From Pacificispira spongiicola (GTDB taxonomy: Bacteria > Pseudomonadota > Alphaproteobacteria > UBA8366 > Aestuariispiraceae), in the NCBI RefSeq assembly GCF_012926505.1, contig NZ_JABBNT010000001.1, positions 434,001 to 498,000 on the forward strand: a DNA stretch of 64,000 bases, read 5' to 3'. Position numbers and translations under genes: made by a program. Below are positions 1 through 64,000 of the stretch, in pieces; positions within the stretch are counted from its first letter, which is position 1; the number at the start of each line of letters is the position of its first letter. Under the pieces are notes generated by a model. That model was not told the DNA's origin. It worked only from the letters and a program-made list of their open reading frames with translations, and did not search any database.

Positions 1-590
1 AATTGCCCGCTGCTGGCGGCATCGGCGGCGGCAGCGCCGATGCGGCGTCGGCTCTGCGATTGCTCTGCGATTTATGGGACATCGATCCCGACCACCCGGC
101 CCTGCCGGGCGTCGCCCTGTCCTTGGGCGCGGATATTCCCGTCTGCCTGCGGGGGCGGGCCTGTCGCATGTCGGGGATCGGGGAAACGCTCTCGCCGATC
201 CCGCCGCTACCGTCACTCGGTATCGTGCTGGTCAATCCCGGCGCGCCCTGCCCGACCCCGGCGGTATTCAAGGCGCGTGTCGGATCGTTCTCCCCCGCCG
301 CATCGTCCATTCCTGACGCTTGGGACAGAGAAACAGTATTGGCCTTCCTCGCCGACGAACCGAACGACCTGACCGATGCCGCCGTTACGGTCTGTCCGGA
401 AATCAAAACAATCCTGACGGCCTTCAGCACCCTTCCCTCCTGCCGATTGGCGCGCATGTCGGGCAGTGGCGCGACCTGTTTCGGCTTGTTCGACACAGCA
501 GACTCCGCACAGGCTGCGGCGACAGCATTGGCCCGTGATCCTGCGGTCCCGGATGCTTGGTGGATCAAGGCAGGGCAATTAGTCTCCTGA
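1..590 (+). CDS. ispE: 4-diphosphocytidyl-2-C-methyl-D-erythritol kinase, C-terminal part
   Basis: IspE is the GHMP-family kinase that phosphorylates CDP-methylerythritol in the MEP route to isoprenoids, in the cytoplasm. The window opens inside the gene: the reading frame is already open at base 3 with the glycine-rich ATP loop (AAGGIGGGSADAA), which lies roughly a third of the way into complete IspE proteins. The start codon and N-terminal substrate-binding part are therefore outside the window. About 195 residues remain, against roughly 280-300 for the whole family. A second glycine-rich GHMP motif (RMSGSGATCFGLF) is present near the C-terminus, as expected. No frameshift is seen, so the truncation is only the window edge. 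Confidence 0.95.
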   Translation, partial: LPAAGGIGGGSADAASALRLLCDLWDIDPDHPALPGVALSLGADIPVCLRGRACRMSGIGETLSPIPPLPSLGIVLVNPGAPCPTPAVFKARVGSFSPAASSIPDAWDRETVLAFLADEPNDLTDAAVTVCPEIKTILTAFSTLPSCRLARMSGSGATCFGLFDTADSAQAAATALARDPAVPDAWWIKAGQLVS

Positions 591-611
591 CATTTGTTCC
601 TCTTTTATATC

Positions 612-639
612 TTGATTGTTTTTCTAATGTTCCTATTAT
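612..639 (+). promoter_or_regulatory. Candidate sigma-70 promoter of the peptidoglycan-binding gene
   Basis: In the AT-rich gap after ispE, TTGATT (612-617) is followed after 16 bases by TATTAT (634-639). This lies about 28 bases upstream of the ATG at 667, which has a strong GGAGG ribosome-binding site. The match to consensus is good for such GC-rich DNA, but no start site is known. Confidence 0.5.
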
Positions 640-666
640 CTCGCCTCCACACCGAAGGAGGCAACA

Positions 667-1707
667 ATGACCCATGCACAGGAAACACCGGTATTCGCGC
701 GCCGCGCCGCCCCTGGCTGCCAGTCCGTTCGGGGCCGCCTCGTTGAATCGATGCAGCGCCGCCTGACCGACGGCGGTTATACCGTGAACGGGATCGACGG
801 TATTTTCGGCGCCGGGTCGGAACGCGGCTTGAAGGCCTTTCAGGCGGATGCCGGGCTGCCGCCCAGCGGCGTGCTGGACGGAGTAAGCTGGTCCTGCCTG
901 TTCCCGGAACACCCCGTACCGGAAACCTTCGATCTGTGCCTCGCCCTCACCGGCACTTTCGAAGGTCACGGCTATGGTCTGGCCGTCGGCAACTTCGATG
1001 GCGCGGGCGTAACCTGGGGGATCATCGGATTCACCCTGGCCTCCGGCGAATTGGCGACGGTCCTGGGCGATATCGAGGCCCGTGCACCGGGCAGCCTGTC
1101 CCGCGCCTTCGGCGGACTGACCGACGAATTGCGGCGTGTTCTGGGATCGGATCGCGCGCGCCGGATCGCTTGGGCGGATTCCATCAGCCTGGGCGCCCGC
1201 AAATACCGTTTGCGCGAAGACTGGGCGCGCGGCTTCGCCCGATTGGGGGCGACGGAACCGGCCCAGGCCGTTCAATCCGCCCGCGCCCGCGAAAAATTTT
1301 GGCGCATCGCGGTCCGGGATGCGGAACGGTTCGGCCTGACCGGCCCGCTGGGCCATGCGCTGTGCTTCGACATCGCGGTGCAGAACGGCGGCATCAACGA
1401 GATCGCGGAAATTCGCGCCGCATTCGATGCGGAAGCACATCTGGATCAACGCCGACGCCGGGAAATCGTCGCGGAAAAGGTCGCCATGGGATCGCGCGAA
1501 AAATACCGACAGGACGTGCTGAACCGGAAGCGCTGCCTCGCGCTCGGTTCCGGTACGGTGCATGGCAGCCGCTACACGCTCGCCGATTGGGGGCTGTCAG
1601 ACGACGACACGGAGGCTGAAACCGCCCTGCCGTCCGACCTAGCGCTTATGCCAACAGGCGGTCTTCGAACGGGTAGCGGGTCAAGTTTTCGTAACCCGTC
1701 TCCGTGA
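667..1707 (+). CDS. Peptidoglycan-binding domain protein with GH46/lysozyme-like hydrolase domain
   Basis: This 346-residue protein has an N-terminal peptidoglycan-binding domain 1 (about residues 22-80, with the DGIFGAGSERGLKAFQ repeat signature). It is followed by a domain resembling GH46 chitosanases and the lysozyme superfamily: Glu99 in a GTFEGHGYG segment, then Asp111 and TWGIIGFT (116-123), similar to the catalytic region of chitosanases. It probably cleaves a cell-wall or chitosan-like polysaccharide, but the substrate is inferred. No signal peptide is obvious, so export is unclear. The start is supported by AAGGAGG six to seven bases upstream. The 3' end overlaps the convergent DddP-like gene by 62 bases, so the last 20 or so residues are probably not conserved. 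Confidence 0.75.
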   Translation: MTHAQETPVFARRAAPGCQSVRGRLVESMQRRLTDGGYTVNGIDGIFGAGSERGLKAFQADAGLPPSGVLDGVSWSCLFPEHPVPETFDLCLALTGTFEGHGYGLAVGNFDGAGVTWGIIGFTLASGELATVLGDIEARAPGSLSRAFGGLTDELRRVLGSDRARRIAWADSISLGARKYRLREDWARGFARLGATEPAQAVQSARAREKFWRIAVRDAERFGLTGPLGHALCFDIAVQNGGINEIAEIRAAFDAEAHLDQRRRREIVAEKVAMGSREKYRQDVLNRKRCLALGSGTVHGSRYTLADWGLSDDDTEAETALPSDLALMPTGGLRTGSGSSFRNPSP

Positions 1708-2995
1708 TCGCGACCTGGTCTTCCAGCTTCACGCCGCACGGTCCGCCGACAGAACCGACATAGGCTTCGACGCAAACGACCATACCCGGCACCAGTTCAC
1801 CGTCATAGCCGACGGACTCCCAATCCTCGGGATAGACCACTGCCGGGTATTCGTCGCACAGGCCGACACCGTGATACATGACGCTATAGCGCCGTTCCCG
1901 GAATTTTTCCGGCAGGGGTTTCGCGCCTTCCGTCAATTCGCGGAAGGACACGCCCGGCTTCAGCAACTGCATATTGTTCTGAATCTGGTCATGGGCGACC
2001 TGATACGCCTCCCGTTCCGCATCGGTAGGCTTGCCGTCGCCGATCTTGAAGGTTCGGGACAGGTCCGCGCAATATCCGTAGGCGCCGACCATATCGGTAT
2101 CATAGGCCAGGATGTCGCCTTCCTTCATCACGCGGGGGCCGCATTCCTGGAACCACGGATTGGTGCGCGGGCCGGATGACAGGATACGGGTTTCGATCCA
2201 TTCTCCGCCACGGATATGATTGCCTTTTTGCAATTCCGCCCAGGCTTCGACCTCCGTCATGCCAGGGCGGACGGCGGCCTGCATTTCCGCCATCGCCGCC
2301 TCGCAGCCCGCAATGGCGCAGCGCATGGCGTTCAGCTCGTTCGCGTTCTTAATCTTGCGGGCATGTTCGGTCACTTCCTGCCCGATCTTGATCTCGAAGC
2401 CGCATTTCTCCAGCCCCCAATGGGTGGCCAGTTCCATCTTGTCCACCGCCAGCCGCCGGTTGGACCCGCCGATGCGTTCCCGCACGATGGCGTCGACTTC
2501 CTGCGCGAAGACCAGCGCGCGTTCCTCCGCCCTCTGCGCCGCATCCATATAGAAGAAGTCCGCCCCCGTCCGCAGGTCGTGCACATTGGGCAGATAGGCC
2601 GACAGATGCTTCGCGGGCTTGTAATCCCACAGGGTCAAATGCCCGTCCGCCGTTACCAGGACGGCGCGACAGAAATTGTGCATGACCCATATCTGCATAT
2701 TCGACGTATCCGTCGCGTATCGAATATTCAGCGGATCGAACAGCAGCAGCGCCCCGTAGTCCCGCGCCTGCATTTCCGTGACCAGCCGCGACAGCCGGTA
2801 ATCCCGCAAGGCCGGCATGTCCGGCAGCGTCAGGCCCAGCGCCTGCCATTCCCGGAAGGCCAGGTCGGTCGGGCCGATTTCGACCCGATCGTAATTGTTG
2901 GGCGTGCCGTCCCCCAACATATCCCCGGTACCGATCGGTCTGCGATACGGATCGATCTTACGCTTTTCACCCAGGATAAAGGGGTCGTGTTCCAT
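1646..2995 (-). CDS. dddP: DddP-type DMSP lyase candidate (M24 family)
   Basis: This 449-residue protein of the M24 (creatinase/prolidase) fold closely resembles DddP, which cleaves dimethylsulfoniopropionate to dimethyl sulfide and acrylate. It shares DddP's distinctive N-terminal segment (RKIDP, LGDGTPN, DRVEIGPT) and the segments RGGEWIETR, SGPRTNPWFQECGPR and HGVGLCDE. The DddP metal ligands I recall for the Ruegeria enzyme (Asp295, Asp297, Asp307, His371, Glu406, Glu421) and the catalytic Tyr366 and Asp377 all have counterparts exactly four residues later: Asp299, Asp301, Asp311, His375, Glu410, Glu425, Tyr370, Asp381. I chose the ATG at 2995, which has AAGGA eight bases upstream, over an in-frame TTG at 3028. 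Without biochemistry a related lyase or amidohydrolase role cannot be excluded. Confidence 0.82.
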   Translation of the reverse strand: MEHDPFILGEKRKIDPYRRPIGTGDMLGDGTPNNYDRVEIGPTDLAFREWQALGLTLPDMPALRDYRLSRLVTEMQARDYGALLLFDPLNIRYATDTSNMQIWVMHNFCRAVLVTADGHLTLWDYKPAKHLSAYLPNVHDLRTGADFFYMDAAQRAEERALVFAQEVDAIVRERIGGSNRRLAVDKMELATHWGLEKCGFEIKIGQEVTEHARKIKNANELNAMRCAIAGCEAAMAEMQAAVRPGMTEVEAWAELQKGNHIRGGEWIETRILSSGPRTNPWFQECGPRVMKEGDILAYDTDMVGAYGYCADLSRTFKIGDGKPTDAEREAYQVAHDQIQNNMQLLKPGVSFRELTEGAKPLPEKFRERRYSVMYHGVGLCDEYPAVVYPEDWESVGYDGELVPGMVVCVEAYVGSVGGPCGVKLEDQVAITETGYENLTRYPFEDRLLA

Positions 2996-3203
2996 GCCCG
3001 TGGTCCTTGTTCTAAATGTCTCCCGCAAAACTCTGAGACCCGTTTTAAAATCCCGTCAATCGGGAAGTTTCCCACTTGCGACAGAAGCGGCAAAAACGGA
3101 ACAATTCACGTCGCGGGGCGATCCTCCACGGATTGCAGGGTAGGCGAGTGTCGCAACGGAAGGGCTGTTGACCGGCCGGATCAATGCAACGGGATGGCAG
3201 AGT
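2996..3203. promoter_or_regulatory. Divergent intergenic region with nested palindromes
   Basis: This 208-base gap must hold the promoters of the DddP-like gene (leftward) and the FAD/GcvT gene (rightward). TCCCG-tcaat-CGGGA (3051-3065) overlaps GGGAA-gt-TTCCC (3062-3073). Such nested symmetry is typical of operators for a dimeric regulator, though no regulator gene lies next to it. No clear sigma-70 hexamer pair was found. Confidence 0.4.
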
Positions 3204-5654
3204 ATGAAATCGCAAGTTCAAGTCGTGGTGATCGGCGGCGGCGTCGTCGGATGTTCGGTTCTGTATCACCTGACCAAGCTGGGCTGGCGCGATGTCATGC
3301 TGATCGAACGGTCCGAACTGACCTCCGGGTCGTCCTGGCACGCGGCGGGCGGGTTCCACACCCTGAACGGCGACCCGCAGGTCGCGAAGCTACAATCCTA
3401 TACGATCAACCTGTACAAGGAGATCGAGGAGATTTCCGGTCAATCCACCGGTTTCCACCTTACCGAAGGCGTGTTTCTGGCCGCGACGCCGGAACGCTTG
3501 GAACTGTTGAAGGTCATGCAGTCCCAGGAAAAGCTGCTGGGCATCGACACGGAGCTGATGACCTCCAAGGAGGCAGAAAAGATCCTGCCGATCATGGACC
3601 CCAACGAATTCCTGGGCGCGCTGTGGACACCGATGCACGGACACCTGGACCCGTCCGGCACGACCCATGCCTATGCCAAATCCGCCAAGATCGGCGGGGC
3701 GGAAATCGTGCTGCGCAACCGGGTCGTGGAACTGATCCAAACACCGGAAGGGCATTGGGACGTCGTCACCGAACAAGGCACCGTGCGCGCCGAGCATGTC
3801 GTCAATGCAGGCGGCCTATGGGCGCGCGAAGTCGGGCGCATGGTCGGCATCGAACTGCCGGTCCTGGCGATGGAACACATGTATCTGATCACGGAGGACA
3901 TGCCGGAGGTCGAGGAAATTAACCGTACCACCGGCAAGGAAGTCCTGCATGTCGTCGATCCGGATGGCGAAATCTACATGCGCCAGGAACGCAAGGGCAT
4001 GTTGATGGGCACCTATGAAAAGGCCTGCGTGCCGTGGTCGCCGAAGGAAACGCCCTGGGATTTCGGCCACGAATTGCTGCCGGAGGATCTCGACCGCATC
4101 GCGCCGTCGCTGGAAGTCGGCTTCCGCCATTTCCCACCGTTCCAGACCACCGGCATCAAGCAAATCATCAACGGCCCCTTCACCTTCGCCCCAGACGGCA
4201 ACCCGCTGGTCGGCCCGGTCCGGGGCCTGAAGAACTATTGGTGTGCCTGCGGCGTCATGGCCGGGTTCAGCCAGGGCGGGGGCGTCGGCCTGGCGCTTGC
4301 CAACTGGATGATCGACGGCGATCCGGGTTTCGATATCTGGGGCATGGACGTGGCGCGCTACGGCGACTGGACCTCGATGGCCTATACGAATGCCAAGGTC
4401 CGCGAAAACTACTCCCGCCGGTTCAAGGTGCGCTTCCCCAACGAAGAACTGCCCGCCGCGCGGCCGCTGCGCACCACGCCGATTTATGAAAAGCAAAAGG
4501 CGGCCAATGCCGTCTTCGGCGTCACCTACGGCTTGGAACAGGCCCTATGGTATGCGCCGGAAGGGATGGAGCCGGTCGAAAAAGTCACCTTCAAACGCTC
4601 CAACGCCTTCGAGCACATCAAGGCGGAATGCAAGGCGGTACGGACATCCGTCGGCCTGTGCGACATTTCCTCCTTCGCGAAATACGAAGTCACCGGAACC
4701 GGCGCGGAAACCTGGCTCAGCCACATGATGGCTTGCAAGATGCCGCGTACCGGCCGCATGACGCTGGCCCCGATGTTGAACGAAAACGGTAAGGTCATCG
4801 GCGACTTCACCCTCGCGAAACTGTCGGACGACCGGTTCTTTATCTTCGGGTCCGGCACGGGCGAGACCTATCACATGCGTTGGTTCGAAGAACACCTGCC
4901 GCCCGACTCGAAAAAGGGGGCCGGCAGCGTATCGATCCGCGCCCACGGTCAGGGCCTTGTCGGCTTGAGCCTCGCAGGACCGAAGGCCCGCGACGTGCTG
5001 GCCAAGCTGACCTATGACGACGTATCGAACGACGCCTTCAAATTCCTGCAAATCAAGGAAATGGAAGTCGGCATGACCCATGCCATCGTCGGGCGCGTCA
5101 CCTTCACCGGCGACCTGGGCTACGAAATCTGGGTGAAGCCGGAATTCCACGCCCGCCTGTGGGATGAATTGCTGGCGGCGGGCGAGGAATTCGGCATCAA
5201 GCTATTCGGCGCGCGGGCCATGCGGTCGTTGAGCCTGGAAAAGCAGTTCGGGTCCTGGGCGACGGAATACCGGCCAATCTATGGTCCCTATGCCGCCGGG
5301 ATGGGCCGCTTCGTCGATCTGACCAAGAACGGCTTTATCGGCCAGGACGCCGCCCGCAAGGAAAAGGAAGACGGCCCGGCCAAACGCCTGGTCACCCTGA
5401 CCGTGCAGGCCACGGATTGCGACGTCATGGGGAACGAACCGATCTATCGCGACGGCAAGATCGTCGGCTATGTCACGTCGGGCAGTTACGCCCATGCCGC
5501 CGATTGTTCCGTCGCCATGGGATACGTCCCGGCGGAACAGGCGGAGGACACGACGACCGGCGCCTTCAATATCGAAGTCTTCGGCGAAATGCTGCCCGCC
5601 ACGATCCAGACCGAACCGCTCTTCGACCCGAAAGCGGAACGCATGCGGGGGTAA
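3204..5654 (+). CDS. FAD-dependent oxidoreductase/GcvT fusion, dimethylglycine or sarcosine dehydrogenase-like
   Basis: This 816-residue two-domain enzyme has an N-terminal DAO-type FAD domain with the GGGVVG dinucleotide fingerprint (Gly11, Gly13, Gly16) and the SSWHAAGG segment (His46) where family members bind FAD. A GcvT-like folate-binding half follows from about residue 425 to the end. The family oxidatively demethylates N-methylated glycines and passes the one-carbon unit to tetrahydrofolate. The best general call is a dimethylglycine/sarcosine dehydrogenase-type enzyme; the exact substrate is open. It is divergent from the DddP-like gene, which suggests use of methylated osmolytes. 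I chose the ATG at 3204, directly before the FAD strand, over a TTG at 3168. It is too long, and carries an FAD domain, so it is not the DMSP demethylase DmdA. Confidence 0.85.
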   Translation: MKSQVQVVVIGGGVVGCSVLYHLTKLGWRDVMLIERSELTSGSSWHAAGGFHTLNGDPQVAKLQSYTINLYKEIEEISGQSTGFHLTEGVFLAATPERLELLKVMQSQEKLLGIDTELMTSKEAEKILPIMDPNEFLGALWTPMHGHLDPSGTTHAYAKSAKIGGAEIVLRNRVVELIQTPEGHWDVVTEQGTVRAEHVVNAGGLWAREVGRMVGIELPVLAMEHMYLITEDMPEVEEINRTTGKEVLHVVDPDGEIYMRQERKGMLMGTYEKACVPWSPKETPWDFGHELLPEDLDRIAPSLEVGFRHFPPFQTTGIKQIINGPFTFAPDGNPLVGPVRGLKNYWCACGVMAGFSQGGGVGLALANWMIDGDPGFDIWGMDVARYGDWTSMAYTNAKVRENYSRRFKVRFPNEELPAARPLRTTPIYEKQKAANAVFGVTYGLEQALWYAPEGMEPVEKVTFKRSNAFEHIKAECKAVRTSVGLCDISSFAKYEVTGTGAETWLSHMMACKMPRTGRMTLAPMLNENGKVIGDFTLAKLSDDRFFIFGSGTGETYHMRWFEEHLPPDSKKGAGSVSIRAHGQGLVGLSLAGPKARDVLAKLTYDDVSNDAFKFLQIKEMEVGMTHAIVGRVTFTGDLGYEIWVKPEFHARLWDELLAAGEEFGIKLFGARAMRSLSLEKQFGSWATEYRPIYGPYAAGMGRFVDLTKNGFIGQDAARKEKEDGPAKRLVTLTVQATDCDVMGNEPIYRDGKIVGYVTSGSYAHAADCSVAMGYVPAEQAEDTTTGAFNIEVFGEMLPATIQTEPLFDPKAERMRG

Positions 5655-5672
5655 TCTACCCCCGCCCTGACC

Positions 5673-6179
5673 TCACTGCGGCGCTGTCTGGGTGAAATAG
5701 AATTCCTGGGTCATCGGGTCCATCGCACGATAGTGGTTGGGCCCCTGAAGCTGCGCGAAGTATTTGCGCTTTTCGTTCATGTCCTTCACCTCGCGGAAGG
5801 TGCCGCGCGACCGGTGGAGGCTGACCTTTCCGCCGCCGGTATCGACGACTTCGAACAGGACCCCCCGCCCTGTCCCTTCGGGGGTTTTCCAACCCTGCGC
5901 CTTCAATTCGCTGGCGACCTTGCTCCATGATTTATCGACGGTTTGGCCTTGTGAATTCGTGGTGACCAACATCGATTCCGGGACATTGCCGAAGAACAGA
6001 TGCGTCCCTCGTGCCGGGTGATAACCGATATTGTCGGGATTCTTGTGCCGTTGCGTGAAGCGCGTGATCTTGCCCAACCCGTCCTTGAAATAGACGGTCG
6101 GCGCGTCCGATCCTTCCGTGACGCCATAGATATGGCTGGCGGTCAGATGGTTCGGTACTTGGCGTTCTGTTTTCGGCAC
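5673..6179 (-). CDS. Hypothetical protein
   Basis: I do not recognise this protein of about 168 residues. It has no signal peptide or membrane segment and is rich in polar residues and aromatics, with repeated short beta-like stretches (for example TVYFKDGLGKITRFTQ, GVLFEVVDTGGGKVSLH), suggesting a small all-beta or mixed fold. It converges with the FAD/GcvT gene, leaving 18 bases. I prefer the GTG at 6179, which has GGGAG eight bases upstream, over a TTG at 6194. Its base composition is slightly lower in GC than the flanking enzymes. It may be a lineage-specific accessory gene. Confidence 0.55.
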   Translation of the reverse strand: MPKTERQVPNHLTASHIYGVTEGSDAPTVYFKDGLGKITRFTQRHKNPDNIGYHPARGTHLFFGNVPESMLVTTNSQGQTVDKSWSKVASELKAQGWKTPEGTGRGVLFEVVDTGGGKVSLHRSRGTFREVKDMNEKRKYFAQLQGPNHYRAMDPMTQEFYFTQTAPQ

Positions 6180-6266
6180 GACCCAGTCTCCCAATCAACC
6201 GAAGCAACCCACCCATCTCTGTCACGAATACAAGTGTCGCGCGATTCCGATAGGGCGTAAATCGAC

Positions 6267-6716
6267 TTATTCGGTGATTGGGACGCTGGGCACCCAACAG
6301 TACCAGTCCGGATCGAACAGGTAACATTCGCGCAACCCGTGGGGCTTGTCGATCGTGCCTTCCAATACCTGATATCCCCATTCCCGGGCACGCGCTTCCG
6401 CGCCGTCCGGATCGGTGCCGTATAGCCGGATTTCAACCCCCGGCCCACGCCCCTGAACGGACCGAACAAGGCCGGAGAACCGATGCTTGTCATAGGTATG
6501 ATCGGCATGAAGAAGCCACTGCGCGCCGCTCACGGGTTCGACCATCACGGCGAAATCCTCATCGGCATAAACGGCCTTTGCGCCTAAAACATGCATCGCG
6601 AAGCCGACCGACGCCTCGACATCCTTCACCAGCAGATTGATGCCCAACCCTTTTGGGATCGACCGCCCGAATTCGTCGGCGTTCATCCACGGTTCCTTGG
6701 TGCTTTTCGATGTCAT
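6267..6716 (-). CDS. VOC (glyoxalase/bleomycin-resistance fold) family protein
   Basis: This 149-residue protein has the alternating beta-alpha-beta-beta-beta pattern of the vicinal oxygen chelate superfamily: GLGINLLVKDVEASVGFA at the start of the first module and a closing LRECYLFDPDWYCWVPS strand. Members are metal-dependent lyases, dioxygenases or resistance proteins, and the substrate cannot be read from sequence. The open frame extends upstream to 6929, but the ATG at 6716 has GGAG nine bases upstream and begins the conserved domain, so the upstream part is taken as untranslated. It stands between a hypothetical gene on the same strand and the divergent methyltransferase gene. Confidence 0.75.
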   Translation of the reverse strand: MTSKSTKEPWMNADEFGRSIPKGLGINLLVKDVEASVGFAMHVLGAKAVYADEDFAVMVEPVSGAQWLLHADHTYDKHRFSGLVRSVQGRGPGVEIRLYGTDPDGAEARAREWGYQVLEGTIDKPHGLRECYLFDPDWYCWVPSVPITE

Positions 6717-6863
6717 GTTGCGCGCTCCAGACAAGTTATCGCGCGACTTTGTATCGGTCGCACGGGGACCGCAAGCGCCTGTTTCCGCGCGTAAATGGGG
6801 CCATTGCACATCATCGGTAGAATTGCCAATATGCGGCGACCATCGCGATCCGGCCGGGACAAA

Positions 6864-7667
6864 ATGAAGCCGAACGTAATCCTGAACACATGGCATGGCA
6901 CGATGATCGTGAACCGGCTGGACCGACATGTCCCGTCAAACGGCGGACCTATCGGCGTCGGCCATCAGTTGTTGACGACCGGCGCCTTCGATCAGGCCGA
7001 AGTCGCATTCACCAGCGAATTGCTGAAAGCCATGCGCGTGGCGTTGAACCGGCCTGTCGTCGCCTATGACATCGGCGCGAATATCGGGTGCCATACCCTT
7101 GTTTGGGCGCGGGAACTGGGCCGGGATCTCGCCGTCTGCGCCGTAGAGGCTCAGCCGCGTATTTTTCATATGTTGTGCGGCAATATCGCCATCAACAATC
7201 TGTTCAACGTCGTGCCGGTCAATGCCGCGATCGGTGCCGCGCGAGATCGGCTGAGCTTTCGAGAACCGGACTATTCCCAGACCGGCAGCTTCGGGTCGCT
7301 GGAACTGCGGCAATCTGAAGGATCGGAATTCATCGGTCAGGACCTATCCGGGTCGCCGACCGTGACCGTACCGATGATCCCCCTTTCCGATTTGCAGCCC
7401 TATCCACCCGATTTCATCAAGATCGACATTGAAGGCATGGAATGCGAGGCCTTGTGCGATGCCCCGGACACGGTGACAGAACACCGCCCTATCGTGCTGT
7501 GCGAAGGCATCAAGGTCGACCAACAACGGTTGTGCGACTTCTTTTCCGATAATGACTACATGTATTTTGTGCTTGGAATTAATTATCTCTTCGTCCCGAA
7601 AGAAGCGGAATGGGCGAGAAAATTCATCGCCCCGCATCTTCTGACGGAACAGAAAGAAACAGAGTGA
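6864..7667 (+). CDS. FkbM family SAM-dependent methyltransferase
   Basis: This protein of about 267 residues has the class I methyltransferase motif I (AYDIGANIGCHT) and the FkbM signature IKIDIEGMECEAL. FkbM proteins O-methylate sugars, lipids or secondary metabolites; the acceptor is unknown here. No glycosyltransferases lie nearby, so no pathway can be assigned. The frame is open from 6795, and internal ATGs at 6831 and 6864 are both possible starts; 6864 gives the usual family N-terminus but its ribosome-binding site is weak. The gene converges on the lipoprotein gene at 7672, with four bases between the two stops. Confidence 0.8.
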   Translation: MKPNVILNTWHGTMIVNRLDRHVPSNGGPIGVGHQLLTTGAFDQAEVAFTSELLKAMRVALNRPVVAYDIGANIGCHTLVWARELGRDLAVCAVEAQPRIFHMLCGNIAINNLFNVVPVNAAIGAARDRLSFREPDYSQTGSFGSLELRQSEGSEFIGQDLSGSPTVTVPMIPLSDLQPYPPDFIKIDIEGMECEALCDAPDTVTEHRPIVLCEGIKVDQQRLCDFFSDNDYMYFVLGINYLFVPKEAEWARKFIAPHLLTEQKETE

Positions 7668-7671
7668 CGCG

Positions 7672-8550
7672 TTACTGCGTCGCGTCGGTACCCAGGCTGC
7701 GCATTTCGGCCATGCGGTCCAGGATGGCCTGAATCGCATCAACATTGGCGAAGGCCGCATCATAGGCCGCCTGTCCCCAGCGGTCGTCCAGGGCGCCCTT
7801 CGGCACCGCGTTGGATTGCGTCAGGGACCCGACGATATTCCCGTCCCGGTCCATCACGACCCAATGGATATCGACCTTTTCCGCGGCCTCGTTGATCGGT
7901 TCGACACTGACGGTTCCGGCCAGTTGGACATCGGCCGCATCCGGGTCTTTCTGGATATCGATTCCGGCTCGTTTCAAGACCGCCCCCATGGCGCGGCCCA
8001 GCGCGCGGTCGCCATCCCCCGGCGCGCCGCGGACACCGATCACCGCCAGTTTCGGGGCACCGAATTCCTCGATGGGAACGGCCAGTTCGGGCCGCAGCGC
8101 CGCCGCGATCAAAAGGGCGCCATCGCGGGCAATATCCTGGATCAGGAAGGGAGACCCCATGTCATAGGCCGCCTGCGTCGCATTAACCTGCGTCGTGCCG
8201 AAGGCGCGTTCAACCCCGTCCGGGTCGGTCAGACGCCAGTCGATCACGGCCTGCCCGTCCCGCCAACGCGACGCCCCTTCCAACAGCAACGCATTGGTCA
8301 GCGCCGCCCCGGCGGAGGCCGGGATGCCGATCTTCTCGAATTCCGCGACCAGCGCCTCCGTCAGGGGACCGGACAAGGCCGGATCCGCCCCGGTGACCGG
8401 CGCGACGGTGATGCCCGCCCCATCCGGGATGGCCAGCAACGGATTGTCCGCCTTTTCCGCCGCAGTTTCGCGATAGGGCTGCGGAATAGGACCGCAGGCC
8501 GCAACCAACAGCGCGGTAGACAGCACCAGGACGGAAAGGACGCGCGACAT
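7672..8550 (-). CDS. Predicted outer-membrane lipoprotein of unknown function
   Basis: This 292-residue protein starts with a lipoprotein signal peptide ending in a VAAC lipobox (Cys19 followed by Gly, which favours outer-membrane sorting). The mature part looks like a mixed alpha/beta periplasmic domain with repeated short strands (ITVAPVTGA, AVIDWRL, VDIHWVVMDRDGNIVGS). I do not recognise a named family; it resembles uncharacterised alphaproteobacterial lipoproteins. It is the last gene of the minus-strand hldD-lgt unit, six bases after the M24-like gene. Being encoded with Lgt, the enzyme that would lipidate it, may only reflect operon structure. Confidence 0.75.
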   Translation of the reverse strand: MSRVLSVLVLSTALLVAACGPIPQPYRETAAEKADNPLLAIPDGAGITVAPVTGADPALSGPLTEALVAEFEKIGIPASAGAALTNALLLEGASRWRDGQAVIDWRLTDPDGVERAFGTTQVNATQAAYDMGSPFLIQDIARDGALLIAAALRPELAVPIEEFGAPKLAVIGVRGAPGDGDRALGRAMGAVLKRAGIDIQKDPDAADVQLAGTVSVEPINEAAEKVDIHWVVMDRDGNIVGSLTQSNAVPKGALDDRWGQAAYDAAFANVDAIQAILDRMAEMRSLGTDATQ

Positions 8551-8556
8551 GGCCGG

Positions 8557-9708
8557 TTACAAAACCACCATATCCAGGGGGCTGCGCGACACGGTTTTCG
8601 ATCCGCCTTCCTCAATGATCGAACTGCGGCCCAGGCACATGGCCAGCCCCTTTTCCGAATTCATGATGATGATGTGAATGAAAAAAGCCATGCCCGGCGC
8701 CATGACGACCGGATTGCCTTCATAGAACATCGGCCAATCCATCCAGCACGGCGCGTAATGCGCGCTCATCGAATAGCCGCAGGCATTCAGGCGATGGGAC
8801 CGCAGCCCATGCGCGTCCAGGACCGTCGCATGGGCCTGAAACACGTCGTCCATGATATTGCCGGGCTTCATCGCCGCCTCGCAGGCCAGCAGGGCTTCCT
8901 TCGCGGCATCGTACATGGTCAGGTGTTCCGGCGTCGGCTTGCCGATGATGAACGTGTTCATCATGGCGGCATGATAGCGCCGATAGGACCCGGCCCATTC
9001 CAAGGTCAGTTGATCATTGGCGGACAGGGTGCGGCGGCCCGACTTGTACCGGCACAACAACGCGTCCCGGTCGGACCCGATGATGAATTCGTTCCCGGCA
9101 TAATCTCCGCCCCCCTCGAACACCGCGCCTTGCATGCGCGACAGGATCAGGCCTTCATCTACGCCCGCCGCCGTGCAGGCGACCGCCGCGTCATAGGCAT
9201 CGTCGGCCAACTCGCCCGCCTTGCGGATATAGGCCAATTCCGCCTCGCTTTTGACGATCCGCAGGCTGTTGATCAGGTCGTTCGCCTCGACCAGCGTGCA
9301 GAATCCGTCCAGCGCGGCCTCAACCTGTTTTCCGCGATACGCGGTCAGGCCGGCGGCCTCGTATTCCACGCCCAGACTCTTGCCCGCCGCGCCGACATCT
9401 TGCAGCGCCGCGCGCAGGTCCAGCGCCGGATTGGCCCCGTCCCGGTCGACCCAGATGCGGATATCCTCGATCACGCTGGTATGCTGCGCCTGCCGCAAAT
9501 CCGGCGCGCGGGTCAGCAGGAAGAACTTCCCGTCCGCCCCCAGATAGAAGCATTGGAAGAAGCAGTATCCGAACGTGTCATAGCCGGACAGCCAATACAT
9601 GCTTTCCTGCAGGAAGATCAGCATCCCGTCGAGCCCGGCATCCTGAATGGTCGCGCATGCTTTTGCGCGCCGCGCCGCCAGTTCTTCCGTCGAAAAATGA
9701 ACCGCCAT
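8557..9708 (-). CDS. M24-fold protein lacking metal ligands (creatinase-like)
   Basis: This 383-residue protein has the creatinase N-terminal domain followed by the pita-bread M24 domain. At the usual metal-ligand positions it carries LTLEWAGSYRRYHAAMMNTF in place of the D...D pair, NACGYSMSAH in place of GHGIG, and FFIHIIIMN in place of the Glu-containing strand. It is therefore probably not a dinuclear metallopeptidase; like creatinase it may be a metal-free C-N hydrolase, or it may be non-catalytic. A GTG at 9717 overlaps the pgeF stop by four bases, but the ATG at 9708 has GGAGG ten bases upstream and begins like relatives, so I prefer it. Confidence 0.75.
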   Translation of the reverse strand: MAVHFSTEELAARRAKACATIQDAGLDGMLIFLQESMYWLSGYDTFGYCFFQCFYLGADGKFFLLTRAPDLRQAQHTSVIEDIRIWVDRDGANPALDLRAALQDVGAAGKSLGVEYEAAGLTAYRGKQVEAALDGFCTLVEANDLINSLRIVKSEAELAYIRKAGELADDAYDAAVACTAAGVDEGLILSRMQGAVFEGGGDYAGNEFIIGSDRDALLCRYKSGRRTLSANDQLTLEWAGSYRRYHAAMMNTFIIGKPTPEHLTMYDAAKEALLACEAAMKPGNIMDDVFQAHATVLDAHGLRSHRLNACGYSMSAHYAPCWMDWPMFYEGNPVVMAPGMAFFIHIIIMNSEKGLAMCLGRSSIIEEGGSKTVSRSPLDMVVL

Positions 9709-9713
9709 GATCG

Positions 9714-10517
9714 TCACCCCTCCAGAACAATGGCGGATAGAAGCCGCCCGTAATCGATCTTGCCCACCGCGTTGCGCTCGTCGCGATGGGTCGCCCGACG
9801 ATAAGAGTAGAAGCGGGCGGGATCGGCATATGTATCTTCCGCGACATGACCTATCCGCCCCACGCCGGTATCCGATATCCGTGCCAGGACATAGGCCGGA
9901 AGATCGAAACGAAAATGCCCGTCCCGATCCGATGCGACAAAAAAACGGTCATTCGCGGAATTCTGGGCGAGGAACCGGTCGCGGAATTCCGGCCCAACCT
10001 CATAAGAAACCTGATGGATGCAGGGGCCCAACACGGCCGTGATCGCATCGCGGTCCGCGCCCAGGCGTTCCATGGCATCGACGGTGTTGCCGATCACGCC
10101 GCCGACCGCGCCTTGCCAGCCCGCATGACAGGCGCCGATCACCCCCGCCTTACCGTCGGCGAACAGGACCGGCGCGCAATCCGCCGTCGCAATGCCCAAC
10201 GCGATACCGGGACGGTTCGTCACCGCCCCGTCCGCATCCGGACGATTCCCATCGCCAAAGGGCGCCTCGACGGTCACGACATCCGCGCTGTGTATCTGAT
10301 ACAGCGTCGTCAGTGCGGTCGCTGGCTGCCCCAGCCAGGCCATCGCCTTCGCCCGGTTTTCCTGCACGCGGCTTTTTTCGTCGGCGGATCCGATGCCGAT
10401 ATTCAACCCGGCGAATATTCCATCGCTGACACCGCCGATCCGCGTGAAATAGCCGTGCCGAACGCCGGTTTCGGCGATTAGGGTCGGGTCGGTCAGCACC
10501 AGCATATCGGCGGTCAT
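9714..10517 (-). CDS. pgeF: Peptidoglycan editing factor / LACC1-YfiH family protein
   Basis: This 267-residue COG1496 protein carries the family landmarks TLYQIHSADV, ATADCAPVLF, CHAGWQGAVGG and GPCIHQVSYEVG, which hold the Cys/His zinc site. Bacterial PgeF stops mis-built peptidoglycan stem peptides from persisting, and family members are also reported as purine nucleoside-cleaving enzymes; both roles are family knowledge. Its start overlaps the stop of the midA-like gene by four bases (ATGA), so the two are translationally coupled. Confidence 0.9.
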   Translation of the reverse strand: MTADMLVLTDPTLIAETGVRHGYFTRIGGVSDGIFAGLNIGIGSADEKSRVQENRAKAMAWLGQPATALTTLYQIHSADVVTVEAPFGDGNRPDADGAVTNRPGIALGIATADCAPVLFADGKAGVIGACHAGWQGAVGGVIGNTVDAMERLGADRDAITAVLGPCIHQVSYEVGPEFRDRFLAQNSANDRFFVASDRDGHFRFDLPAYVLARISDTGVGRIGHVAEDTYADPARFYSYRRATHRDERNAVGKIDYGRLLSAIVLEG

Positions 10518-11626
10518 TCTTCGGTTCCTGTTTCTTCCATTCCGGGCAGCACGGGCATCTCCGGCGCGGCGAGGCCCAGAACCTTGAACAGGGTGCCCAT
10601 CGCCTCCTCACCGATCAAGCGGCTGCGTGCCGCCAGGATACCGTCTCGCATCGGTTCCGGTGCCGCCTGGATCAGGGTCTGGGTGCGGATGTCGATCCCG
10701 AGACGATGCAGAAATTCCCCCTGGGTCAGCAAGGGGGCGGCGCGACATCCGGCCTGCGTCGCGGCATGGGCCAGGGCCGTGAAATCCACATGGACAGTCA
10801 GGTCCGCGTCGCCCGGCGTTTCAAAAATGCCGCAGGGTTCATGCGCCTTTACCGCCTGCAACGTATCGCCGGTAGCGGGACCGGCATAGCCATAATCTAT
10901 GATCAGCGCCGCCCCGCCCTGGGCCGCCAGCCGCGCGCCCAGATCGCCCGCAATGCGCCACGCGATGGGGGCCAGTTCGACCACCTTGCCGACCTTCGCG
11001 CTGTCGCGCTTCGACGGATGGATCAACGCCTCCAACGGTCCCGTCCCACCTGCCAGGGTTATGGCCAGGGCGTCGCTATTCGGGTCGATCCCGACCAGAC
11101 GTTCGCGCCATCCGCCTTCAACCCGTTGCATTTGACGGATCGGCAGCGCGTCGAAGAATTCATTGGCGACGATCAGCAAGGGCGCGTCGTCGGGCAATTC
11201 CGCGATATCGCCATGCCATTCCGGCGTCACGCCGCTGGACGACAGGGTCTTGCGCTGTGCCTCTCTCAGGACCGGGCTGGTTTCCACCAGATGCAGCGAA
11301 CAGGCATCCAGGAAGCCCGGCAGCCGCTTCGCCGCGCGCAGCAGATCGGCGGACAAGGTCCCCCGCCCCGGCCCGAATTCGACCAGATGAAAACGGTTCG
11401 GTTGGCCCATCTGTCGCCAAATTTCGGCGAACCACAGGCCGATCAATTCCCCGAACATCTGGGAGATTTCAGGCGCCGTGGTGAAATCCCCCGCCCGCCC
11501 GAACGGGTCGCGGGTCATGTAATACCCATGGGCCGGGTTGCCCAAGGCCTCTCCCATATAGGTATCCAGGGGAATCGGCCCTTCGACGGCGATACGGCGG
11601 CGTAGATGCGCTTCCAGCGGCGTCAT
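10514..11626 (-). CDS. MidA/NDUFAF7-family SAM-dependent methyltransferase
   Basis: This 370-residue class I methyltransferase of the COG1565 family has the landmarks GYYMTRDPFGRAGDFTTAPE, EFGPGRGTLSADLLRA (SAM loop), VANEFFDALPI and HVDFTALA. The mitochondrial homologue methylates an arginine of complex I subunit NDUFS2; the bacterial target is presumed similar but unproven. I chose the ATG at 11626 because it begins the conserved domain and overlaps the lgt stop by four bases; an upstream extension to 11740 would run inside lgt. Its stop overlaps the pgeF start in the same way. Confidence 0.88.
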   Translation of the reverse strand: MTPLEAHLRRRIAVEGPIPLDTYMGEALGNPAHGYYMTRDPFGRAGDFTTAPEISQMFGELIGLWFAEIWRQMGQPNRFHLVEFGPGRGTLSADLLRAAKRLPGFLDACSLHLVETSPVLREAQRKTLSSSGVTPEWHGDIAELPDDAPLLIVANEFFDALPIRQMQRVEGGWRERLVGIDPNSDALAITLAGGTGPLEALIHPSKRDSAKVGKVVELAPIAWRIAGDLGARLAAQGGAALIIDYGYAGPATGDTLQAVKAHEPCGIFETPGDADLTVHVDFTALAHAATQAGCRAAPLLTQGEFLHRLGIDIRTQTLIQAAPEPMRDGILAARSRLIGEEAMGTLFKVLGLAAPEMPVLPGMEETGTEE

Positions 11627-12471
11627 GCGGCCTGTTTCTTCTTGGGTGTCTTGGTCGGGGCGGGCATCGGCACCGGCGCTTTCCGCAGGGCCTGCGCGAT
11701 CAGCCAGACGCCGCCCAGAAACATCGGCAAGGACAACCACTGCCCCCAGGTCGTACCGAAAGGCAATGTCTGCATCAGAACTTCCGGCTGCCGGAACAGT
11801 TCACCCACCGACCGGGCGATGGCATAGCCGACGAGGAAAACACCGGACACCAGACCCGGACGGGCCAGACCGTTGAACTTTCGGACGGCAACCGTGACAG
11901 CGATCAACAGAAGAATGCCTTCCAGCCCCGCCTCGTAGAGCTGACTGGGATGACGGGGCAGCAGGTCCATCGCCTTGGGAAAGGCAATCGCCCAGGGCAC
12001 ATCGGCGACGCGCCCCCAATGTTCGCCATTGATGAAATTCGCGATCCGCCCCAGGAAAATGCCGAACGGCGCGACGGCGCAGATGATATCCGTCAGGGAA
12101 AACAACGGAATCTTGTTGTTCCGCGCGAACAGGATCATGGCGACCATGACGCCCAGCAACCCGCCATGGAAGGACATGCCGCCCTCCCAGACTTTCAGGA
12201 TGCTGATCGGGTCGGCCAGATATTGACCCGGATGATAGAAGATGACGTTGCCCAGTCGCCCGCCGACGATCACGCCCAGCACGGCCCAGGTCAGAAACCG
12301 ATCGATATGGTCGGGTTCGATCGACAGCGGGCTGCGTGCCGCCAGCTTCATGCCCCAACGCCACCCGGCGATCAGGCCGACGATATAGGCCAGCGCATAC
12401 CAGCGCAGGTCGAACGGTCCGATGGAAACCAGAACCGGATCGAGGTCGTGGGTCCAGAAAGCCTGCTGCAT
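11623..12471 (-). CDS. lgt: Prolipoprotein diacylglyceryl transferase
   Basis: Lgt transfers diacylglycerol from phosphatidylglycerol to the lipobox cysteine of prolipoproteins at the inner membrane. The 282-residue sequence has several hydrophobic helices and the Lgt signatures (GGRLGNVIFYHPGQYL, GGMSFHGGLLG, GRIANFINGEHWGR, RHPSQLYEAGLEG). These contain the conserved HGG, the Arg/Asn/Glu motif and the RHPSQLYE box. The C-terminus is a lysine-rich tail after the last helix. It lies 22 bases after hldD and overlaps the midA-like gene by four bases. Confidence 0.96.
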   Translation of the reverse strand: MQQAFWTHDLDPVLVSIGPFDLRWYALAYIVGLIAGWRWGMKLAARSPLSIEPDHIDRFLTWAVLGVIVGGRLGNVIFYHPGQYLADPISILKVWEGGMSFHGGLLGVMVAMILFARNNKIPLFSLTDIICAVAPFGIFLGRIANFINGEHWGRVADVPWAIAFPKAMDLLPRHPSQLYEAGLEGILLLIAVTVAVRKFNGLARPGLVSGVFLVGYAIARSVGELFRQPEVLMQTLPFGTTWGQWLSLPMFLGGVWLIAQALRKAPVPMPAPTKTPKKKQAA

Positions 12472-12493
12472 GTCGGCTCCGAAAAACTAAGGG

Positions 12494-13477
12494 TCAGCGA
12501 TACCGGTCGTCGGTGGCGAGGAAGTTTTGAACATAAGCGGCCACGCCCTCTTCCAGCGACGTGCCCGGCGCCTTGTATCCCGCCGCCGCAATCCGCGTCA
12601 TGCTCGCTTCCGTGAAATATTGGTAATGGCGGCGGATTTCTTCGGGCGTGTCGCGCCAATCGATCGCGACTTCCCGGTCCATCGCGGCGAAGGTCGCATT
12701 GGCGAGGTCCAGGAAACTGCGCGCCTTGCCCGACCCGCTGTTGAAGATGCCGGAGACATGCGGGTTGTCATAGAGCCACAGCATCATATCCACGACATCG
12801 CCGACCCAGACGAAATCGCGCATCTGGCCGCCGTCTTCGTAATCCGGGTGATGGGACCGGAACAGCGTCGCCCGGCCCGTATCGCGGATCATTTCGAACA
12901 CCTGATGCGCGACCGACCGCATACCGCCCTTATGGTATTCGTTCGGGCCATAGACGTTGAAGAATTTCAGCCCCACCCATTGCAGGGGCGCCGCCCCCTG
13001 CGCCGCCAACCGAACGGCGTTCACGTCGAACAGCTTCTTCGACCAGCCATAGGGATTGAGCGGCCGCAACGCCGCCAGCGCCGCCGGGTCGTTGTCGTCA
13101 TCGAACCCCTGATCGCCATTGCCGTAGGTCGCGGCGGAGGACGCGTAGATCAGGCGCGAGTCGTTTTCCGCGCACCAGTACCAAAGCGCCAGGGACAGAT
13201 TGAAATTCGTTTCCAGGATCAGGTCGGTATCGGCCTCCGTCGTCGCGGAAATCGCGCCCATATGGAAGATGCAGTTCACCGACCCGCCGTTTTCCGCCAG
13301 CCAGTCCATCAGATTTTCCGGCTGGATGACGGCGGCGACGGGATGCTTGGCAAGGTTCTTCCATTTGTCCCCGGTGCCGAACCGGTCGCAGACGGCGACG
13401 GGACCCAATCCGCGGGCCGCCAGTTCCCCCACAAGGTAGGAGCCGATAAAGCCTGCACCGCCGGTAACCAAGATCAT
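12494..13477 (-). CDS. hldD: ADP-L-glycero-D-manno-heptose 6-epimerase
   Basis: This 327-residue short-chain dehydrogenase/epimerase has an N-terminal GGAGFIGS nucleotide-binding loop, SSAATYGNG with the catalytic Ser/Thr, and the YGWSK catalytic Tyr/Lys. The segments FFNVYGPNEYHKGGM and FNSGSGKARSF are typical of HldD/RfaD. It makes ADP-L-glycero-D-manno-heptose for the lipopolysaccharide inner core, in the cytoplasm. It appears to be the first gene of the minus-strand unit that continues through lgt to the lipoprotein gene. A distinct NAD-dependent sugar epimerase is the only serious alternative. Confidence 0.92.
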   Translation of the reverse strand: MILVTGGAGFIGSYLVGELAARGLGPVAVCDRFGTGDKWKNLAKHPVAAVIQPENLMDWLAENGGSVNCIFHMGAISATTEADTDLILETNFNLSLALWYWCAENDSRLIYASSAATYGNGDQGFDDDNDPAALAALRPLNPYGWSKKLFDVNAVRLAAQGAAPLQWVGLKFFNVYGPNEYHKGGMRSVAHQVFEMIRDTGRATLFRSHHPDYEDGGQMRDFVWVGDVVDMMLWLYDNPHVSGIFNSGSGKARSFLDLANATFAAMDREVAIDWRDTPEEIRRHYQYFTEASMTRIAAAGYKAPGTSLEEGVAAYVQNFLATDDRYR

Positions 13478-13578
13478 GCCAGTCCCTCACTGATTATCGC
13501 GCCCGTCACACGGTCACCCGTAAACCCGCTTTCGCCGCCGCCCCCTTTTCTAGACCCGGGATTGCGGCACCGCAACCG

Positions 13579-13607
13579 TTGCCCGGTCGCCTGTTCGGGA
13601 CTATGTA
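13579..13607 (+). promoter_or_regulatory. Candidate promoter of ubiK
   Basis: In the divergent gap between hldD and ubiK, TTGCCC (13579-13584) and TATGTA (13602-13607) are separated by 17 bases, about 36 bases before the ubiK ATG. The -35 box matches consensus only at TTG, so this is a moderate guess. No hldD promoter was recognised. Confidence 0.35.
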
Positions 13608-13643
13608 AGGTGCATCGCACACGCTGTTAAGAGGGCAAGACCC

Positions 13644-13985
13644 ATGCAGACGACTGGCAGACTTTTCGACGATATCGCCAAACTGACCGGCGGCGCCATG
13701 GGCGCGCTGGGCGGGGTGAAGCAGGAAGCGGAAGCCGCGATCCGTCAACGGCTGGAACGCATCCTGTCCGATATGGACCTTGTGCCGCGCGACGAATTCG
13801 ACGCCATGGCCGATGTGGCCCGCGCCGCCCGCGAGGAACAGGAAGCCCTGACCAAGAAGGTCGCGGCCCTGGAAGCCCGCCTTGCCAAGCTGGAAAGCGC
13901 GCCCAAAGCCGCCCCTTCAAAAACTGGTACTGCAAAGGCTGCCGCCAAAACCGCGAAGGCAAAGACGGCCCCGACGAAGGACTAA
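13644..13985 (+). CDS. ubiK: Ubiquinone biosynthesis accessory factor UbiK (BMFP family)
   Basis: This 113-residue protein has the short amphipathic N-terminus and central coiled coil of the BMFP/UbiK family: KLTGGAMGALGGVKQEAEAA, RQRLERILSDMDLVPRDEF, then EALTKKVAALEARLAKLE. UbiK helps the ubiquinone biosynthesis complex under aerobic conditions and fuses lipid vesicles in vitro. The Ala/Lys/Thr-rich tail from about residue 86 is low-complexity and likely disordered. The cupin gene begins six bases after its stop, so they probably share a transcript. Confidence 0.88.
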   Translation: MQTTGRLFDDIAKLTGGAMGALGGVKQEAEAAIRQRLERILSDMDLVPRDEFDAMADVARAAREEQEALTKKVAALEARLAKLESAPKAAPSKTGTAKAAAKTAKAKTAPTKD

Positions 13986-13991
13986 ATCCCC

Positions 13992-14465
13992 ATGGCCGAC
14001 ACTCCGTTGAAACCGCTGACCGCGACGGATATCGCGCCGCGCCTGAAGCCGTCCAACTACCCGCCGGAATTTGCCGTGAAGGTGGAAGGCCGCATCAAAC
14101 GGCAATTGGGCGACGCTTTCGGGCTGAAGAACTTCGGTGTGAATCTAACGGTACTCAAGCCCGGCGCCATGTCCGCCCTGCACCACCGCCACGGCGTTCA
14201 GGACGAATTCATCTATATCCTGTCCGGCCACCCGACCGTCGCGGTCGACGACCAGGAATACCGAATGGATCCCGGCATGGTCATGGGATTCCCGGCACAA
14301 GGTGCGGCCCACCACCTGCGCAACGATACGGACGAGGACGTCACCTATCTGGAAATCGGCGACCGCCTGCCCGGCGATTCCGGCGAATACCCGAACGACG
14401 ACATCATGGCCGTGCGCGAAAACGACCAATGGGTCTTCAAGCACAAGGACGGCACGCCGTATTGA
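13992..14465 (+). CDS. Cupin-domain protein
   Basis: This 157-residue single-cupin protein has the first cupin motif, HHRHGVQDEFIYILSGHPTV, and the second, GMVMGFPAQGAAHHLRN, giving a likely His/His/Glu/His metal site. Conserved relatives are annotated only as cupins. The motif pattern suits a small-molecule-binding or isomerase-like protein, but no substrate can be named. It sits between ubiK (six bases upstream) and a DUF1801-like gene whose TTG start overlaps its stop, so it is co-expressed with them. Confidence 0.82.
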   Translation: MADTPLKPLTATDIAPRLKPSNYPPEFAVKVEGRIKRQLGDAFGLKNFGVNLTVLKPGAMSALHHRHGVQDEFIYILSGHPTVAVDDQEYRMDPGMVMGFPAQGAAHHLRNDTDEDVTYLEIGDRLPGDSGEYPNDDIMAVRENDQWVFKHKDGTPY

Positions 14466-14872
14466 CCGATCCTGCGCGCCCGTTCCAGTCGCCAGACGTC
14501 GAAGCCGCCTTCGACGCCTTCCCGGAACCGGCGCGCGGCACCCTCCTCGCCTTACGCGCATTGATCTTTGAGGTCGCGGCGGAAACGCCCGGCGTCGGCG
14601 CGATCGAGGAAACCCTGAAATGGGGGCAACCTGCCTATCTGACGCCAGAGACCAAATCCGGCACTACGATCCGACTGGGCATGCCGAAAACCGGCGGAGC
14701 GGCGCTCTACACCCACTGCCAGACCACCGTCATGTCGGATTTCCGCGCGCTCTTCCCCGGCGAGTTCACTTTCGACGGCAATCGGGCGGTTCTTTTCGAT
14801 ACGTCTGCAGATATTGAAAAACTGCGGATGCTCATCCGGCACGCGCTGACATACCATCGGCCCTTGCCCTGA
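14462..14872 (+). CDS. DUF1801-like small protein
   Basis: This protein of about 136 residues resembles the DUF1801/YdhG family: an N-terminal helix pair (PDVEAAFDAFPEPARGTLLA), a beta strand with LKWGQPAYL, and a C-terminal DIEKLRMLIRHALTYH helix. Function is unknown; related proteins have an SRPBCC-like or iron-chaperone-like fold. A TTG at 14462 overlaps the cupin stop (TTGA), a common coupling arrangement; an in-frame ATG at 14429 lies well inside the cupin gene and is less likely. Confidence 0.7.
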   Translation: MTDPARPFQSPDVEAAFDAFPEPARGTLLALRALIFEVAAETPGVGAIEETLKWGQPAYLTPETKSGTTIRLGMPKTGGAALYTHCQTTVMSDFRALFPGEFTFDGNRAVLFDTSADIEKLRMLIRHALTYHRPLP

Positions 14873-14884
14873 GGATAAGAGAGA

Positions 14885-14920
14885 AAAGCTTGAAATCCAT
14901 TCGTATCGAATGAGCTTTCT
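14885..14920 (+). terminator. Candidate terminator after the ubiK-cupin-DUF1801 unit
   Basis: AAAGCT (14885-14890) pairs with AGCTTT (14913-14918), and inside it ATTCG (14899-14903) pairs with CGAAT (14907-14911), giving a two-part hairpin with an asymmetric internal loop. A short pyrimidine-rich stretch follows. It begins 12 bases after the stop codon. The stem is interrupted and the T-run weak. Confidence 0.4.
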
Positions 14921-15044
14921 TTCAACCACAGGAGCAAATGAAACGGTGCTCATAACGAATAGCTGAGATACGGTTCAACAAGTCCGCACGGAACATCTAC
15001 AATAAAATCTCGCTTGGCGGGTTCTCTGCTGTATCCTTCACCCA

Positions 15045-15956
15045 ATGTCTTATCGCCATTGGATGCACGCACTTGCATTAGGAATAACGCTGGCACTGAG
15101 TGGCCCCGCGCTGGGGCAGGATTCCGTCAGCGAGCAAGAGCGACAAAGCGACCAACAAGAATCGTCCCAACAACCAGACGATAAGACCGCGCTTCACCCC
15201 CCAGAAGAAGCGCCCAACGTTGATGGGGCGTCGGGGCCAGTTAGGGGCACTGAACCTAGCAGCGCCTCACATGACGGCGAACCCAAGAGCGCTGAATATA
15301 CCGAGGCGGAGCTGCCAAAGCGGGTAGTTGAAGACTTTCAGTTTTGGGGAGATAGCCCGGCGCAATGGGCCATGACGCTTGTAAGCGCAATTGCTACGAT
15401 AATAAGCGGGGTGGCTGTGTATTTTCTGGTAAAGACCCTGGAGGCCACGCGAGACGCCGTTAGGCAAGCTGAACTCGCTACGGAGGCGGCGCGAGATGCC
15501 GTGGACGTGACGGAGAGAACCGCCAAGGCCCAACTCAGAGCCTACATAAGTCCCGAGAAGGTGTCTTTTTATGAACATCAGGAGGGGTGGCTGTTTGTAG
15601 GCGTGGTATTGAAGAATGTCGGACAGACGCCTGCCAATGACACGACTAGTAGAGTAAAGTGTGCAATTATCCCGACCCACGAAGTGTCTGACTACCGATT
15701 TCTTATCGACGATCCTCCACCACTTGGAACTATCGGGCCAAGCCAAGTCATAACCGCTCGTTTCATTCAGCCAGGCGGGAACGATTTTGCCGATCGTTTC
15801 GCGGAGATCGAGAACAACACCCATACTTTCGTTGTATGGGGGACCGCGCGATATGTGGACGCTTTTGGCGAAACCCAAACCACCAATTTCCGATACAAGT
15901 ACTCGATCTTCAGCGACGACTTCACACCGCTAGAACAAGGCAACGATTCCACGTAG
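15045..15956 (+). CDS. Hypothetical membrane-anchored protein, atypical composition
   Basis: I do not recognise this 303-residue protein. It has a signal peptide (residues 1-24, ending ALG), a charged Gln/Glu/Pro-rich linker to about residue 100, one transmembrane helix (about 107-129), a helical stretch rich in Ala/Glu/Arg (130-165), and a C-terminal beta-rich domain. The pattern of helix, coiled segment and beta domain is common in small proteins carried on genomic islands. GC content and codon use are visibly lower than in neighbours, and no ribosome-binding site precedes the ATG; Met7 is an alternative start. Flanking gaps of 172 and 181 bases hold weak hairpins but no recognisable transposon ends. 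Confidence 0.6.
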   Translation: MSYRHWMHALALGITLALSGPALGQDSVSEQERQSDQQESSQQPDDKTALHPPEEAPNVDGASGPVRGTEPSSASHDGEPKSAEYTEAELPKRVVEDFQFWGDSPAQWAMTLVSAIATIISGVAVYFLVKTLEATRDAVRQAELATEAARDAVDVTERTAKAQLRAYISPEKVSFYEHQEGWLFVGVVLKNVGQTPANDTTSRVKCAIIPTHEVSDYRFLIDDPPPLGTIGPSQVITARFIQPGGNDFADRFAEIENNTHTFVVWGTARYVDAFGETQTTNFRYKYSIFSDDFTPLEQGNDST

Positions 15957-15965
15957 TGCAAGAAC

Positions 15966-15990
15966 AGCCGCCTTAATCACGGCTTTCCCT
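15966..15990 (+). terminator. Weak terminator candidate after the atypical gene
   Basis: AGCCG (15966-15970) pairs with CGGCT (15980-15984), followed by TTCCCTT. The five-base stem is short and the T-run poor, so this is only suggestive. The rest of the gap to 16137 shows nothing else except a GGGGAG ribosome-binding site before the next gene. Confidence 0.25.
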
Positions 15991-16137
15991 TGTAGATGTG
16001 TCTGCCACCAAATGCTGTAACCACGCTCCCTCTTCCGTCGTGAGGGGGCATAGAGTGAGGAAAAGCGACCCACTCTATCTTGCCCTTCCCGATGAACCGT
16101 TGCATGTCTCTGGTCATTCAAGTCTGGGGAGTTTGCG

Positions 16138-18348
16138 ATGGATCGCGCCGATATCGTTCATGACAATTTTCTGCGCCGGGTGGCGGCGGGCGATCTGCCC
16201 GTGCGGTCCGGTACCGTGTCGCTGGCAGACGCCGGGCTGACGCCGGAAGCGCTGGTCGAAATCTATCAGTCGCAGATCCTGTCGCGGAACCTGGACCGTA
16301 TCTCCCGCAAGCTGCAGGCGCGGGGCGAAGGCTATTACACGATCGGATCGTCGGGGCATGAAGGGAATGCCGCCGTGGCCGCCGCGTTCCGGCCGACGGA
16401 TATGGCCTTCCTGCATTATCGCGACGCGGCCTTCCAGATTCAGCGGTCCCGGCAGGTACCGGGTCAAACGCCGCTATGGGACATGTTGCTAAGCTTCACC
16501 ACATCGACGGAAGACCCGATTTCCGGCGGGCGGCACAAGGTTCTGGGGTCCAAGGCGCTGTCCATCCCGCCGCAGACATCGACCATCGCATCCCACCTGC
16601 CCAAGGCGGTCGGCGCGGCCTATTCCATCGGCACGGCGAAACGGGTGAAACCGGAACATGCCACCCTGCCCGACGATGCGGTGATCGTGTGCAGCTTCGG
16701 CGACGCCTCGCTGAACCATTCGACGGCGCAAGGCGCGATCAACACGGCGGGCTGGACCTCCTATCAGGGCGTACCGCTGCCGCTGGTCTTCGTCTGTGAA
16801 GACAACGGGATCGGCATATCGACCAAGACCCCCGGCGGCTGGGTCGCGGCCAGCGTCGAACATCGTCCGGGCCTGCGATATTTCCGCTGCGACGGGCTGG
16901 ACATCGCGGAGACCTACGCCGTCGCGAAACAGGCCGCCGACTGGTCCCGCACGCGCCGCAAGCCCGCCTTCCTGCATATGGGTTGCGTGCGGCTGTACGG
17001 TCACGCCGGGGCCGACGTCCAAACCGCCTATATCAGCAAGGAGGAGATCGAAACCGACGAGGCGCGCGATCCCCTGCTGTACACAGCGGGGACGCTGATC
17101 CGCGAGGGTATCCTGACGGCGGAGGAGGCACTGGGCCTCTATACCGACACGTCCGATCGGGTCGAGGCGGCGGCGGAAGAGGCGATCAAACGCCCGCGCC
17201 TGAAGACGGCCGATCAGGTGATGGCCAGCCTGATCCCGCCGAAGCGCGATTGCCGCCCGACCAACGGCCCGTCGGCGGACGCCCGCAACGCCTGTTTCGG
17301 GGAGGCCGATCTGCGCGCCCAGGAACAGCCGCAACACATGGCGAAGCTGATCAACATGGCGCTGACGGACCTGATGCTGACCCATCCGGAAATCGTCATG
17401 GCGGGGGAAGATATCGGCCCGAAGGGCGGCGTCTATGGCGTGACGCAGCGCCTGCACGACCGGTTCGGCCCGGCCCGCATGATCAACACGCTGCTGGACG
17501 AACAGTCGATCCTGGGTCTCGGCATCGGCATGGCCCATAACGGGTTGCTGCCCATCCCGGAAATCCAGTTCCTGGCCTATCTGCACAACGCGGAAGACCA
17601 GTTGCGCGGCGAAGCGGCGACGCTCAGCTTCTTTTCCGACGGGCAATACACCAATCCGATGATCGTGCGCATCGCCGGTCTGGGCTATCAGCGCGGCTTC
17701 GGCGGGCATTTCCACAACGACAATTCACTGGCCGTCCTGCGCGATATTCCGGGGTTGATCGTGGCCTGCCCGTCCAACGGCGCGGATGCGGTGCATATGC
17801 TGCGCGAATGCGTGCGGCTGGCGCGCGAAGAACAGCGCGTCATCGCCTTTGTCGAACCGATCGCCCTCTACATGACCCGCGACCTGCATGAAGCGAAGGA
17901 CGGCGGCTGGACGCATATCTACCCGAAGCCGGGCGACGGCGGCATCGCCCTGGGCCAGATCGGCCAGCACGGCGATGGGCAAGACCTCGCCATCGTGACC
18001 TATGGCAACGGCTATTTCCTGTCGCGGCAGGCGGAACGCGATCTGACAGCGAAAGGTATCAAGACGCGGATCATCGACCTGCGCTGGCTGGCACCAGTGC
18101 CGGAAGAAGCGATTCTGGCGGCGACGAAGGGATGCAAGAATGTCCTGATCGTCGACGAATGCCGCATCACCGGGTCGCAGAGCGAGGGGTTGATGGCCCT
18201 GTTCACCGAAGCGGGCCGTTCCACTGTGGCGCGGGTCGCGGCGAAAGACAGCTTCATCGCCACCGGTCCGGCCTTCGGCGCGACCCTGCCCAGCAAAGAC
18301 GGGATTGCAAAGGCCGCGATCAATCTGGTGACGGGAGGGGCTCGATGA
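16138..18348 (+). CDS. Fused alpha/beta 2-oxoacid dehydrogenase E1 (thiamine diphosphate-dependent)
   Basis: This 736-residue protein joins an E1-alpha half (to about residue 360) and an E1-beta half (about 395 to the end) of the branched-chain or pyruvate dehydrogenase type. The alpha half has the thiamine diphosphate motif GDASLNHS (from 188) ending in CEDNG (Asn223), and the beta half has VMAGEDIGPKGGVYGVTQ and FLAYLHNAEDQLRGE. Such E1 enzymes decarboxylate a 2-oxoacid and acylate a lipoyl E2, yet no E2 or E3 gene is present here. Instead the next gene, overlapping by four bases, is an acyltransferase. The substrate is unknown. GGGGAG precedes the ATG. Confidence 0.85.
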   Translation: MDRADIVHDNFLRRVAAGDLPVRSGTVSLADAGLTPEALVEIYQSQILSRNLDRISRKLQARGEGYYTIGSSGHEGNAAVAAAFRPTDMAFLHYRDAAFQIQRSRQVPGQTPLWDMLLSFTTSTEDPISGGRHKVLGSKALSIPPQTSTIASHLPKAVGAAYSIGTAKRVKPEHATLPDDAVIVCSFGDASLNHSTAQGAINTAGWTSYQGVPLPLVFVCEDNGIGISTKTPGGWVAASVEHRPGLRYFRCDGLDIAETYAVAKQAADWSRTRRKPAFLHMGCVRLYGHAGADVQTAYISKEEIETDEARDPLLYTAGTLIREGILTAEEALGLYTDTSDRVEAAAEEAIKRPRLKTADQVMASLIPPKRDCRPTNGPSADARNACFGEADLRAQEQPQHMAKLINMALTDLMLTHPEIVMAGEDIGPKGGVYGVTQRLHDRFGPARMINTLLDEQSILGLGIGMAHNGLLPIPEIQFLAYLHNAEDQLRGEAATLSFFSDGQYTNPMIVRIAGLGYQRGFGGHFHNDNSLAVLRDIPGLIVACPSNGADAVHMLRECVRLAREEQRVIAFVEPIALYMTRDLHEAKDGGWTHIYPKPGDGGIALGQIGQHGDGQDLAIVTYGNGYFLSRQAERDLTAKGIKTRIIDLRWLAPVPEEAILAATKGCKNVLIVDECRITGSQSEGLMALFTEAGRSTVARVAAKDSFIATGPAFGATLPSKDGIAKAAINLVTGGAR

Positions 18349-19373
18349 GCAAGCAACGCGCACTGATCGTCTGTCCCGGACGCGGCACCTATAACAAGGA
18401 CGAATTGGGCTATCTGGCCCGTTATCACGGGGCCCAGGCAAAATTCATTGCCGATCTGGACGCGGCGCGGTCCGCCCTGGGGCAGACGCCGGTTTCCGCC
18501 CTGGACGGCGCGGCGCGCTATTCGGTGGCGGATCATACGCGGGGCGACAATGCCTCCCCCCTGATCTATGCCTGCGCCTATTCCGATTTTCTGACCATCG
18601 ACCGAAACCGCATCGAGCCGGTCGCCGTGACCGGTAATTCGATGGGCTGGTACATCGCGCTGGCCTGCGCCGGGGCGCTGGACGCGATGGGCGGCTTCAC
18701 CGTCGTGAACACAATGGGCACGCTGATGCAGGAAGCCCTGATCGGCGGGCAGTTGATCTATCCTTTCGTCGATGAGAACTGGCGCGACATTCCGGGGAAG
18801 AAGGCGGACATCCTGTCCCTGACGGAGGAAATCGACGGGCTGTATCTGTCCATCGACCTGGGCGGCATGCTGGTCCTGGCCGGCACCGACAACGCCCTGG
18901 CGGCAGCGGAAAAGCGGCTGCCGGTGGTGCAGGAACGCTTCCCGATGCGGCTGGCCAATCACGCTGCCTTCCACACGCCGTTGCAGCAGCCGGTGGCGGA
19001 ACGCGGTCAGGCGGCCCTGCCGCTGGCGCTGTTCCACTCCCCCGACCTGCCGTTGATCGACGGGCGCGGCCATGTCTGGTTCCCGAAAGCAACGGACAGT
19101 GCGGCCCTGCGCGACTATACGCTGGGCCACCAAGTCGTCGAACCCTACGATTTCACCGCGGCGGTGCGCAGCGGCCTGCGTGAATTCGCGCCGGATTTGG
19201 TGATCGTCCTCGGGCCGGGGCAGACGCTGGGCGGGGCCGTGGCGCAGACCATGATTGCCAATTCCTGGCGCGGGCAGACCTGCAAAGACGACTTCACCGC
19301 GTTGCAGAAGGCGGCCCCGTATCTAGTGTCTCTGGGCATGGACGGTCAGCGCGGATTGGCGATTCAGGCTTGA
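18345..19373 (+). CDS. FabD-like acyltransferase
   Basis: This 342-residue protein has the acyltransferase fold of malonyl-CoA:ACP transacylases. The nucleophile Ser99 lies in TGNSMGWYIALACAGAL (GxSxG), and His210 in NHAAFHTPL matches the second catalytic residue of FabD. It lacks the usual N-terminal FPGQG; the equivalent here is CPGRG. True fabD is normally next to fabG and acpP, which are absent, so a dedicated partner of the upstream E1 is more likely. The ATG overlaps the E1 stop (ATGA), indicating coupled translation. The acyl donor and acceptor are unknown. Confidence 0.78.
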   Translation: MSKQRALIVCPGRGTYNKDELGYLARYHGAQAKFIADLDAARSALGQTPVSALDGAARYSVADHTRGDNASPLIYACAYSDFLTIDRNRIEPVAVTGNSMGWYIALACAGALDAMGGFTVVNTMGTLMQEALIGGQLIYPFVDENWRDIPGKKADILSLTEEIDGLYLSIDLGGMLVLAGTDNALAAAEKRLPVVQERFPMRLANHAAFHTPLQQPVAERGQAALPLALFHSPDLPLIDGRGHVWFPKATDSAALRDYTLGHQVVEPYDFTAAVRSGLREFAPDLVIVLGPGQTLGGAVAQTMIANSWRGQTCKDDFTALQKAAPYLVSLGMDGQRGLAIQA

Positions 19374-19431
19374 ATTCGCCGCCCGCGCGGGCATACTCCC
19401 GCGCTTTCCCAAGACAGCCAGATCGGATCAC

Positions 19432-20310
19432 ATGGCTATCGTCAATTTCGGGTCGATCAATATCGACAAGGTCTATCGCGTTTCGCATTTTCCGGCTGCG
19501 GGTGAAACGCTGCTGGTCGACGGGTATTCGGTCGGCCTGGGCGGTAAAGGTGCAAACCAGTCCATCGCGATGGCCCGTGCGGGGGCCGACGTGCGACATA
19601 TCGGGGCCATCGGCACCGACGGGTTATGGACCAAACAGCGGCTGTCGGACGAAGGCATCGACACGGACGGCATTGCGGTGCTGGAAAACGAAGCCACCGG
19701 CCATGCGGTGATTGAGGTCGACCCCAGCGCGGAAAACAAAATCCTGGTCCTGTCCGGCGCGAATGCCGCCCTAACCCAGGATCAGATCGACACGGCCGTC
19801 GGCGCGATGGGTGCCGACGACTGGCTGCTGTTCCAGAATGAAACCAATCTGACGGAAGCCATCGCCGCCGCCGGCAAGGCGAAGGGCGTGCGCATCGCCT
19901 ATAGCGCCGCGCCGTTCATTGCCGACAAGGTCGTCCCGCTGTTGGATATGGTGGACATGATTTGCGTGAACCATCTGGAAGCCGCGACCCTGGCGGAAGG
20001 CTATGGCGGCGACATGGACGCGATCCCGGTTTCGCGTCTGTTGGTCACCTATGGCGCACGAGGCGCGGAATACCGTGACGATGGCCATGTCGAATTCGTC
20101 CCGTCCTTCAAAGTCGACGCCGTCGATACGACCGGGGCGGGCGACACCTTCCTGGGCAGTTTCCTGGCCGCGATCAGCAAGGACGCGCCGGGCCAGCATG
20201 CCTTGCTGCAAGCCTCCGCCGCCGCTGCGCTACAGGTGTCGCGGCATGGGGCGGCGGATGCCATTCCGACCGCCGACGACGTCCATAAATTCCTCTTCAG
20301 CCGGGCCTGA
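19432..20310 (+). CDS. PfkB-family sugar kinase, ribokinase-like
   Basis: This 292-residue PfkB kinase has the first signature GLGGKGANQSIAMARAG and the second DTTGAGDTFLGSF, which contains the catalytic Asp. In this operon it probably phosphorylates the ribose or deoxyribose released from nucleosides. It stands 58 bases after the acyltransferase gene and five before the nucleoside hydrolase gene, so it may begin a separate unit or be part of one long transcript. A direct nucleoside kinase role is a real alternative for PfkB enzymes. Confidence 0.85.
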   Translation: MAIVNFGSINIDKVYRVSHFPAAGETLLVDGYSVGLGGKGANQSIAMARAGADVRHIGAIGTDGLWTKQRLSDEGIDTDGIAVLENEATGHAVIEVDPSAENKILVLSGANAALTQDQIDTAVGAMGADDWLLFQNETNLTEAIAAAGKAKGVRIAYSAAPFIADKVVPLLDMVDMICVNHLEAATLAEGYGGDMDAIPVSRLLVTYGARGAEYRDDGHVEFVPSFKVDAVDTTGAGDTFLGSFLAAISKDAPGQHALLQASAAAALQVSRHGAADAIPTADDVHKFLFSRA

Positions 20311-20315
20311 GAAAC

Positions 20316-21266
20316 ATGACCGAAAAAATCATCATCGACACGGATCCCGGCATCGACGACGCCATGGCGATCCACCTTGCCTTCGCCCATCCGGGGTTGG
20401 AGGTCGTCGCCCTGACCACGATCTTCGGGAATGTGCATACCGCAACGGCGACCCGCAATGCGCTGGTCCTGGCCGAAATGGCGCAGTATCCCTGCGCCGT
20501 CGCGCAGGGGGCGGACAAACCGCTGGTCCTGCCGCTGAACCCGCCCGCCGATTTCGTGCATGGCGCGGAAGGATTCGGCGACCTGCCCGCACGCACGCCG
20601 ACGGGCAAACCCGATCCGCGCAGTGCCGCCGCCTATATCTGTGAAATGGCCGCCGCCCATCCCGGTGAAATCACCCTGTGTGCCGTCGGGCCGCTGACCA
20701 ATCTTGCCCTGGCACTACGGCACGACCCCGCCGTGACGAAGAACCTGAAACGCGTCGTGATCATGGGTGGGGCCGTCGACGCGCCGGGCAACGTGTCCCC
20801 CTTCGCCGAGGCAAACATCATTAACGACCCCCACGCGGCGGAAGAAGTCTTCGCCGCCGACTGGCCGATCACGCTGGTCGGGTTGGACGTCACCATGCAG
20901 GTCCGTTGCACGCCCGACGATTTCGCGTCCATGCCGGGATCGTCCCCGACGATCGGTGGGTTCCTGAACGACGCGACGCAATTCTACTTCGACTTCCACC
21001 GCCGACAGCACGACCTGAATTGCTGTTTCATGCATGACCCGACGGCGGTGATCGCGGTCACCGACCCCGATGTCCTGACATGCGAATCCGTGCCGCTGTC
21101 CGTCATCTGCGAGGGGGAGAAGATCGGCCAGACCGTGCGCATCGACGATCCGGCGCGCCGCCCGGTCGATGTGGCCCTGGGTGTCGATATTGATCGCGTC
21201 CGATCGATTTTTATTGATACGATCAAATCGGCGGACGGAAGAGTGGCGGAGCGCACGGCGAAATGA
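20316..21266 (+). CDS. Nucleoside hydrolase (IUNH family)
   Basis: This 316-residue enzyme cleaves the N-glycosidic bond of ribonucleosides to base and sugar. The N-terminal IDTDPGIDDAMAI holds the aspartates that bind Ca2+ and the nucleophilic water. VIMGGAVDAPGNVSP and the C-terminal CCFMHDPTAVIAVTDP are further family landmarks. Preference for purine or pyrimidine nucleosides is not clear from sequence. Its stop overlaps the start of the oxygenase gene by four bases, so the two are tightly coupled. Confidence 0.93.
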   Translation: MTEKIIIDTDPGIDDAMAIHLAFAHPGLEVVALTTIFGNVHTATATRNALVLAEMAQYPCAVAQGADKPLVLPLNPPADFVHGAEGFGDLPARTPTGKPDPRSAAAYICEMAAAHPGEITLCAVGPLTNLALALRHDPAVTKNLKRVVIMGGAVDAPGNVSPFAEANIINDPHAAEEVFAADWPITLVGLDVTMQVRCTPDDFASMPGSSPTIGGFLNDATQFYFDFHRRQHDLNCCFMHDPTAVIAVTDPDVLTCESVPLSVICEGEKIGQTVRIDDPARRPVDVALGVDIDRVRSIFIDTIKSADGRVAERTAK

Positions 21267-22111
21267 CCGATTTCAATCTGCTGACGATCGACTGTCAGGC
21301 ATCGGACGCACCGCAGCGCCTTGTCCAATCCCTGCGCGATACGGGTTTCGCGGTTCTGACGAACCATCCGATTTCCGCCGGTGAAATCGCCGATGTTTAT
21401 GCCGGTTGGGAGGCGTTTTTCGCGTCGGACGCCAAATTCGACTATCTGACGACACCGGAAACGCAGACCGGATATTTCCCCTTCAAATCGGAAAACGCCA
21501 AGGGCTATTCCAAGAAGGACTTGAAGGAATTCTTCCACGTCTATCCGCACGGTCCCGTCCCGGCGGATTTGGAAGCGATGACGCGGGACTTCTATGACAA
21601 GCTGGTCGCGTTGGGCCGCGCCATGCTGTCCTGGATCGAGGACAATTCTCCGGAAGACATCCGCGCCCTGTTTTCCGAACCCTTGCCGCAGATGCTGGAC
21701 GGCAGTTCGATGAACCTGCTGCGCATTCTGCACTATCCGCCGCAAGACCCGGAAGACGCACATAGCGGCGCGGTCCGCGCGGCGGCGCATGAGGATATCA
21801 ACCTGATCACCCTGCTCGTTTCCGGCAGCGCGCCTGGTCTGGAAGCCCGCGACGCTAAAGGCAACTGGCACGAAGTTCCCTGCGATACGGGCATGATCAC
21901 GATGAATATCGGCGACATGCTGCAAAAAGCGTCGGGCGGTTACTATCCGTCGACGACCCACCGTGTGGTCAATCCGAAGGAAGGGCAGAATGTTTCGCGA
22001 TATTCCATGCCCATGTTCCTGCATCCCCGCCCGGATGTCCGGTTGGATGCGGATTACACGGCGAATGATTACCTTCAGGAGCGTTTGCGCGAAATCGGCC
22101 TGAAGGGATAA
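21263..22111 (+). CDS. Isopenicillin N synthase-like 2OG/Fe(II) oxygenase
   Basis: This 282-residue cytoplasmic oxygenase has the iron ligands His176, Asp178 (AAHEDINLITLL) and His233 (TTHRVVNP), and the 2-oxoglutarate-binding Arg246/Ser248 (SRYSMPMF). It is thus a catalytically complete member of the superfamily that contains isopenicillin N synthase, plant dioxygenases and fungal thymine 7-hydroxylase. No beta-lactam genes are nearby. It is translationally coupled to a nucleoside hydrolase and precedes a nucleoside-type transporter, so a nucleoside or nucleobase hydroxylase role is plausible; that assignment is inference. Confidence 0.85.
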   Translation: MTDFNLLTIDCQASDAPQRLVQSLRDTGFAVLTNHPISAGEIADVYAGWEAFFASDAKFDYLTTPETQTGYFPFKSENAKGYSKKDLKEFFHVYPHGPVPADLEAMTRDFYDKLVALGRAMLSWIEDNSPEDIRALFSEPLPQMLDGSSMNLLRILHYPPQDPEDAHSGAVRAAAHEDINLITLLVSGSAPGLEARDAKGNWHEVPCDTGMITMNIGDMLQKASGGYYPSTTHRVVNPKEGQNVSRYSMPMFLHPRPDVRLDADYTANDYLQERLREIGLKG

Positions 22112-22149
22112 GGTAACCGCAGTCTCTTTCGAACAGGGAGTTCCAAGCA

Positions 22150-23151
22150 ATGAAAAATGTTTTCCGTGGCCTCGGCCTCGCCGCCGTCATGGCGATCGCC
22201 GGTGTTGCCAATGCCGCTGATTTCAAACCCGCCGTCGTCTATGACCTGGGCGGCAAGTTCGACAAATCCTTCAATGAAGGCGTCTATGAAGGGGTGAAGC
22301 GTTTCACCGAGGAAACCGGCGTCGAGGTGATGGAATTCGAAGTCACCAACGAAGCCCAGCGTCAGCAGGCCATGGAGCGCATGGTCAGCCGTGGCGCGAC
22401 CATCCTGCTGGGCGTCGGTTTCGCCCAGGCCGACGCGATCGATGCGGTCGCCAAGGAAAACCCGGAGAAGCAATTCTCCATCATCGACGTGTTCTGGCTG
22501 GATCAGCCGAACCTGCGCCAGTATTCCTTCAAGGAACATGAAGGCAGCTATCTGGTCGGCGTCGCGGCGGCCATGGCGTCCGAAACCGGCACGGTCGGCT
22601 TCGTCGGCGGCATGGATATCCCGCTGATCCGCAAATTCGCCTGCGGCTATGTCCAGGGCGCGAAGGCCACGAAGCCCGACATCACCGTTCTGGAAAACAT
22701 GACCGGTACGACCCCGTCGGCCTGGAACGATCCGGTGAAGGGCGGCGAACTGACCCAGGGTCAGATCGACCGTGGCGCGGACGTCGTCTATCACGCGGCG
22801 GGCGGCACCGGCATGGGCGTCATTCGCGCCGCCGCCGATGCGGGCAAACTGGCCATCGGTGTCGATTCCAACCAGAACTATCTGGCGCCGGGCAAGGTTC
22901 TGACCTCCATGGTCAAACGCGTCGACATCGCCGCCTATCAGACCTTCATGGATGCCTATAAGGGCAAGTTCACGCCGGGCGTACAGTCGCTGGGCCTCGC
23001 CGAAGGCGGCGTCGACTGGGCCGTGGACGACAACAACAAGGACCTGGTCGACGGGGCCATCGCCGATGCGGTGGACCAGGCCCGTGAGGACATCGTATCC
23101 GGCAAGGTCACTGTCCATAACTACGAAGACGATTCCAACTGCCCGTTTTAA
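22150..23151 (+). CDS. BMP-family ABC transporter substrate-binding protein
   Basis: This 333-residue periplasmic protein belongs to the basic membrane protein family, whose best-studied members bind nucleosides. The signal peptide ends ANA before ADFKPAVVYD, with no lipobox, so it is soluble. The early motif DLGGKFDKSFNEGVYEG is the family's substrate-binding loop. It has a strong AGGGAG ribosome-binding site and is followed by a hairpin over its stop codon, which probably raises its yield relative to the downstream transporter genes. Confidence 0.93.
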   Translation: MKNVFRGLGLAAVMAIAGVANAADFKPAVVYDLGGKFDKSFNEGVYEGVKRFTEETGVEVMEFEVTNEAQRQQAMERMVSRGATILLGVGFAQADAIDAVAKENPEKQFSIIDVFWLDQPNLRQYSFKEHEGSYLVGVAAAMASETGTVGFVGGMDIPLIRKFACGYVQGAKATKPDITVLENMTGTTPSAWNDPVKGGELTQGQIDRGADVVYHAAGGTGMGVIRAAADAGKLAIGVDSNQNYLAPGKVLTSMVKRVDIAAYQTFMDAYKGKFTPGVQSLGLAEGGVDWAVDDNNKDLVDGAIADAVDQAREDIVSGKVTVHNYEDDSNCPF

Positions 23152-23163
23152 GACGGCAGTTGG
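23135..23163 (+). promoter_or_regulatory. Hairpin across the end of the BMP gene, likely mRNA-stabilising or attenuating
   Basis: CCAACTGCC (23135-23143) pairs with GGCAGTTGG (23155-23163); an alternative register adds CGT/ACG with one bulged C. The stem overlaps the stop codon of the binding-protein gene and no T-run follows, so it looks like a 3' stabiliser or processing element rather than a terminator. Confidence 0.55.
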
Positions 23164-23184
23164 GACGACGGTTGGATTGAATTC

Positions 23185-24792
23185 GTGACCGGACAGGACA
23201 CCCATCACGGTATGCGCGGCGGGGATGTTTCCCCGCCGCCTGCCGTTGAATTGCGCCGCATCAACAAAAGGTTCGGACGGGTTCACGCGAACCGCGATAT
23301 CGACCTGACCATCGACGCGGGCACGATTACCGGCATTATCGGCGAGAACGGCGCGGGCAAGTCCACGCTGGTCAGCATCCTGTACGGTTTTTATTCCGCC
23401 GATAGCGGCGACATCCTGATCGACGGCACCCCCGTCGCGCTGACATCCACCGCCGACGCCATCCGCTGCGGCATCGGCATGGTACATCAGCATTTCATGC
23501 TGGTACCGACGATGAGTGTCCTGGACAATGTCATGCTGGGCCGCGAAGGCGGTTTCACCCTGACCGACGGCATATCCAAGACCCGCAAACGTCTGGCGCA
23601 GTTGAGCGAAGATTACGGCTTGGAGATCGACCCTGACGCCCTGGTCCAGGACCTGCCGGTCGGTTTGCAGCAACGCGTCGAAATCCTGAAGGCGCTGCTA
23701 CGCGGCGCGCGTATTCTGATCCTGGACGAACCGACGGGCGTCCTCACCCCGCAGGAAGCGGACCGCCTGTTCGAAATTCTGCGGATGCTGAAACAAGACG
23801 GCGTCACGATCCTGCTGATCACGCATAAACTGCGCGAAATCATGGCCATCACCGACGACGTCAACGTCATGCGCCACGGTCAGATGGTCGCCCACCGCAA
23901 GACGAAGGACACGAACCGCGAGGATTTGGCGCGCCTGATGGTCGGGCGCGACGTCCTGTTCACCGCGAAATACCATGAAAAGGAACCCGGCGCGCCGATC
24001 CTGGAAATCGACGCGCTGACCCATCACGACAGTCGCGGCAGTACCGTCCTGTCCGATATTTCCTTCACCCTGCGGGCGGGGGAAATCTTGGGCATCGCCG
24101 GGGTGTCCGGAAACGGCCAATCCCAGCTTCTCGATGTCCTGTCCGGGATCGAACCGGTACAGGAAGGCACAATCCGGGTCGCCGGGGAAGTGATCGACAG
24201 CCGCAACCGCCGCGACCCGACGGCCCTGCGTCAGGTCGGTGTCGCGCATATCCCGGAAGACCGCCATCACCGCGGCCTCGTCCTGCCGTTCAGCGCGGCG
24301 GAAAGTTCGATCCTGGGCTATCACCTGACCGACGTGGCCGGGTCGGGCCTGTTCCTGGACCTGCAGAAGATCGAGGCGCGCTGCGCCGATCTCATGCAAC
24401 GCTATGACGTGCGCCCGCCAGACCCGCAATGGCGCAGCGGCGGCTTTTCCGGCGGCAACCAACAGAAAATCGTCGTCGCCCGCGAAATCGCCGCGTCGCC
24501 GCAAGTCCTGCTGGTCGGTCAGCCGACGCGCGGCGTCGATATCGGCGCGATCGAATTCATCCACAAGGAATTGCTGGCCGCCCGCGACCGGGGCTGCGCG
24601 ATCCTGCTGGTCTCCGTCGAACTGGACGAGATCATGGCCCTGTCCGACCGCATCCTGGTGATGAACGCCGGACGCATCGTCGGCGAAACCGCCCATGGCG
24701 AGGCGGACCCGAACCGCATCGGCCTGATGATGGCGGGTATCGACCCGAACAACGCGCGGGACATCACCGTCCAAGAAACCGGCGCAGCATGA
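23185..24792 (+). CDS. Duplicated ABC ATPase of the nucleoside (BMP) transporter
   Basis: This 535-residue protein holds two ABC domains in one chain, as in the RbsA/YufO type. The first has an intact Walker A (GENGAGKST), a degenerate signature LPVGLQQR and Walker B (ILILDEP). The second has a modified Walker A (GVSGNGQSQ), signature FSGGNQQK and Walker B-like VLLVGQPTRGVD. Asymmetry of this kind is normal for the family. It energises uptake through the two permeases that follow. The GTG at 23185 is the longest sensible start; an ATG nine codons on is possible. Confidence 0.93.
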   Translation: MTGQDTHHGMRGGDVSPPPAVELRRINKRFGRVHANRDIDLTIDAGTITGIIGENGAGKSTLVSILYGFYSADSGDILIDGTPVALTSTADAIRCGIGMVHQHFMLVPTMSVLDNVMLGREGGFTLTDGISKTRKRLAQLSEDYGLEIDPDALVQDLPVGLQQRVEILKALLRGARILILDEPTGVLTPQEADRLFEILRMLKQDGVTILLITHKLREIMAITDDVNVMRHGQMVAHRKTKDTNREDLARLMVGRDVLFTAKYHEKEPGAPILEIDALTHHDSRGSTVLSDISFTLRAGEILGIAGVSGNGQSQLLDVLSGIEPVQEGTIRVAGEVIDSRNRRDPTALRQVGVAHIPEDRHHRGLVLPFSAAESSILGYHLTDVAGSGLFLDLQKIEARCADLMQRYDVRPPDPQWRSGGFSGGNQQKIVVAREIAASPQVLLVGQPTRGVDIGAIEFIHKELLAARDRGCAILLVSVELDEIMALSDRILVMNAGRIVGETAHGEADPNRIGLMMAGIDPNNARDITVQETGAA

Positions 24793-24805
24793 TTACGAAG
24801 ATACG

Positions 24806-25927
24806 ATGAGCAGCACGCCCCCCCTTCCCCGCTGGGCCGATATCGGCCTGTTGCCGGTCCTGAACCTGATGATTGCGATGGTCGTTTCCGGCCTCGTCAT
24901 CGCGGCGATCGGCGAAAACCCGTTCGACGCCGTCGCCGTCATGGTGAAGGGCGCGTTCTTCTATGACGGCAGCCTGGGCTACACGCTGTATTATACGACG
25001 AATTTCATCTTCACCGGATTGGCCGTCGCGGTCGCCTATCACGCGATGCTGTTCAATATCGGTGGGGAGGGGCAGGCCTATATCGGCGGGCTGGGCGCGG
25101 GGCTGGTCTGTCTGGCGCTGGATCAGGTCATGCCCGGCTTCGTCACCATCCCGCTGGCCATCGCCGCCGCCGCCGTCTTCGGCGCGGCCTGGGCCTTGAT
25201 CCCCGCCTATCTGCAAGCCTACCGCGGCAGTCATATCGTCATCACGACGATCATGTTCAATTTCATCGCGGCGGGGGTGATGGTGTCGCTCTTGGGCGGG
25301 GTGCTGATGCAGCCGGGGCAAAGTTCCCCCGCGTCGCGGACTTTCGAACCGTCTTCCTTCATCCCCTTCATCCATGAAATTCTGAACGGGATCGGCATCG
25401 AGGCGGCGCGCACACCGCTCAATCTAAGCTTCGTCCTCGCGCTCGCCGCCTGCGTTTTCGTCTGGGTGCTGATCTGGCGGTCACGCTTCGGCTACAGCCT
25501 GCGCACCCTGGGACAGAGCGAACCGGCGGCGGCCTATGCCGGGATTCCGGTCGGAAAGACCATCGTCGTCACCATGCTGATATCCGGCGCGCTGGCCGGA
25601 ATGATGGGCGTGAACGAAGTCGTCGGCGTGAACCACCGGCTGGTTCTGAATTTCACCGCCGGATACGGTTTCACCGGGATCGCCGTCGCCCTGATGGGCC
25701 GCAATCATCCGGTCGGGATCGTGCTGGCGAGCCTTCTATTCGGCGCATTGTATCAAGGCGGGGCGGAATTGGATTTCGAATTCCAGACGATTACGCGCGA
25801 AATGGTCCTCTTGATCCAGGGGCTGATCATCCTGTTTTCCGGGGCGCTGTCCTACATGCTGAATCCGCCGCTGGCGCGGCTCTTCGCCCGGTTGAGCGTC
25901 GGTCCCCGTCGGGAGGTCCAGGCATGA
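24806..25927 (+). CDS. Nucleoside ABC transporter permease 1 (BMP type)
   Basis: This 373-residue inner-membrane protein with about eight to ten hydrophobic helices has the family segment FNIGGEGQAYIGGLGAGLV and the EAA-like loop LGQSEPAAAYAGIPVGK. It is the larger permease of the BMP-type transporter and forms the channel with the next gene product. It starts 13 bases after the ATPase gene and its stop overlaps the next start by four bases. The C-terminal cytoplasmic tail is Arg-rich. Confidence 0.92.
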   Translation: MSSTPPLPRWADIGLLPVLNLMIAMVVSGLVIAAIGENPFDAVAVMVKGAFFYDGSLGYTLYYTTNFIFTGLAVAVAYHAMLFNIGGEGQAYIGGLGAGLVCLALDQVMPGFVTIPLAIAAAAVFGAAWALIPAYLQAYRGSHIVITTIMFNFIAAGVMVSLLGGVLMQPGQSSPASRTFEPSSFIPFIHEILNGIGIEAARTPLNLSFVLALAACVFVWVLIWRSRFGYSLRTLGQSEPAAAYAGIPVGKTIVVTMLISGALAGMMGVNEVVGVNHRLVLNFTAGYGFTGIAVALMGRNHPVGIVLASLLFGALYQGGAELDFEFQTITREMVLLIQGLIILFSGALSYMLNPPLARLFARLSVGPRREVQA

Positions 25928-26898
25928 ACGAAGTCCTCCTGCCCTTTATCCTGACGCTGGACGCGACGCTGCGCCTCGCCACGCCGCTGATCCTGTGCGC
26001 CATGGCCGGATTGTTGTCCGAACGGTCCGGGATCATCGATATCTCGCTGGAAGGCAAGCTGCTGTCCGGGGCCTTTGCGGCCGCCGCCGTCTCCACCGTC
26101 ACCGGCAATGTCTATATGGGATTGGGCATGGCGATCGTGGTGTCCGTTGCCATGGCGCTGATCCACGGCTTTGCCTGCATCACCCATCGCGGCAACCAGA
26201 TCATCAGCGGCCTTGCCGTGAATATCCTGGCATCCGGACTGACGGTGACGATCGGTTTCGCCGCCTTCCGTCAGGGCGGCCAGACCCCGCCTCTGTCGGC
26301 GGATGAACGCTTCGGCCCGATCATCCTGCCCTTCGCGGACGCCCTGCGCGACGTGCCGCTGATCGGCCTGCTGTATTCCGAATTGCTCAGCGGGCATAAG
26401 CTGATCGTCTATATCGCCCTGATCAGCGTTCCCTTGGTCGCCTGGCTGTTGTTCAAGACGCGGTTCGGCCTGCGCCTGCGCGCGGTGGGCGAAGTGCCGG
26501 AAGCGGTCGACAGCGCCGGGATTTCCGTCACCTGGCTGCGGTATCGCGCGATCATCCTGGCAGGCATTCTCTGCGGTATCGCCGGGGCCTATCTGTCGAC
26601 GGCCCATGGCGCGGGCTTCGTGCGGGAAATGAGCGCCGGCAAGGGCTATATCGCCCTGGCGGCAATGATTTTCGGGAAGTGGCGGCCCTGGTCGGCGATG
26701 GGCGCCTGCCTGCTGTTCGGCTTCCTGGAGGCCGCATCGTCGCGCATGCAGGGCGTGGAATTGCCGCTGATCGGACAGACGCCGGTGGATCTGATCCTGA
26801 TCCTGCCCTACATCCTGACCGTCGTCCTTCTGGCGGGGTTCTTCGGACGCGCCGTGCCGCCGAAGGCGATCGGCGAACCTTACGTGAAGGAACATTGA
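25924..26898 (+). CDS. Nucleoside ABC transporter permease 2 (BMP type)
   Basis: This 324-residue permease has the typical GLLSERSGIIDISLEGKLL segment near the N-terminus, the THRGNQIISGLAVNILASG motif and a cytoplasmic VGEVPEAVDSAGISV loop that would contact the ATPase. It pairs with the preceding permease; the ATGA overlap shows coupled translation. The cytidine deaminase gene starts one base after its stop, which ties uptake directly to salvage. Confidence 0.93.
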   Translation: MNEVLLPFILTLDATLRLATPLILCAMAGLLSERSGIIDISLEGKLLSGAFAAAAVSTVTGNVYMGLGMAIVVSVAMALIHGFACITHRGNQIISGLAVNILASGLTVTIGFAAFRQGGQTPPLSADERFGPIILPFADALRDVPLIGLLYSELLSGHKLIVYIALISVPLVAWLLFKTRFGLRLRAVGEVPEAVDSAGISVTWLRYRAIILAGILCGIAGAYLSTAHGAGFVREMSAGKGYIALAAMIFGKWRPWSAMGACLLFGFLEAASSRMQGVELPLIGQTPVDLILILPYILTVVLLAGFFGRAVPPKAIGEPYVKEH

Positions 26899-26899
26899 G

Positions 26900-27307
26900 A
26901 TGTCGGCAAAGGACACTCTGGTCGCGGCGGCGGTCGCTATCCAATCGAAAGCCTACGCTCCCTATTCGAAATTCACCGTCGGCGCGGCCATCCTGGACGA
27001 AAACGGGACGATTCATACCGGCGTGAATGTGGAAAACGCCGCCTATCCGGTCGGCAGCTGCGCCGAAGCGGGGGCGATTTCCGCCATGGTCGCCGCCGGC
27101 GGCCACCGCATCAAGGCGATTGCGGTATCCGGCGGGAACGGTACGGCGGACGAGCCCCTGTGCACGCCATGCGGAGGGTGCCGCCAGCGTATCCGCGAAT
27201 TCGCGGAACCGGCGACACCCATCCACATTTGCGGCCCCAACGGCCTGCGCAAGACATTCACGCTGGGCGAATTGCTGCCCGAAAGCTTCGGGCCGGAAAA
27301 CCTTTAA
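26900..27307 (+). CDS. cdd: Cytidine deaminase
   Basis: This 135-residue zinc enzyme converts cytidine and deoxycytidine to uridine and deoxyuridine. It has the substrate loop FTVGAAILDENGTIHTGVNV, the catalytic Cys-Ala-Glu in VGSCAEAGA and the PCGGCRQ zinc motif, so the active site is complete. It is the small homotetramer type. Its placement one base after the permease gene marks it as the first intracellular step for imported cytidine. The stop overlaps the convergent aspartokinase gene by four bases. Confidence 0.95.
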   Translation: MSAKDTLVAAAVAIQSKAYAPYSKFTVGAAILDENGTIHTGVNVENAAYPVGSCAEAGAISAMVAAGGHRIKAIAVSGGNGTADEPLCTPCGGCRQRIREFAEPATPIHICGPNGLRKTFTLGELLPESFGPENL

Positions 27308-28746
27308 GCCGCCTGTTTCAGCGTGTCGTTGGCGACGGAGTCTTCCACAAGCCCCTTATGCAGGGCCTTGATCGCCGCATCGTGGTCTTCCTGATTGACG
27401 ACGATCTGCAAGTCTACCTTGCGCATCAGATCATGGATGGCCAGCGGTTCGACCCCGGCCTCCTCCAACGCCTGAAGCGCGGCGACCAGCATCCCCGGCT
27501 TGGCGATATTCCGGCCGATGGCGGAAACCAGCGCGACCGTCCGCGTCGAAATCCGCGCACCCGGAAATTCGCTGCCCAGATCGCGTTCCACGCGGCGCAC
27601 CGCCTTGGGCGAACCATGCAGATAGTGCGTGATCGTATTCGCGTTGGACGATTTCGCCATGATGTGGACGCGGTGCCGCTTCAGGCTGCTGAGGATCGCG
27701 GCGTCGTAACCCTTGACCCCGACCATGTCGGGTTCATACACCTCCAGAGCATAAACCGTCTTGCGGCCCGCCACGATTTCGACGCCCGGTTCGGCGGCAT
27801 CGGCATCTTCCCGGATCGCCGCGCCCGGATCCGCAGGTTCGAAGGCATTGCGGACGCGCAGCGGAATGCCGCTCTGCCGCAGGCCCTTGGCCGCGCTGGG
27901 ATGGATTGCCTCCATCCCGATATTGGACAGCTGATCGGCCACATCGTAATTCGTCGTGCGGATTGTGCGGACCTTATCCGCCCCGACCAGTTTCGGATCG
28001 GCGGAAGACAGATTGAATTCCTTGTGGATGATGGCTTCCGCCGCACCTGTCCGAACCGCGACCTTGGACATGGTCACTTCGGTATAGCCGCGGTCGTAGC
28101 TGCGGACCAGCGACTCCCGGCAGCGGCAGTACCCTGTCACGATCGGCAGTTCGGTTTCGAGATCGACCGACGCGAAGGCTTGATCCACCGCCGTATTGAA
28201 ATCCGGCAGATCCTCATCCTGACGCCAGCCCGTCAGATCGACGAAGCGGGCGCGAATGCCATTTTCCCGCAACAGCAAGGCCGTATTGTGGGCGGAATGG
28301 GCTTCCCCAAGGGAGGCCAACATCTCGCGCACGGTCATCAGGTGATCGCGGATTTGGAAGTGACCCGACGCGCAGAGGCGTTGCAGGTCGATGAGGCAAT
28401 CGCGAACACCGTCCACGCGTTCCTTCACGAAGTTGTCCGCGACGGTGCGCGCCGTGCCGTCGCCGAAGATTTCGGCGTTCACGGCGAACATCTTGGACCG
28501 CGCCTCGCTCAACGCATCGCCCCAAGCCCAGTCGCTTTCGCTATCGGCATAAAGGGCATAGACGCCGGATTCACCGGTCTTCTTATGCTCCAGCAAGGCG
28601 TCCGTAATTCCGGCATAGGCGGAAACCACGAAAATGCGGTTGTAGAGATCGGACCCGGACCGGCCCGCGATCAGGACATTGTCCAACATCGTGTCGGTGC
28701 GGGCGATCGACGTACCGCCGATCTTTTCAACAGTGTGCTGTGCCAT
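27304..28746 (-). CDS. Ectoine-specific aspartate kinase
   Basis: This 480-residue aspartokinase belongs to the Ask_Ect group, found beside ectABC genes. It makes aspartyl phosphate, feeding aspartate semialdehyde to ectoine synthesis with presumed release from normal amino-acid feedback. It opens with VEKIGGTSIAR, has the YTEVTMSKVAV and IIHKEFNLSSADPKLVGADK segments and two C-terminal ACT-like regions (ILSSLKRHRVHIMAKSS; LVSAIGRNIAKPGMLVAAL). It is the last gene of the ectABC-ask operon, ten bases after ectC. Confidence 0.93.
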   Translation of the reverse strand: MAQHTVEKIGGTSIARTDTMLDNVLIAGRSGSDLYNRIFVVSAYAGITDALLEHKKTGESGVYALYADSESDWAWGDALSEARSKMFAVNAEIFGDGTARTVADNFVKERVDGVRDCLIDLQRLCASGHFQIRDHLMTVREMLASLGEAHSAHNTALLLRENGIRARFVDLTGWRQDEDLPDFNTAVDQAFASVDLETELPIVTGYCRCRESLVRSYDRGYTEVTMSKVAVRTGAAEAIIHKEFNLSSADPKLVGADKVRTIRTTNYDVADQLSNIGMEAIHPSAAKGLRQSGIPLRVRNAFEPADPGAAIREDADAAEPGVEIVAGRKTVYALEVYEPDMVGVKGYDAAILSSLKRHRVHIMAKSSNANTITHYLHGSPKAVRRVERDLGSEFPGARISTRTVALVSAIGRNIAKPGMLVAALQALEEAGVEPLAIHDLMRKVDLQIVVNQEDHDAAIKALHKGLVEDSVANDTLKQAA

Positions 28747-28756
28747 AACGGTCCTC

Positions 28757-29149
28757 TTAAGCGGCCTCGTCGGCCGGTGCGTAAGACCCGTCGGCGCGAT
28801 GGACTTCCTGTCCGGTCACCGGCGGGTTGAAACAACAAGCCAGGACCAGCTCCGTCCCGCCGCTCAGAATATGGCGGTCATGCTTGTCCAGCGCGTACAT
28901 CGTGCCCGGTTCGATCTTGTGAACCTCGCCGGTCGCCAGGTCCTCGATCGACCCGGTGCCGGAAATGCAATAGACGCTTTCGAAGTGATGCTTGTATTCG
29001 AAGGTCAGACTCGCGCCCGCCTGGATCGTCGTGATGTGGAAGCTGAACCCCATCCCGTCATCGGCCAGCAGAAGCCGGACGCTTTCCCAGCCGTCGGCGG
29101 AAACGCGGCGGTCGGTCTGTTTCGCATCGTTGAAGTTGCGCACGATCAT
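28757..29149 (-). CDS. ectC: L-ectoine synthase
   Basis: This 130-residue single-cupin enzyme cyclises N-gamma-acetyl-diaminobutyrate to ectoine. It has the EctC N-terminus ([16 protein letters not shown]), the [21 protein letters not shown] iron-binding region and the [16 protein letters not shown] second motif. The frame is open to 29206, but the ATG at 29149 gives the exact family N-terminus; the upstream part is the ectB-ectC spacer. Confidence 0.97.
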
Positions 29150-29171
29150 TGTCTTTTTCCTTCTTCTTCGG

Positions 29172-30446
29172 TTAAGCGGCTTTAGCCGTTTGTTTGGTAA
29201 GAACACGGTCGAACGCCTCCTCGAGGATATCCAGGCCGCGTTCGAATTGATCGCGGGGGATGGTCAGCGGTGCGAGGACCTTGACGATCTCGTCTTCCGG
29301 ACCGGAGGTTTCGATGATCAGCCCCTGTTCGAAACACGATTTGCAGATCGCCGCCGCCAGATCGCCGTCGCCGGTATTGATGCCGCGGAACATGCCGCGC
29401 CCGCGCAGGCTGAAGCCGTAGCGGTCGGCAATCGCCGACAGACGATTGTGCAGCAGATCGCCCTTGTCCTGCACCTCACCCATGAAGGCGGAGGTTGCCC
29501 AGAACTTCTCCAACGCTTCACGCGCCGTGACGAAGGCATGGTTGTTGCCGCGGAACGTCCCGTTGTGTTCCGCCGGACCCCAGATGTCGTATTCCGGCTT
29601 CATCATCACCAGGGCGAAGGGCAGGCCCATGCCGGACAGCGATTTCGCGAGCGTCACGATATCCGGTTCGATCCCCATGGTTTCGAAGGAAAAGAACGTC
29701 CCGGTGCGTCCGCACCCGGCCTGAATATCGTCGACGATCAGCAAGGCACCGTGCTTTTTCGCCAAGGCGGCAATGGCACGCAGCCATTCCGGCGACGCGG
29801 CGTTCAGCCCGCCTTCGCCCTGCACCGTTTCGACGATGAAGGCCGCCGGGGCGTCGATGCCGCTGGACGGATCGTCCAACTGTTTGGCGATCATCGCCGC
29901 CGTGTCGATGTCCGGCCCGTAATAGCCGTCGTAAGGCATGCGCGTCACGCCGGACAGCGGCATCCCGCTGCCGCCGCGATGATATCCGTTGCCGGTCGCG
30001 GCCAGCGCCCCATTGGTCACGCCATGAAAGCCGTTGGTGAAGGCAATGACATTGTGACGGCCGGTCACCTTGCGCGCCAATTTCATCGCGGCTTCGACCG
30101 CATTGGCGCCGGTCGGGCCGGTAAACTGCAGGCGATAGTCCATACCGCGCGGTTTCAGAACGATATCCCGGAAAGATTCCAGGAAGGCCCGTTTCGCGCC
30201 GGTGAACATGTCCAGACCATGGGCCACGCCGTCGGCGGACAGATAGTCGATCAGGGCCTGTTTCATGTCCGGGTCGTTATGCCCGTAATTCAGGGACGAG
30301 CACCCGGCCAGGAAATCGGTGTATTCGGTGCCGTCCTCCGCGATCAGGGTCGCGTTGCGGGCGGCGGTGAAAACCGTCGGGAAGGAGCGGCAATAACTGC
30401 GGCTTTCCGATTCGACGGTGTCAAAGATGGTAGTCGGGGAAGTCAT
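29172..30446 (-). CDS. ectB: Diaminobutyrate-2-oxoglutarate transaminase
   Basis: This 424-residue class III PLP aminotransferase converts aspartate semialdehyde to L-2,4-diaminobutyrate with glutamate as donor. It has EctB landmarks: [29 protein letters not shown], the [18 protein letters not shown] metal/cofactor region and TLAKSLSG, whose Lys binds PLP. GGAGAAG precedes the ATG. It lies 47 bases downstream of ectA in the same operon. Confidence 0.97.
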
Positions 30447-30493
30447 GTTCTTCTCCGTTCGTTGAGATCGATTGTGGTGGAGGCTGCGCCGGT

Positions 30494-31045
30494 TTATGCG
30501 GCCTGCCGGATAACCGCGCGCTGTAGCGGCGCGATGGTGACCAAGTATTCGGTCGGTGCCTCGCCGTCGAAGTGACGGTCTTTCTCGAAATGCGCGTCGT
30601 AGCTCAGGTCCGCGTCATAGCGGTCGGCGACGGAGCGGAACAAAGCCCAGGACGCGTCATTGGACCGTGTGATCGTGCTCTGCACGCGAATCACGTCCTT
30701 ATTCCACGGGCGCTCCAGCACCCAGCGGATCATACGTCCGGCCACGCCCTTGCCCCGCATCGACGGATGCACGGCAACCTGCCAGACAAACAGCGTATTC
30801 GGCGACTTCGGCGGGCGATACCCGGACATCCAGCCCACAAGGCGGCCTTCATGCCGCGCGACGACGCAGGTATCCGCGAAATGCGAGCACTGCAACAGGT
30901 TGCAGTACATCGAATTGTCGTCCAGCGCGTTGATGTCCTGGACCAAGGCCCAGACATCCGAACCGTCGTCGACCGACGGTTTGTCGAATTGGATATCGGT
31001 ATCGGGTTTCACCGACACGTCTTCAATCAGCCCATCGCGGGGCAT
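30494..31045 (-). CDS. ectA: L-2,4-diaminobutyric acid acetyltransferase
   Basis: This 183-residue GNAT acetyltransferase makes N-gamma-acetyl-diaminobutyrate from acetyl-CoA. It has the acetyl-CoA loop HPSMRGKGVAGRMI and EctA segments NSMYCNLLQCSHFADT and SGYRPPKSPNTLFVWQVAV. I chose the ATG at 31045, which follows GGAGGAG by six bases; the frame stays open to 31111 but that stretch overlaps the promoter. It is the first gene of the ectABC-ask operon. Confidence 0.97.
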   Translation of the reverse strand: MPRDGLIEDVSVKPDTDIQFDKPSVDDGSDVWALVQDINALDDNSMYCNLLQCSHFADTCVVARHEGRLVGWMSGYRPPKSPNTLFVWQVAVHPSMRGKGVAGRMIRWVLERPWNKDVIRVQSTITRSNDASWALFRSVADRYDADLSYDAHFEKDRHFDGEAPTEYLVTIAPLQRAVIRQAA

Positions 31046-31067
31046 AACAATCTCCTCCACTGTTTGA

Positions 31068-31112
31068 TTTGGTCGTAAAAGTAATTTTATTCCCCGAAAT
31101 TGCAAGACCAAA
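31068..31112 (-). promoter_or_regulatory. ectA promoter bracketed by two copies of a 13-bp operator motif
   Basis: On the minus strand TTGGTC (31106-31111) and TAAAAT (31084-31089) are 16 bases apart, a reasonable sigma-70 pair for ectA. The motif TTTGGTCNTNMAA covers the -35 box on the minus strand (31100-31112), and a plus-strand copy lies just past the -10 box (31068-31080). A protein bound at both would block the promoter. The EctR-like MarR protein encoded next door is the obvious candidate. Confidence 0.55.
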
Positions 31113-31176
31113 GTTTGTGGATTGGAAAACCCGCCATTTATCGCCGTTTTCTGGGCCCTCCGCGCTCATAGATTTG

Positions 31177-31189
31177 TTTGGTCATCAAA
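31177..31189 (+). promoter_or_regulatory. Third copy of the ectoine operator motif
   Basis: TTTGGTCATCAAA is the most symmetrical of three copies of TTTGGTCNTNMAA in the ectA-marR gap (one mismatched pair around a central C). It lies 95 bases upstream of the MarR gene start, where it could mediate autoregulation. No clear -10/-35 pair for the MarR gene was found. Confidence 0.5.
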
Positions 31190-31283
31190 GTTTATTGGAA
31201 TTGTAAAGTTAGATATGGAAAGCAAATGAATTGGCGAAAATGCGGGATTCTTCTAATCTACAGCGGCAGATAAGGGGGATGGC

Positions 31284-31781
31284 ATGAATCAACGCAGCAA
31301 ACACGCGGTCACGGTCCTGCGCAGCATTTTAAGGGTCACCGCGTCCTATGACCGGCTGGTCACCCGCGATACCGGCTTGACGGTGTCGCAATTGCTTCTG
31401 CTGCGCATCCTGGAGGAAGAAGGCGAATGTCCCGCCGGGACGATTGCGTCCCGCATGGGGATATCCCAAGCGACGACGACCAGCCTGCTGCACAAGCTGG
31501 ACCAGAAGGGGCTGGTACAACGGCGTCGCGGCGATATCGACAAACGCCAGGTGTGGCTGTCCCTGACAAACGACGGAGTCGACAAGCTGGCCAATGCGCC
31601 GGAAGGCCTGCAAACCAAATTCGGGGAACGGTTCGAGGCCCTGGCCGATTGGGAACAATCCATGCTGGTTGCGGGGTTGGAACGGGTCGCATCCCTGTTG
31701 GACGCGGAAAAACTCGACGCTTCCGCCGTTTTGACAGCCGAAGAAATGCTGCGCGTCCAAACCGAATCAGAGGCGAGTTAG
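31284..31781 (+). CDS. MarR-family regulator, EctR-like
   Basis: This 165-residue winged-helix protein has a MarR recognition region GTIASRMGISQATTTSLLHKL and wing RRRGDIDKRQVWLSLT. It is divergent from ectABC-ask, the position held by EctR repressors in methylotrophs and other proteobacteria, so it probably represses ectoine synthesis at low salinity; that role is inferred from context. GGGGGA precedes the ATG. Three copies of a 13-bp motif lie in the shared upstream region. Its stop overlaps the convergent TetR gene by four bases. Confidence 0.85.
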   Translation: MNQRSKHAVTVLRSILRVTASYDRLVTRDTGLTVSQLLLLRILEEEGECPAGTIASRMGISQATTTSLLHKLDQKGLVQRRRGDIDKRQVWLSLTNDGVDKLANAPEGLQTKFGERFEALADWEQSMLVAGLERVASLLDAEKLDASAVLTAEEMLRVQTESEAS

Positions 31782-32443
31782 GGTTTTACGGCAACGCCGC
31801 TCAGGAAAATATCGACTGCCGCCTCAAGACGCTTGGTCGATTCCTTTTTCTCGATGACGAGATCAATCGGGCTCAGCAGCTTCTCCAACGGGTTCATACA
31901 GACCATGTCCCCCAGTATCTCGGCCGCGAGATCCGGATCAGGCACATCGATCTCGCCCCGGCGCACGGCCTCCCGCAAGATGTCGGCGACATAGGCATCG
32001 CCTGCCGCCTTCCCTTCCCGCAGCAAGGCTTCCCCCAGTTCCGGGTGGCGCGGCGTTTCGATAATGATGGTACGCAGCAAGGCGAGCGGGACGCTCAAAT
32101 CCAGCCCATGCTGTTGCGGTTCGAATACCCGCATCAACTGCTGACGAACCGGCAAGTCGTGCTCGCTGTCCTTCAAAGTCCGCAGAAAACTATTGCGTAA
32201 GCGGCGGATCACCCCTTCGAACAGGGCGATCCGACTATCGAAAACTTCATACAAGGTCCGCTTGGACATGCCCGCCGCATGGGCGATCGCGTCCATGCTT
32301 GCGCCCTTCGGGTCCTCGCTGAATAGGCGTTCCGCGGCGTCCAGGATACGGGCCTCCCTTTCCTCGCGGCTCAATTCCTGGGGGCGCCCCCGTCGGCGAT
32401 CTTGGGAAGTGTCCTGAATCGTCGTCACGCAGATTTTTCTCAT
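31778..32443 (-). CDS. TetR-family regulator, probable repressor of the RND pump
   Basis: This 221-residue protein has an N-terminal TetR helix-turn-helix (RILDAAERLF through MDAIAHAAGMSKRTLYEVFDSR) and a C-terminal ligand domain of the AcrR type. It is divergent from the membrane-fusion and RND genes, as AcrR-type repressors usually are. The ATG at 32443 lacks a good ribosome-binding site, and a GTG five codons on is an alternative. Its stop overlaps the MarR gene stop region by four bases, but this convergence links unrelated systems. Confidence 0.88.
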   Translation of the reverse strand: MRKICVTTIQDTSQDRRRGRPQELSREEREARILDAAERLFSEDPKGASMDAIAHAAGMSKRTLYEVFDSRIALFEGVIRRLRNSFLRTLKDSEHDLPVRQQLMRVFEPQQHGLDLSVPLALLRTIIIETPRHPELGEALLREGKAAGDAYVADILREAVRRGEIDVPDPDLAAEILGDMVCMNPLEKLLSPIDLVIEKKESTKRLEAAVDIFLSGVAVKP

Positions 32444-32549
32444 TCCCGGCGTTGTCCCGAACCCTATCTTGAACCAGTATTCCTGTTTGCATATTGCGCT
32501 GCATCAAAAGACTTGCGCCGCAACGCACTTCATATTAACAAAACGCTCC

Positions 32550-32571
32550 GGTTTCATAAAGTGAAGAAACC
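32550..32571. promoter_or_regulatory. Candidate TetR operator upstream of the RND genes
   Basis: GGTTTC (32550-32555) and GAAACC (32566-32571) are perfect inverted arms around a ten-base spacer, 25 bases before the adaptor ATG in the TetR-RND divergent gap (32444-32596). The size and place suit a TetR-family dimer site. Confidence 0.45.
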
Positions 32572-32596
32572 TACACCCTTCTTCGGATAGCCCGCA

Positions 32597-33766
32597 ATGA
32601 TCGACCTGCTGCAAACCCGTCGTGTCGCGACAGCCCTTTTCCTCATCGCACCGCTTTTCGCCCCTGCGGCGGCAAGCGACGCGCTGGCCCAGGCCGCCGG
32701 TGGAGAACCCCCGCCACAAGCCGTCACCGTCATGACCCTGAAAGCGCAGGAGGTCACCCTGACCGCGCGCCTACCGGGTCGTGTCGTCGCGTCAGGCGTG
32801 GCGGAAGTCCGTCCCCAGGTGAACGGCGTGATCCAAGAACGCCTGTTCGACGAAGGGGCGGCCGTGGACGTCGGCGATCCGCTCTATAAGATCGACGCCG
32901 CAACCTATGAGGCGCGCGTCGCCGCCGCCCAGGCGCAGGTCGCCGAAGCCGCCGCACGGTATACCGCGTCCCGCAAGGATGCCGAACGCGCCGCCGATCT
33001 GGTCCAGCGCAAGGTCGGCACGCAACAGGCGCTCGACGCCGCGATCTCGCAACGCGACGTCGATGCGGCGACGCTTCAGGTCGCGCGGGCCGAACTTAAC
33101 ACCGCCGAAATCGATCTCGCCCGCACGACGATCCGCGCCCAGCTGCGTGGAGTGGTCGGCCGCAGCCTGACGACCCAGGGCGCGCTCGTGACCTCCGGTC
33201 AAGCGGACCCGCTGGCCATCATCCGTGCCCTCGACCCGGTTTATGTCGATGTGACGCAATCCGCCGCCGAAATCCTGGCATGGCGGCGCGGCGACACCTT
33301 GGACAAAATTCAGGGTGCCGACACCTCCGTTTCTCTGCTGCTGGCGGATGGCGGCGCCTACCCCCAACGCGGGGAAGTGACCGCGGCGGAACCCTATGTC
33401 AACGAAACGACCGGGGTGGTGACGCTGCGCATGACCTTCGACAACCCGAACCAGACTCTGCTGCCCGGCATGTATGTTCAGGTCGATATGCCCCAGGGCG
33501 TGGTCCAGAACGCGATCCTGGCGCCGCAACAGGGCGTCATGCGCGACCGGCGCGGCAACCCGATCGCCTATGTCGTGAATGCCGACAACGTCGTGGAGGA
33601 ACGGTCCCTGACCGTCCTGCAGGCGCGCGGCAACACCTGGATCGTCAGCGAAGGATTGCAGGACGGCGACCGCATCGTGATCGAAGGCTTCCAGAAGACC
33701 GGCCCCGGCGCGACCGTCACCCCGGAAGAAGGCCTGCCCGTCGGGGCCGCCCCGGAAACAAACTGA
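32597..33766 (+). CDS. RND efflux periplasmic adaptor subunit (AcrA type)
   Basis: This 389-residue membrane-fusion protein has an N-terminal signal sequence ending near ALAQA, no lipobox, the LPGRVVASGVAEVRPQVNGVI first lipoyl half, a helical hairpin (about residues 100-165), a second lipoyl half (LARTTIRAQLRGVVGR) and beta-barrel segments (YVNETTGVVTLRMTFDNPNQTLLPGMYVQVDMP). It links the RND pump to an outer-membrane channel. No tolC-like gene follows, so the channel must come from elsewhere. It lies 90 bases before the pump gene. Confidence 0.94.
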   Translation: MIDLLQTRRVATALFLIAPLFAPAAASDALAQAAGGEPPPQAVTVMTLKAQEVTLTARLPGRVVASGVAEVRPQVNGVIQERLFDEGAAVDVGDPLYKIDAATYEARVAAAQAQVAEAAARYTASRKDAERAADLVQRKVGTQQALDAAISQRDVDAATLQVARAELNTAEIDLARTTIRAQLRGVVGRSLTTQGALVTSGQADPLAIIRALDPVYVDVTQSAAEILAWRRGDTLDKIQGADTSVSLLLADGGAYPQRGEVTAAEPYVNETTGVVTLRMTFDNPNQTLLPGMYVQVDMPQGVVQNAILAPQQGVMRDRRGNPIAYVVNADNVVEERSLTVLQARGNTWIVSEGLQDGDRIVIEGFQKTGPGATVTPEEGLPVGAAPETN

Positions 33767-33856
33767 CAATCTGGCGAACCGACGAGCGGACCACCCGAAG
33801 AAACGACCAGCGCGCGCCATACAAGACCTGCGCGCGCCACATGAAGGAACGCCATC

Positions 33857-36800
33857 ATGGCACGCTTTTTCATCGACAGGCCTGTTTTTGCCTGGGTTAT
33901 CTCCATCCTGATCATGGGGGTCGGGACGCTGGCGATCCTGACCCTTCCGATCGCCCAGTATCCGCAGATCGCCCCGCCGTCGGTGACGATCAGCGCGAAC
34001 TATCCGGGGGCATCGGCGCAAACGGTCGCGAATACGGTAACGCAGATCATCGAACAGCAGATGACCGGCCTGGACGGGATGCGATACATCTCCTCCAGTT
34101 CCACGGCGTCCGGAAGCTCCGAAACGACGATCACCTTCAATACCGGTACGGATCCCGATATCGCGCAGGTCCAGGTTCAGAACAAGCTGGCCCAAGCAAC
34201 CGCGCTATTGCCTGAAACCGTGCAGCGTCAGGGTATCACCGTGCGAAAATCCTCCGCCGGGTTCCTGATGGTGATCGGCCTGATTTCGCCCGACGGTTCC
34301 TATTCCCAGGCGGATTTGTCGGACTATCTCAGCTCGTCCATGGTCGACGAATACAGCCGTATCGAAGGCGTCGGCGAGGTTCGCGTCTTTGGGTCGAAAT
34401 ACGCCATGCGCATCTGGCTGGACCCGTCGAAACTGGCGGCGTTCAATCTGGGCCCGAGCGATATCGTAAAGGCAGTTTCCGCCGAAAACGCGCAGATTTC
34501 GTCCGGCGCTTTCGGCGCCCTGCCCGCGATCGAAGGCCAACAACTGAACGCCACCATTACCGCGCAATCGTTGCTGAGCACGCCGGAAGATTTCGAACAA
34601 ATTGTCCTGCGCGCCGAAACCGATGGCGGTCTCGTCCTGCTGAAAGACGTCGCCCGCGTCGAAATTGGGGCGGAAACATATCAAACCATCGCCCGCTACA
34701 ACCGTCAGCCGGCGGCAGGGCTCGCCATCCAGTTGGCCACCGGGGCGAACGCCCTGGACACGGCGGAACTGGTTCGCGCCAAGACCGAGGAATTCGCGCA
34801 ATACTTCCCGGAAGGCATCGACTATGTCGTGCCTTACGACACGTCGCCTTTCGTCCGGATTTCGATTGAAGAAGTGGTGAAGACCCTGGGCGAGGCCATC
34901 GTCCTCGTCTTCCTGGTCATGTTCCTGTTCCTGCAGAACCTGCGCGCGACGCTGATCCCGACCTTTGCCGTGCCGGTGGTCCTGTTGGGCACTTTCGCGA
35001 TCATCGCGGCGACGGGCGGGTCTATCAACACACTGTCCATGCTGGCCATGGTGTTGGCGATCGGGCTGCTGGTCGATGACGCCATCGTCGTCGTCGAAAA
35101 CGTCGAACGCATCATGGAAGAAGAAGGCCTGGACCCGCGCGAGGCGACGCGGAAATCCATGGGTCAGATCACCGGCGCGCTTGTCGGGATTGCCCTGGTC
35201 CTGTCCGCCGTGTTCGTGCCCATGGCCTTCTTCGGCGGGTCGACGGGCGTTATTTACCGCCAGTTCTCCATCACCATCGTTTCCGCGATGGGGCTGTCGG
35301 TGCTGGTCGCCCTCACCCTGACCCCCGCGCTGTGCGCCACCCTGCTGAAAAAGTCGGATTCCCACGCGATCAAGCGGGGCCCTCTCGGCTGGTTCAACCG
35401 ATTCTTCGGCTGGACCCAGAACGGCTACACAAAAAGCGTCGGCGGTATCATCCGTCGCCCCATCCGCATCGGCATGATCTATCTGCTGCTGGTCGGCGGC
35501 ATGGGCTGGCTGTTCCTGAACACGCCGACAGGCTTCCTGCCCGAAGAAGACCAGGGCATCATGTTCACGCTCGCCGAAGCCCCGACCGGCGCCACGGCGG
35601 AACGGACGCTTCAAACCATGAAGAAGGTCGAGGATTACCTGCTGGATCAGGAATCCGAGATCGTCCCGTCCATGTTCGCGGTCGTCGGGTTCAGCTTCAC
35701 CGGGTCCGGTCAGAACAAGGGTATCGGGTTCGTGCAGATGCGCGACTGGTCCGAACGTAAGGAGCCAGGCCAAAGCGTCCAGGCCCTCGCGGGCCGCAGC
35801 TTCGGCGCCTTCATGGGAATCCGGGACGCCTTTGTGTTCCCGGTCGTGCCCCCGACCGTTCTGGAGCTTGGGAATGTCAGCGGTTTCGACTTCTACCTTC
35901 AGGCGCGCGGCGGTCAGACGCAGGAACAACTGCTGCAAGCCCGCAACCAGTTGATGGGTATGATTTCGCAAAGCCCGCTGATCGGGAATATCCGGCCCAG
36001 CGGTTTGCAGGACGCGGCGCAGTATCGCCTCGACCTCGACTGGAAAGCCGCCGGGGCGATGGGCGTCAGTGCGGATAATGTCCGCGACGTTCTGAGTATC
36101 GCTTGGTCCGGTGACTATGTGAACGACTTCATCGACCGTGGCCGGATCAAACGCGTCTACGTTCAAGGTGAACCGAGCGCACGATCCAATCCCGAGGACA
36201 TCGAACGGTGGCGGGTGAAGAACGCGAACGGCGACTTGGTGCCGTTCTCCAACTTCGCCAAGGGTTCCTGGCATTACGGCCCGCAAGGTCTGTACCGCTA
36301 TAACGGCGTCCCGGCGATGCAGTTGCAGGGCGCGCCTGCACCCGGCGTGACGAGCGGCGAGGCCATGGCGGAGGTCGAACGCCTTGCCGCCAATCTGCCG
36401 GGCGGGTTCAACGTCGCCTGGACGGGTCTGTCCTATGAGGAACGCCAATCCGGCGATCAGGCGCCGCTGCTCTATGCCCTGTCGCTGGCGGCGGTGTTCC
36501 TGTGCCTCGCGGCGCTGTACGAAAGCTGGGCCATTCCCTTCGCGGTCATGCTGGCCATGCCGATCGGGGCACTGGGCGCGCTGATCGGGGCGTGGCTGGG
36601 CAGTTTCGACAACGGCGTGTTTTTCCAAGTCGGGTTGCTGACGGTTATCGGTCTGACCGGGAAAAACGCGATCATGATTGTCGAATTCGCCCGCGACCGG
36701 CATGTCGGCGGCGAACCGCTGTTCACGGCGGTGGTCCAGGCGGCACGGCAGCGTTTCCGGCCGATCATCATGACCTCCATGGCCTTTACGCTGGGTGTGC

Positions 36801-36973
36801 TGCCGCTGGTTCTCAGTTCCGGCGCGGGATCGGCGGGGCGTAATGCCATCGGCGCGGGTGTCATGGGGGGAACCCTGTCTGCAACGCTGCTGGGCGTCTT
36901 GTTCGTGCCGCTGTTCTTCGTCTTGGTCCGGCGCGTCCTGCCCGGTAAAGCGAAAGGCGTTCCGGTCGAATAA
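33857..36973 (+). CDS. RND multidrug efflux permease (AcrB/HAE1 type)
   Basis: This 1038-residue inner-membrane pump has the FFIDRPVFAWVISILIM start of HAE1 transporters, twelve expected transmembrane helices and two large periplasmic loops. The proton-relay residues are intact: the Asp pair in GLLVDDAIVVVENV and the Lys in GLTGKNAIMIVEFA. It exports drugs, detergents or solvents by proton antiport. The AAGGAA before the ATG and its place after the adaptor gene form a two-gene efflux operon under the divergent TetR protein. Substrates cannot be predicted. Confidence 0.96.
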   Translation: MARFFIDRPVFAWVISILIMGVGTLAILTLPIAQYPQIAPPSVTISANYPGASAQTVANTVTQIIEQQMTGLDGMRYISSSSTASGSSETTITFNTGTDPDIAQVQVQNKLAQATALLPETVQRQGITVRKSSAGFLMVIGLISPDGSYSQADLSDYLSSSMVDEYSRIEGVGEVRVFGSKYAMRIWLDPSKLAAFNLGPSDIVKAVSAENAQISSGAFGALPAIEGQQLNATITAQSLLSTPEDFEQIVLRAETDGGLVLLKDVARVEIGAETYQTIARYNRQPAAGLAIQLATGANALDTAELVRAKTEEFAQYFPEGIDYVVPYDTSPFVRISIEEVVKTLGEAIVLVFLVMFLFLQNLRATLIPTFAVPVVLLGTFAIIAATGGSINTLSMLAMVLAIGLLVDDAIVVVENVERIMEEEGLDPREATRKSMGQITGALVGIALVLSAVFVPMAFFGGSTGVIYRQFSITIVSAMGLSVLVALTLTPALCATLLKKSDSHAIKRGPLGWFNRFFGWTQNGYTKSVGGIIRRPIRIGMIYLLLVGGMGWLFLNTPTGFLPEEDQGIMFTLAEAPTGATAERTLQTMKKVEDYLLDQESEIVPSMFAVVGFSFTGSGQNKGIGFVQMRDWSERKEPGQSVQALAGRSFGAFMGIRDAFVFPVVPPTVLELGNVSGFDFYLQARGGQTQEQLLQARNQLMGMISQSPLIGNIRPSGLQDAAQYRLDLDWKAAGAMGVSADNVRDVLSIAWSGDYVNDFIDRGRIKRVYVQGEPSARSNPEDIERWRVKNANGDLVPFSNFAKGSWHYGPQGLYRYNGVPAMQLQGAPAPGVTSGEAMAEVERLAANLPGGFNVAWTGLSYEERQSGDQAPLLYALSLAAVFLCLAALYESWAIPFAVMLAMPIGALGALIGAWLGSFDNGVFFQVGLLTVIGLTGKNAIMIVEFARDRHVGGEPLFTAVVQAARQRFRPIIMTSMAFTLGVLPLVLSSGAGSAGRNAIGAGVMGGTLSATLLGVLFVPLFFVLVRRVLPGKAKGVPVE

Positions 36974-36997
36974 CCACGACCGTACAACCTGATTTGG

Positions 36998-37035
36998 AAA
37001 GAGCGCGATCCCCCGGACGCGCTCTTTTCATTTTG
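36998..37035 (+). terminator. Rho-independent terminator after the RND operon
   Basis: AAAGAGCGCG (36998-37007) pairs with CGCGCTCTTT (37018-37027) around a ten-base loop, followed by a T-rich tract. It begins 25 bases after the pump stop codon, a textbook intrinsic terminator. Confidence 0.85.
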
Positions 37036-37072
37036 CTTCCCGGCAGAGGACTCGGTAAGGTAATCGGAATTT

Positions 37073-37086
37073 GACAGCACACTGTC
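37073..37086. promoter_or_regulatory. Palindrome upstream of the isomerase gene
   Basis: GACAG-caca-CTGTC (37073-37086) lies about 50 bases before the isomerase ATG. The half-site GACAG recurs before the MarR gene and in the gentisate dioxygenase promoter, suggesting a common regulator. No clear promoter hexamers were found here. Confidence 0.4.
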
Positions 37087-37134
37087 TAAGATGGCGCGCG
37101 GGCGCGAAACGGCGGCATTCGGGAGAGACGCATC

Positions 37135-37767
37135 ATGAAACTTCACGGGTTTTTCAGAAGCACCGCGTCCTGGCGCGTTCGTATTGCCTGCGCGCTGAAA
37201 GGCGTCTCCCTGGATCATCAAAGCTATAAACTGCGCCGCGGCGACCAGCGCAGCGATGCCTATCTGGCACTGAACCCGCAGGGCCTCGTCCCGGCGCTGG
37301 AACTGGACGACGGTACCGTGCTGACGCAGTCGCTGGCCATCATCGAGTGGCTGGAAGAAACCATTCCGGAACCGCACCTGCTACCGTCCGATCCGATCGC
37401 CCGGGCAAAAGTGCGCGCCTTCGCGCTGGCCATCGCCGCCGATATCCATCCCGTGCAGAATCTGAAGGTTCTGTTCGCGCTGGCCGGTCACGGCCTGGAT
37501 GAGGCCGCCGTAAACGGTTGGGCGGCGACGGTGATTACCGAAGGCCTGGGCGCCTGCGAAAAGCTGATCGCGGATCAGGACGGCCCGTATTGCTTCGGCG
37601 ATACGGTCGGTCTCGCCGATATCTGCCTTGTGCCGCAGATCGGAAATGCAAAGCGTTTCGGTGTCGATCTGGCCGCCTTCCCGAAACTGATGGCCGTTGA
37701 CGCCGCCTGCGCCCAATTGCCCGCCTTCGCCGATGCGGTCCCCGGCCGGCAGGCGGATGCCGAATAA
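37135..37767 (+). CDS. Zeta-class GST, probable maleylpyruvate isomerase
   Basis: This 210-residue zeta-class glutathione transferase has STASWRVRI near the N-terminus, a central PQGLVPALELDDG and the DIHPVQNLKVL segment of maleylacetoacetate/maleylpyruvate isomerases. The usual SSC motif is changed: the Cys position is Ala11. Because gentisate dioxygenase and an FAH-family hydrolase follow and no homogentisate gene is present, glutathione-dependent maleylpyruvate isomerisation is the better call than maleylacetoacetate. It follows the RND terminator and has its own upstream palindrome. Confidence 0.82.
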   Translation: MKLHGFFRSTASWRVRIACALKGVSLDHQSYKLRRGDQRSDAYLALNPQGLVPALELDDGTVLTQSLAIIEWLEETIPEPHLLPSDPIARAKVRAFALAIAADIHPVQNLKVLFALAGHGLDEAAVNGWAATVITEGLGACEKLIADQDGPYCFGDTVGLADICLVPQIGNAKRFGVDLAAFPKLMAVDAACAQLPAFADAVPGRQADAE

Positions 37768-37784
37768 GGCCGGAATCGGTTAAA

Positions 37785-37841
37785 GACAGTGACGGACCGA
37801 CGGTTACGCGTGTAACTTGGCGGACTTCTGCCGTTACTGTC
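37785..37841. promoter_or_regulatory. Inverted repeats upstream of the MarR gene
   Basis: GACAGTGACGG (37785-37795) and CCGTTACTGTC (37831-37841) are near-perfect inverted copies, and between them lies GTTAC-gcgt-GTAAC (37803-37816). The whole lies in the 135-base gap before the MarR gene, suiting autoregulation by two bound dimers. No convincing -10/-35 pair was found. Confidence 0.45.
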
Positions 37842-37902
37842 GACGCATCCTGACGGAAACCCGAATGGTCGCGTCCTTTCAAGCAGGGACTGACGACAAA
37901 CG

Positions 37903-38394
37903 ATGACGATGGACCGTATCCACAACAGACCGGGATACCTTTTACGGCGGGCGCAGCAGATTTCGGACGCCCTATTCTTCGACGAATGCAATTACCTGTC
38001 CGTCACCCCGGTCCAATACGCCGCCATGGTTTCGATTGAAGAAAACCCAGGCATCGACGCCACCCGGTTGTCCACCATGATCGCCTTCGACCGATCCACC
38101 CTGGGCGGCGTGATCGAACGGTTGGAAGCGAAAGACCTGATCCGGCGCGAACCCAGCGACAGCGACAAGCGGGCAAAACTGCTCTACATCACAGATGACG
38201 GGCGCCGAGCACTCCGTGAAATCGAACCGCATGTCGGCCGCGTTCAGGATCGCATCCTGGGGCCGCTGGAAAAGCCGGAACAAGAAATGTTGAAGCTGTT
38301 GCTCGGCAAGCTGATCGACCTGCACAGCGATACCCTGCCGCTGTCGCTCCAATTGTCCCCGTCGGCGAAACGTAAACGCGATCGGGCCGACTAA
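37903..38394 (+). CDS. MarR-family regulator of the gentisate genes
   Basis: This 163-residue winged-helix protein has YLSVTPVQYAAMVSIEENPGIDATRLS, the recognition stretch AFDRSTLGGVIERLEAKDLI and wing REPSDSDKRAKLLYIT. MarR proteins of this group often sense aromatic acids. Its place between the isomerase and the dioxygenase, with repeated GACAG elements before all three genes, points to local control of gentisate breakdown. No terminator or gene lies in the 312 bases that follow. Confidence 0.82.
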   Translation: MTMDRIHNRPGYLLRRAQQISDALFFDECNYLSVTPVQYAAMVSIEENPGIDATRLSTMIAFDRSTLGGVIERLEAKDLIRREPSDSDKRAKLLYITDDGRRALREIEPHVGRVQDRILGPLEKPEQEMLKLLLGKLIDLHSDTLPLSLQLSPSAKRKRDRAD

Positions 38395-38606
38395 TCCATC
38401 GATTCTTCAACTCAATTTAGTTAGTGTACATAATTGTTTTTGCTCCACTGAATGTCCTCGCCGGACAATCAAACGATCCTATCCGCCTCGACGCCACCAC
38501 CCGACACCCCGGAAACTCAGCGGGTTTCTCTATAGTCTGCAAGATGTTCGCGACATAGCGCATTCATTCGCCCCCGGTCCGCCATGCAGATCGTTCGACA
38601 ATTTTT

Positions 38607-38634
38607 TTGACAGTATGCATTCTTTTTCTATATA
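38607..38634 (+). promoter_or_regulatory. Strong promoter of the gentisate dioxygenase gene within a 312-base gap
   Basis: TTGACA (38607-38612) and TATATA (38629-38634) are 16 bases apart, about 73 bases before the dioxygenase ATG. TTGACAG here shares the GACAG element of the other upstream regions, and AGTATGCAT (38612-38620) between the boxes resembles AGTGTACAT at 38423-38431. The remainder of the gap 38395-38706 is AT-rich and holds no open frame or RNA gene that I can see. Confidence 0.6.
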
Positions 38635-38706
38635 AAACTCGGTAATCAACAATCGGTTCTCGCCGGATGCGGCAGCCGGAAAATCAAGGCTTCATGGAGG
38701 AACGGA

Positions 38707-39756
38707 ATGTCCGATCTCGGCACGATGGAAGAGCTTCCCCTCGCCTATCGGGAAAATCTCGCCAGCATCAATACCCTGCCGCTTTGGCCTCTGCTGCGCG
38801 GGTTCCTGCCCCATGGCAAACCGGAACGCCGGACCGCCCCGACCGTCTGGCGCTATAAGGATATCCGTCCGCTGCTTCTGCAAGCCGGTGATCTAACCCC
38901 CATCGAAAAGGCGGAACGCCGGGTCCTGATCCTGAACAATCCGGGCCTCGGGCCGGATGCGTCCCGCGCGACGGCGACCATCTATTGCGGTCTGCAATTG
39001 ATCCTGCCGGGAGAGGTCGCGCCGAACCACCGCCACACGCCCAGCGCCACGCGTTTTGTTGTCGAAGGCGAAGGCGGCTTCACCGTCGTGAACGGCGAAA
39101 AGCTGCCGATGGAAAAGGGCGATTTGATCCTGACCCCGGCCGGCGAATGGCACGAACACGGCCATACCGGCGAGGGCCCTGTGATCTGGCTGGACGCGTT
39201 GGACCTGCCGATCCTGTACGATTTCGAAGTCTCCTACGCGATCGAGGGCGACTCCCAAGCGATCCGAAACCGCGCCGACGCGTCCCAGGCGGAATACCGC
39301 CGAGCCGGTTTGAAACCGTATCGCAACCTGGACACCAAGCCGTCGCCCTATCCGCTGATGCGTTTCCCATGGAAGGAAGTCCGCAGCGCCCTGCAGGATT
39401 TCGCCACGGTCTGCGACGGGCGGGAGGTCGTGCAGATGGCCTATGTGAACCCGGAAACCGGGCAGGAATGCCTGCCGACGCTGGGCTTCTCTGCCATCAT
39501 GCTGCGCCCCGGCGAAACGGCCGCCCTGCCGCGCCGGTCGGCCTCCGCCGTACTGCATGTGGTGGAAGGCGAGGGCCAGGCGGATATCGACGGAACGGAA
39601 CTGGATTGGGCGGAATCGGATTCCGTCGCCGTGCCGACCTATTCGGAAGTGAAACTCGCCAACCGGTCGGACAAGAAGCCGGCCTTCCTGTTCGTCATGG
39701 ACGACGCCCCGATTCAACGAAAGCTCGGCTTCTACGAAGAGCTTCCGTCGCTTTAA
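38707..39756 (+). CDS. Gentisate 1,2-dioxygenase
   Basis: This 349-residue bicupin cleaves the ring of gentisate to maleylpyruvate using Fe(II) and oxygen. The first cupin has [18 protein letters not shown] and [16 protein letters not shown], with the iron-binding histidines; the second, degenerate cupin follows ([20 protein letters not shown]). Length and motif order agree with gentisate dioxygenases. A related salicylate 1,2-dioxygenase is the main alternative. GGAGG precedes the ATG, and the hydrolase gene follows after 38 bases. Confidence 0.92.
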
Positions 39757-39794
39757 CAATCGATTTACCCAGTCTAACGAAAGGACCCGAGCCG

Positions 39795-40484
39795 ATGGCC
39801 GACCTCGTCTTTGCCGCGCCCGAGACCCAGACCCTGCCGATCCAGGGCAGCGAAAAACGCGTGCCCGTGAACCGCATCTTCTGCGTCGGGCGGAACTACG
39901 AAGAACATGCCAAGGAAATGGGCGTCGAGGTCGACCGTCAGGCCGCCTTCTATTTCCTGAAAGGCAACTACGCGACGATCGAAAGCGGTGCGAAGATCGC
40001 CTATCCGCCGGGCACGTCCAACTATCATTATGAAATGGAACTGTCCGTCGTGATCGGCAAGCCCGCCTATCAGGTCGCGAAGGACAAGGCGAATGACGTC
40101 ATCTTCGGATATGCCTGCAGCCTGGACATGACCCGCCGCGACCTGCAACTGGTGGCGCGCGAAAAGGGCCGTCCATGGGACCTGGGCAAGGATTTCGAAC
40201 AGAGCGCCGTGTTCGGTGAGGTCGTCCCGGTGGAAAAGACCGGTATCCTGACCGAAGGCGCGATCGAACTGCGTCAGAACGGCGAAACCAAGCAGTCCGC
40301 CGACCTGTCCCAGCTTGTCTGGAAGATCGACGAGCTGATCTCGGATTTGAGCAAATATTACCACCTGCAGCCGGGCGACGTCATCATGACGGGCACGCCG
40401 GCCGGTGTCGGCCCGGTCAAATCGGGCGATGTGATTGAAGGCTCCGTCGCCGGTGTCGGCGATATCCGCCTGGAAATCGAATAA
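39795..40484 (+). CDS. FAH-family hydrolase, probable fumarylpyruvate hydrolase
   Basis: This 229-residue protein of the fumarylacetoacetase fold has the metal-binding ExE in YHYEMELSVVIGK, FCVGRNYEEHAKEMG at the start and VIMTGTPAGVGPV near the end. In a gentisate pathway it would split fumarylpyruvate into fumarate and pyruvate, completing the route with the dioxygenase and isomerase. I chose the ATG at 39795, after AAGGA, because it begins the fold; the upstream open frame lies within the dioxygenase gene. A strong terminator follows. Confidence 0.9.
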   Translation: MADLVFAAPETQTLPIQGSEKRVPVNRIFCVGRNYEEHAKEMGVEVDRQAAFYFLKGNYATIESGAKIAYPPGTSNYHYEMELSVVIGKPAYQVAKDKANDVIFGYACSLDMTRRDLQLVAREKGRPWDLGKDFEQSAVFGEVVPVEKTGILTEGAIELRQNGETKQSADLSQLVWKIDELISDLSKYYHLQPGDVIMTGTPAGVGPVKSGDVIEGSVAGVGDIRLEIE

Positions 40485-40512
40485 CCCCTGAGACCTCTTG
40501 TCTCCCTCTAGA

Positions 40513-40557
40513 CCCGGGTTCCCATGGCGCCTGCGCTTGGAACCCGGGCATTTTTTT
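40513..40557 (+). terminator. Rho-independent terminator after the gentisate operon
   Basis: CCCGGGTTCC (40513-40522) pairs perfectly with GGAACCCGGG (40539-40548), followed within two bases by seven T residues (40551-40557). It separates the gentisate genes from dctB. Confidence 0.92.
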
Positions 40558-40626
40558 GCCCACCGTCGATAGGCCCGGCGTCCCTTCGAGTCGACATCCC
40601 GCCCTTCCGGGGGTAACCGTTTCGGG

Positions 40627-42408
40627 ATGAGCGACCTGACAGCCGGTTACAGAGTACGAGGCATCGGGCGGTTCTGGGGCATCGTCGCCCTGGCCGCGAT
40701 CGTCAGCCTGTCGGCGCCGCTCTTCGTCGCCTCCCGCTCCTATTTCGAGGGTGAGGAACTGCAACGCGCGCAAAGCCGCGTCACCCTCTATCGCAGCACC
40801 CTGATCAACGCGCTGGAACGCTATCAGCATCTGCCCTTCGTGCTGGCCCGCGATCCGTTCGTCATTCGCGGCGCGGAAGGCGCCGACCGCGACGCCCTGA
40901 ACCGGCGCCTCGCGTCCTTTTCGGCGGAGGCGGATTTGGATGCGATCTATCTGATGGACACGATCGGCCTGACGGTCGCCGCGTCCAACTACGATCAGGA
41001 CCTGACCTTCCTCGGTCAGAACTACGGTTTCCGGCCGTATTTCCGTGCCGCCATGGTCGGGAACCGGGGGCAATTCTTCGGCATCGGCGTGACCACGTCG
41101 CGCCCCGGCTATTTTATTGCGGAACCGGTGCGGAACATCGGCGGCGAAATCGTCGGCGTTATCGCCTTGAAACTGGACTTGAGCGATCTGGAACGCGCGT
41201 GGTCGGACGGTGGGGAAACCGTCTTCGTGTCCAATCGGGACGGGATCGTTCTGTTGTCTTCCGATCCGACGCTCCGCTACCGCACATCCAGTCCGCTGAC
41301 GGAAGCGCAAAGAGAAGCGATCGAAGCCCGCCGTCAATTCGGGACCGTCACGTTGGGCGAACTCGATTGGGCGGATTTGGGGTCGGATCGCGTGCGTTTG
41401 GATGGGATGTCCTACCTGCATGTGACCGCCGCAATCCCCGGTTCGGATTGGACCCTGCATTTCCTGTCGGAGGAAAGCGAGGTCCTCGCCCGCGCATGGC
41501 TGGCCGTCATCGGCGCGGCGATCCTCGGCGTTGTGATATCCGCCATCGCCCTATACGCGCGTATCCGGCAGGTTCGTCGCTCCCTGGCCGAATCCCAGGC
41601 GGCGCGACACGAATTGCAGGTCGCGAACCTGGACCTCGCCCGTGAGATCGAGGAACGCCGCGCCACCGAACGTCGCCTGGAGAAGGCACGGTCGGAACTG
41701 GCCCGCGCCAGTAAACTGGCGGCCTTGGGCCAACTGGCGGCGTCGGTCACCCATGAATTGGGACAACCGATTTCCGCGATGAAGAACTATCTGGCGGCGG
41801 CGGAACTGGACGAAGGGCAAGGCGATAGCGGGGAGACCCTGACCCGTCTGTCCGGCATCGTCGGCCGCATGGAACGTTTGACTCAGCAATTGCGTTTCTT
41901 CGCCAGACCGGGCGGGGAAACCTTCGGGCCGGTGGATCTGGTCGACGTGTGGCGGGAAGCGTTTTCCCTGATCGAACCCGATATCGATGCCGCCGGAATT
42001 TCGGTAACCGCCGACCTACCCGACCGCCCCGTCATTGTACGCGGCGACCGCCTGCGCCTGGAACAGGTGGTCGTCAATCTGTGCCGAAACGCGATTCTTG
42101 CCATGCGTGGCGCACCGCGCCGGACCTTGAGCGTATGCGTCGACGCCCAAGGTGCGGTTGCGCGGTTTACCATCACCGATACCGGACCGGGGCTGGGCGG
42201 CAAGAAACTCGAAACGCTTCAGGAACCCTTCGTTACGACACGCGCCAGCGGGGAAGGCATGGGCCTCGGCCTTGCGATATCCGCCGAGATCGTGAAAGAG
42301 CATGACGGCACACTGTCCGCCCACGACGTGGACGAGAGTGCAGGTGGGGGCGGGGCCGTGTTCATCGTCACCCTGCCCTCGATCGACGAGGAGAAACGCG
42401 GTCCATGA
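40627..42408 (+). CDS. dctB: DctB-like sensor histidine kinase
   Basis: This 593-residue membrane kinase has two transmembrane helices (about 15-36 and 289-311) around a periplasmic double Cache sensor. The DctB-type features are YDQDLTFLGQNYGFRPYFR and GYFIAEPVRN. A coiled coil follows, then the H-box ASVTHELGQPISAMKNY (His376) and an ATPase domain ending GMGLGLAISAEIVKEHDG. DctB proteins sense C4-dicarboxylates and phosphorylate DctD. Its stop overlaps the regulator start by four bases, so the pair is translationally coupled, and a TRAP transporter follows. Confidence 0.9.
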   Translation: MSDLTAGYRVRGIGRFWGIVALAAIVSLSAPLFVASRSYFEGEELQRAQSRVTLYRSTLINALERYQHLPFVLARDPFVIRGAEGADRDALNRRLASFSAEADLDAIYLMDTIGLTVAASNYDQDLTFLGQNYGFRPYFRAAMVGNRGQFFGIGVTTSRPGYFIAEPVRNIGGEIVGVIALKLDLSDLERAWSDGGETVFVSNRDGIVLLSSDPTLRYRTSSPLTEAQREAIEARRQFGTVTLGELDWADLGSDRVRLDGMSYLHVTAAIPGSDWTLHFLSEESEVLARAWLAVIGAAILGVVISAIALYARIRQVRRSLAESQAARHELQVANLDLAREIEERRATERRLEKARSELARASKLAALGQLAASVTHELGQPISAMKNYLAAAELDEGQGDSGETLTRLSGIVGRMERLTQQLRFFARPGGETFGPVDLVDVWREAFSLIEPDIDAAGISVTADLPDRPVIVRGDRLRLEQVVVNLCRNAILAMRGAPRRTLSVCVDAQGAVARFTITDTGPGLGGKKLETLQEPFVTTRASGEGMGLGLAISAEIVKEHDGTLSAHDVDESAGGGGAVFIVTLPSIDEEKRGP

Positions 42409-43766
42409 GCACCACGGATGCGACGAAGGAAATTGTCGGTCATCATCGAATCATCGTCATCGACGACGACCGGGAAATGCGGGATTCGCTGTCGCATCTG
42501 CTGGCAAAGGCAGGCTGGCGGGTGGAAGCCCTGACCGACGCCAGCGAGGCGGAGGCCCGCATGGCCGCCTTCCAGCCGGACGTTGTCCTGTCGGATGTGC
42601 GCATGCCCGGCCTGTCGGGCTTGGACCTGCTGCGCAGCCTCGCCGGGACCGCTGCGCCGCCGGTCGTCCTGATATCCGCCCACGGCGATATCCCGATGGC
42701 GGTGGAGGCCATGCGCGACGGGGCCTATAGCTTCCTGGAAAAGCCCTTCGACCCGAGACGGCTGTTGACCGCGCTGCGTCACGCGGCGGAGCAATATCGC
42801 CTGCGTCAGGACACGACCCGTTTGCGGGCGCGGCTGGCGCATCTGAGCGATCTGGACCGCGTGTTGCTGGGCGATTCCAAATCGATCCAGGATCTGCGCG
42901 CCGATATCCTGGACCTCAGCGAGACCGCGGCGACGGTGATGCTGTTGGGGGAAACCGGTACGGGCAAGGAACTGGTCGCCCGCGCCCTGCATGATTTGAG
43001 CCCCCGCGCCGCCGGTCCCTTCATCGCGCTGAACTGCGCCGCGATATCCGAAGGACGGTTCGAGGAAATGATGTTCGGCCAGTCCGAGGGCCATCCGGGC
43101 ACCCTGGCCGGCGCGGATGGCGGGACCCTGTTCCTGGACGAGATCGGCACCTGCCCCCTGCCCGCGCAGGCAAAACTGCTGCGCGCCATCGAAACGCGGG
43201 AATTCCTGCCCGTCGGCGCGACGGTGCCCATGCAGTCTGATTTCCGGATCGTATCGGCGTCGAACGAGCGCTTGGATTCCGCCGTGGCGGACGGCAAGTT
43301 CCGCGAGGACTTGCTCTATCGTCTGAATACAGTGGTGCTGTCGCTGCCGCCCTTGCGCGACCGCCGCGATGATATCCCGCTTCTGTATCAGCATTTCGCC
43401 GCCGAATATGCGGCCCTGTTCGAAATCGACCCGCCGGAATTGTCGCCCGAAGACATGGCTTCCTTGTTGTCCCACGATTGGCCCGGCAATGTGCGGGAAC
43501 TGCGTCATGTCGCCGAACGCCGTGTCCTTGCCGCCCGGCGCGGGCGCGGATCGGTCGCGGGCGCGATCTCCCTGGATGGCGACAGCGTGGAGGTACCAGA
43601 AACCCTGCGGGAGGCGGTCGCGTCCTTTGAACGTCAATTGATCGCCAAGGCCATTCAGACCCATAAGGGCCGCATGGACGACGCCGCCGAGGCGCTGGGA
43701 ATCGGACGGCGGACTCTGAACGAGAAAATTGTTAAGCTGGGCCTGAACAAAGCGGAACTGATTTAG
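42405..43766 (+). CDS. dctD: DctD-like response regulator lacking the GAFTGA loop
   Basis: This 453-residue NtrC-family regulator has a receiver with Asp64 (VVLSDVRMPG), an AAA+ domain with Walker A GETGTGKE (182-189) and Walker B GGTLFLDEI (239-247), and a Fis-type C-terminal helix-turn-helix (DDAAEALGIGRRTLNEKI). Between FG (224-225) and Walker B, where relatives carry GAFTGA and about 21 residues, it has only about 13 (QSEGHPGTLAGAD). The sigma-54 contact loop is therefore missing, and it may act through sigma-70 RNA polymerase. It forms a pair with the upstream DctB-like kinase. Confidence 0.88.
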   Translation: MSTTDATKEIVGHHRIIVIDDDREMRDSLSHLLAKAGWRVEALTDASEAEARMAAFQPDVVLSDVRMPGLSGLDLLRSLAGTAAPPVVLISAHGDIPMAVEAMRDGAYSFLEKPFDPRRLLTALRHAAEQYRLRQDTTRLRARLAHLSDLDRVLLGDSKSIQDLRADILDLSETAATVMLLGETGTGKELVARALHDLSPRAAGPFIALNCAAISEGRFEEMMFGQSEGHPGTLAGADGGTLFLDEIGTCPLPAQAKLLRAIETREFLPVGATVPMQSDFRIVSASNERLDSAVADGKFREDLLYRLNTVVLSLPPLRDRRDDIPLLYQHFAAEYAALFEIDPPELSPEDMASLLSHDWPGNVRELRHVAERRVLAARRGRGSVAGAISLDGDSVEVPETLREAVASFERQLIAKAIQTHKGRMDDAAEALGIGRRTLNEKIVKLGLNKAELI

Positions 43767-43768
43767 CC

Positions 43769-43848
43769 CTGCGGAAATCCGCAGAGTCAAAACCGCCCCC
43801 CGGCGGATTTCTTCATGGTTCGCCGAAACCGTCGTCAGTATGGTTTCG
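43769..43848. promoter_or_regulatory. Inverted repeats upstream of dctP
   Basis: CTGCGG-AAAT-CCGCAG (hairpin, 43769-43784) follows the dctD stop directly and has no T-run. Further on, CGAAACC (43824-43830) and GGTTTCG (43842-43848) form inverted arms 11 bases apart, with a related GGTTCG (43817-43822) beside them. The latter pair is a good candidate binding site for the DctD-like protein. No -24/-12 sigma-54 element was found in this 131-base gap. A strong AGGGAGGA ribosome-binding site precedes dctP. Confidence 0.45.
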
Positions 43849-43897
43849 ATAAGAAAAGTTCCAAAATCGGTATCTGTATCTCTAGAGGGAGGATCTC

Positions 43898-44908
43898 ATG
43901 AAATCCAAGATGATGGGCGTCGCCGTGTCGGCGCTGATGATTACCGCATTCACCGGCGAGGCCCTGGCCACGGAATGGAACGTGTCCCTGTGGGGCAAGC
44001 GCCGCGCCTTCACCGAAAACGTCGAAAAGATCGCCGAACTGGTGAAGGAAAAGACCAACGGCGAATTCACGCTGAATCTGTCCTATGGCGGTCTGGCGAA
44101 GAACAAGGAAAACCTGGACGGCATTTCCATCGGCGCTTTCGAAATGGCGCAGTTCTGCGCCGGTTATCACGCCGATAAAAACCCGTCCCTGACGGTTCTG
44201 GAACTGCCCTTCCTGGGTGTCGGCAGCCTGGAACAGGAAATTCAGGTGTCGCAGACGCTGTACGCCCATCCGGCGGTGGTCGCCGATCTGGCGCGTTGGA
44301 ACGCCACGTTGCTGATGCCGACCCCGATGCCGCAGTACAATATCGTCGGCAGCGGCGACGCGCCGAAGAAACTGGCGGATTTCGCGGGCATGACCGTCCG
44401 CGCGACCGGTGGGATCGGTGAGGCGATGGAAGCCCTGGGCGCCGTCCCGACTTCCATGACCGCCAGCGAAGTGCGTCAGGCCATGGATAGCGGCGTCATC
44501 AAGGCCGCGTCCTTCGCGCCGCATGCCCATATGGCCTTCGGTACCGTCGAAAACGCCACCTGGTGGACGACCAACCTGAACCCCGGCACGGTCAATTGCC
44601 CGGTCGTCGTGAACACCGACGCGCTGAACGCCCTGTCGGATTCGGAACGCGAGGCGCTGTTGGGCTCCGTCGACGAAGCGCTGGCCTTCTATGTTCAGAA
44701 CTACAACGAAAAGACCATGGTGAAGTGGTATCCGCTTCTGGAAGAAAAAGGCATCGAGCAGATCACCTACGATCCGGCCGCCATTGCCGATCTGAAGGAA
44801 AAAGTCGCCGGTCCGGCCGCCAAGGCCTGGATCGAGGAAAATGCGGCGCGCGGTCTGCCCGCCCAAGAGCTTTACGACCTGGTCGTAAGCACCGTCGCCG
44901 GTAGCTAA
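43898..44908 (+). CDS. dctP: TRAP transporter solute-binding protein (DctP family)
   Basis: This 336-residue periplasmic binding protein has a signal peptide ending near GEALA (residues 1-24), VKEKTNGEFTLNLSYGGLAK, and the ligand-binding MTVRATGGIGEAMEALGAVP segment with the conserved Arg that holds a substrate carboxylate. It delivers an organic acid to the DctQM membrane subunits. The adjacent DctBD-like pair suggests a dicarboxylate, but many related proteins bind other carboxylates. A stem-loop follows its stop and would make it more abundant than the membrane parts. Confidence 0.92.
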   Translation: MKSKMMGVAVSALMITAFTGEALATEWNVSLWGKRRAFTENVEKIAELVKEKTNGEFTLNLSYGGLAKNKENLDGISIGAFEMAQFCAGYHADKNPSLTVLELPFLGVGSLEQEIQVSQTLYAHPAVVADLARWNATLLMPTPMPQYNIVGSGDAPKKLADFAGMTVRATGGIGEAMEALGAVPTSMTASEVRQAMDSGVIKAASFAPHAHMAFGTVENATWWTTNLNPGTVNCPVVVNTDALNALSDSEREALLGSVDEALAFYVQNYNEKTMVKWYPLLEEKGIEQITYDPAAIADLKEKVAGPAAKAWIEENAARGLPAQELYDLVVSTVAGS

Positions 44909-44923
44909 GGCGAACCCCGACTT

Positions 44924-44960
44924 GGCGCCGGTTCCGCAAGGGGCCGGCGCCGTTCTTCTT
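44924..44960 (+). terminator. Intercistronic terminator/attenuator between dctP and dctQ
   Basis: GGCGCCGG (44924-44931) pairs with CCGGCGCC (44944-44951), followed by a T-rich stretch. It lies between co-oriented transporter genes, so partial read-through probably sets a high ratio of binding protein to permease. Confidence 0.75.
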
Positions 44961-44978
44961 TTATAAGCGGAGCGCGCC

Positions 44979-45647
44979 ATGGCCGGCCATGCGTCCATCC
45001 TGTCCGACGACAGTCTGATCAGTCGAATCGACAGAACTTTCTTCAAGCTGGAAACCTTCCTGGCCCTGATCGGTGGATTGGCGGTCTTTTCGCTGATGCT
45101 GCTGGCGGTCGCCAGTGTCGGGGGACGGAATTTCTTCAACCAGCCCCTGCCCGGCTATGTCGATTGGATCGAACAGTTCATGCCGTTGATCGCCTTTGTC
45201 GGCGTCGCCTATTGCCAGCGGTTGGGTGGGCATATCCGCATGGACATCGTCGTCAGCCGCCTGAAAGGGCGCGGGCTCTGGGCCGCCGAATTCGTTTCGA
45301 CCATGCTGATGCTGATCATCATGATCCTGCTGGTCTGGGGAAGCTGGGCGCATTTCGAACGGTCTTTCGATTTCAATGCGCCGCTATGGAGCCGCGATTC
45401 CAGTCTGGATATCCGGTTGCCGCTGTGGCCGGCGAAGCTTCTGGCGCCTTTTGCCTTTTCCATCCTGTGCGTGCGGCTGACCCTGCATGCCTGGGGCTAT
45501 GGTCGTGCCTTCCTGCGCGGCGATGCGGAACCGGTCGCGGTGCCGCTGGTCGAGGATGCGGCAACCCAAGCCGCGCACGAGGCAGAAGCCGTGTCGGGCT
45601 TCGAAGAAGAAATCAGCGCTGCGGGAACGGATAAGTCCAATGGATAG
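44979..45647 (+). CDS. dctQ: TRAP transporter small permease (DctQ family)
   Basis: This 222-residue membrane protein has four predicted helices, as in DctQ, with the family segment NFFNQPLPGYVDWIEQFMPLIAFVGVAYCQRLGGHIRMDI. It also has a long C-terminal cytoplasmic tail rich in Glu and Ala (about residues 185-222). It pairs with DctM to form the membrane unit. The stop overlaps the dctM ATG by eight bases, so translation is coupled. Confidence 0.9.
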   Translation: MAGHASILSDDSLISRIDRTFFKLETFLALIGGLAVFSLMLLAVASVGGRNFFNQPLPGYVDWIEQFMPLIAFVGVAYCQRLGGHIRMDIVVSRLKGRGLWAAEFVSTMLMLIIMILLVWGSWAHFERSFDFNAPLWSRDSSLDIRLPLWPAKLLAPFAFSILCVRLTLHAWGYGRAFLRGDAEPVAVPLVEDAATQAAHEAEAVSGFEEEISAAGTDKSNG

Positions 45648-47049
45648 TATCGAAATCGGCCTGTTCGTTACCGGCGGTCTGCTGGTCATGGTGTTGATCG
45701 GCGTGCGCGTGGCCTTTGCCGCCGCCATCGCCGGTCTGGTCGGCCTCGTCTGGATTTTCTGGGCGAAGAAAGGCTACGATGCCAGCGCCTTTTTCTGGGC
45801 CCTGTCGGTCGCGGTGAAAACCGCCGGACAGGTGCCGCATTCCAAGGTCGCGTCCCAGGCGCTGTCCCTGATTCCGGCCTTCATTCTGATCGGCTATCTG
45901 GCCTATTACGCCGGTCTGACAAAGGCCCTGTTCGAAGCGGCCAAACGCTGGGTCGGCTGGCTGCCGGGCGGGCTGGGCGTGTCCACGGTTTTCGCAACCG
46001 CCGGGTTCGCCGCCGTGTCCGGCGCATCCGTTGCGACATCCGCCGTGTTCGCGCGCATCGCCATCCCGGAAATGCTGGCCATCGGCTATGACAAGAAGTT
46101 CGCGGCGGGCGTCGTCGCCTGCGCCGGAACGCTGGCCTCCCTGATCCCGCCGTCGGCGATCCTGGTCATCTATGCCATCATCGTGGAACAGGATGTCGGA
46201 TCGCTGCTGCTGGCGGGTTTCCTGCCGGGTGCGTTCTCCGCCGTCATCTACGCCATGCTCGTCATCGGACTGGCCGTGACCTTCAAGAAGCTGGGGCCGC
46301 CGGTCACCGGCTTCACCTGGAAGGAACGTTTCGCCTCCCTGCCCGGCGCATCGCCGATCTTCATGGTCGTCGCGATCATCATTCTGTTCATCTACAACCC
46401 GTTCGGCGGCGATGCCTGGGGCACCCCGACCGAAGGCGGCGCGATCGGCGCCTTCCTGATCTTCCTGATCGCCTTGGCGCGGGGCATGCGCTGGCCGCAG
46501 TTCAAGGATTCCCTGCTGGAAACCGCAAAACTGTCGGTCATGATCTTCACGATCATCTGGGGCGTTCTGATCTATGTCCGCTTCCTGGGTTTCGCGGACC
46601 TGCCGGGGACTTTCGCGGATTGGATTTCATCCCTGCATCAAAGCCCGATGCTGACCCTCGTCCTGATCCTACTGGCCTATGCGGTCCTGGGCATGTTCAT
46701 GGACGCGATCGGGATGTTGCTGTTGACCCTTCCGGTCGTCTTCCCGGCGATTATCGCCCTGAACGGCGGCGAGGGCGTGTCGGCGGCGGACAGCGCCTTC
46801 GGCATGGATTCGGTCAGTTGCGCGATCTGGTTCGGCATCATCGTCGTGAAGATGGCGGAACTTTGTTTGATCACGCCCCCCATCGGATTGAACTGCTTCG
46901 TGGTCGCGGGCGTGCGTCCGGATATCTCCGTTCAGGAAGTCTTCCGGGGGGCCTTCCCGTTCTTCATCGCGGATGCGCTGACCATCGCGGGTCTGATCGC
47001 CTTCCCCGCGATCACGCTCTATCTACCGGGATTGTTACTGGGGAACTGA
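45640..47049 (+). CDS. dctM: TRAP transporter large permease (DctM family)
   Basis: This 469-residue protein with about twelve hydrophobic segments drives sodium-coupled uptake with DctQ and DctP. Family landmarks are GFAAVSGASVATSAVFARIAI, ACAGTLASLIPPSAILVIYA and LCLITPPIGLNCFVVAGV. I chose the ATG at 45640, within the dctQ tail, because it begins the first helix; the longer open frame upstream is out-of-frame coding of dctQ. It ends seven bases before the convergent transglutaminase gene. Confidence 0.93.
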   Translation: MDSIEIGLFVTGGLLVMVLIGVRVAFAAAIAGLVGLVWIFWAKKGYDASAFFWALSVAVKTAGQVPHSKVASQALSLIPAFILIGYLAYYAGLTKALFEAAKRWVGWLPGGLGVSTVFATAGFAAVSGASVATSAVFARIAIPEMLAIGYDKKFAAGVVACAGTLASLIPPSAILVIYAIIVEQDVGSLLLAGFLPGAFSAVIYAMLVIGLAVTFKKLGPPVTGFTWKERFASLPGASPIFMVVAIIILFIYNPFGGDAWGTPTEGGAIGAFLIFLIALARGMRWPQFKDSLLETAKLSVMIFTIIWGVLIYVRFLGFADLPGTFADWISSLHQSPMLTLVLILLAYAVLGMFMDAIGMLLLTLPVVFPAIIALNGGEGVSAADSAFGMDSVSCAIWFGIIVVKMAELCLITPPIGLNCFVVAGVRPDISVQEVFRGAFPFFIADALTIAGLIAFPAITLYLPGLLLGN

Positions 47050-47056
47050 CTGCGGT

Positions 47057-47947
47057 TCAGGCGGGGATGGCGTCCAGCGGGACGACGTCCACCGCCTGTT
47101 CGCTGCTCTGATCGCCATAGGTCCGCATCACGCCCTTCACCGGCGATACGTCCGAATAGTCCCGGCCACGGGCGACGACGATATGGTCCTGGCCGACCGT
47201 CAGCGCATTGGTTGGGTCGTATTCGACCCAGCCGGTTTCCTGACCGCACCAGACCCGGACCCAGGCATGCATCGCATCGGCGCCCTCCAGCCGCTGCTTA
47301 CCTTCCGGCGGTATCGTGCGCAGGAAGCCGCTGGTATAAGCGGCGGGAATACCGATCCCACGCAGGGCCGATATCATGATATGGCTAAAATCCTGACACA
47401 CCCCGTGGCGGCGTTGGAAAGCCTCCGTCGGCGGCGTGTCGACCGTCGTCGCCCCCGCATCGAACCGCATTTCCCGATGCAACTGCCGTCCGACCGTCTC
47501 CGCAATTTCCCGAACCGTCTTATTGGGATCCGCCAAGGCGCGGGCAAAGGCCGTGATGTCGGGGTCGATCGGTACGCGCGGTGACGCGCCCAGGAAATGA
47601 TGCGGCGCCCAGGGCGACAGATCGCGAATGTCGGACAGCTCTCGCGGCATGCCGGACAGGGGCGGCGACATATCCAGACGCGGCGGGGTCGCCAACCGCT
47701 CGACCCGCGCTTCCACCCGGAATTCGATCTTCTCATGCGCGCTGCGATAGCCGACCTCGGTCGTCCCGTTGCCGAAGAAGTCGATCCTGTCGGTGCGTTC
47801 CTCCGGCCTAGGAGTCGGGGTCAGCACGCCGACGATTACCCGTTGTTCCCCCGGTAGATCGGCGGGCATCAAACGCAAGAGATGGCGCCCGGCATCGGTC
47901 GGGTAATCGTAGCTATAGGTGATGCGTACCCCGATGTCGTACAGCAT
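47057..47947 (-). CDS. Transglutaminase-like protein of the ATP-grasp/alpha-E cluster
   Basis: This 296-residue protein has an N-terminal beta-rich domain (ITYSYDYPTDAGRHLLRLMP) and a transglutaminase-like papain fold with an intact triad: Cys in HGVCQDFSH, His in AMHAWVRVW and Asp in GWVEYDPTNAL. It is the small transglutaminase partner found with circularly permuted ATP-grasp and alpha-E proteins. It probably cleaves or transfers an amide bond on a peptide product of the cluster. It is six bases after the ATP-grasp gene. Confidence 0.88.
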   Translation of the reverse strand: MLYDIGVRITYSYDYPTDAGRHLLRLMPADLPGEQRVIVGVLTPTPRPEERTDRIDFFGNGTTEVGYRSAHEKIEFRVEARVERLATPPRLDMSPPLSGMPRELSDIRDLSPWAPHHFLGASPRVPIDPDITAFARALADPNKTVREIAETVGRQLHREMRFDAGATTVDTPPTEAFQRRHGVCQDFSHIMISALRGIGIPAAYTSGFLRTIPPEGKQRLEGADAMHAWVRVWCGQETGWVEYDPTNALTVGQDHIVVARGRDYSDVSPVKGVMRTYGDQSSEQAVDVVPLDAIPA

Positions 47948-47953
47948 GGCCGC

Positions 47954-50368
47954 CTACTTGAAATAAGAGCCGGTGACGGTATTCGAAACGTCCGCGATTT
48001 CGCCCCACAGGGACAAAAGCCTGTCCGTGTCCAAATCGCCGGGCCTCAACACCGTCACCGCCGTATGAACCTTCAGGATCGCGCGCGACAGATCAGACAG
48101 TTGGCCGTTGATTTCCGATCCGGGAAGTTCGGCGACAAGGTCCTTCACGACCTCCAACTGATACAGGACCGAGCGCGGGTTCTTGGCGTCCAGGGCCAAA
48201 AGGTCGATCACCGTATCGCGGTTGGTCGACACGCTGTAACGGCGGCGATGGGAAATGACGCTGTCGCCTACTTCCACGGCAAGGTCCATCGACCCTTCCG
48301 GCGCCGCCGGGTCGGCGAAGCGTGCCAGAATGGAGGTCATCGCCATCGCGCGCTCCAGCGCCCGCCCGGTGCTGAGGAACCGCCATCCCATGAAACGGTA
48401 CATATTTTCGTGGACGAGGCCGTAGAACCCGCTGATCTTGCGCAGCAGGATTCCCATCGCCTCCGCGACCTCATCGCCGGATATCGCGGGCCCCGATGCC
48501 AGCGAGGCGGAAAGACTGTCCGCCGTGTCTTTCAGGTCTTCCAGCGCCGCCCAGCCGTCGACGGAAAACCGATCGCGCACGCGACTGGCGCTGACTACCG
48601 CCGAGTCCAGGGTGTTGCGCAGACCGTCCGGCACCCCGACGGCAGGATCGATTTCCAACAGTTCCAACTGATCCGCAATCGTCCGCACCAGCGGCGCATC
48701 CGCCCGCGGATTTTCCAGAGTGCGGATATGATAGGCGCGCAGCAGCCGCATGACGCCTTCCGCGCGCTCGACATACCGGCCCATCCAATACAGGTTGTCC
48801 GCAGACCGGCTGGGCAGGATACCCGGCTGACTGCGCGTGAAGGTCTGATCCGGCGGGGTCAGGGTCGTGTCGCGATCAACCCGATTGTCACTGTGAATCC
48901 AGACATCGGCGACGGACCCCCCTTGCTGCAACGCGATCGCCGTCGCATCCACCGACCGGCCGATGCGGGCATAGCCGCCATGCATGACCTCCCATCCGGT
49001 TTCCGTCCGGACCATGAAGACACGCAGGCTCATCGGGCGCGGCATCAACCGACCGTCGACGAAGACAGGCGTGGTCGACAGTTTGACCGCCTCCTGCCCC
49101 ACCATGCCCCTGCCCAGCGCAGCGAAGGCTGCATCGTCGAGTGCGCCCGGATCGATCGTCTGCCCCCCGGCAACGATGGGTTCGTCCGCCTCGAACAGCG
49201 GGCGTGTGGAAAAGGCGGGGCCGATGCTCATCCGCTCGAACTGACTGCGCACATGCGCGCGTTCGGCATCGTGTCCGCACCACCAGGTCGCAATGTTCGG
49301 CAGGCGGAGCGATTCACCGCGCAGCGCCTGACAGATGCGCGGCAGGAAGGCCAGGAAGGCACGGGTCTGCAAAACGCCGCTGCCCAGCGCATTGACGAGG
49401 CTGACATTGCCCTGCCGAACCGCGCCGACAAGGCCGGGCGTGCCCAATCGGGACGTGTCGTTCAGTTCCAACGGATCGGCATAGGCCGCGTCCAGACGCC
49501 GCCACAACACGCTGACCGGTTTCAATCCCGCCACTGTACGAACCATGACCTGCCCGCGTTCGACGGTCAGGTCCTCGCCTTCCAGCAGCATGAAGCCCAG
49601 ATACCGGGCGATATAGGCGTGTTCGTAATAGACGTCGTTCAACAGGCCCGGCGTCAGGATCGCGACGCGCCCATCGGCATCCCCGCGCAGGCCCAACAAC
49701 GCCCCCCGGAAAGTTCGGAAGAAGCTCGCGAGGCGATGGATATTGGCGTCGGCGAAGAAGTCGGAAAAGACGCGCCGCGTCGCCACCCGGTTTTCCAAGG
49801 CGAAGCCCAGACCGGACGGCGCCTGGGTACGGTCGCCCAGCACCCACCAATTGCCGTCCGGCCCACGCCCCAGATCGAAAGCCAGATAATGCAGGAAATG
49901 GCCGGATCGCGGCTGCACGCCGATCAGAGGTCTCAGCCATTCGGGATTTTCCGCCACCAGCGCCGCCGGTAGATGGCCATCCGCCACCAATCGGGCGGGG
50001 CCGTAAAGGTCCGCCACGACGGCTTCCAACAATTCCGCGCGCTGCTTCAACCCGTCGGCAATTTCCGAGAATTCGGAATCGTGCAACACGACCGGCATAT
50101 GGCTCAACGGCCAATCCCGCTCTGACGGTCCGGACGGATCATATTGCCGGAAGAACACCCCCGCATCGCGGAGATACTGATCCCCGCGCGCGAAACGGCG
50201 AGACAAGTCTTCCGGCGTCAGGCGGGAAATGTGATCGACGAAGGGCCGCCAGGACGGTCGGACCGCGCCCGACGCATCGATCAGCTCGTCGGACACGCCG
50301 GGGATCGTCGAATAGTCACTGATCGGATCACGGATCGGCATGGACGGCGCGGTTTGTTGGGGGGACAT
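47954..50368 (-). CDS. Circularly permuted ATP-grasp fused to alpha-E domain
   Basis: This 804-residue fusion has an N-terminal circularly permuted ATP-grasp ligase (to about residue 480; DGRVAILTPGLLNDVYYEHAY and LSLVNALGSGVLQTRAFLAFLP are typical) and a C-terminal helical alpha-E domain (from about 515; SRSADNLYWMGRYVERAEGV). In many genomes these are two separate neighbouring genes. The family is predicted to make amide bonds, and the product is unknown. It is two bases downstream of the large transglutaminase gene, forming a three-gene unit. Confidence 0.88.
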   Translation of the reverse strand: MSPQQTAPSMPIRDPISDYSTIPGVSDELIDASGAVRPSWRPFVDHISRLTPEDLSRRFARGDQYLRDAGVFFRQYDPSGPSERDWPLSHMPVVLHDSEFSEIADGLKQRAELLEAVVADLYGPARLVADGHLPAALVAENPEWLRPLIGVQPRSGHFLHYLAFDLGRGPDGNWWVLGDRTQAPSGLGFALENRVATRRVFSDFFADANIHRLASFFRTFRGALLGLRGDADGRVAILTPGLLNDVYYEHAYIARYLGFMLLEGEDLTVERGQVMVRTVAGLKPVSVLWRRLDAAYADPLELNDTSRLGTPGLVGAVRQGNVSLVNALGSGVLQTRAFLAFLPRICQALRGESLRLPNIATWWCGHDAERAHVRSQFERMSIGPAFSTRPLFEADEPIVAGGQTIDPGALDDAAFAALGRGMVGQEAVKLSTTPVFVDGRLMPRPMSLRVFMVRTETGWEVMHGGYARIGRSVDATAIALQQGGSVADVWIHSDNRVDRDTTLTPPDQTFTRSQPGILPSRSADNLYWMGRYVERAEGVMRLLRAYHIRTLENPRADAPLVRTIADQLELLEIDPAVGVPDGLRNTLDSAVVSASRVRDRFSVDGWAALEDLKDTADSLSASLASGPAISGDEVAEAMGILLRKISGFYGLVHENMYRFMGWRFLSTGRALERAMAMTSILARFADPAAPEGSMDLAVEVGDSVISHRRRYSVSTNRDTVIDLLALDAKNPRSVLYQLEVVKDLVAELPGSEINGQLSDLSRAILKVHTAVTVLRPGDLDTDRLLSLWGEIADVSNTVTGSYFK

Positions 50369-50370
50369 GA

Positions 50371-53300
50371 TTAACGCGCCGCGCCGCGCCGGAGGTCCAG
50401 CGTCATCGGGAATTCACGATGCGGCATGACCGCGATCGGCTCATAATCGCCCGGCGTATGGCCGTGCGCTTCGAACCGAGCCAGCCGCCGTGCTTCGGCC
50501 TCGTTGGCATTGACCGGGAAGGTATCGTAATTCCGCCCGCCCGGATGCGCGACATGATAGACGCAGCCGCCGAGGGCATGGCCGGTCCAACTGTCGAAGA
50601 TATCGATGGTCAGCGGCGCATGAACCGGCACGACCGGATGCAGCGCCATGGCCGGTTGCCACGCCTTGAAGCGAATGCCGCCGACCGACACGCCGCCGGT
50701 CCCCGTGCCGCGCAACGGCACCTTGTGCTGATTGCAGGCCACGATATAGCGGTCGGGATCGGCGGTGGTCAGCTTCACCTGCAACCGTTCCGTCGAACTG
50801 TCGGTATAGCGTGCGGTCCCGCCGATCGCGCCGGTTTCTCCCAGGACGTGCCAGGGTTCCAGCGCCTGTCGCAGTTCCAGATGAACGCCTTCGTATTCGA
50901 CCTCCCCGCAGAAGGGGAAGCGGAATTCCGCCTGCGCCTCGAACCATTCCGGGCGGAAGTCGAAACCGTGCCGGGACAGGTCCGCCAGCACGCCCAGGAA
51001 ATCCTCCCAGACATAATGCGGCAGCATGAAACGGTCATGCAAAACCGTACCCCAGCGGGTGAACTCCCCGTCAATCGGATCGTTCCATAGACGCGCGATC
51101 AAGGCCCGGATCAGCAATTGCTGCGCCAGGCTCATCCGCGCATCCGGCGGCATTTCGAAACCGCGGAATTCCACCAGACCCAGCCGCCCGGTCGGCCCGT
51201 CCGGCGAATACAGCTTATCGATACAGATTTCCGACCGGTGCGTGTTGCCCGTCACATCGACCAGCAGGTTGCGCAGCAGGCGGTCGACCAGCCAAGGCAT
51301 CGGTGCATCGCCTGTCCCCGGTTTAGGTATCTGGGACAGCGCGATTTCCAATTCGTACAGACCGTCGTGCCGGGCCTCGTCCACGCGCGGCGCCTGACTG
51401 GTCGGACCGATGAACAGGCCGGAAAACAGATAGGACAGGCTGGGATGCCGCTGCCAATACAGCACCATGCTTTTCAGCAGATCGGGCCGTCGCAGGAACG
51501 GGCTGTCTAGGGTCGTTGCCCCGCCGACCACGACATGGTTGCCGCCGCCGGTCCCGGTATGCTTGCCGTCGATCATGAACTTGTCGGCGCCCAAACGGCA
51601 CAGACGCGCCTCCTCGTAAACGCCCTGGGTCGTCGCGACGCATTCGTCCCAGCTTGCCGCCGGATGGATGTTCACCTCGATCACGCCGGGGTCCGGCGCC
51701 ACGCGGATGACGTTCAGACGCGGATCGTTGGGCGGGGAATAGCCTTCGATATGGACGGGAACGCCCATCTTCTTCGCCGCCGCTTCCGCCGCGGCGACAA
51801 GGTCCAGATAGTCTTCCACCCGTTCGACCGGCGGCATGAAGATGCACAACCGCCCGTCACGCAACTCGACGGATAGCGCGGTCCGGACAGCCCCGTCCAG
51901 ATCCTTGCTCAATTCCTGTTCGACCCGTTCCTGGGCCGACCCGCCCTCGGTGAAATGGGCGGCCTGCTGAACGCGACCCTGTGCTTCGTCCGCCGCTGCT
52001 TCGGGCGCCGCCGCCCCTGCATAATCCGGCAGGGGTCCGCGCTCCTCGGTCGGATCGGCGGGGTAGATATAGGGATAGCTGGACTCCGGCACATGGGGTA
52101 GCGCCCCCAACGGCAGTCGATAACCGACCGGACTGTCGCCGGGAACCAGGAAAACATGCTTGCGGCGCAGTTTCCATTTTTCCGACCGCCAGCGCGGGCC
52201 GCTCGCCTTCGACTGCCAGCGCTGAATGGGCAGGACATAGCCCGTCGGTTCCGTCAGCCCCCGTTCGAACACCGCCGTCATGCGGTGGCGTTCCTCGGGG
52301 TCTTTCAGCTTCGAATTTTCCGGGGTCACGTTTTCGGGAAGATTGCCTTCCTTCAACACCCATTCCGCCGGATCCTCATAGGCCGGCATGACCATATCGG
52401 CCCCGACCTCCAATTCCTCCGCCATATATTGCAACAGCGTTCCGGCGTCTTCCGGCTTGGCCTCGGTCTTGCCGGTTTCCTCCGCAATCAGATCCGCGTC
52501 GCGCCAGATCGGTTTGCCGTCGCGCCGCCAATACAGTGCGAACGTCCAACGCGGCAGCGTTTCGCCCGGATACCACTTGCCCTGCCCGTAATGCAGGAAC
52601 CCGCCCGGCGCGAAGCGGTCGCGCAGCCGCCGGATCAGTTTATCCGCGAGCCCGCGCTTCATCGGCCCGACCGCGGCGGTATTCCATTCCGGCGTTTCGA
52701 AATCGTCGATCGACACGAAGGTCGGTTCCCCGCCCATGGTCAGGCGGACATCGCCGTCCGTCAGCGCCGCATCGACCTTATGCCCCAGCGCGTCCAGCGC
52801 GGCCCAGGATTCATCGGAAAACGGTTTGGTGATGCGCGGATGTTCGGCCACGCGGTTGATCGTCATCTCGAAGCCGAAATCGACATCGGCATAACTTGCC
52901 AGCCCGGTGATCGGCGCGGCGTTCTTGTAATGCGGCGTCGCCGCCAGCGGGATATGGCTTTCCCCGGTCAGCAGACCCGATGTCGGATCCAGTCCGACCC
53001 AGCCCGCGCCGGGCAGATAGACTTCCGCCCAGGCATGCAGGTCGGTGAAATCGTGATCCGTCCCCGCCGGTCCGTCCAGCGAGACCAGATCGGGTTTCAA
53101 CTGGATCAGGTAACCGGAGACAAAGCGTGCCGCGAACCCGAAATGGCGCAGCGCCTGCACCAGAAGCCAGCTCGAATCCCGGCAGGACCCGGTGCCGCGT
53201 TCGAAGGTTTCCTCCGGCGTCTGCACGCCGGGTTCCATGCGGATGACATAGCCGACGGATTTCTGCACCAAGGCATTCAGGTTGACGACGAAATCGACGG

Positions 53301-53721
53301 ACCGAACCCTTTCCCGGGGGACGGAGGCCAGGAAGTCCTGAAACCGGGGACCGACCGGATCAGCTCGCTTATAAATTTCCAGATCGCCGCGCAGGTCTTC
53401 GGAATACTCGAAGGGCCATTCCTCGGCCTCTTCCTCCACGAAGAAATCAAAGGGATTGTAGATCGACATATCGGCGACGAGGTCGACCTCGATCTTCAAC
53501 TCCCGCACCGGCTCCGGAAAGACGAACCGGGTCATCCAGTTCCCGTAAGGGTCCTGCTGGTGATTTTCGAAGTGATTGGACGGACTGATCTTCAGCGAAT
53601 GGGAAATGACGCGCGTGCGCGAATGCGGGGCAGGCCGAAGCCGAATAATCTGCGGCGACAGCGTGACCGGTCGATCATACTTGTAGTGGGTAAGATGATA
53701 GATGGACGCTTTGATCGACAT
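50371..53721 (-). CDS. Large transglutaminase / DUF2126 protein
   Basis: This 1116-residue protein begins with a transglutaminase N-terminal domain and papain-like core carrying Cys (about 177, [10 protein letters not shown]), His (about 227, [12 protein letters not shown]) and Asp ([11 protein letters not shown]). A DUF2126 region, common to the large members of this cluster, follows to the C-terminus (ending [20 protein letters not shown] and the following stretch). A triad this complete suggests an active thiol enzyme. The frame stays open to 53784, but the ATG at 53721 begins the conserved domain; its ribosome-binding site is weak. It is the first gene of the cluster. Confidence 0.88.
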
Positions 53722-53789
53722 CGCTTCGGTTGGAACACCTTTTTCCGGGTCGGCCAAGGTCTCACGGTTTGCGGCGATGCACAATAGCA

Positions 53790-53821
53790 GCGTCCCCCGC
53801 CCGTTTCCGGACGGGGGACGC
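53790..53821 (-). terminator. Stem-loop after the ABC transporter operon
   Basis: GCGTCCCCCG (53790-53799) and CGGGGGACGC (53812-53821) are perfect ten-base arms, with a small CCG/CGG pair in the loop. It lies 35 bases past the last ABC ATPase stop. No T-run follows on the minus strand, so termination may be Rho-assisted. Confidence 0.55.
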
Positions 53822-53855
53822 CACAGCCCCCAACGCTACTCCCCCACGCGCAAAA

Positions 53856-54635
53856 TCAGATCGCCAGATATTCCTGCCGAAGTTCGGCATTATCCAGGAC
53901 CTCCTGCGCGGTACCGTCAAAGGCGACCTGCCCCATATCAAGAATGATCGCCCGATCCGCCAGATGCAGCGCGGCGATGGCATTCTGTTCCACGATGATC
54001 GTGGTGATGCCCAGCGTCTTGATATGTTCCAGCGTTCTTTCGATTTCCTGCACGATAACGGGCGCGAGACCTTCATACGGCTCGTCCAACAACAGCAGTT
54101 TGACGTCGCGCGCCAGGGTACGGCCGATAGCCAGCATCTGCTGCTCCCCGCCCGACAGGGTCGTGCCTTCCTGCGTGCGGCGCTCGCCCAGACGCGGGAA
54201 CAGCTCGTAAATGCGTTCGATCGACCACCCGATGGGCGGCGCGATCTGCGCAAGCTTCAGGTTTTCCTCCACCGTCAGGCCTTGGATGATGCGGCGGTCT
54301 TCCGGCACCAGCCCGACACCGACGGCCGCCGCGCCATGGGACTTCATATTGTGAAGACCCTGATGGTCCAGCCAGATTTCGCCGTGGCGGACTTCCGGTT
54401 CATCGACGCGCGCGATGGCCCGCAGGGTCGAGGTCTTGCCTGCCCCGTTGCGACCCAGCAAGGCGACGATTTCGCCTTCCCGGATATCGAAGCTGACGCC
54501 CTGGACGATGTAGCTTTCGCCATAATAGGCATGCAGGTCCCAGCAGGAGAAGAAGGCCGACTGACCGCCTTTGTTCTTAACCGGCGGAACGCGCGGCGCC
54601 TTCTGGTTTTCGAACTGATTATCAAGAATGGTCAT
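53856..54635 (-). CDS. Branched-chain-type ABC transporter ATPase 2 (LivF-like)
   Basis: This 259-residue ATPase has Walker A GRNGAGKTS, signature LSGGEQQM and Walker B LLLLDEPYEGLAP. The segment VPEDRRIIQGLTVEENL is diagnostic of LivF-type subunits. It forms a heterodimer with the LivG-like protein. An N-terminal extension of about 30 residues is longer than in most LivF proteins. Its ATG overlaps the upstream LivG-like stop by four bases. Confidence 0.92.
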   Translation of the reverse strand: MTILDNQFENQKAPRVPPVKNKGGQSAFFSCWDLHAYYGESYIVQGVSFDIREGEIVALLGRNGAGKTSTLRAIARVDEPEVRHGEIWLDHQGLHNMKSHGAAAVGVGLVPEDRRIIQGLTVEENLKLAQIAPPIGWSIERIYELFPRLGERRTQEGTTLSGGEQQMLAIGRTLARDVKLLLLDEPYEGLAPVIVQEIERTLEHIKTLGITTIIVEQNAIAALHLADRAIILDMGQVAFDGTAQEVLDNAELRQEYLAI

Positions 54636-55390
54636 AGATGTGCGCCTCCCAGATAGGCTTCCTGCACTTTGGGATGCCCTTTGATTTTTTCGGGCAAGTC
54701 TTCGACGATCACCGTCCCCTGCGCGAGAACCGAAATCTTTTCCGCCAGGGAGAACACGACATGCATGTCGTGTTCGATGATGACCATGGTCAGGCCCTTG
54801 CCGGAAATCGTCTTCAAAAGGTCGATGGTCGCATTGGTATCGGCCCGCGCCATCCCCGCCGTCGGCTCATCCAGCAACAACAGCTTCGGATTCTGGACCA
54901 ACGCCATGGCCAGTTCGAGACGCCGCTTGTCGCCGCGGCTCAATGACGCCGCCGTCATGCCTGCCTTGCCGCCCATATTCACTTCGGACAGGGCGTTCAT
55001 CGCTTGATCGCGAATCTCGGTTTCGCCCGCCATCGACGACCACAGGCTGGGTTTGAACGCACCATCCCGTTTCGCCAGCGCCGGGATCATGACGTTTTCC
55101 AGCAGCGTCAGTTCCGTAAAGATTTCCGGTGTCTGGAACACGCGGCTGACGCCGGTCTGGTTGATTTCGTGCGGTTTCAGCCCGATCAGGGAGGTCCCGT
55201 CGAAATCGACGGTTCCCGTATCCGGTGTCAGTCGCCCGATGAAGCAGTTCAGCAGGGTGGATTTCCCGGCCCCGTTCGGGCCGATAATCGCATGCACCTT
55301 GCCCTGTTCGACGTCCAGATTGACGTTGTTCAGCGCGTGCAGCCCGCCGAAATGCTTGTTGATGCCTTGTACCTTGAGAATGCTCGACAT
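54632..55390 (-). CDS. Branched-chain-type ABC transporter ATPase 1 (LivG-like)
   Basis: This 252-residue ATPase has Walker A GPNGAGKST, the FQTPEIFTELTLLENVMIPAL stretch, a signature-like SLSRGDKRRLELAMAL and Walker B LLLLDEPTAGMA. In the signature, the expected SGG is SRGD, a common variation in LivG proteins of amide and urea transporters. It works with the LivF-like subunit and is 12 bases downstream of the LivM-like permease gene. Confidence 0.92.
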   Translation of the reverse strand: MSSILKVQGINKHFGGLHALNNVNLDVEQGKVHAIIGPNGAGKSTLLNCFIGRLTPDTGTVDFDGTSLIGLKPHEINQTGVSRVFQTPEIFTELTLLENVMIPALAKRDGAFKPSLWSSMAGETEIRDQAMNALSEVNMGGKAGMTAASLSRGDKRRLELAMALVQNPKLLLLDEPTAGMARADTNATIDLLKTISGKGLTMVIIEHDMHVVFSLAEKISVLAQGTVIVEDLPEKIKGHPKVQEAYLGGAHL

Positions 55391-55402
55391 GTCCGTATCC
55401 CC

Positions 55403-56584
55403 CTACTCGGCCGTGACTTTTCCGGCGGCGGAGGCGGACGCGCCGTCCTTCCTGTATCCACCGCGGGCCAGCTTCACCAACCGATTGAACCCTTCCATCA
55501 GACCGCCCGGCAGGAAGATGACGATGAGCATGAACAACACGCCCAGGGTCAGATGCCAGCCTTCGCCGACGAAGAGCGAGGAAACGGAGACGACGAGCTC
55601 CTGCAGCCAATGCGGCAGGAAGGAGAAGACATCCATCAATTCGGATTCGTTATAGGCCGAGAAGATATTCTCGAAATACTTGATGACGCCGGCGCCCAGG
55701 ATCGGACCCAGCATGGTCCCGGCACCGCCCAGAATGGTCATCAGCACGACCTCGCCCGACGCCGTCCACTGCATGCGTTCCGCCCCGGCCAGCGGGTCGG
55801 TACACGCCAGCAGCCCCCCGGCCAGACCGGCATAGATACCGGAGATGACGAAGGCCGTCAGGGTATAGGGGCGCGAGTTTACGCCGGTGAAGTTCAGGCG
55901 GTTCTGGTTGGTCTTGATGGCCTTCAACATCATGCCGAAGGGCGACCGGAACAGACGCAGCGCGATGTAGAACGCCACGATCATGATGAGACCGCAGATG
56001 TAGTACCCGGCGTTGAACTGGATATCCATGCCCAATAACGAAACGTCCGCCGTCGCATTCATGTTCAGACCGAACAAGTTCGTCACCGGCAGCGCCCCGT
56101 CTTCCACCGCGGCATCCAGAACACGCGGGTCCCCGTGCAAAATCTGCAGCCCGGTTTCCCCGTTCGTAATCGGGGTCAGCACGGAATAGGCCAGATTGTA
56201 GCTCATCTGCGCAAAGGCCAATGTCAGGATGGAGAAGTAAATCCCCGACCGGCGCAGCGCGATGAACCCGATCAACAGCGCGAACAGGCCTGAAATCACC
56301 ATGGCGAGGATGATCGCAGGGACGATGTTCATGCTGAGAAGCTTGAACATCCACACTGCCGAATAGGACCCGACGCCCAGGAAAGCCGCATGACCGAAGG
56401 ACAGGTACCCGGTCAGGCCGAACAGAATGTTGAACCCGATGGCGAAAATTCCATAGATCACGAATTTCTGCAGAAGATCGGGATACCCCGCGCCGAAGGG
56501 ATTGAGGATGATCGGGCCGAGCAGCACCGCCAGCACGACGCCGATCACCATAATCTTGTCTTTTTTGGATTGTTCGACAGTCAT
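55403..56584 (-). CDS. Branched-chain-type ABC transporter permease (LivM-like)
   Basis: This 393-residue inner-membrane permease has the LivM segments [21 protein letters not shown] and [21 protein letters not shown] (EAA loop). Compared with LivM of E. coli it has an insertion around residues 130-170 that would face the periplasm (with [16 protein letters not shown]), as in many alphaproteobacterial members. It starts three bases after the LivH-like gene and pairs with it. Confidence 0.92.
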
Positions 56585-56587
56585 GGA

Positions 56588-57616
56588 TCAGCTCTCCATC
56601 ACGCCCTTGCGGCCCAGCAGACCGCGCGGACGCGCCAACAGAATAACGACGGCTACCAGATAGATGATGATCTGGTCGATACCGGGGAAAATCGCCTTCA
56701 CCTCGTTCATCGACGCGAAGCTCTGCAGGATGCCCAGCAGCATTCCCGCCGCGACGGCGCCCGGCAGGCTGCCCATGCCGCCGACCACGACGACGACGAA
56801 AGACAGAACCAGGAAGTCCATGCCCAGGTGATAGTTCGGCGATAGGATCGGCGAATACATGACCCCGGCCAGCCCGGCGACCACCGCCGCTATTCCGAAT
56901 GTCAGGGTGAACCGCTTATCGATGTTGATGCCCAGCAATCCGACAGTTTCGCGGTCCGCCATACCGGCACGGACGACCATGCCGAAGGTGGTGAATTGCA
57001 GGAAGGCGAAGACCGCGCCGATCACCGCGGCGGCGAACAGGAAGTACACCAAGCGCCAGGCCGGGTAGACGACATTCCCGGCGTCCATGCCGATAGCGGC
57101 GCCGAAATCCATCATGCCGGTCAGGGCTTCCGGGGCGGGTTGCGGGATCGGGTTGGCCCCGAACCAAGCCTTGATGATTTCCTGCAGCACGATGGCGAGC
57201 CCGAAGGTCACAAGAATCTGTTCCGCATGCGGGCGCTTGTAGAAATGCCGGATCAGCCCGCGCTCCATAACGATACCGACCAGCAGCATGAATGGAATGG
57301 CGATCAAGATCGATAACGGTACGGACCAATCGATGACCCAAGCGCCGAAATCGCCGAACCATGCCTCGGCATAGGGCGTCCGGATTTCCAGCGGGGTCCC
57401 CCAGGCGGTCATTTCCGTTTCGGAAAGCGCGATCTTTTCCAGGGTCAGCAGCTTATTCAGCGCGACCGAACAAAAGGCGCCGAGCATGAACAAGGCGCCA
57501 TGCGCGAAATTGACGACACCCAGTGTGCCGAAAATAAGAGTAAGCCCCAGGGCGATCATCGCATAAGCGCTGCCCTTATCGAGGCCGTTCAGAACCTGCA
57601 GAAGAAATACATCCAT
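56588..57616 (-). CDS. Branched-chain-type ABC transporter permease (LivH-like)
   Basis: This 342-residue permease opens with GLDKGSAYAMIALGLTLIFG and VVNFAHGALFMLGAF, hallmarks of LivH, and has the cytoplasmic ADRETVGLLGINIDK loop that docks on the ATPases. I chose the ATG at 57616; the frame is open to 57670 but upstream residues are not helix-forming. The 154-base gap upstream holds the terminator of the binding-protein gene and a second GC-rich inverted repeat, CCCGGA/TCCGGG (57643-57665). Confidence 0.92.
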   Translation of the reverse strand: MDVFLLQVLNGLDKGSAYAMIALGLTLIFGTLGVVNFAHGALFMLGAFCSVALNKLLTLEKIALSETEMTAWGTPLEIRTPYAEAWFGDFGAWVIDWSVPLSILIAIPFMLLVGIVMERGLIRHFYKRPHAEQILVTFGLAIVLQEIIKAWFGANPIPQPAPEALTGMMDFGAAIGMDAGNVVYPAWRLVYFLFAAAVIGAVFAFLQFTTFGMVVRAGMADRETVGLLGINIDKRFTLTFGIAAVVAGLAGVMYSPILSPNYHLGMDFLVLSFVVVVVGGMGSLPGAVAAGMLLGILQSFASMNEVKAIFPGIDQIIIYLVAVVILLARPRGLLGRKGVMES

Positions 57617-57720
57617 AGCACCCGCCCCCGGCTGAGTACCGTCCCGGACCGAAACGGTTTCCGGGATCATACCACCTAAGAGTTAAGTTCGAGGCATCGA
57701 CCGCGACAACCCCGAGAAAG

Positions 57721-57751
57721 GCCGGCCGCCCGAAGGTTTCGGACGGCCGGC
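57721..57751 (-). terminator. Strong stem-loop after the solute-binding protein gene
   Basis: The 14-base arms GCCGGCCGCCCGAA (57721-57734) and TTCGGACGGCCGGC (57738-57751) pair with one mismatch around a three-base loop, 19 bases after the stop. Only a weak T-run follows on the minus strand. It lies between the binding-protein gene and its permeases, so it probably limits read-through. Confidence 0.7.
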
Positions 57752-57770
57752 GTTACGCGTAAGCGGCCTA

Positions 57771-59114
57771 TCAGGCGCCCGGGTTGCACGCACCCAGTTC
57801 GCCACCGGCGAACATCGGGTGATCCGGGGCGTAGGTAACCTGTTCGGCCGGGACTTCGTCCACGACTTCCAGAAGGTCGAACTGGGATTCCGGGTTGTCC
57901 TTACCCTTCACGACCAGAACGTTCTTGAAGCACTGGTGATCTTCGGCGCGATACAGCGTCTTGCCGTTGCCCATACCGTCGAATTCGAAGCCTTCCAGGG
58001 CTTCGGCAATGCCGCACGGGTTGAAGGTACCGGCACGTTGCGCCGCATCGGCATACAACAGCGTTTGCACGTAGCAGGTATGCGCGGCCTGGCTCGGCGG
58101 GAAGCCATAGGCCTGACCGAAGGATTTCACGAAAGCCTTGGAGCCTTCATCCTGCAGCGACCAGTGCCAGTTGGTGGACCCGAAGATGCCTTTAACGTTT
58201 TCACCGGCACCCTGGGCCATCAGACGGCTGTACAGCGGCACGACGACTTCGAACTTCTTGCCGTTGACCATTTTGTCCAGCAGGCCGAACTGAACCGCCT
58301 GGGTCAGGGAGTTCACCATGTCACGACCGTAGTGGTTCAGGATCAGAACGTCCGCGCCGGAATTCAGAACCGGCGTGATGTACTGCGAGAAGTCGCCGGC
58401 GCCCAGCGGCGTGCGGACCTTCGCAACCGTTTCCCAGCCGATCGCTTCGGTGGAGGCCGCGATGGATTCTTCCTGAGTCCAGCCCCAGGTATAGTCCGCC
58501 GTCAGGTGATAGGCCTTGCGGTCGGAGCCGTAGTTGCTCTTCAGCACCGGCGCCAGCGCGGCACCCGACATATAGGCGTTGAAGAAGTGGCGGAAGCCGT
58601 TGGCCTTCTTGTCCTTGCCCGTGGTGTCGTTGGAGTGCGTCAGACCGGCCATGAAGATAACGCCGGCTTCCTGGCACAGGCCCTGAACCGCGATGGCCAC
58701 GCCGGAGGACGAGCCGCCGGTGATCATGACGGCACCGTCGCGTTCGATCATGCGCTTCGCCGACGCGCGGGCGGCGTCGGATTTGGTCTGCGTGTCACCG
58801 GTAACGTAGTCGACTTTCTTGCCGAGGACGCCGTTGCCCTGAAGCTCCTTCGACGAGAAGGTGTTCAGCATGCCGCCGTCGCCTTCACCGTTCAGGTGCT
58901 GGACGGCCAGCTGATAGGCGCGCAGTTCGTCGGCACCTTCGTCGGCATAGGCGCCGGACTGCGGCACGTTGAAGCCGAGAACGACATTGCTGCCGGTCGG
59001 TTCGTTGGTATAGGCGGACGCGGAACGGGTCAGGATGGTCGGGGCAGCGAGCATCGTACCCGCAGCCAAACCGCCCTTTAAAAGGCCACGGCGATCGAGG
59101 CGAAAATTAATCAT
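57771..59114 (-). CDS. Solute-binding protein of the branched-chain-type ABC transporter, Tat-like signal
   Basis: This 447-residue type I periplasmic binding protein resembles the amide/urea/branched-chain amino acid group (VVLGFNVPQSGAYADEG; MITGGSSSGVAIAVQGLCQ). The N-terminus has a twin-arginine-like signal, LDRRGLLKGGLAAG, with cleavage near SASA, so it may be exported folded. The ligand is unknown; nothing here shows urea rather than an amino acid. I chose the ATG at 59114, which has GGGAGGA upstream. It is the first gene of the five-gene operon, divergent from the XRE regulator. Confidence 0.85.
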   Translation of the reverse strand: MINFRLDRRGLLKGGLAAGTMLAAPTILTRSASAYTNEPTGSNVVLGFNVPQSGAYADEGADELRAYQLAVQHLNGEGDGGMLNTFSSKELQGNGVLGKKVDYVTGDTQTKSDAARASAKRMIERDGAVMITGGSSSGVAIAVQGLCQEAGVIFMAGLTHSNDTTGKDKKANGFRHFFNAYMSGAALAPVLKSNYGSDRKAYHLTADYTWGWTQEESIAASTEAIGWETVAKVRTPLGAGDFSQYITPVLNSGADVLILNHYGRDMVNSLTQAVQFGLLDKMVNGKKFEVVVPLYSRLMAQGAGENVKGIFGSTNWHWSLQDEGSKAFVKSFGQAYGFPPSQAAHTCYVQTLLYADAAQRAGTFNPCGIAEALEGFEFDGMGNGKTLYRAEDHQCFKNVLVVKGKDNPESQFDLLEVVDEVPAEQVTYAPDHPMFAGGELGACNPGA

Positions 59115-59276
59115 GGGTTTCCTCCCTCTAGGATTAACCGGGCTCCCGCCTTCTTTCGTCGCGGTGTTGTTATTAACCCGGCAAGTCTGCAAAACACGGC
59201 AATCCTGCCGGTCTTCTGTAAAAAATACAATAACCTATTGAAATAACGTGATTTTTTTGTAAGTTTTATTTTTTGC

Positions 59277-59294
59277 TTTGCAATATATTGTAAA
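59277..59294. promoter_or_regulatory. AT-rich palindrome in the divergent regulator/transporter gap
   Basis: TTTGCAATATATTGTAAA is an 18-base palindrome with one mismatched pair in the 226-base gap 59115-59340. Related elements are CAATA-acc-TATTG (59228-59240) and ATTGACAATA (59297-59306). TTTGCAA resembles sites bound by RamB/ScfR-type regulators, so the adjacent XRE protein may bind here. TTGACA (59298-59303) could be its -35 box, but the -10 is unclear. Confidence 0.5.
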
Positions 59295-59340
59295 TTATTG
59301 ACAATACCTCTCCATCATTTGTTCCTGAAATCAACAGGTT

Positions 59341-60810
59341 ATGAAACGCACGATCACAGGTTTACGCATCCGCGAGCGCCGCCGGGAACTGGGATTGAAG
59401 CAAGTCGACCTCGCCAAGCGGGTCGGCATCTCGCCCGCTTACCTCAATCACATCGAACGCAACCGGCGCACGATCGGCGGCGGATTGCTTGTAAAGATCG
59501 GCCGGGAATTGGACCTGAGCCTGGAACAGTTGGACGGGTCCGCCGAACGCCGTTTGCACAATGTGCTGGTCGACCTTGCAACCGATCCGGACCTCGGCAA
59601 GGGGCAGGTCGATCAGACCAGCGTGGATGAATTCATCGCGCGGTTTCCCGGTTGGGCCCGTCTTGCCGTATCCGCCTATCGTGGATTGCGCGGGGCGAAG
59701 GCGGAGTCGGACCGCCTGCGCGACCGTCTGGCCCACGACCCGGCCTTGGCGGAGGCCGTGCATGCCATGCTGACCGAAATCACGACCCTGCGGTCGATCG
59801 CGGAAATTCTCGACACCACCCAGGATATCGAACCGGACCGCCAGCGCCGGTTCCAGAACATCCTGCACGACCAGTCCCGGCAATTGTCGCAGACAGGGTC
59901 GTCCCTGGCCGCCTATTTCGACGAGGCGGTCGAAGACCGACGGCACGTTTCCGCGGAATCCGATGCGGAAGAAATTTTCTATCGCCATCGGACGGAGGCC
60001 ATGACCGCCATCCGCAAATCCGCCGCGACCCTGCACAAGGCCTTGTCCGGGGATGGGCGGGACCTGGAAGACGCGTTACTGCGTACCCTGCCCGGCCTGT
60101 CTCAACGCCCGAATATTCGCGACTTCTATACCTTGGCACGCGGCGAACGGATCGACGCGATGCTGACGCATCTGCTGACCTATCGGGAACCCCCGGAGTT
60201 CTCGGTCCTGATCGACGACATCGTCGATCGAGACGATGCCCATGGCGACGTGGCCGGGATCGCGGTTCGCCTTCGGGAAATCCTGCGCCGGACCGTCGCC
60301 GATGAAATCCGCATGCCCTTGGACCGGTTCGCCGTTATGGGGGAAGGCTGCGATTGGGATATCGACACCCTGGCGCGGGCTTGCGACGACGATTCCGGCC
60401 TTGCCTGCCGCCGCCTGTCCCTGGCCGTCCTGTCCGGCGGCATCGCGGCCGCCCATGTCGAAATAGACCTGTCCGGCGCGGTTCTGCATCGCGGCGGGTC
60501 GCTGGACCTGCTGGGCCGTATCCGCGACATCGAATGCCCGTTGTGGCCGGTGCATGAAGCCGGGCCGGACCGTGCCGCGCCGGTAGTGAAATCGGTGCGC
60601 CTCTCGGACGGCGAATTCCGGGTTGCGATCGCGGTCGGGCAACGGCGCAGCCCCCGGGCGAACATGATCGTGATGAGCCCGGAAACGGCAGAAAAGACAG
60701 TCTATAAGGCGATGCGCGGCGCAGCGGCGACAGATGTCGGCCCGTCCTGCCGCCTATGCGCCCATATCGGCTGTCGCTGGCGACGGGAGGAAGCGATCGT
60801 CTATCGCTAG
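59341..60810 (+). CDS. ScfR/RamB-type XRE regulator of short-chain acyl metabolism
   Basis: This 489-residue regulator has an N-terminal XRE helix-turn-helix (residues 8-62; GLKQVDLAKRVGISPAYLNHIE), a long helical middle and a C-terminal domain with GEGCDWDIDTLARAC and a Cys cluster (Cys470, Cys473, Cys478 in SCRLCAHIGCRWR). This layout matches the short-chain fatty acyl regulators that control glyoxylate or methylcitrate genes in other bacteria. It probably senses an acyl-CoA. It stands beside a response regulator and a CrbS-like kinase, which would sense acetate-like signals. Confidence 0.85.
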   Translation: MKRTITGLRIRERRRELGLKQVDLAKRVGISPAYLNHIERNRRTIGGGLLVKIGRELDLSLEQLDGSAERRLHNVLVDLATDPDLGKGQVDQTSVDEFIARFPGWARLAVSAYRGLRGAKAESDRLRDRLAHDPALAEAVHAMLTEITTLRSIAEILDTTQDIEPDRQRRFQNILHDQSRQLSQTGSSLAAYFDEAVEDRRHVSAESDAEEIFYRHRTEAMTAIRKSAATLHKALSGDGRDLEDALLRTLPGLSQRPNIRDFYTLARGERIDAMLTHLLTYREPPEFSVLIDDIVDRDDAHGDVAGIAVRLREILRRTVADEIRMPLDRFAVMGEGCDWDIDTLARACDDDSGLACRRLSLAVLSGGIAAAHVEIDLSGAVLHRGGSLDLLGRIRDIECPLWPVHEAGPDRAAPVVKSVRLSDGEFRVAIAVGQRRSPRANMIVMSPETAEKTVYKAMRGAAATDVGPSCRLCAHIGCRWRREEAIVYR

Positions 60811-60910
60811 AACACGAGTGTTTCCAAGCGAAGGCAAGTCCGGGTAAGCTACGGCAAAATAAGCGCTGCCATAAAAAACAGGCGTGCAACACCTTGGGGG
60901 AGAGGCATTC

Positions 60911-61276
60911 ATGACGGTCAGGGTTATGATCGTTGAAGACGAACCGTATATCGTCGAGTCCCTGGAATTCCTGCTGTCGCGGGACGGATTTCGGGTGACG
61001 TCCCAATCGGACGGGGATCAGGCGATGCGCGACATCCTGAACGACCCGCCGGACGTCCTTGTTCTGGACGCCATGCTGCCCGGCCGATCAGGCTTCGACA
61101 TTCTGCGGGAAGTCCGCAACACACCGGCGGTGCAGTCGCTGCCGATTCTGATGCTGACCGCGAAAGGTCAGCAAAGCGCCGCCGAGGACGCCAAGAAAAG
61201 CGGTGTCAGCCTGTTCATGACCAAACCGTTTTCGAATGCCGAACTGGTGGACGCGGTGCGGCGTCTGGCGTCATGA
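60911..61276 (+). CDS. Single-domain response regulator
   Basis: This 121-residue CheY-like receiver has the acidic pocket Glu9/Asp10, phosphoacceptor Asp53 (VLVLDAMLPG), Thr83 and Lys105 (MTKPFSNAEL). It has no output domain, so it must signal through another protein or act as a phosphate sink. The partner kinase is almost certainly the SSS-type kinase two genes on. I chose the ATG at 60911, which has GGGGGAG upstream. Its stop overlaps the next start by four bases. Confidence 0.9.
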   Translation: MTVRVMIVEDEPYIVESLEFLLSRDGFRVTSQSDGDQAMRDILNDPPDVLVLDAMLPGRSGFDILREVRNTPAVQSLPILMLTAKGQQSAAEDAKKSGVSLFMTKPFSNAELVDAVRRLAS

Positions 61277-61572
61277 ATCCCCCCGGCCATCCATTGAAAG
61301 ACCGCGCGGCGACCGGTCCCGTCTCCAAGGAAGCGAAAGTTCCCGGCGTAAAAGGTCACCGTGACCCGTCCAAACTGCGCGACGCGGCGTTGATTCTGCC
61401 GATTGCCGGTATCCTGTTGTTGATGCCGCCCATTCTGTCCCTGTTTGAGACGGACGACCCCGATGCCGGGGGACCGCCGGTGGCGATCTATGTCTTCGGG
61501 GTCTGGGCCTTGCTGATCTGTTGTTCGTTCTGGCTGTCCAGACGCCTGTACCGGGATAGCGACGACCGATGA
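61273..61572 (+). CDS. Small two-helix membrane protein
   Basis: This 99-residue protein has a charged N-terminal tail, two hydrophobic helices (about residues 37-58 and 69-88) and a short Arg/Asp-rich C-terminus. I do not recognise a family. It lies between the response regulator and the SSS-type kinase, overlapping both neighbours by four bases, so all three are made together. A role as a helper or small subunit for the transporter-like sensor is inferred from place only. Confidence 0.75.
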   Translation: MNPPGHPLKDRAATGPVSKEAKVPGVKGHRDPSKLRDAALILPIAGILLLMPPILSLFETDDPDAGGPPVAIYVFGVWALLICCSFWLSRRLYRDSDDR

Positions 61573-64000
61573 TCAGTGCCAATCTGATCGTTTTCATATC
61601 GCTGTTTTACGTGGCGCTGCTGTTCGGCGTCGCCTGGTATGGGGACCGTCAGGCGAAACAGGGCGGCGGCGCGTGGCTGCGGTCCCCCATCACCTACACC
61701 TTGTCGCTGTCCGTCTATTGTACCGGTTGGACCTTTTACGGCGCCGTCGGGTCCGCGGTGCGCAACGGGCTGGAATTCGCGACGATCTATCTGGGGCCGA
61801 CACTGGTTTTCATCGGCTGGTGGTGGTTCATCCGCAAGGTCGTGCGGATCGGGCGGAATCACCGCATCACCTCCATCGCCGACATGCTGTCCTCCCGGTT
61901 CGGGAAATCGAACACCGTCGCCGTCGTCGCGACCATCGCCGCCGTCATCGCCGCGACGCCCTATATCGCGCTGCAACTGCAATCGGTGACGCTCAGCTTC
62001 GAAGCCATCGTCGGCGGCAGCGAACGGCTGGACACGACCGTCGCCTTCTGGGCGGCGACCGGCATGGCCGCCTTCACGATCTTGTTCGGCACCCGCTCCC
62101 TGGATGAAAACGAACGGCATTACGGCGTCGTCGCCGCCATCGCGGCGGAAGCGGTGATCAAGCTGATCGCCTTGATCGCCGTCGGTCTGTTCGCGATTTA
62201 CGGCATTTCCGGCGGCCTTCAGGATGTCGTCGACAATGCCGCCCGCGCCCTGCCCAGCCTTCAGGAAATATCGCCGCCGCGCTGGGTGACGCTACTGTTC
62301 CTCGCCGGGGCAGCGATCATCTGTCTGCCGCGCCAGTTCCATGTGACCGTCGTCGAAAACTCCAGCGAACGGCATGTCGCGACGGCGTCCTGGTTGTTTC
62401 CCTGCTATCTGTTCCTGACATCGATCTTCGTGCTGCCGATCGCCATCGCGGGCACCAGCACCATGCCCGCCGGGTCGAACCCGGACCTTTTCGTCCTGAC
62501 GCTGCCCTTGTCCAACGACAATGACGCACTGGCGATCTTCGCCTTTATCGGCGGGTTCAGTTCGGCGACCTCCATGGTCATCGTGTCGACCATCGCCCTG
62601 TCGACCATGGTGTCCAACCATATCGTCGCCCCGCTTTCCATGTGGTTCCTGTCGCAGCAAGGAACGGGGCGCAGCGGCGATGTCCTGCGCGTCCTGTTGA
62701 ACACGCGCCGTATTTCCATCGGCTTGATCCTGACACTGGGCTTCGTCTATTTCCGTTTTACCGGCGGGTCGGACGCCCTGGCCTCCATCGGCTTGATCGC
62801 CTTTTGCGGCGTAGCGCAATTTTTGCCCAGCCTCGTCGCCGGGGTCACCTGGCAGGGCGCCACACGATCCGGCGCCCTGGCCGGATTGATCGGCGGCTTC
62901 CTGGTCTGGTGCTACACGTTGCTGCTGCCCAGTTTCGAAGGTACCTTGATCATGTCGGCCGACGCCGTCGCCCATGGTCCCTTCGGCATCGAAATGCTGA
63001 AGCCCCAGGGCCTGTTCGGGGCGCAGGATATCGACCCGCTGGTCCATGCGACGGTCTGGAGCATCGGGCTGAATACCGTGCTGTTGATCCTGGTCTCACT
63101 GGCGACACGGCAAAGTATCCTGGAACGCCTGCAAAGCGCGTTGTTCGTCAATGCCTTCCGGTCGGAACCGGCCTATGCAATGGGTCTTGTGCAACGGTCG
63201 GCGGCCAGTGAGGACCTGTTCATTCTGGCGCAGCGTATCCTGGGCGCCGGAACGGCCAAGACCATGTTCGACAGTGCCGCGCGGGAACAGGGGAAGCTAA
63301 CCGGCCTGCCGGATGCGACACCCAACTTCATCTCGCGCCTGGAACAGGAACTGGCGGGGTCGGTCGGCGCGGCATCCGCCCATGCCATGGTGAATCAGAC
63401 ATCCGGCGGCGGGACGATTTCCCTGGATGCGCTGATGGAAATCGCGGACGAAGCCGCGCGCCTGATGGCGACGACAAAGGCCCTGGAACTGAAAAGTCAG
63501 GAAGCGGAACGCACGGCGGCCCAGTTGCGCGCCGCGAACCAGCGCCTGCGCCTGTTGGATTCGCAAAAGGACGAATTTCTGTCCCAGGTCAGCCACGAAT
63601 TGCGCACCCCCATGGCGTCGATCCGATCCTTCGCTGAAATCCTGGAAAGCACCCCGGAACTGGACGATGCCTCACGCGGTCGGTTTGCCGGGATCATCCA
63701 GTCGGAAAGCGTGCGCCTGACGCGTCTGTTGAACGACATCCTGGACCTGAAGTTCCTGGAAGACGACGCCCAACGGATCCCCAGTCACGCCATCGACGCG
63801 GAACGATCGGTCGATAAGGCGCTGGAAGTCACGGAAGGCACCCTGGCCGACAGTCCGGCCCGTATCGTTCAGGGCCGTCGATGCGGTCAGGCGCAGGTCT
63901 ATGCGAATTCCGACCGCCTGGCCCAAGTGTTCATCAACCTGCTGTCCAATGCGATCCAGCACAATGCTTCCGATACACCGGTGATCACCGTCGAAACCCG
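61569..64000 (+). CDS. SSS-STAC sensor histidine kinase (CrbS-like), 3' truncated
   Basis: Starting with ATG at 61569 (overlapping the previous stop), at least 810 codons remain open to the window end. About 500 residues form a sodium:solute symporter (SLC5) domain with many helices. A STAC-like segment follows (SEDLFILAQRILGAGTAK; FISRLEQELAGSVGAASAH), then a coiled coil, the H-box SQVSHELRTPMASIRSF (His676) and the N-box FINLLSNAIQHN (Asn794). The end of the ATPase domain lies beyond the window. CrbS-type kinases act in acetate sensing in gammaproteobacteria, and a similar short-chain acid signal is probable here. Confidence 0.9.
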   Translation, partial: MISANLIVFISLFYVALLFGVAWYGDRQAKQGGGAWLRSPITYTLSLSVYCTGWTFYGAVGSAVRNGLEFATIYLGPTLVFIGWWWFIRKVVRIGRNHRITSIADMLSSRFGKSNTVAVVATIAAVIAATPYIALQLQSVTLSFEAIVGGSERLDTTVAFWAATGMAAFTILFGTRSLDENERHYGVVAAIAAEAVIKLIALIAVGLFAIYGISGGLQDVVDNAARALPSLQEISPPRWVTLLFLAGAAIICLPRQFHVTVVENSSERHVATASWLFPCYLFLTSIFVLPIAIAGTSTMPAGSNPDLFVLTLPLSNDNDALAIFAFIGGFSSATSMVIVSTIALSTMVSNHIVAPLSMWFLSQQGTGRSGDVLRVLLNTRRISIGLILTLGFVYFRFTGGSDALASIGLIAFCGVAQFLPSLVAGVTWQGATRSGALAGLIGGFLVWCYTLLLPSFEGTLIMSADAVAHGPFGIEMLKPQGLFGAQDIDPLVHATVWSIGLNTVLLILVSLATRQSILERLQSALFVNAFRSEPAYAMGLVQRSAASEDLFILAQRILGAGTAKTMFDSAAREQGKLTGLPDATPNFISRLEQELAGSVGAASAHAMVNQTSGGGTISLDALMEIADEAARLMATTKALELKSQEAERTAAQLRAANQRLRLLDSQKDEFLSQVSHELRTPMASIRSFAEILESTPELDDASRGRFAGIIQSESVRLTRLLNDILDLKFLEDDAQRIPSHAIDAERSVDKALEVTEGTLADSPARIVQGRRCGQAQVYANSDRLAQVFINLLSNAIQHNASDTPVITVET

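Follow-up and report, generated by a model that had tools for sequence, protein, structure and literature searches.

Why should a 2OG/Fe(II) oxygenase be encoded in an operon for the uptake and breakdown of nucleosides? This question is raised by a stretch of 64,000 nucleotides from Pacificispira spongiicola (hereafter the window), for which a first-pass annotation had proposed a route of oxidative nucleoside salvage. Part of that proposal stands: the oxygenase (OXY) has nucleoside hydrolases (NH) and transporters as partners and the fold of thymine-7-hydroxylase (T7H), but its likely substrate is changed to 2'-O-methyl nucleosides.

Architecture of the operon and fold of the oxygenase

Every reading frame of the proposed co-oriented operon was recovered on the forward strand (Table 1), and each of the Pfam families to be expected scores over its cut-off (PfkB, IU_nuc_hydro, DIOX_N with 2OG-FeII_Oxy, Bmp, ABC_tran, BPD_transp_2 in both permeases, and dCMP_cyt_deam). 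The top NCBIfam model of the kinase is ribokinase TIGR02152 (231 bits, under the cut-off of 299.65), and RihC, UriH and RihA, the models nearest to the NH, are each under their cut-offs as well; the NH belongs to the inosine-uridine nucleoside hydrolases of PF01156 (299.3 bits versus a cut-off of 34.2) and contains the stretch DTDPGIDD, which we take to be the motif of this family. With Bmp, a double ATPase and two BPD_transp_2 permeases in one run, the transporter is of the BMP type and is the predicted nucleoside importer of the operon.

Table 1. Genes of the operon, in positions of the window
Gene product	Position	Strand	Matches
PfkB-family kinase, ribokinase-like	19432..20310	+	PF00294 4e-44
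Nucleoside hydrolase (NH)	20316..21266	+	PF01156 5.1e-89; PDB 4kpo 3.4e-67
2OG/Fe(II) oxygenase (OXY), 282 aa, IPNS/T7H-like	21263..22111	+	PF03171 3.1e-17; PF14226 2.8e-12
BMP/PnrA-like substrate-binding protein	22150..23151	+	PF02608 2.6e-57
ABC transporter ATPase, two ATPase domains	23185..24792	+	PF00005, two stretches
ABC permease 1	24806..25927	+	PF02653 9.4e-40
ABC permease 2	25924..26898	+	PF02653 6.4e-35
Cytidine deaminase	26900..27307	+	TIGR01354 140.8 bits, over the 113.65 cut-off

Four-base overlaps, as claimed before, are found between the two permease genes (25924/25927) and between NH and OXY, where the stop codon of the former ends at 21266 and the ATG of the latter begins at 21263 (...AAATGACC); from this ATGA overlap we infer that NH and OXY are translationally coupled. 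A comparison of ORF tables shows a gap of 14 to 38 bases and no overlap in five relatives. In simple consensus scans, promoter-like and terminator-like sites were no commoner than in shuffled sequences (1 versus 2.2 and 7 versus 6.7, respectively), and an Rfam scan of the window gave zero matches. The E1-dehydrogenase and acyltransferase-like genes at 16138-19373 were considered as further members of the operon and rejected, because tblastn detects neither of them in any of 76 related loci (L004-L079).

OXY is an IPNS/T7H-like protein (PF03171, 63.2 bits versus 23; PF14226, 47.8 bits versus 27.3) for which the NCBIfam search gives no model, and members of its family are found in Alpha-, Beta- and Gammaproteobacteria, Bdellovibrionota and cyanobacteria. 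The residues His176, Asp178, His233, Arg246 and Ser248 are present as first noted, and they are invariant, like the HxD...H and RxS patterns, in 46/46 aligned family members. The AlphaFold2 model of OXY (pLDDT 88.9) is closest to PDB 3ON7 (VIA-align Z 36.1, 1.8 Å over 269 residues; sequence E 1.3e-91), which is uncharacterised; second among the best 50 structures, and thus the nearest functionally characterised fold, is T7H of Neurospora crassa (5c3p-5c3s; 27% identity, Z 31.8, 2.3 Å over 266 residues), in line with the suspected kinship to fungal 2OG enzymes.

The oxygenase as a recurrent partner of nucleoside hydrolases

As had been surmised from the window alone, OXY is no bystander but a recurrent partner of NH and nucleoside transporters. 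Of the 61 related loci whose sequence extends 1000 bases or more upstream of OXY, 39 have NH as its immediate upstream neighbour (42 of all 69 loci at 40% identity or more), and the pairing is spread over four places of the OXY tree and four kinds of transporter. These places are the window alone, four gammaproteobacterial MAGs, 23 rows of SAR116-type Alphaproteobacteria and 12 Burkholderiales. Among the culturable carriers of OXY, Rhodoferax has the pairing and Nitrospirillum lacks it. Labelling the tree as NH-linked or not requires seven changes, which are undated, and the NH-linked rows could represent a single old linkage with losses.

Neighbours were sought by tblastn with 25 query proteins, to which the counts refer, at identity limits of 30% for the OXY set and 35% for the set of PHYHD1-like enzymes discussed below. 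A transporter of the tested set is found near 37 of the 42 NH-OXY loci, only 17 of which have flanks of 9 kb on both sides, and the kinds seen beside the pair are two divergent BMP-ABC transporters, a CNT/NupC transporter (L046) and a NupG-like symporter (L059). In a further lineage (L151), OXY adjoins a CNT nucleoside transporter (PF07662, 2e-61), a NupC which these limits leave out and which was added from a separate search.

Eight of 387 alphaproteobacterial genomes, the window's included, contain an NH that shares 50% identity or more with that of the window, and in 8/8 OXY stands beside it, counting one genome with a stop codon in the NH frame and one with OXY split across two contigs; this survey overlaps in part with our 71-locus set, and both include related genomes. 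Among nine genomes whose NH is 42-49% identical to the window's, none has an OXY orthologue. NH and a PsuG relative occur together with OXY in 11 betaproteobacterial loci. A literature search found no paper that joins 'isopenicillin N synthase' with 'nucleoside hydrolase'.

Proposed 2'-O-demethylation and its alternatives

Sister operons of the phosphorolytic (deo) kind encode PHYHD1/FJS-like enzymes of family PF05721, a type described as removing the 2'-O-methyl group from free nucleosides (PMC12709175). Such enzymes are present in 44 of the 387 genomes; for two that were tested the nearest solved structure is human PHYHD1 (2.8e-71 and 9.8e-73), and the four residues that touch the ribose in the published docking model are invariant in 12 aligned proteins of the 44. 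A nucleoside gene lies within 9.5 kb in 27/44 of these loci, as against 0/20 loci of other PF05721 genes, which were hand-picked among the matches listed rather than drawn at random and several of which stand on short contigs. In 22 of the 44, BMP, AMN, DeoA or DeoB is the immediate neighbour in the same orientation; 17 of the 44 are without a nucleoside gene of the tested set, five of them having less than 5 kb on one side. Four PHYHD1-like genes stand directly upstream of BMP, that is, in the place which OXY holds in the window. Among the matches listed, NH and a PsuG relative accompany PHYHD1 in L099 and L100, where NH (34-35% identity) escapes the identity limit and was added separately. 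In the window's own family, three of six surveyed genomes (G001, G002, G003) have PHYHD1 at the end of a BMP-deo operon.

Because enzymes of this type occur in sister operons, and because Tyr217 of T7H is replaced by an invariant Ile179 in OXY, the substrate was revised: genome comparison points to 2'-O-demethylation as the better-documented nucleoside reaction. Nucleosides would enter by the BMP-type transporter and be broken down hydrolytically, with cytidine deaminase converting cytidine to uridine, NH splitting nucleosides into base and ribose, and the ribokinase-like PfkB protein phosphorylating the ribose. Nucleoside hydrolases need a free 2'-OH, with exceptions, and if the NH of the window does so too, OXY probably alters unusual nucleosides such that its neighbour can cut them. 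At a probability of roughly 45%, the reaction is the demethylation of free 2'-O-methyl nucleosides ahead of NH, as carried out by PHYHD1/FJS, and OXY would then be a second, sequence-unrelated family in the role that PF05721 enzymes have in the phosphorolytic operon.

Since hhalign detects no relation between the OXY and PHYHD1 profiles (BLASTP E 0.65), it is from its place alone that the function of OXY is inferred; having no PF05721 match at E 0.001, OXY may work like PHYHD1/FJS but is not a member of that family. The absence of PHYHD1 from the best 50 structures matching OXY carries no evidential weight. Several observations speak against demethylation. The exact place of OXY is held by only 4 of the 44 PHYHD1 genes, and at the level of genomes the two enzymes are not alternatives: both are present in 6 of 387 genomes (expected 2.5; Fisher p 0.028, uncorrected for kinship), among them G221 with its OXY inside an NH operon, for which reason a one-for-one replacement of PHYHD1 by OXY was rejected. 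Repeated oxygenase swaps on one transporter lineage are not supported, as a quick BMP tree of 62 rows needs three changes of oxygenase label and its well-supported branches force only one. The nearest characterised fold is that of a base oxidase, and the hydrolases LbNH and RK9NH cleave 2'-O-methyl nucleosides with the methyl group still in place (PMC12709175, PMC6278475), so that such a step need not be required. In favour of demethylation, none of the OXY loci examined has PHYHD1, and none of the PHYHD1 loci examined has OXY.

The main rival, which was also the first-pass annotation's own example, is rather unlikely in our view: OXY would be a bacterial (pyrimidine) deoxyribonucleoside 2'-hydroxylase, turning DNA-derived deoxynucleosides into ribonucleosides cleavable by NH. 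Such a reaction suits both the presumed requirement of NH for a 2'-OH and the T7H fold; fungi pair T7H with a deoxynucleoside 2'-hydroxylase. It leaves unexplained, however, why a 2'-O-demethylase family occurs in the sister operons, and a thymidine kinase near 14 of the 42 NH-OXY loci offers another fate for thymidine. In favour of this rival, six OXY-NH genomes were tested for the phosphorolytic enzymes: PYNP_C (thymidine phosphorylase) was found in one, as a 509-aa protein of archaeal type in the window's genome, and DeoC in none, seven matches to the DeoC family PF01791 in five of the six all fitting other aldolase models and not deoC. Two PHYHD1-operon controls do fit the deoC model, while L180 reaches no model's cut-off. 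Strong PNP_UDP_1 matches in two genomes (G000, G123) are MTA phosphorylases, and weak ones occur in G123, G228 and G421. Yet OXY orthologues are also found in deo-bearing genomes, namely an Aeromonas record (PYNP_C, 5.1e-22) and G003, G301 and G364 with DeoA/DeoB loci, in none of which (0/4) OXY stands beside NH. No sequence for the pyrimidine deoxynucleoside 2'-hydroxylase (EC 1.14.11.3) was found among the literature matches listed. It is improbable that OXY in this way channels DNA into a ribonucleoside pathway that works by hydrolysis alone; if true, bacteria lacking the usual pair of thymidine phosphorylase and deoxyribose-phosphate aldolase could use DNA-derived nucleosides.

Less probable still is another substrate, with OXY merely co-regulated with nucleoside genes in some lineages. 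The comparison across the Alphaproteobacteria called for earlier gave a divided answer, OXY being next to nucleoside genes in some genomes and having none of those tested close by in 13/22, so that homologues lie mostly away from nucleoside genes in this sample; they do not in the partly overlapping wider set, where 22/61 loci lack a tested nucleoside neighbour and an upstream NH. Varied neighbours, such as a ferredoxin (L153, L156) or a glyoxalase-like gene (L151) after OXY and branched-chain-type ABC ATPases before it (L150), fit this idea as well. It is opposed by the pairing with NH at four tree places, with different transporters, and by the CNT transporter directly beside OXY in L151.

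Doubtful above all is an oxidation of a methyl group or ring position of the base, in a nucleoside or free. The T7H-like fold speaks for it, as do the counterparts of Arg190, Tyr194 and Phe292 of T7H, which are invariant in OXY (Arg154, Tyr158, Phe252; Phe252 and Arg154 in 46/46). Against it, the base-stacking Tyr217 is Ile179 in 46/46, Asn87 seems to match a variable position (28 Gln and 15 His of 46, in a non-significant alignment stretch of 0.5 bits), and no partner of the isoorotate-decarboxylase type was noticed among the Pfam-named neighbours. T7H residues were mapped by a phmmer alignment to 5c3p, whose index equals the paper numbering + 2. Base oxidation could be, for example, an N-demethylation, or an attack on thymine or 5-methyluridine in the manner of T7H.

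Comparison with known systems

Free 2'-O-methyl nucleosides are RNA breakdown products whose catabolism, as presented in PMC12709175, was largely unexplored before the assignment of PHYHD1 in December 2025. The neighbourhoods described here would provide bacterial surroundings for the PHYHD1 family, as a regular component of operons of the deo and BMP types; the terms neighbo*, genomic context and deoA are absent from the main text of that paper. Among the matches listed, no other work on the PHYHD1 reaction was recognised by title, and a search on PF05721, nucleosides and transporters gave no relevant title. PHYHD1 is also mentioned in a paper on urine-metabolite genetics (PMC7878905).

Within the family of OXY, SO_2589 of Shewanella oneidensis (51% identity) is the protein of structure 3ON7, placed by a 2023 review among enzymes of undefined function (PMC10467617), and demethylation by OXY would supply this family with a testable function. 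T7H shares with OXY HxD...H, RxS and the three residues named above; it differs by Tyr217 and in acting on free bases, whereas OXY is accompanied by a nucleoside hydrolase and a transporter. RK9NH and LbNH are nucleoside hydrolases too, and the RK9NH gene adjoins an aldolase gene, with a ribokinase gene near it in a related genome (PMC6278475), but they hydrolyse the methylated nucleoside directly, and no oxygenase is mentioned in the available part of that source. FJS/PHYHD1, in turn, resembles OXY in the proposed reaction and in its BMP/cytidine-deaminase operons, down to the same place in four loci, and differs from it as a separate family to which OXY shows neither a PF05721 match nor a profile relation.

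The oxygenase operon and its nucleoside hydrolase

As the first-pass annotation had proposed, the window contains a compact, co-oriented nucleoside operon that includes a 2OG/Fe(II) oxygenase (OXY): the genes form one plus-strand run from 19432 to 27307, and the nucleoside hydrolase gene (NH) and OXY have the four bases ATGA in common. The minus-strand genes downstream, convergent with the deaminase gene, are presumably an ectoine cluster, as judged from their translations. Upstream, a fused E1-type dehydrogenase of 736 aa is overlapped by a FabD/MdcH-like acyltransferase gene that matches no Pfam model at E 0.001; neither gene was found in the related loci searched. Because OXY was not found in five other genomes of the genus searched at E 1e-30, the operon looks accessory.

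Features of the operon and its upstream flank (window positions)
Feature	Position	Strand
Fused E1-type dehydrogenase and overlapping acyltransferase-like gene	16138-19373	
pfkB kinase	19432-20310	+
Nucleoside hydrolase (NH)	20316-21266	+
2OG/Fe(II) oxygenase (OXY)	21263-22111	+
BMP binding protein, double ATPase, two permeases, cytidine deaminase	after OXY, run ends 27307	+

A scan of named genomes yielded 71 OXY loci, 69 of them with at least 40% identity. With respect to the proposed link to nucleoside salvage, the comparison of neighbourhoods supports it in part: NH lies directly upstream of OXY on the same strand in 39 of the 61 loci with at least 1000 bases upstream (42 of 69 overall), but the other 22 lack any tested nucleoside gene. 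The gene for the substrate-binding protein BMP directly follows OXY in 28 of 69 loci. In a maximum-likelihood tree of 72 OXY sequences the 40 NH-linked rows stand at four places, the label requiring seven changes: the window alone, beside a locus without NH (L009); four gammaproteobacterial MAGs (L010, L013, L026, L046); 23 SAR116-type alphaproteobacterial rows; and 12 Burkholderiales. This scatter may reflect repeated gain, or an old linkage followed by losses.

A transporter of the tested set is found near 37 of the 42 NH-OXY loci and varies in type: two kinds of BMP-ABC that are only about 30% identical, a CNT/NupC transporter at L046, and at L059 a symporter resembling NupG. Also near these 42 loci are uracil phosphoribosyltransferase (17 loci), thymidine kinase (14) and a PF04227 relative (family by Pfam; PsuG, pseudouridine-phosphate glycosidase), the last at 11 loci, all betaproteobacterial.

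A survey of 387 alphaproteobacterial genomes, each with a completeness of 90% or more, detected NH at E 1e-60 or better in 17. OXY adjoins NH in all eight genomes (window counted) whose NH is at least 50% identical to the window's, and none of the nine with NH 42-49% identical has an OXY orthologue. In one of these nine (L094:7802-9899) a 25%-identical 2OG oxygenase lies on the opposite strand about 0.5 kb from NH, with same-type ABC permeases a few kb off. OXY itself occurs in 22 genomes, in eight within NH operons and in one (L151) beside a CNT nucleoside transporter (PF07662, 2e-61). Homologues lying mostly away from nucleoside genes, which would speak against salvage, are thus the case in this survey (13 of 22 without any tested gene) but not in the wider set (22 of 61). 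The gene directly after OXY encodes a 2Fe-2S ferredoxin (PF00111) in two small genomes that belong to different families (L153:9969-10307, L156:2209-2538). Overall, we put the probability that OXY is an enzyme of nucleoside metabolism in the NH-linked lineages at about 0.75.

PHYHD1-like enzymes and a candidate reaction

Two PF05721 enzymes, FJS of bacteria and PHYHD1 of human, were shown in a December 2025 paper (PMC12709175) to strip the 2'-O-methyl group from free nucleosides. PHYHD1-like proteins occur in 44 of the 387 genomes; human PHYHD1 is the nearest solved structure for both proteins tested, and the equivalents of Lys102, His105, Gln139 and Trp277 are invariant in all 12 aligned. When all 44 contexts were compared, the gene directly adjoined BMP, AMN, DeoA or DeoB on the same strand in 22; a nucleoside gene lay within 9.5 kb in 27 (L099 and L100 included) and nothing of the set in 17, and none of 20 other PF05721 loci had such neighbours. 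PHYHD1-like enzymes are regular members of alphaproteobacterial BMP/cytidine-deaminase/deo operons (L107, L108, L122, L126-L130, L135-L138 and others), the fullest gene order (L107, L108, L122) being BMP-ABC-permease-permease-cytidine deaminase-PNP-DeoC-DeoA-DeoB-PHYHD1. In L103, L104, L106 and L117 PHYHD1 is directly upstream of BMP, the place of OXY in the window. Two small genomes from family f124 (L099:8923-11640, L100:7676-10407) have a PHYHD1-like gene with an NH gene directly after it and a PsuG relative beyond. The survey covered six genomes of the window's family: BMP-deo-PHYHD1 is found in G001, G002 and G003, NH-OXY-BMP in the window, and neither oxygenase in G010 and G013, which share the window's genus.

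One uptake operon appears to exist in two forms, phosphorolytic with PHYHD1 and hydrolytic with NH and OXY. None of the 42 NH-OXY loci shows DeoA, DeoB, DeoC or PNP, and no OXY locus carries PHYHD1 or the reverse, each within the flanking DNA examined. On the simplest reading, both oxygenases would handle nucleosides not accepted by the enzyme that breaks the glycosidic bond, foremost 2'-O-methyl nucleosides. Pseudouridine is another common RNA modification, and the presence of NH and PsuG relatives with either oxygenase fits a theme of RNA-modification salvage. For OXY, 2'-O-demethylation is the best single guess, at somewhat less than even odds. However, the two families are unrelated in sequence, and direct cleavage of 2'-O-methyl nucleosides is reported for some hydrolases (PMC6278475). 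Nor are the two oxygenases alternatives at the genome level, as six of the 387 genomes have both versus 2.5 expected.

The main rival, a deoxynucleoside 2'-hydroxylase, is in our view unlikely, yet it would be equally useful to the six OXY-NH genomes tested, given that they have no deoC-type aldolase (their seven PF01791 matches are other aldolases, save one below every model's cut-off) and that a PYNP_C protein was found in the window's genome but in none of the five others. That protein is an archaeal-type thymidine/AMP phosphorylase (L179:225-1751 on G000:C15; NF003338, 688 bits). Against this rival, OXY orthologues also occur in deo-bearing genomes (an Aeromonas record, G003, G301, G364), where OXY is not beside NH.

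Fold and pocket of the oxygenase

OXY has DIOX_N and 2OG-FeII_Oxy domains (Pfam), and no NCBIfam model names it. Its family-mate of solved structure is Shewanella 3ON7 (E 1.3e-91), which a 2023 review (PMC10467617) counts among enzymes without a defined function. The AlphaFold2 model, computed with 42 sequences, has high confidence scores (pLDDT 88.9, pTM 0.89); its top structural match is 3ON7 (Z 36.1), followed by Neurospora thymine-7-hydroxylase (T7H; Z 31.8, 2.3 A, 266 residues, 27% identity) and then by 3OOX and SpoC (Z 29.9). The T7H key residues given in PMC4787775, Phe292, Tyr217 and Arg190, correspond in a phmmer alignment to Phe252, Ile179 and Arg154 of OXY, and none of the three varies among the 46 aligned members of the family. 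Because Phe292 and Arg190 are matched but Tyr217 is replaced by Ile179, the pocket of OXY is T7H-like, without the tyrosine which in T7H covers the base.
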